Assembly: GCA_946479985.1 (NCBI GenBank)
Contig: CAMLIF010000105.1
Location: 1 to 13,990 of the forward strand
Origin: an uncultured Flavobacteriales bacterium
GTDB lineage: Bacteria; Bacteroidota; Bacteroidia; Flavobacteriales; Crocinitomicaceae
Reading direction: 5' to 3'
DNA: 13,990 nucleotides
This document shows, piece after piece, positions 1 through 13,990 of this stretch. Every line of letters starts with the position of its first letter. Position 1 is the first letter of the stretch. Position numbers and translations under genes: made by a program. Under the pieces are notes generated by a model. That model was not told the DNA's origin and did no database searches. It saw nothing but the letters and a program-made list of their open reading frames with translations.

Positions 1-2
1 AA

Positions 3-36
3 GTGACTGGAGTTCAGACGTGTGCTCTTCCGATCT
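3..36 (+). other. Illumina sequencing adapter (artefact)
   Basis: Bases 3-36 match the 34-base 3' part of the Illumina multiplexing / read 2 adapter exactly as I know it; it begins GTGACTGGAGTTCAGACG and ends CTCTTCCGATCT. Genomic sequence therefore starts at base 37. The two leading A's would be the last bases of the index. This is not biological DNA; it marks an untrimmed contig end. Bases 37-121 hold no gene that I can support. Confidence 0.97.
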
Positions 37-121
37 TTACAAGCTGGAAATGCAGTCACCTTCCAATGAGAAATTCTATTACTGGTTACGATCATTGTAT
101 TAAGTTTTCACTTTTCCAGAA

Positions 122-412
122 ATGGATTGGATAGCCCTGCCGATGTTTCTGAGTTTCTTGCTCATTGTTTTCATGAGTATGAAATCTGGTCAGGTAGAAC
201 AGGAAATGTATGCTAAATATGATATACGGACCTGGCATTACGGTTTTTTCAAGCACCGGAAAATGCTTCGGGCGCTCAGTGATGAAGACAAAGCATATTA
301 CAACGCCAAAACCAAAAAGTACGGAAGAGTACAGTTATATACATTTCTGTTTATTATCGTTTACAGTATAACTGTGGGAATCATCAGAACAAAAATGGGG
401 TATATTAAATGA
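122..412 (+). CDS. small membrane protein, tandem paralog 1
   Basis: I do not recognise this 96-residue protein. It has an N-terminal hydrophobic segment (about residues 5-20), a charged central region (about 25-70) with the motif EQEMYAKYDIRT, and a second hydrophobic segment (about 73-88) ending in a basic tail. Two membrane helices around a roughly 50-residue charged loop is the likely topology. The next gene has the same architecture; a gap-free hand alignment of 68 residues gives 31 identities (QEM, KY, RT, G-F-K, KML, QLY-FLFI, YS), so the pair arose by duplication. The ATG at 122 is followed directly by the hydrophobic segment, which supports this start. Function unknown. Confidence 0.75.
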   Translation: MDWIALPMFLSFLLIVFMSMKSGQVEQEMYAKYDIRTWHYGFFKHRKMLRALSDEDKAYYNAKTKKYGRVQLYTFLFIIVYSITVGIIRTKMGYIK

Positions 413-443
413 ATGAAATAAGGCAATCTAAACTTCTCTAATC

Positions 444-728
444 ATGAAACTACTAATAGTACTTCCTGTTTTTGCAGCTTTCTTTTTTGCTTTGTATAAG
501 AATTTGAAGATAATGAAATTACAGCAGGAAATGTGTTTAAAGTATAATGTTCGAACAAGATATAACGGCTACTTTAAAATTCAGAAGATGCTTCAGGAAC
601 TTGATGAAGAAGATCTAACACATTATTTTAAAACACTTAAAAAATGCAGATGCCCTCAACTATACGCTTTTCTATTCATAGTTGCTTATTCTGTGGGTTT
701 GGGACTTGTGTTGGTTAAAGCGGGATAA
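444..728 (+). CDS. small membrane protein, tandem paralog 2
   Basis: This 94-residue protein is a diverged copy of its neighbour, 31 bases downstream on the same strand and probably in the same transcript. It has an N-terminal hydrophobic stretch (about 3-17), a charged centre with LQQEMCLKYNVRT, a conserved QLYAFLFIVAYS motif at the start of a C-terminal membrane segment (about 70-90), and a short end. The conserved residues sit in the central loop and at the entry of the second helix, so these parts are under common constraint. It ends just before a bidirectional terminator. No function can be assigned from sequence. Confidence 0.75.
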   Translation: MKLLIVLPVFAAFFFALYKNLKIMKLQQEMCLKYNVRTRYNGYFKIQKMLQELDEEDLTHYFKTLKKCRCPQLYAFLFIVAYSVGLGLVLVKAG

Positions 729-741
729 AATTGATCAAAAA

Positions 742-776
742 AAAACAGAGAATAAATTTCTTCTATTCCCTGTTTT
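742..776. terminator. bidirectional intrinsic terminator between convergent genes
   Basis: AAAACAGAGAATA (742-754) and TATTCCCTGTTTT (764-776) form a 13-base stem with one mismatch and a 9-base loop. A run of nine A's at 737-745 overlaps the left foot and gives a U-tract for minus-strand transcripts; TTTT at 773-776 serves the plus strand. It lies between convergent stop codons (728 and 798), as expected for a shared terminator. Confidence 0.8.
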
Positions 777-797
777 CTGATATCTATTTTCTTTTGA

Positions 798-1424
798 TTA
801 TTTAAACTTAATCGATTCAAACGCATTCAAAGCACGTTTTTCAACATCTTCTTTCTGACTTTCAAGTGTCCAGAAAATGAATTTATACACGTTTCCTTTT
901 GCTTCAAAACAAGCAACCCAGTACGTGATCGGGTAAATGATCGAAGTTAATTTCCCGTCTACACGCATCATAACACCTTCTGCGTTCTTCGCTTTTACTT
1001 TTTTAATATCGGATTTGTTACTCAAAACAGTTCCGTTTTCCGCCATTAATCCAATAGTAAAATTCAGGTAGTTTTCGTCCAGTTTTTTGCTCTCATCGAA
1101 TTGGTCCATGTACTGTAATGCCGATTTCCCGACATCAGCGTTTTCTCGGTTCCCAATTACATAGATCTCTTCAGCTCCGTTCATGTATTGGAAAGGAACA
1201 CCGGCATCAAGTTCGGTTGTAGCACTCATCGAAACAGGAATATCCATTTCTATGGACAAAGAATCGGAAGTAACAGTTTGAGTTGCGTTTTTTGCTTCTT
1301 CCTGTTCTTTCAACATTTTGTCAAGTTCAGCTTTAGCATTAGATCCTCCGCCACAGCTAACGAGCGAAATGGATAGAACGAATGCCAAAACTGACGATCC
1401 GACAAGCATTTTTGTGATTTTCAT
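798..1424 (-). CDS. predicted lipoprotein of unknown function, paralog of next gene
   Basis: This is a 208-residue exported protein. I start it at the ATG ending at 1424, not at an in-frame codon 16 residues earlier, because MKITK then opens a clean lipoprotein signal peptide: basic start, hydrophobic core, and LVSC lipobox with Cys24. A short charged, helix-prone stretch (about 30-45) precedes a compact domain. That domain shares about half its residues by eye with the gene at 1502-2098, including ELD-GVPFQYM, GNRE, ENYL-FTI-LM, KSDIK, YKFIFWTLES and the terminal AFESIKF. I do not recognise the family; the fold may be a small beta-rich periplasmic domain. The sorting signal predicts membrane anchoring by lipid. 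Confidence 0.85.
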   Translation of the reverse strand: MKITKMLVGSSVLAFVLSISLVSCGGGSNAKAELDKMLKEQEEAKNATQTVTSDSLSIEMDIPVSMSATTELDAGVPFQYMNGAEEIYVIGNRENADVGKSALQYMDQFDESKKLDENYLNFTIGLMAENGTVLSNKSDIKKVKAKNAEGVMMRVDGKLTSIIYPITYWVACFEAKGNVYKFIFWTLESQKEDVEKRALNAFESIKFK

Positions 1425-1501
1425 AATAGAAGTTTTAGTGCCGTAATAATAGACATTATTTTTTTCCGGCACAGCTTTTTTCTTAGAACAATTTCATCGT
1501 T

Positions 1502-2098
1502 CTAAATAAATGTAATGGATTCGAATGCCTTTTTGGCGATCTTTTGAACATCTGATTTTTCACTCTCCAGGGTCCAGAAAATGAATTTATAAATGTTCCC
1601 GTTATATTCGAATGCTGCTAACCAATAGGAGATTTCATAATCAATTCCGGGAACATTTCCGTCCACGCTCATGAACTTCCCTTTGACATTTTTAGCACTT
1701 ATTTCTTTTATATCGGATTGATTCGTTAAAGTGGTTCCATTATCTTCCATCAAACTGATAGTGAAGTCTAAATAGTTTTCGGTCAGAGAGCTGTTTTCGT
1801 CGTAGATCTCCATTTCTTTCAACGCCGTTTTTGCTTCTTCGGCCGGTTCACTATTCCCAATGATATAGAGTTCTTTCGTAGCATCCATGTACTGGAAAGG
1901 AACTCCGGAATCCAGTTCGTCGGTTTCAACCATTGTGGATGGCAGCTCTATTGTGATCTTTAGTTCTTTGGAACTGATTTTTTGGATTGGACCTTTACTT
2001 GTTTTTGGAAGATCAACCGAGTTAATACCTGCATAACTGTTGATTGCTGTAAATGAGAGCAAGGTCATGATACCGAAAATGGCAGTTGTTGTTTTCAT
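1502..2098 (-). CDS. predicted secreted protein of unknown function, paralog of previous gene
   Basis: This is a 198-residue protein with a type I signal peptide: MKTTT start, hydrophobic residues about 6-18, and an SYA-G cleavage site near residue 23. There is no cysteine, so unlike its paralog at 798-1424 it should be released to the periplasm or outside rather than lipid-anchored. The mature domain keeps the shared blocks ELDSGVPFQYM, TENYLDFTISLM, QSDIKE, YKFIFWTLES and AFESI. The two genes are codirectional with a 77-base gap. The pair looks like a duplication in which one copy changed its sorting signal. Function unknown; no catalytic motif is evident. Confidence 0.85.
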   Translation of the reverse strand: MKTTTAIFGIMTLLSFTAINSYAGINSVDLPKTSKGPIQKISSKELKITIELPSTMVETDELDSGVPFQYMDATKELYIIGNSEPAEEAKTALKEMEIYDENSSLTENYLDFTISLMEDNGTTLTNQSDIKEISAKNVKGKFMSVDGNVPGIDYEISYWLAAFEYNGNIYKFIFWTLESEKSDVQKIAKKAFESITFI

Positions 2099-2181
2099 AA
2101 AATGAAATTTAGAATCTGGTTAAAGTAATCATATCGTTCGAATAATATCCGTGAAGAGATGATTCCGTACATCGAAAACTA

Positions 2182-2826
2182 CTACTTCAACTCAGCCAAA
2201 GCGGCTTTTGTACCAATGGTTCTGGTAATGTAATCAATCTCGGCTTTTGGTGAACGAGCCGGACTGTGACTTCTGCCGTAGAATATGATCTGTAAATGCA
2301 GTTTGTTCCACAATTCCCGCGGGAAGAGTTTCTTGGCATCACGCTCGGTTTCTTCTACGTTTTTACCGGACGTTAATCCCCAGCGGACCATTAAACGGTG
2401 AATGTGTGTGTCTACCGGAAAAGCCGGAACTCCAAACGCCTGCGACATAACTACCGAAGCTGTTTTATGGCCAACTCCGGGCATTGCTTCCAGATCTTCG
2501 AAATTGTCAGGAACTTCTCCACCATGTAAGTCTATTATCATGTGCGACAAATCATATATTGCCTGCGATTTTCGTGGAGAAAGCCCGCAAGGCTTAATGA
2601 TTTCCCGAATTTCTTCCGGAGTTAATTTAATCATTGCCTGCGGATTCCGGGCTTTTGCAAACAGTAATGGCGTAATCTGATTTACACGAACATCTGTGCA
2701 TTGTGCACTTAGCAATACGGCAATAAGAAGTGTGTACGCGTCGGTATGATCAAGTGGAACAGGAGTTTCCGGATATACTTTTTCAAGTTCTTCAATAACG
2801 AATTTCGCTTTTTCCTTTTTCGTCAT
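2182..2826 (-). CDS. nth: endonuclease III (DNA glycosylase/AP lyase), cluster-less type
   Basis: The enzyme removes oxidised pyrimidines from DNA and cleaves at the abasic site in base excision repair. The 214-residue length fits the family. The helix-hairpin-helix LEAMPGVGHKTAS lies at about 112-124 with catalytic Lys121, and the catalytic Asp is Asp139 in PVDTHIHR. LLSAQCTD (38-45) is the usual N-terminal signature. Odd feature: the C-terminal four-cysteine 4Fe-4S motif of E. coli Nth is absent. The region reads FYGRSHSPARSPK, and the only cysteines are Cys43 and Cys80. From memory this is common in Flavobacteriia, so the gene is probably functional. It starts one base after the stop of the CNNM-type gene and is the last gene of that operon. 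Confidence 0.95.
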   Translation of the reverse strand: MTKKEKAKFVIEELEKVYPETPVPLDHTDAYTLLIAVLLSAQCTDVRVNQITPLLFAKARNPQAMIKLTPEEIREIIKPCGLSPRKSQAIYDLSHMIIDLHGGEVPDNFEDLEAMPGVGHKTASVVMSQAFGVPAFPVDTHIHRLMVRWGLTSGKNVEETERDAKKLFPRELWNKLHLQIIFYGRSHSPARSPKAEIDYITRTIGTKAALAELK

Positions 2827-2827
2827 T

Positions 2828-4105
2828 TTAGTCTTTTTCCATCAAACGAACCAAAATCTTGTCAATGCGCGCTCCGTCCATATCCACAACTTCCAATTCG
2901 AAATTGAGCCACGTAACAACTTGTCCGGTTATAGGCAGTGAGCGCGATTCGTTCAGAACTAATCCACCCAATGTTGTAAACGGCAAATCCGTCAATTGAT
3001 CTTCCAGGTTGAATCGACGGAAAAATTCTGCAATAGGATATTGACCATCGATTAACCACGAACCGTCGGTCCGTTCCACGAACTCAAATTCTTCAGCGTA
3101 GAAATCATTGAAATCTCCAACAAGAGCTTGCAGTAAGTCATTTAGAGTAACAATTCCCTGCGTTTGACCAAATTCATCTGTTATGATTCCATAATGCGTC
3201 TTCGTTTCTTTAAAATGCACCAAAGCTTCGTAGGCAGAGATATTTTCCAGCAAGAAATGAGGTTTCAACATCAGATCGTTTAGATTGAAATCAGGAAGGT
3301 TGATTGTACGGAACAAATCTTTCAAAAGAACCACGCCAAGTACATGCTCGCGTTCTTCATCGAAGACTGGGTAAACAGAGTGGATTTCTTTTTCCACCTG
3401 CTCACGTACTTCTTCATGACTATCATTAATGTCGATGAAAATAACGCTGTTTCTGTGTGTCATGAGAGAACTTACCGTTCTGTCGCCCAGATGAAAAACA
3501 CGTTCCACAATATCCTGCTCAATTTCCTGAACTTCACCGCCTTCGGTACCTTCCTGGATGATAGCTTTAATTTCCTCTTCTGTTACTTTACTTTCCGAAG
3601 ATTGCTTGACACGTAAAACTTTCAAAAGTAAATCGGAAGTAATAGTCAGCAACCAAACAAATGGAGAAGTAATCTGCGAGATGATCTTCATTGGCCGCGC
3701 CATTGTTTTAGCAATAGCTTCAGGGTTTGTTAAACCAATCCTTTTAGGAACAAGTTCTCCCAATACGAGTGAGAAGAATGTAATAATCACAACTACCGAT
3801 GTAACAGATAAGAAGTGAGCATATTGTTTCAGGGAAGCAAAGCTGTTATAGAATCCTTCAATGTCTGTGGTCATCTTTTCGCCTGAAAAAATACCCGTCA
3901 AAATTCCGATCAGTGTAATACCAATTTGAACCGTAGAAAGGAAACGATTAGGCGACTGCATGGTTTCCAGCACCATTTTCGCACTTTTATCGCCTCGTTT
4001 TGCAGCAGCGTCAAGTTTTGATTTTCTTGCGGAAACAGTGGCAATTTCAGCCATGGAGAACACTCCGTTCAGCAAGATTAAAATCAATATGAGTAGAAGT
4101 TCCAT
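2828..4105 (-). CDS. CNNM/CorC-type membrane protein (DUF21, CBS pair, CorC_HlyC)
   Basis: This 425-residue inner-membrane protein belongs to the family often labelled hemolysin, whose characterised members (CorB, MpfA, CNNM) take part in Mg2+ or Co2+ export. Domains in order: DUF21 transmembrane domain (about 1-195) with hydrophobic segments near 1-18, 55-75, 98-117 and 142-165, including the conserved NGVFSMAE and LGELVPKRIGL; a CBS pair (about 212-330); and a CorC_HlyC domain (about 345-425). In the family the CBS pair binds adenine nucleotide. It sits 2 bases after the aminotransferase stop and 1 base before nth, so the three genes form one transcript although their functions appear unrelated. 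Substrate is not shown by the sequence. Confidence 0.92.
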   Translation of the reverse strand: MELLLILILILLNGVFSMAEIATVSARKSKLDAAAKRGDKSAKMVLETMQSPNRFLSTVQIGITLIGILTGIFSGEKMTTDIEGFYNSFASLKQYAHFLSVTSVVVIITFFSLVLGELVPKRIGLTNPEAIAKTMARPMKIISQITSPFVWLLTITSDLLLKVLRVKQSSESKVTEEEIKAIIQEGTEGGEVQEIEQDIVERVFHLGDRTVSSLMTHRNSVIFIDINDSHEEVREQVEKEIHSVYPVFDEEREHVLGVVLLKDLFRTINLPDFNLNDLMLKPHFLLENISAYEALVHFKETKTHYGIITDEFGQTQGIVTLNDLLQALVGDFNDFYAEEFEFVERTDGSWLIDGQYPIAEFFRRFNLEDQLTDLPFTTLGGLVLNESRSLPITGQVVTWLNFELEVVDMDGARIDKILVRLMEKD

Positions 4106-4107
4106 TC

Positions 4108-5307
4108 TTAGTTTGTCCTTCCGGGATAAACCTTCAGGGCTTCAGCCAGGCAGGTTACCGCATTTTTTAAATGATCCTGATTCAATACGTATGCAATTCG
4201 CGCTTCTTGTTCTCCGGCTCCGGGAGTTGCGTAAAATCCGTTTGCAGGAGCCATCATTACTGTTTGGCCTTCGAATTCGAAGTCTTCCAATAACCACTGA
4301 CAGAATTTTTCAGCATTGTCGACAGGGAATTTTGCTACACAGTAGAAAGCACCGTTTGGTTTCGGACAAAAAACACCAGGAATAGCATTTAATCCGTCAA
4401 CCATAATGTTTCTGCGTTCAACGTATTCCGCAACAACGTCGTCAAAATACGATTGTGGTGTATCTAAGGCTGCTTCAGAAGCTACCTGATCAACCGTTGG
4501 AGGAGAAAGTCGTGCCTGACCGAATTTTAATACAGCAGCCATCAGTTCTTTGTTTTTAGAAACCAAAGCTCCGATTCTGGCGCCACACATCGAGTAACGT
4601 TTAGAAACTGAATCAATCATGATTACATTTTCTTCAATTCCTTCCAGGTTCAGAACTGAAAAAGGTTGCGCGCCGTCGTAGCAGAACTCACGGTAAACTT
4701 CGTCTGCAAACAAGAATAGGTCATGCTTCTTAACGATGTCGCGCAGTTGTTCTAATTCCGCTTTAGAATACAAATATCCTGTTGGATTTCCCGGATTACA
4801 AATAACAATTGCTTTTGTTTTCGGAGTAATTTTCGCTTCGATTTCAGCAACCGGCGGCAAGGCAAATCCGGTTTCAATGGTTGCAGTAACCGGAATTACA
4901 GTCAAACCTGCCGTTACGGCAAATCCGTTGTAATTTGCGTAAAACGGTTCCGGAATAATTATTTCGTCACCAGGATTACAAGTCGACATAAATCCGAAGA
5001 TCAAAGCTTCCGATCCACCTGTAGTTATAATGATGTCTTCAGGGTTTACAGGCAATCCGCCTTTTTGGTAAGTGGCAGCTAATTTATTTCTATAAGATTC
5101 GAAACCAGCTGAATGGCTGTATTCGAGTACTTTTGGTTCAAAATTCTTGATTGCATTGAGTGCAACAGCAGGAGTTTCAATATCCGGTTGACCGATGTTT
5201 AAGTGGTAAACAGTTTTCCCGCTTTTTTTTGCTTTTTCAGCGTATGGTACCAATTTACGAATTGGTGATGCAGGCATATCTATTGCTTTCTGCGAAATTT
5301 TTGGCAT
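4108..5307 (-). CDS. pyridoxal-phosphate aminotransferase, class I/II
   Basis: This is a 399-residue fold-type I aminotransferase of the aspartate aminotransferase superfamily, cytoplasmic. Visible residues: LNIGQPDIETP (36-46) near the substrate pocket; TTGGSEAL (95-102) for phosphate binding; NPGNPTG (171-177) with Asn174; ADEVYREF (201-208) with Asp202 and Tyr205 contacting the cofactor; SVSKRYSMCGARIG with Schiff-base Lys236 and cofactor-phosphate Arg244. Substrate specificity cannot be read reliably; aspartate, aromatic or branched-chain amino acids are all possible. It is the first gene of a tightly spaced minus-strand operon with the CNNM-type protein and nth. Only 51 bases separate its start from the divergent dipeptidase gene, so both promoters must lie there or overlap the coding starts. 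Confidence 0.93.
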   Translation of the reverse strand: MPKISQKAIDMPASPIRKLVPYAEKAKKSGKTVYHLNIGQPDIETPAVALNAIKNFEPKVLEYSHSAGFESYRNKLAATYQKGGLPVNPEDIIITTGGSEALIFGFMSTCNPGDEIIIPEPFYANYNGFAVTAGLTVIPVTATIETGFALPPVAEIEAKITPKTKAIVICNPGNPTGYLYSKAELEQLRDIVKKHDLFLFADEVYREFCYDGAQPFSVLNLEGIEENVIMIDSVSKRYSMCGARIGALVSKNKELMAAVLKFGQARLSPPTVDQVASEAALDTPQSYFDDVVAEYVERRNIMVDGLNAIPGVFCPKPNGAFYCVAKFPVDNAEKFCQWLLEDFEFEGQTVMMAPANGFYATPGAGEQEARIAYVLNQDHLKNAVTCLAEALKVYPGRTN

Positions 5308-5358
5308 TGTATTGTATAATTATTATCGCGTAAAAGTAAGTAGAATGTTGGGATTAGC

Positions 5359-6207
5359 ATGAAAATGGCGATTTTTGCTTGTATGAGTTGTAGAATTATA
5401 ACGTTTTTTGTTTTTATCTGTACCATTGCAGCGTGTACGAGCAACGGGAAAGAAAAATCTGTACCGCAGAAAGGTGATTTTCATTTTGTGGACAAAAAGT
5501 CGACTGATCGGGGGAATAAGCCAACGGATACCACAGCTTTGAAAAAACAAACGGGTGAAAAATTGTCAATGCAGTACCTGTTGAACGGAAAAGATACTTT
5601 GGTTCCCGTCAATTATTACAATAAGAATATCTTTTGGGAATTGAAATATGCTACCTCGGATAATTTTATGCACCGGGTACTTTACGACACGCTGGAAACG
5701 GTTTACGTGCAGAAGAGTATTGCCAAACGATTGGCTAAATGCCAGGAAAAACTTACCGCTGAAAATCCCGACTACCATTTATTGGTTTACGACGGATTAC
5801 GTCCTTTGAGTGTTCAGTGGGAAATGTGGAAAGCTTTGGATACTATTCCTGTTGTTGAACGCGGAAAGTTTGTGAGCAATCCGAAAAATGGAAGCGTGCA
5901 TAATTACGGGGCGGCTGTCGACATCACAATCTGTGACAACAACCGAAAACCTCTGGATATGGGAGCGGGTTACGACGATATCCGTAAAATTGCCTACCCA
6001 AGTTTAGAAGCACAGTTTTTAGCTTCGGGAGATTTGACAGCAGTTCATATTTCCAACCGGAGTTTGCTGCGGAAAGTCATGAAATCACAGCAATTCAGTA
6101 ATATTCCGAGCGAGTGGTGGCATTTCAACGCTTTTTCGCGACAAACTTGTTCCATGAAGTACAAAATGGTTACCAAAGAATTTCTTCCGGTGCCTGAACA
6201 GAAATGA
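5359..6207 (+). CDS. VanX-type D-alanyl-D-alanine dipeptidase lipoprotein (M15D)
   Basis: This 282-residue zinc dipeptidase is predicted to hydrolyse D-Ala-D-Ala. VanX-family landmarks are all present: YDGLRPLSVQWEMW with Arg148, SVHNYGAAVDI with zinc ligands His181 and Asp188, and SEWWHFNAF with general base Glu252 and zinc ligand His255. The N-terminus carries a lipoprotein signal with IAAC lipobox (Cys26), followed by a low-complexity linker (about 27-70). An in-frame ATG at 5383 would give a shorter signal with the lipobox Cys at 18 and is equally plausible. No vanHA-like ligase or dehydrogenase genes lie nearby, so a role in peptidoglycan turnover or dipeptide scavenging in the periplasm is likelier than glycopeptide resistance. 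That role is inference. Confidence 0.9.
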   Translation: MKMAIFACMSCRIITFFVFICTIAACTSNGKEKSVPQKGDFHFVDKKSTDRGNKPTDTTALKKQTGEKLSMQYLLNGKDTLVPVNYYNKNIFWELKYATSDNFMHRVLYDTLETVYVQKSIAKRLAKCQEKLTAENPDYHLLVYDGLRPLSVQWEMWKALDTIPVVERGKFVSNPKNGSVHNYGAAVDITICDNNRKPLDMGAGYDDIRKIAYPSLEAQFLASGDLTAVHISNRSLLRKVMKSQQFSNIPSEWWHFNAFSRQTCSMKYKMVTKEFLPVPEQK

Positions 6208-6237
6208 ATCAACTGAATTTTGCTTCGACTACTTATC

Positions 6238-6256
6238 TCCTACTGATTTAATAGTA
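6238..6256. promoter_or_regulatory. putative Rrf2 operator, copy 1
   Basis: TCCTACTGATTTAATAGTA is an imperfect palindrome, TCCTA-N9-TAGTA (one mismatch from TAGGA). The same design recurs at 6745-6763 on the other side of the Rrf2 gene. This copy ends 11 bases before the Rrf2 start and overlaps a -7-like element, which fits autorepression. Sequence symmetry and recurrence are observed; binding by this regulator is inferred. Confidence 0.6.
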
Positions 6257-6262
6257 TATTTG
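6255..6262 (+). promoter_or_regulatory. possible -7 element of the Rrf2 gene
   Basis: TATATTTG matches the Bacteroidota -7 consensus TAnnTTTG. No good -33 TTG lies 19-21 bases upstream. It ends only 5 bases before the ATG at 6268, so a transcript from here would be leaderless or nearly so. The assignment is weak. Confidence 0.35.
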
Positions 6263-6267
6263 CTCTC

Positions 6268-6723
6268 ATGATTCCAAAGAAATCCAAATACGCCATTCAG
6301 GCCTTAAAGTGCCTAGCTAAGGTTTACAGAGATAAACAACATTTGTCGATTGCAACAATTGCAGCCGAAGAAAATATTCCCAGAAAATTCCTTGAAGCTA
6401 TTTTACTACAGCTTCGAAATGAAGGAATCGTGAGCAGTAAAATGGGGGCAAATGGTGGGTATTACTTAATTAAACATCCGGATGAAATTGTACTGAGCAC
6501 GATTATTCGCTGCACTGGCGGGCCTTTGGCATTATTGCCCTGCGTGAGTTTGAATTACTACGAACCTTGTGCCGAATGTCCCCACGAAGATTTGTGTGGC
6601 TTGCATGAAGTAATGACAGAAGTTCGCGAGGCGAGTATCCATATTTTGTCGAAAACGAGCTTGGCCGATTTAATCCTGCGTGAAAAAAAACTCTACCGAA
6701 AAAAAGAAGCAAAGCAGAAGTAG
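6268..6723 (+). CDS. Rrf2-family transcriptional regulator with cysteine cluster
   Basis: This 151-residue DNA-binding regulator belongs to the family of IscR, NsrR and CymR. The start KKSKYAIQALKCLAKV is the typical first helix. The winged helix-turn-helix spans about 25-70 (LSIATIAAEENIPRKFLEAIL, then the GANGGYYL wing). C-terminal cysteines at 82, 92, 101, 104 and 110 (LPCVSLNYYEPCAECPHEDLC) suggest a 2Fe-2S or other cysteine-based sensor, though the spacing differs from E. coli IscR. The neighbouring cluster makes sulfide, the same theme as CymR, which controls cysteine metabolism in Firmicutes. It likely represses itself and controls the downstream operon through the twin palindromes at 6238 and 6745. 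Its ligand (cluster, O-acetylserine or a CysK complex) cannot be read. Confidence 0.92.
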   Translation: MIPKKSKYAIQALKCLAKVYRDKQHLSIATIAAEENIPRKFLEAILLQLRNEGIVSSKMGANGGYYLIKHPDEIVLSTIIRCTGGPLALLPCVSLNYYEPCAECPHEDLCGLHEVMTEVREASIHILSKTSLADLILREKKLYRKKEAKQK

Positions 6724-6744
6724 CTTGCTTTTTAGTTTGTAATA

Positions 6745-6763
6745 TCCTACTTAAACGATAGGA
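6745..6763. promoter_or_regulatory. putative Rrf2 operator, copy 2 (upstream of sulfur operon)
   Basis: TCCTACTTAAACGATAGGA is a perfect five-base-arm palindrome, TCCTA-N9-TAGGA. It shares 13 of 19 bases with copy 1, including the whole TCCTACT half. It lies 21 bases past the Rrf2 stop and 26 bases upstream of the proposed -33 element of the sulfur operon. That position suits an activator, or a repressor of a promoter I have not recognised. Confidence 0.6.
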
Positions 6764-6789
6764 GTAGTATGAATTAAAATTGAAATTCC

Positions 6790-6820
6790 TTGCAGGTGAG
6801 TTTTTGAGACACTTACTTTG
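6790..6820 (+). promoter_or_regulatory. probable promoter of the sulfate-assimilation operon
   Basis: TTG at 6790-6792, a 20-base spacer and TTACTTTG at 6813-6820 approximate the Bacteroidota promoter (-33 TTG, -7 TAnnTTTG) with one mismatch in the -7 box. Initiation would fall near 6825-6830 and give a leader of about 300 bases before the first structural gene, with room for the attenuator described below. Assigned from consensus only. Confidence 0.5.
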
Positions 6821-6884
6821 CAGCACAAAAAAGAACTCGAAGCAGAAAATCTGGAAGATTGACACTTCGTATTAAAAAAAGAAA

Positions 6885-6935
6885 ATGACAAAGTTCCATA
6901 CAAATATGTATTTCATGTGGTGTTGTATGCCCTAG
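6885..6935 (+). CDS. putative Cys/Met-rich leader peptide
   Basis: This is a 16-residue reading frame, MTKFHTNMYFMWCCMP, ending TAG. Six of 16 residues contain sulfur (four Met, two adjacent Cys), which is striking directly upstream of a sulfate-assimilation operon. The start follows an A-rich stretch (6874-6884), the usual translation-start context in Bacteroidota. The Cys-Cys codons lie 12-7 bases before the stop, and the stop sits in the loop of a hairpin just ahead of an antiterminator/terminator pair. This is the layout of classical leader peptides such as trpL. Cysteine-rich small ORFs that regulate sulfur genes are known in mycobacteria. The peptide product itself probably has no function; ribosome position would be the signal. 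Confidence 0.6.
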   Translation: MTKFHTNMYFMWCCMP

Positions 6936-6972
6936 CGGGCAGTGGAGATGGTATATCAAATTTTGAGTTACG

Positions 6973-7003
6973 GCCCTTCTCCAGTTTTGGAGGGGGCTTT
7001 TTT
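6973..7003 (+). terminator. intrinsic terminator in the operon leader
   Basis: GCCCTTCTCC (6973-6982) pairs with GGAGGGGGC (6989-6997), with one bulge and a loop AGTTTT. Six T's follow (6998-7003), then ATTT. It is a strong Rho-independent terminator placed after the leader ORF and before the first structural gene, in the direction of the operon. It could also terminate the Rrf2 transcript, but it lies 250 bases past that gene and downstream of the putative operon promoter. Confidence 0.85.
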
Positions 7004-7031
7004 ATTTACAATGATGGCGTGTTGAAAGTCA

Positions 7032-7108
7032 GCCACTAATGCACTAATAAAATTTGGTTCACACATAGCGAGTCCGTTAGGTGAAGCAAAGATTCGTGAA
7101 TTCGTGGC
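7032..7108. repeat. imperfect inverted repeat, about 77 bases
   Basis: GCCACTAATGCACTAAT (7032-7048) and ATTCGTGAATTCGTGGC (7092-7108) are inverted copies matching at 14 of 17 positions. The 43 bases between show no coding sense. Phrases like ATTCGTGAATTCGTGGC recur, from memory, in intergenic DNA of Bacteroidota, so this may be a dispersed palindromic repeat. It lies between the leader terminator and the start of the aldo/keto reductase gene. Confidence 0.5.
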
Positions 7109-7127
7109 ATCAAAAAATGCAATAACA

Positions 7128-8009
7128 ATGAAAAATCTATATATAAACGAATTAGGTCCAAAAGTTTCCGCAGCGGTTTACGGCTTTTGGAGATGGAACG
7201 AAACAGATTTCAAAGATCCTTCGAACTTTAATAAAGCAGTTGAATTCACCCGAAGTCTGGGAATCAATACCTACGATCTCAGCCCGGCGTATGCAAACGG
7301 ATTGGTTGAAGAAAATTTCGGGAATCTGCTGAAAAGTGGGGCCTTGAACAGAAGTGAACTGGTTATTTCCAGTAAAGCAGGTGTTCGGCAGTTTTCCGGA
7401 GCAAATGGTTCCGGAACTTACATCGACTTAAGCCCAAAATGGATTTCGGCTAGCGTGGAGGAATCGTTGAAACGACTTCAAACGGAGAAATTGGATATCC
7501 TGATTCTCGAAGGATTTGATTTCCTGTATTCTTTCGAAGAAACAGCTTCAACACTCTTGAAATTGCAACGAAGCGGTAAGATTGGTTACATCGGTGTTTC
7601 AAATTTCAATGTGTTCCAGCAGCGTTTACTTTCAAACTATTTGTCGCAGCCAATTATCACAAATCACATTGAGCTAAACTTGCTGCAAACTGAAGCCCTT
7701 ACCGACGGACGCATTGATTTCATACGTGAACAACACAGTCGTGCTTTAGCCTTTTCGCCTTTGGCCGACGGGCGAATTCTTTTGGGAGAAGACGAGAAAG
7801 CAGTTCGTGTAAGAAGTTTGCTGGAGAAGATCGCCAAAAACTACGATGCAAATATTGAACAGGCTGCCGTAGCCTGGGTTCACCAGCTTGGAGCTTTACC
7901 GATAATTGGAAGTAAGGAAACGCGTAGAATTCAGAATGCGTCAACGGCTTACGACATTAAATTGTCGAAGGAAGATTGGAATTTGTTGTACCAGGAAACT
8001 TTGAAATAA
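7128..8009 (+). CDS. aldo/keto reductase, YdhF-like, atypical active site
   Basis: This 293-residue cytoplasmic protein has the NAD(P)H-dependent aldo/keto reductase fold. Recognisable family parts: VSAAVYGFWRW (13-23), catalytic Asp50 and Tyr55 in YDLSPAYANG, Lys83 in SSKAGVR, then YIGVSNFN, HIELNLLQ, AFSPLADGR and the cofactor-phosphate region PIIGSKETRRIQNA. The catalytic His normally found in a motif like LLLHRPD is replaced: the segment reads LDILILEGFD, with Glu128 in its place. I start it at ATG 7128, because an upstream in-frame GTG at 7104 lies inside the inverted repeat. It is the first gene of the sulfur operon and its stop overlaps the next start (TAATG). Its role in sulfur metabolism is unknown; a redox job is inference from position. 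Confidence 0.88.
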   Translation: MKNLYINELGPKVSAAVYGFWRWNETDFKDPSNFNKAVEFTRSLGINTYDLSPAYANGLVEENFGNLLKSGALNRSELVISSKAGVRQFSGANGSGTYIDLSPKWISASVEESLKRLQTEKLDILILEGFDFLYSFEETASTLLKLQRSGKIGYIGVSNFNVFQQRLLSNYLSQPIITNHIELNLLQTEALTDGRIDFIREQHSRALAFSPLADGRILLGEDEKAVRVRSLLEKIAKNYDANIEQAAVAWVHQLGALPIIGSKETRRIQNASTAYDIKLSKEDWNLLYQETLK

Positions 8010-10141
8010 TGCAGAGTTTCAGAACAGAATACGAGCAAATTCAGGCAGATCGAAAGATTGTTGTGGAAAGAGATGTTCTTGAATTAGGTGAGAAGATTGC
8101 TGCATTCAAAGACGGGAAGATTCCGGACGACAAATTCCGTGCATTACGTTTGGCAAGAGGTGTTTACGGTCAGCGACAGCAAGGTGTTCAGATGATACGT
8201 ATTAAACTTCCGTATGGAAAAGTTACAGCAAATCAGTTGCGGAGAATTGCTGCTGTGAGCGACGAATACAGTACAGGTCGTCTGCACATAACAACACGCC
8301 AGGATATCCAGATTCATTATGTTTCGCTGGATAGAACACCACAATTGTGGGCAGATCTGGAAAAAGACGATGTAACTCTTCGCGAAGCGTGTGGAAATAC
8401 CGTTCGAAATGTTACAGCAAGTGATTTGGCGGGAATAGATCCGAAAGAACTATTCGACGTTACGCCTTATGCCGATTTGGTTTATCGTTACTTTCTGCGG
8501 AAACCTTTTGGCCAGGAACTGGGACGTAAGATCAAAATTGCATTCAGTTCTTCGGATGACGATGATGCGTTTACTTTTATTCATGATTTTGGATTTATTC
8601 CACGAATGAAGGAGATAGACGGACTTCAGGTAAAAGGATTTAAAGTTCTGGTTGGAGGTGGATTAGGTGCGCAACCTTTTCTCGCTAAAACTGCTTTTGA
8701 ATTCCTGGAAGCTGAGAAAATTATTTCGTTCGTTGAAGCAGCAATCCGGGTGTTCGATCGTCATGGAGAGCGCAATTCCCGTAACAAAGCACGTTTGAAG
8801 TTCCTGATTAATTCGATCGGTTTTGAAACATATATTCAATTAGTGAATGAGGAATTGAAGGCAGTTCAATATGAATTAGAAAATGATTTCTTGTTATTTG
8901 ACAATGAAGAAATTGAATCCCCTTACTTAAAGCAGATTTCAATAAATACTTTAATTGAAGAATCACATGATCTCATTTATTCAGATTGGCTAAAGACCAA
9001 TGTAATAGAACAAAAACAGCAAGGATTATTTGCCGCTTACATAAAAGTTCAGCTAGGCGATTTTTATACCAGCCAGGCGAGGGATTTATCAAACTTATTA
9101 GATGATTTCGATTTGCCGGAATTGCGTTTTACGATTGATCAGAACATTCAGCTGCGAAATGTGAAATCTGAAAATCTGAAAGCTGTTTATTTGAAATTGG
9201 GAGAAATTGGACTGAATGCAAATGGCTACAACAGCCTTGGCGATATAACCGCTTGTCCGGGAACCGATACATGTAACCTGGGAATTTCGAATTCGACAAA
9301 TGTGGCTGTTGTGCTGGAAGATCACATTCGTACTGCTTACCCGAAATTATTGGAAGAAACAGGAATTAAGATCAAGATCAGCGGATGTATGAATTCCTGT
9401 GGTCAGCATGGCCTGGCGCATATCGGCTTTCACGGAAGTTCTATAAAAACAAAGGAAGGAACTCTTCCGGCTTTGCAATTGTTACTTGGCGGCGGAAAAT
9501 TGGGTGGAGGAGAAGGTCGTGTTGCTGAAAAAGTAATCAAATTTCCTTCGAAACGCGTGATTCAGCTAATCGATACTATTCTTACTGATTTCGCTGAAAA
9601 TCATAATAATGACGAAGATTTCAACGCGTATTACGATCGGCAAACCACAAACTATTTCTATCAATTGCTGAAACCATTGGCAGATACTTCGAATGTGGCT
9701 TCGACAGATTATGTGGACTGGGGTCACGAAGAGGAATTCGCAACCGCAATTGGAGTTGGAGAATGTGCCGGAGTGCAGATTGATCTGGTGAGAACCTTGC
9801 TTTTTGATGCGGAAGAGAAAGCTGATTCTGCTGCTTTTGCACTTGAAGAAGAACGTTTTGCTGATGCAATCTATTTCGCTTATACAGCTTTAGTTCACGG
9901 AGCAAAAGCCCTGCTGATCGACAAAGGAGTTCGTTGTAATACGCAGGTGAAAATTCTAACGGATTTCGATTTGCATTTCGCCAATGATTTTGGATTCGAT
10001 GAGCACTATTTGTTCTCTGAATTTGTATTGCGAATGAATAAATCCGAACCAACAGAAGAATTCGCGAATGTATATGTGAATCAATTATTGGAAGTGTTTA
10101 ACCGCTTAAAAGAAAGTTATGGAAACGAAGAAAAAAAATAA
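8009..10141 (+). CDS. siroheme sulfite (nitrite) reductase with C-terminal HEPN-like domain
   Basis: The 710-residue enzyme is predicted to reduce sulfite to sulfide with six electrons. The N-terminal ferredoxin-like half holds GQRQQGVQMIRIKLP (54-68), siroheme-contact TGRLHITTRQDIQ (89-101) and GNTVRNV (129-135). The second half has the coupled 4Fe-4S/siroheme ligands: TACPGTDTC with Cys416 and Cys422, and GCMNSCGQHG with Cys460 and Cys464. Residues about 595-705 form an extra helical tail (ALEEERFADAIYFAYTALVHGAKALL) resembling a HEPN domain; it lacks the RX4-6H RNase motif. Nitrite reductases share this fold; sulfite is preferred here because cysH, cysD and siroheme genes surround it. It overlaps the previous gene by 1 base and the next by 23. 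ATG 8009 is chosen over an earlier in-frame codon at 7976 inside the neighbouring gene. Confidence 0.92.
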   Translation: MQSFRTEYEQIQADRKIVVERDVLELGEKIAAFKDGKIPDDKFRALRLARGVYGQRQQGVQMIRIKLPYGKVTANQLRRIAAVSDEYSTGRLHITTRQDIQIHYVSLDRTPQLWADLEKDDVTLREACGNTVRNVTASDLAGIDPKELFDVTPYADLVYRYFLRKPFGQELGRKIKIAFSSSDDDDAFTFIHDFGFIPRMKEIDGLQVKGFKVLVGGGLGAQPFLAKTAFEFLEAEKIISFVEAAIRVFDRHGERNSRNKARLKFLINSIGFETYIQLVNEELKAVQYELENDFLLFDNEEIESPYLKQISINTLIEESHDLIYSDWLKTNVIEQKQQGLFAAYIKVQLGDFYTSQARDLSNLLDDFDLPELRFTIDQNIQLRNVKSENLKAVYLKLGEIGLNANGYNSLGDITACPGTDTCNLGISNSTNVAVVLEDHIRTAYPKLLEETGIKIKISGCMNSCGQHGLAHIGFHGSSIKTKEGTLPALQLLLGGGKLGGGEGRVAEKVIKFPSKRVIQLIDTILTDFAENHNNDEDFNAYYDRQTTNYFYQLLKPLADTSNVASTDYVDWGHEEEFATAIGVGECAGVQIDLVRTLLFDAEEKADSAAFALEEERFADAIYFAYTALVHGAKALLIDKGVRCNTQVKILTDFDLHFANDFGFDEHYLFSEFVLRMNKSEPTEEFANVYVNQLLEVFNRLKESYGNEEKK

Positions 10142-10901
10142 GATCATATTGGTTGGTGCGGGTCCCGGAGATGTGGAATTGATCACATTGAAAGGAGCCC
10201 GTGCGCTTCGAAATGCAGATGTCATTCTCTACGATGCGTTGGTGAACGAAGAATTACTGAATCTTTCACCGAAAGCGATCAAAATTTATGTCGGAAAACG
10301 AATTGGAAATGTGAAACACACGCAGTTGGAAATCAATAAATTGTTGGTTGCTTATGCCCGGAAATATCAAAATGTAGTTCGGTTGAAAGGAGGCGATAGC
10401 TTTGTTTTTGGTCGTGGCTATGAAGAAATTCTTTACGCTCAAAAATTCGGAATTGAAACAGAAGTCGTTCCCGGAATCTCAAGTGTAATTTCAGTCCCCG
10501 CATTGGCTGGAATTCCGGTTACTCATCGCGGATTAAGTAAGAGTTTTCATGTTGTAACGGCAACACTTTCGAACGGCAAATTGAACCCGGAACTGGAACA
10601 TGCGGTTCTTGGAAATGGAACAGTTTTAATCCTGATGGGATTGCATTTGCTACCGGAAATTAGTCGTTTATATATTCAGGCAGGAAAGGGAACACAGAAA
10701 GCAGCCATTATCCTGGATGGCTCTTTACCAACCGTTGAGCATATTGCTGGAACTATTGCCGCTTTACCGTTTCAATTTAGAAATCCACAAAGAAAACCGG
10801 GAATTATTGTAATCGGTGAAGTAGTCGGATTAAAAGACTCCCCGATCAAATTGAGTAAAAAACTGGCAAATCTGTGTATTAACACTTCATTGGCAAACTG
10901 A
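10119..10901 (+). CDS. cobA: uroporphyrinogen-III C-methyltransferase (SUMT)
   Basis: This 260-residue enzyme transfers two methyl groups from S-adenosylmethionine to uroporphyrinogen III, giving precorrin-2, the first dedicated step of siroheme synthesis. Family motifs: ILVGAGPGDVELITLKG (10-26), RLKGGDSFVFGRGYEE (88-103), VVPGISSVISVPALAGIPVTHRG (117-138) and LMGLHLL later. Length matches stand-alone SUMT, unlike the CysG fusion of E. coli. It starts 23 bases inside the sulfite reductase gene and ends 3 bases before the dehydrogenase/TSUP fusion, so translation is probably coupled. Siroheme supply for the preceding reductase is the obvious role; no cobalamin genes are visible here. Confidence 0.95.
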   Translation: METKKKNKIILVGAGPGDVELITLKGARALRNADVILYDALVNEELLNLSPKAIKIYVGKRIGNVKHTQLEINKLLVAYARKYQNVVRLKGGDSFVFGRGYEEILYAQKFGIETEVVPGISSVISVPALAGIPVTHRGLSKSFHVVTATLSNGKLNPELEHAVLGNGTVLILMGLHLLPEISRLYIQAGKGTQKAAIILDGSLPTVEHIAGTIAALPFQFRNPQRKPGIIVIGEVVGLKDSPIKLSKKLANLCINTSLAN

Positions 10902-10904
10902 TTT

Positions 10905-12383
10905 ATGAGTGATAAGGCAAAAAACGAATTGTTCCCGATTTTTCTAAAGACAAACGAACTGGAAGTACTGCTGATTGGCGGAGGAAAGGTTGCGTTGGAA
11001 AAACTGCAGGCCTTGCTTACCAATTCGCCGCGTACAATTGTCCATGTGATTTCGAAGGATTTCAATGACGAATTCCTGGCGTTTGCAGAATTGCATGAAA
11101 ATGTTTCTCTGGAAAGCGGAATTGTAGGTCCGCGCGATTTTCTGAATAAACAATTGGTGATAGCCGCAATCAATGATGTGGAAGATTCTGCAGAATTAAA
11201 AACCCTGGCCAACGAAGCAGGAATTTTGTTCAATGCAGCCGATAAACCTGATTTGTGCGATTTCTACCTGGGATCGGTAGTTCGGAAAGGAAACCTCAAA
11301 ATCGGGATTTCGACTAACGGGAAATCACCTACAATTGCGAAACGGTTGAAAGAAGTGCTTGATGAAAATCTACCGGATGAGATCAATGATTCGTTGGATC
11401 AGTTGAATAAATTACGGAATCATCTGTCTGGCGATTTCAATAAAAAAGTAAAGCAGCTCAATAAAACAACCGAAGTGCTGACTGCAAAGATCGAACGTCC
11501 GTGGTATTTGTTTTCACCCTGGAAATTGCTGGGTTACGCCGCCGGAATTTTAGGAATCATGATCAGCGGGCACGTTTTCTTTTCGCTCGTTCCGCCGGAT
11601 CTTATCTTTTCCAAAGCTTCGGAAACCATTGCATCGCTTGATATGATGTTCGTTTGGTTCATGGTTGGCGGTTTCATTGCTCAAATGATCGACGGCGCGC
11701 TCGGAATGGCTTATGGAGTGAGTGCTACCACGTTTTTACTTTCTCTCGGAATTTCACCGGCTGTAGCAAGTATGAGTGTTCATGCTTCCGAGATTTTTAC
11801 AAGCGGAGTTTCCGGAATTATGCATTTACGCTTCGGTAATGTCAATAATCGTTTGTTTAAGTCGCTTGTAATTCCCGGAGTGATAGGAGCAATCATCGGT
11901 GCGTATTTGCTGACCGAATTAGAAGATTACAACCAATACATCAAACCAATTGTGAGCTCGTATACGCTTTTCCTGGGTTCTTTGATTATTTACAAAGTCC
12001 TTCGGAAAAAGCAGGCACGCAAAAAAGTAACAAAAGCCGGCTGGCTGGCAACCATGGGCGGATTTCTCGATTCCATTGGCGGCGGCGGTTGGGGACCAGT
12101 TGTTTCTTCAACCCTGATTGCAAGAGGAAAACATCCGCGAATGATCATTGGTTCCGTGAACCTGGCTGAATTTTTCGTTTCGCTGGCAAGTTCGTTCACT
12201 TTTTTCTCAATCATCGGTGCTTCGGCGTGGAAACCAATTGTCGGGCTGATTTTGGGTGGTGTTTGTGCTGCGCCAATTGCGGCTTATTTGTCCTCAAAAC
12301 TGAATATCAAAGCAATGATGCTCTTTGTTGGAATTGTAGTGATTATCCTGAGTTTGAGAAATTTAATCATGTTATTGTTTTAA
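10905..12383 (+). CDS. fusion: siroheme synthase N-domain plus TSUP (TauE/SafE) membrane domain
   Basis: This 492-residue protein joins two families. Residues about 8-195 match the CysG N-domain (precorrin-2 dehydrogenase / sirohydrochlorin ferrochelatase): Rossmann loop LLIGGGKVALEK (22-33), FNAADKPDLCDF with Asp113 near the expected catalytic Asp, and ISTNGKSPTIAKRL (135-148). Residues about 205-492 are a multi-helix membrane domain of the TauE/SafE sulfite-exporter type, with VGGFIAQMIDGALGMAYGVSAT, SVHASEIFTSGVSG and the second-repeat motif MGGFLDSIGGGGWGPV. The first half would finish siroheme synthesis from the preceding enzyme's product; the second half may carry sulfite or another sulfur anion. 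The frame is open across the junction, so it is a real fusion. It lies 3 bases after the SUMT gene and 4 before cysH. Transport direction and substrate are unknown. Confidence 0.92.
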   Translation: MSDKAKNELFPIFLKTNELEVLLIGGGKVALEKLQALLTNSPRTIVHVISKDFNDEFLAFAELHENVSLESGIVGPRDFLNKQLVIAAINDVEDSAELKTLANEAGILFNAADKPDLCDFYLGSVVRKGNLKIGISTNGKSPTIAKRLKEVLDENLPDEINDSLDQLNKLRNHLSGDFNKKVKQLNKTTEVLTAKIERPWYLFSPWKLLGYAAGILGIMISGHVFFSLVPPDLIFSKASETIASLDMMFVWFMVGGFIAQMIDGALGMAYGVSATTFLLSLGISPAVASMSVHASEIFTSGVSGIMHLRFGNVNNRLFKSLVIPGVIGAIIGAYLLTELEDYNQYIKPIVSSYTLFLGSLIIYKVLRKKQARKKVTKAGWLATMGGFLDSIGGGGWGPVVSSTLIARGKHPRMIIGSVNLAEFFVSLASSFTFFSIIGASAWKPIVGLILGGVCAAPIAAYLSSKLNIKAMMLFVGIVVIILSLRNLIMLLF

Positions 12384-12387
12384 GATC

Positions 12388-13074
12388 ATGCTAAAAGAAA
12401 TTGAAGCTTTAGACCAAGAAAATATTGCCGGATTCCTGGGAAGAATTGCGGCTCTTCCAAATGTGAAAGCAGCGTTTTCAACCAGTTTGAGTTGGGAAGA
12501 TCAGGTGGTGACTCATCATATTCTCTCACAGCAATTACCCATTCGGATTTTCACGCTGGATACCGGCAGATTGTTCGCCGAAACGTACAGTGTTCTGAAT
12601 TCGACCAGGGAACGATACAAATCAGACATAGAAGTTTTCTTTCCGCGACATGAAGCAGTTGAGAAACTAGTGACAACAAAAGGCCCGGTCAGTTTCTACG
12701 AATCATTGGAAAACAGAAAAGAATGCTGTTTCATTCGAAAAGTTGAGCCTTTGAATCGAGCATTGGAAAATGTGAATATCTGGATCACGGGTTTGCGGGC
12801 TGAACATTCTGAAAATCGACAGGAACTGAAAGTAGTGGAGTGGGATGAACAACGGCAGCTTGTGAAAGTGAATCCGCTGGCAAAATGGAGTTTAGAGGAA
12901 GTAAAAGCTGAGATCAAACGCTTCAATATTCCAACAAACGCCCTGCAGGATAAAGGATTTGTAAGCATTGGGTGTCAACCCTGTACAAGAGCCATTCGTG
13001 ACGGAGAATCGTTTCGGGCCGGCCGGTGGTGGTGGGAAGACAATTCGAAAAAGGAGTGTGGATTACATAGTTAA
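12388..13074 (+). CDS. cysH: adenylyl-sulfate (APS/PAPS) reductase
   Basis: This 228-residue cytoplasmic enzyme reduces activated sulfate to sulfite using thioredoxin or glutaredoxin. Visible features: FSTSLSWEDQV (30-40) as the substrate loop, FTLDTGRLF (55-63), Cys113-Cys114 in KECCFIRKVEPL, GLRAEHSENR (135-144), Cys196 and Cys199 in GCQPCTRAI, and the catalytic Cys224 in ECGLH. The CC plus CxxC pairs are the 4Fe-4S ligands of APS reductases and of bifunctional enzymes; classical E. coli CysH lacks them. APS is thus the likely substrate, so no APS kinase would be needed for this route. The gene starts 4 bases after the siroheme/TSUP fusion. Its C-terminus is complete. Confidence 0.95.
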   Translation: MLKEIEALDQENIAGFLGRIAALPNVKAAFSTSLSWEDQVVTHHILSQQLPIRIFTLDTGRLFAETYSVLNSTRERYKSDIEVFFPRHEAVEKLVTTKGPVSFYESLENRKECCFIRKVEPLNRALENVNIWITGLRAEHSENRQELKVVEWDEQRQLVKVNPLAKWSLEEVKAEIKRFNIPTNALQDKGFVSIGCQPCTRAIRDGESFRAGRWWWEDNSKKECGLHS

Positions 13075-13103
13075 TAATCAATAAGAAATTATCAAGGTTG
13101 AAA

Positions 13104-13232
13104 GAGGATTGTCGTCTCCCCCTTTGGAGGGGGATTAAGAGGGAGGGCTGAGAATCGTATTTGCCACCCTCCTCATTCCTCCCTGTCTGACTGCAAACAG
13201 GCAGGCCTCAAGGGAGGAGGTGTTAGATCCTC
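13104..13232. repeat. GC-rich palindromic intergenic repeat between cysH and cysD
   Basis: Inverted ends GAGGAT (13104-13109) and ATCCTC (13227-13232) frame a block of C-runs and G-runs. It includes a perfect hairpin TCCCCCT-TTGG-AGGGGGA (13117-13134). Further in, CCTGTCTG (13180-13187) and CAGGCAGG (13197-13204) form a second hairpin with one mismatch. Composition differs sharply from the genes around it. From memory, similar CTCCC/GGGAG palindromes are scattered in Bacteroidota genomes. No U-tract follows either hairpin, so it does not look like an ordinary terminator, but it could attenuate or protect mRNA between two operon genes. Confidence 0.6.
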
Positions 13233-13251
13233 CTTAAAAATAAGAGAAAAT

Positions 13252-13990
13252 ATGGACTATTTAGATCAATTAGAAGCAGAAGCAATTTACATTTTGCGCG
13301 AAGTAGCAGGGCAGTTCGACAGGCCGGCCTTGTTGTTTTCCGGTGGAAAAGACAGTATTTGCCTGGTGCATTTGGCTTTGAAAGCCTTTCGTCCGGGGAA
13401 ATTTCCTTTTCCGCTGGTGCATGTAGATACAGGGCACAATTTTCAGGAAGCACTCGATTTCCGGGATAACCTGGTGAAAGAGTTGGGAGAAAATCTCATC
13501 GTCAGGAATGTTGGAGACACCATCCGGCAAAAGAAACTGCAGGATGCAAAAGGGAAATTCCCAAGCAGAAATGCCTTGCAGACATATACTTTATTGGCTG
13601 TCATCGAAGAATTTGAATTCGACGCCTGTATTGGCGGTGCGCGGCGCGACGAAGAAAAAGCACGGGCAAAAGAACGTGTTTTCTCGGTTCGAGATGAGTT
13701 TGGGCAATGGGATCCGAAGTTGCAGCGACCGGAATTGTGGAGTATTTACAATGGTAAAATCGACAAAGGAGAAAATGTGCGCATATTTCCAATCAGCAAC
13801 TGGACAGAACTGGATGTTTGGAATTATATCAAACGCGAAAAGATTGACTTGCCGTCTATATACTTTACTCATGAACGCGAATGTGTGCTCACCGAAAACG
13901 GGCAATTGATGTCGAACAACGAGTTCCTGAATCTCGATGAAACAGATCTTCTGGTAACGAAAAAAGTACGCTACAGAACGGTTGGAGATA
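13252..13990 (+). CDS. cysD: sulfate adenylyltransferase subunit 2 (partial, 3' end missing)
   Basis: The frame is open from ATG 13252 to the window edge: 246 codons of a family of roughly 300. CysD, with the GTPase CysN, converts sulfate and ATP to APS. The PP-loop LFSGGKDSICLVHL is at 28-41, followed by VHVDTGHNF, RNALQTYTLLAVIEEF and the conserved GGARRDEEKARAKER, then FPISNWTELDVW. The start MDYLDQLEAEAIYILREV is typical. It lies 177 bases after cysH, behind the GC-rich repeat, so it may share the operon transcript or have its own start site. cysN should follow outside the window. Confidence 0.96.
   Translation, partial: MDYLDQLEAEAIYILREVAGQFDRPALLFSGGKDSICLVHLALKAFRPGKFPFPLVHVDTGHNFQEALDFRDNLVKELGENLIVRNVGDTIRQKKLQDAKGKFPSRNALQTYTLLAVIEEFEFDACIGGARRDEEKARAKERVFSVRDEFGQWDPKLQRPELWSIYNGKIDKGENVRIFPISNWTELDVWNYIKREKIDLPSIYFTHERECVLTENGQLMSNNEFLNLDETDLLVTKKVRYRTVGD

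Follow-up and report, generated by a model that had tools for sequence, protein, structure and literature searches.

A candidate leader-peptide attenuator with tandem cysteine codons ahead of the sulfate-assimilation operon in Bacteroidota

The operon and its leader region

In the stretch of 13,990 nucleotides from an uncultured Flavobacteriales bacterium that was analysed here (hereafter "the window"), a gene for an Rrf2-family transcription regulator is followed by a promoter, a short leader and a series of genes for sulfate assimilation, all in the same direction (Table 1). The last of these genes runs off the window and is presumably cysD, a name given from its position. The sulfite reductase shows a weak C-terminal HEPN match (23.7 bits against a cut-off of 22), and a neighbouring ORF combines a siroheme-synthase-like domain with a sulfite-exporter-like TauE/SafE domain.

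Upstream of the leader, two sequence elements are of regulatory interest. The inverted repeat TCCTA-N9-TAGGA is a candidate operator, and the Rrf2 regulator is its possible binder. This dyad was also found upstream of five leaders outside the Fluviicola genus set described below (8/44 leaders in total), and is rare elsewhere, with 12 copies in the 975,523 bases of the related loci L001-L080. It is followed by what we take to be a Bacteroidota-type promoter, from which transcription would start a few nucleotides downstream, near position 6827; the ATG of the leader ORF would then lie about 58 nt after the start.

Table 1. Features of the leader and the operon in the window and, in the last line, in one Pontibacter-type relative
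Feature	Position	Strand	Basis or remark
Rrf2-family transcription regulator gene, upstream of leader	6268-6723	+	Pfam Rrf2, E 1.3e-32
Dyad TCCTACTTAAACGATAGGA, candidate operator, upstream of promoter	6745-6763	+	TCCTA-N9-TAGGA
Promoter, presumably Bacteroidota-type	6790-6820	+	TTG (6790-6792), 20 nt, TTACTTTG (6813-6820)
Leader peptide ORF, MTKFHTNMYFMWCCMP and stop	6885-6935	+	A-rich stretch 5' of ATG
Tandem Cys codons TGT TGT, proposed stall site	6921-6926	+
Small hairpin TGCCC-tagc-GGGCA	6928-6941	+	Directly 3' of Cys codons; stop codon inside loop in the window
Leader ORF stop codon TAG	6933-6935	+
Antiterminator 5' arm TGGAGATGG	6943-6951	+	Complementary to CCTTCTCCA at 6975-6983
Intrinsic terminator	6972-7003	+	Hairpin 6972-6998, T-run to 7003
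Aldo/keto reductase, first gene of controlled operon	7128-8009	+	Pfam Aldo_ket_red, E 6.5e-42
Sulfite reductase	8009-10141	+	Pfam NIR_SIR, NIR_SIR_ferr
Uroporphyrinogen-III methyltransferase-like gene (siroheme)	10119-10901	+	Pfam TP_methylase, E 7.3e-44
Siroheme-synthase-like and TauE/SafE membrane domain fusion	10905-12383	+	Pfam NAD_binding_7, Sirohm_synth_M, TauE
CysH-type PAPS/APS reductase	12388-13074	+	Pfam PAPS_reduct, E 5.6e-42
CysD-like sulfate adenylyltransferase subunit, runs off window	13252-13989	+	Pfam PAPS_reduct, E 3.1e-40
SAM-I riboswitch and poly-Cys ORF	L027:5384-5614		Same place in the other eight loci

The leader itself had been described in a first-pass annotation as a 16-codon ORF with adjacent Cys codons, followed by a small hairpin, an antiterminator and a terminator, and all of these elements were confirmed at the coordinates given there. 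In the window, the antiterminator comprises 6 + 2 pairs with one U-U mismatch (6943-6951 with 6975-6983), its 3' arm doubling as the 5' arm of the terminator, which sits between the leader ORF and the first structural gene. The calculated folding energies are -16.8 kcal/mol for the terminator and about -12.0 kcal/mol for the antiterminator. Over its full length, the leader has a more stable fold than its dinucleotide shuffles (z -2.19; 5/200 shuffles as good), and a terminator scan of the window returned two overlapping versions of the leader site, compared with 1.0 +/- 1.0 sites in shuffled sequence; taken by itself, the pairing of the antiterminator does not beat shuffles (z -0.78, p 0.23). 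An Rfam search of the window yielded no match above the gathering score, and a known riboswitch was rejected as the identity of the window's leader on these grounds; specifically, the SAM-I riboswitch RF00162 was found neither in the window nor in L001 or L002. Evidence beyond chance from the window by itself is modest, and the strong evidence is comparative.

Occurrence and conservation in related loci

For comparison, the best 80 of 558 confirmed sulfite reductase loci were taken as relatives (L001-L080), giving 81 sources together with the window. Nearly all of the 80 titles name Bacteroidota, with a best identity of 70%; a few, given to MAGs, refer to other phyla and seem to be wrong. In many loci, a first scan revealed terminators with a short ORF containing CC, CCC, MCMCCM or CCWM some tens of bases upstream of them, and sometimes two Cys leaders in series (L034, L059, L062, L067, L072). 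When terminators preceded by a short ORF with CC were flagged, 46/98 were of this kind in the zone of 1.3 kb ahead of the reductase versus 36/957 elsewhere in the same 81 sources; the 46 include two filter misfires (MDQLPCCHV in the rrf2-like gene of L001 and a spurious second terminator for the window's ORF), the 36 probably include real leaders (two in L072 and one in L060), and, since the 81 loci are related, the counts are not independent and the p-values given here are guides only.

Under a strict filter, the combination of CC ORF and terminator is present in 40/81 sources, the window included, and the doublets recur before terminators in loci titled Flavobacteriales, Chitinophaga, Pedobacter, Mucilaginibacter and Adhaeribacter. 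The other 41/81 sources gave no leader by this filter, some of them having no upstream DNA or weaker matches. Examples in which no Cys-pair ORF was found within the last 700 nt are L003, L005, L009, L039, L050, L053, L056, L057, L061, L065, L071, L075 and L079, whose operons may start further up. The claim of the first-pass annotation, a cysteine attenuator before a sulfate-assimilation operon, gains support from this comparison across the 81 sources.

At closer range, the genus set of G002 (L002, Fluviicola chungangensis) comprises 14 genomes, 11 with the reductase and three without, and a leader is present in 10/11 reductase-bearing genomes. Eight of these have the window's arrangement (L001/L081, L002/L085, L082, L083, L084, L086, L087 and L088), L094 and L098 have a CCC leader, with the dyad also seen in their sequences, and in L100, the eleventh, no leader was found. 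Nine aligned 5' regions keep the dyad (9/9 rows), the promoter TTG-N20-TTACTTTG, of which both the TTG and TTACTTTG are invariant, the Cys-Cys-Met ORF and the terminator. Cys-Cys-Met with an open frame from the ATG is found in 11/11 Fluviicola-type rows, in which the Cys codons vary synonymously between TGC and TGT. L088 carries a 4-base insertion that disrupts the frame 3' of the Cys codons, with the RNA arm retained, a pattern that is expected if coding constraint ends at Cys and RNA constraint continues. The stop codon follows the Cys pair at a distance of 2 codons in the window, 9 in the closest relatives, where it falls inside or just after the antiterminator arm, and 13 in L088. Of the conservation that the first-pass annotation had proposed to look for in relatives, the Cys codons and the pairings were borne out, whereas the position of the stop codon is not conserved.

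Covariation in the terminator also speaks for an attenuator. Among 10 relatives, 93% of the cells of the terminator pairs are paired (1/500 shuffles as high; 49-65% in slid controls), and 10 cells have changed on both sides (again 1/500 shuffles as high); the number of pairs with both sides changed, three, is not unusual (164/500 shuffles). A hairpin of 5-7 bp directly 3' of the Cys codons is present in the window, L002, L083, L084, L087 and L088, with differing stems; L086 is identical to L087 at this site, and in L001 and L082 the hairpin has only 3 bp. This comparison was made by inspection of folds computed without the terminator's 3' strand; full-length folds of L086 and L087 favour another pairing at the site. 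The small hairpin may serve to pause the polymerase.

A distinct arrangement is found in the Pontibacter-type loci (Table 1), in which a SAM-I riboswitch scoring 60.6-75.5 bits lies before the reductase (L018, L019, L021, L022, L023, L027, L030, L040 and L069), that is, in 9/9 Pontibacter/Botryobacter loci examined with Rfam. Rfam was run on the window, these nine loci and eleven others; the rest of L001-L080 was screened for SAM riboswitches with a core motif only. The ATG of a poly-Cys ORF (e.g., MCCCCCCCSC), Cys-rich at its end, lies 2-8 nt behind the end of the riboswitch, and some of the loci have a second CC or CCCC ORF closer to the reductase; the strict filter flags a terminator behind the poly-Cys ORF in L019 only. 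Met is scarce in the riboswitch-associated ORFs, making up 3.6% of the last 25 residues versus 14.4%, a comparison in which L027 was counted by its second ORF (4 Met), a misassignment, and in which nine related loci were treated as separate and amount to one evolutionary contrast. The SAM-I riboswitch perhaps gates translation of the poly-Cys ORF, and in this one clade it would supply the Met-branch input that is given elsewhere by Met codons.

Depending on the locus, the leader stands in front of the aldo/keto reductase, the sulfite reductase or, in L072, a cysH-like gene, whichever seems to be first; it is tied to the operon rather than to one gene. In L072 (2694-3024), two CC leaders lie ahead of the cysH-like gene, apparently the operon's first, and L060 (7750-7876) has a further leader, with CCCC, between the sulfite reductase and a cobA-like gene, the genes of both loci being identified from their similarity to ORFs of the window. 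In L062 (5325-5768), two tandem Cys leaders with terminators are followed by a tRNA-Cys gene and then by the sulfite reductase; the tRNA-Cys gene (5696-5768) starts about 10 nt behind the second leader's terminator. This is a single case, though a fitting one, and a search across all 80 loci (L001-L080) gave only two tRNA genes.

Other sulfur genes were examined in the 14 genomes of the G002 genus set, with cysK over the family cut-off in 0/14, the OAH/OAS-sulfhydrylase model in 0/14 and cysS in 13/14. Terminators with a CC ORF numbered 9/77 at cysK-model loci, 2/119 at OAH/OAS-sulfhydrylase loci and 1/41 at cysS loci, and 11/64 at the reductase loci in the same scan. The rate at cysK-model loci exceeds the background of 36/957. 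Most of the CC ORFs at the three other kinds of loci are located on the opposite strand, within the gene or downstream of it, and the single flagged terminator at the cysS loci is on the strand opposite to the gene; in L115 and L127, a CC ORF lies upstream on the gene's strand, with no flagged counterpart in orthologous loci. As no convincing leader was found at cysK-like, sulfhydrylase-like or cysS loci in this genus set, a role as a general sulfur-gene element was rejected; with the caveat of L115 and L127, its occurrence in these genomes appears limited to the sulfate-assimilation operon.

Codon usage, arm pairing and ribosome geometry

When peptides were truncated to 30 residues, the strongest enrichment among the 20 amino-acid doublets ahead of terminators in the pre-reductase zone was that of Cys (46/98 versus 34/957, odds ratio 24), followed by Met (26/98 versus 41/957, odds ratio 8). 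Milder enrichments of Leu, Asn, Tyr, Ile, Asp and Thr doublets might fit AT-rich intergenic DNA. Around the CC, ATG occupies 134/829 in-frame codon slots (16%) compared with 10/875 and 12/875 in the other two frames, and this enrichment in frame only argues for translation as well as for Met as a second coded input; the suggestion of the first-pass annotation that Met is perhaps sensed, too, is strengthened by it.

The 5' arm of the antiterminator was compared with the 5' strand of the terminator by duplex tests rather than by a formal count of antiterminator pairs, because the register shifts by one base between relatives. The arm beats shuffles at p<0.05 in 24/46 leaders; the remaining 22/46, the window included, fail to do so. 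For 38 less redundant leaders (the 46 minus the two misfires and L013, L014, L015, L031, L043 and L048), the arms paired with their own terminators sum to -483.6 kcal/mol versus -372.8 +/- 15.3 kcal/mol when terminators are re-dealt among the leaders, and 0/20,000 deals reach the observed sum. Taken leader by leader, the match is weak, with the own terminator ranking in the best 5% for 7/38, in the best 10% for 12/38 and in the best half for 32/38. The mutual exclusion of antiterminator and terminator is kept in the relatives, as a family-wide result that is not significant for the window alone. Together with the doublet counts and the frame bias of ATG, the pairing of arms with their own terminators makes a chance origin of the Cys ORF unlikely.

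In these leaders, the median distance from the Cys pair to the beginning of the arm is 17 nt, and the arm's end lies a median of 2 nt beyond the stop codon. With a ribosome footprint that we assumed from toeprint distances, a ribosome at the stop touches the arm in 36/38 leaders (null 26.6 +/- 2.5), and in 32/38 (null 19.7 +/- 2.8) it does so while a ribosome at the Cys codons leaves the arm free. Such an arrangement, in which the position of the ribosome would decide whether the arm is free, has the geometry of ribosome-mediated attenuation. In the window, the arm begins at the eighth base after the stop codon, and because the stop comes early, a ribosome there would cover only the arm's first nucleotides, i.e., partially. 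The first-pass annotation had regarded it as a weakness that the small hairpin abuts the antiterminator without overlapping it, leaving the blocking to occupancy of the stop codon; the counts given above agree with such occupancy, and since the blocking can be done by the ribosome that stands at the stop codon, on the arm or next to it, and not by the small hairpin, this weakness is resolved.

Interpretation and relation to known systems

We consider it highly probable that the leader is a ribosome-mediated transcription attenuator which makes the sulfate-assimilation operon respond to the supply of charged tRNA-Cys, and probably to that of charged tRNA-Met as well. The basis for this reading consists of the parts present, their recurrence, the frame-specific enrichment of Cys and Met, the matching of arms and terminators, and the geometry across relatives. 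Transcription start, translation, stalling, read-through and the Met input, as we infer them from the sequences, would combine as follows. RNA polymerase would start near 6827 and make the leader, on which a ribosome would begin at 6885. With Cys plentiful, the ribosome would pass both Cys codons and reach the stop, where it would stand on or against the arm at 6943; with the arm blocked, the terminator (6972-7003) would form and transcription would end. With Cys short, the ribosome would stall at 6921-6926, leaving the arm past its leading edge free to pair with 6975-6983, so that no terminator would form and the operon would be transcribed.

Several other explanations have to be weighed against this one. 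A terminator between genes of the same direction needs no further role, and the gap at 7003-7128 leaves room for a promoter; the terminator might, hence, just end the rrf2 transcript, with the Cys ORF a product of chance and the operon promoter downstream of 7003. We hold this to be very improbable in view of the conserved promoter upstream of the ORF, the recurrence of Cys doublet and terminator even behind an upstream gene on the opposite strand (L042, L078), and the match of the arms to their own terminators. The conserved dyad beside the promoter and the adjacent rrf2 gene have been mentioned, and they would suit an operon controlled by the Rrf2 regulator alone, the leader being a relic. 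However, the dyad accompanies just 8/44 leaders, the codon and pairing signals are family-wide, and Rrf2 control and attenuation can coexist; there is only the slightest chance, in our estimate, that the regulator acts alone.

The composition of the leader peptides invites two further readings. CCM, MCMCCM and poly-Cys stretches are like copper-binding motifs, and a nascent Cys/Met-rich peptide that binds a soft metal or senses redox could set read-through; yet the genes downstream serve sulfate assimilation rather than metal handling, a tRNA-Cys gene lies behind the same kind of leader in L062, and the residues encoded at the stall point would not yet have left the exit tunnel, which leaves this reading scarcely credible. 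It is unlikely, too, that the leader senses Met supply, or sulfur amino acids generally, more than Cys: the Met doublets and the in-frame ATG codons speak for it, as does the scarcity of Met codons in the one clade with the SAM riboswitch, but Cys doublets are more enriched than those of Met, and the Pontibacter-type leaders are poly-Cys with hardly any Met.

Within the attenuator reading, a broader proposal, to which we give somewhat less than an even chance, is that of a widespread two-input sulfur attenuator in Bacteroidota, taking the form of a mixed Cys/Met leader in general and of a SAM-gated poly-Cys ORF in the Pontibacter clade. If this is true, many lineages, including that of the window, sense Cys and Met with one leader peptide, and the Pontibacter clade has a riboswitch controlling a leader peptide, which suggests one Cys and Met logic met in two ways. 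The attenuator would give Bacteroidota, whose control of sulfur assimilation is little described in the open-licence papers searched, a ribosome-based cysteine sensor that is testable in culturable species, and it offers an easy rule by which leader peptides missed in annotation can be recognised from sequence.

Classical attenuators are the leader-peptide systems of the trp, his, leu and thr type. With these, the leader shares codons for the end product in the leader ORF, mutually exclusive antiterminator and terminator, and a biosynthetic operon downstream; it differs in the coded residue, Cys (with Met), and in its Bacteroidota host, and, unlike in the classical cases, a separate protector hairpin is not always evident because the arm often overlaps the region of the stop codon. 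Actinobacterial polycysteine leader ORFs have reportedly been treated, as cited in PMC9094748, by Canestrari in 2020. On the taxonomic range of leader peptides, an extract of a study of 2010 states that, to the knowledge of its authors, they had previously been shown only in Proteobacteria and Actinobacteria, and adds a Firmicutes case of its own (PMC2965389). For Bacteroidota, leader-like sORFs are mentioned in an extract of PMC7366714, and leader-peptide attenuation before amino-acid operons is described for Flavobacterium psychrophilum, cysteine not being named in the relevant extract (PMC9723704). In the open-licence papers searched, no cysteine attenuator described for Bacteroidota was found, in agreement with the first-pass annotation, which knew of none of this type.

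As excerpted, PMC8632094 describes uORFC-8-2, a tandem-Cys uORF with a terminator before cysS in Rhodobacterales; it shares with the present leader the adjacent Cys codons of the short ORF and the intrinsic terminator behind it, whereas the leader described here precedes the sulfate-assimilation operon in Bacteroidota. Poly-Cys leader ORFs stand before cys operons in Mycobacterium and other Actinobacteria (PMC1262725, in extract), and regulatory poly-Cys leaders in mycobacteria are cited in an excerpt of PMC9094748. Short ORFs with Cys runs ahead of cys operons are shared with these leaders; however, the extract of PMC1262725 reports no conserved terminator hairpins in Mycobacterium and suggests Rho, in contrast to the conserved intrinsic terminator and matched antiterminator of the window-type leader. 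The leaderless ORF without a conserved terminator that marks actinobacterial polycysteine attenuators is not what was found in the window. With the SAM-I riboswitch (RF00162), finally, the window's leader, itself without a match to that family, has in common the control of sulfur metabolism by RNA, and in the Pontibacter-type relatives the riboswitch lies directly beside poly-Cys ORFs.
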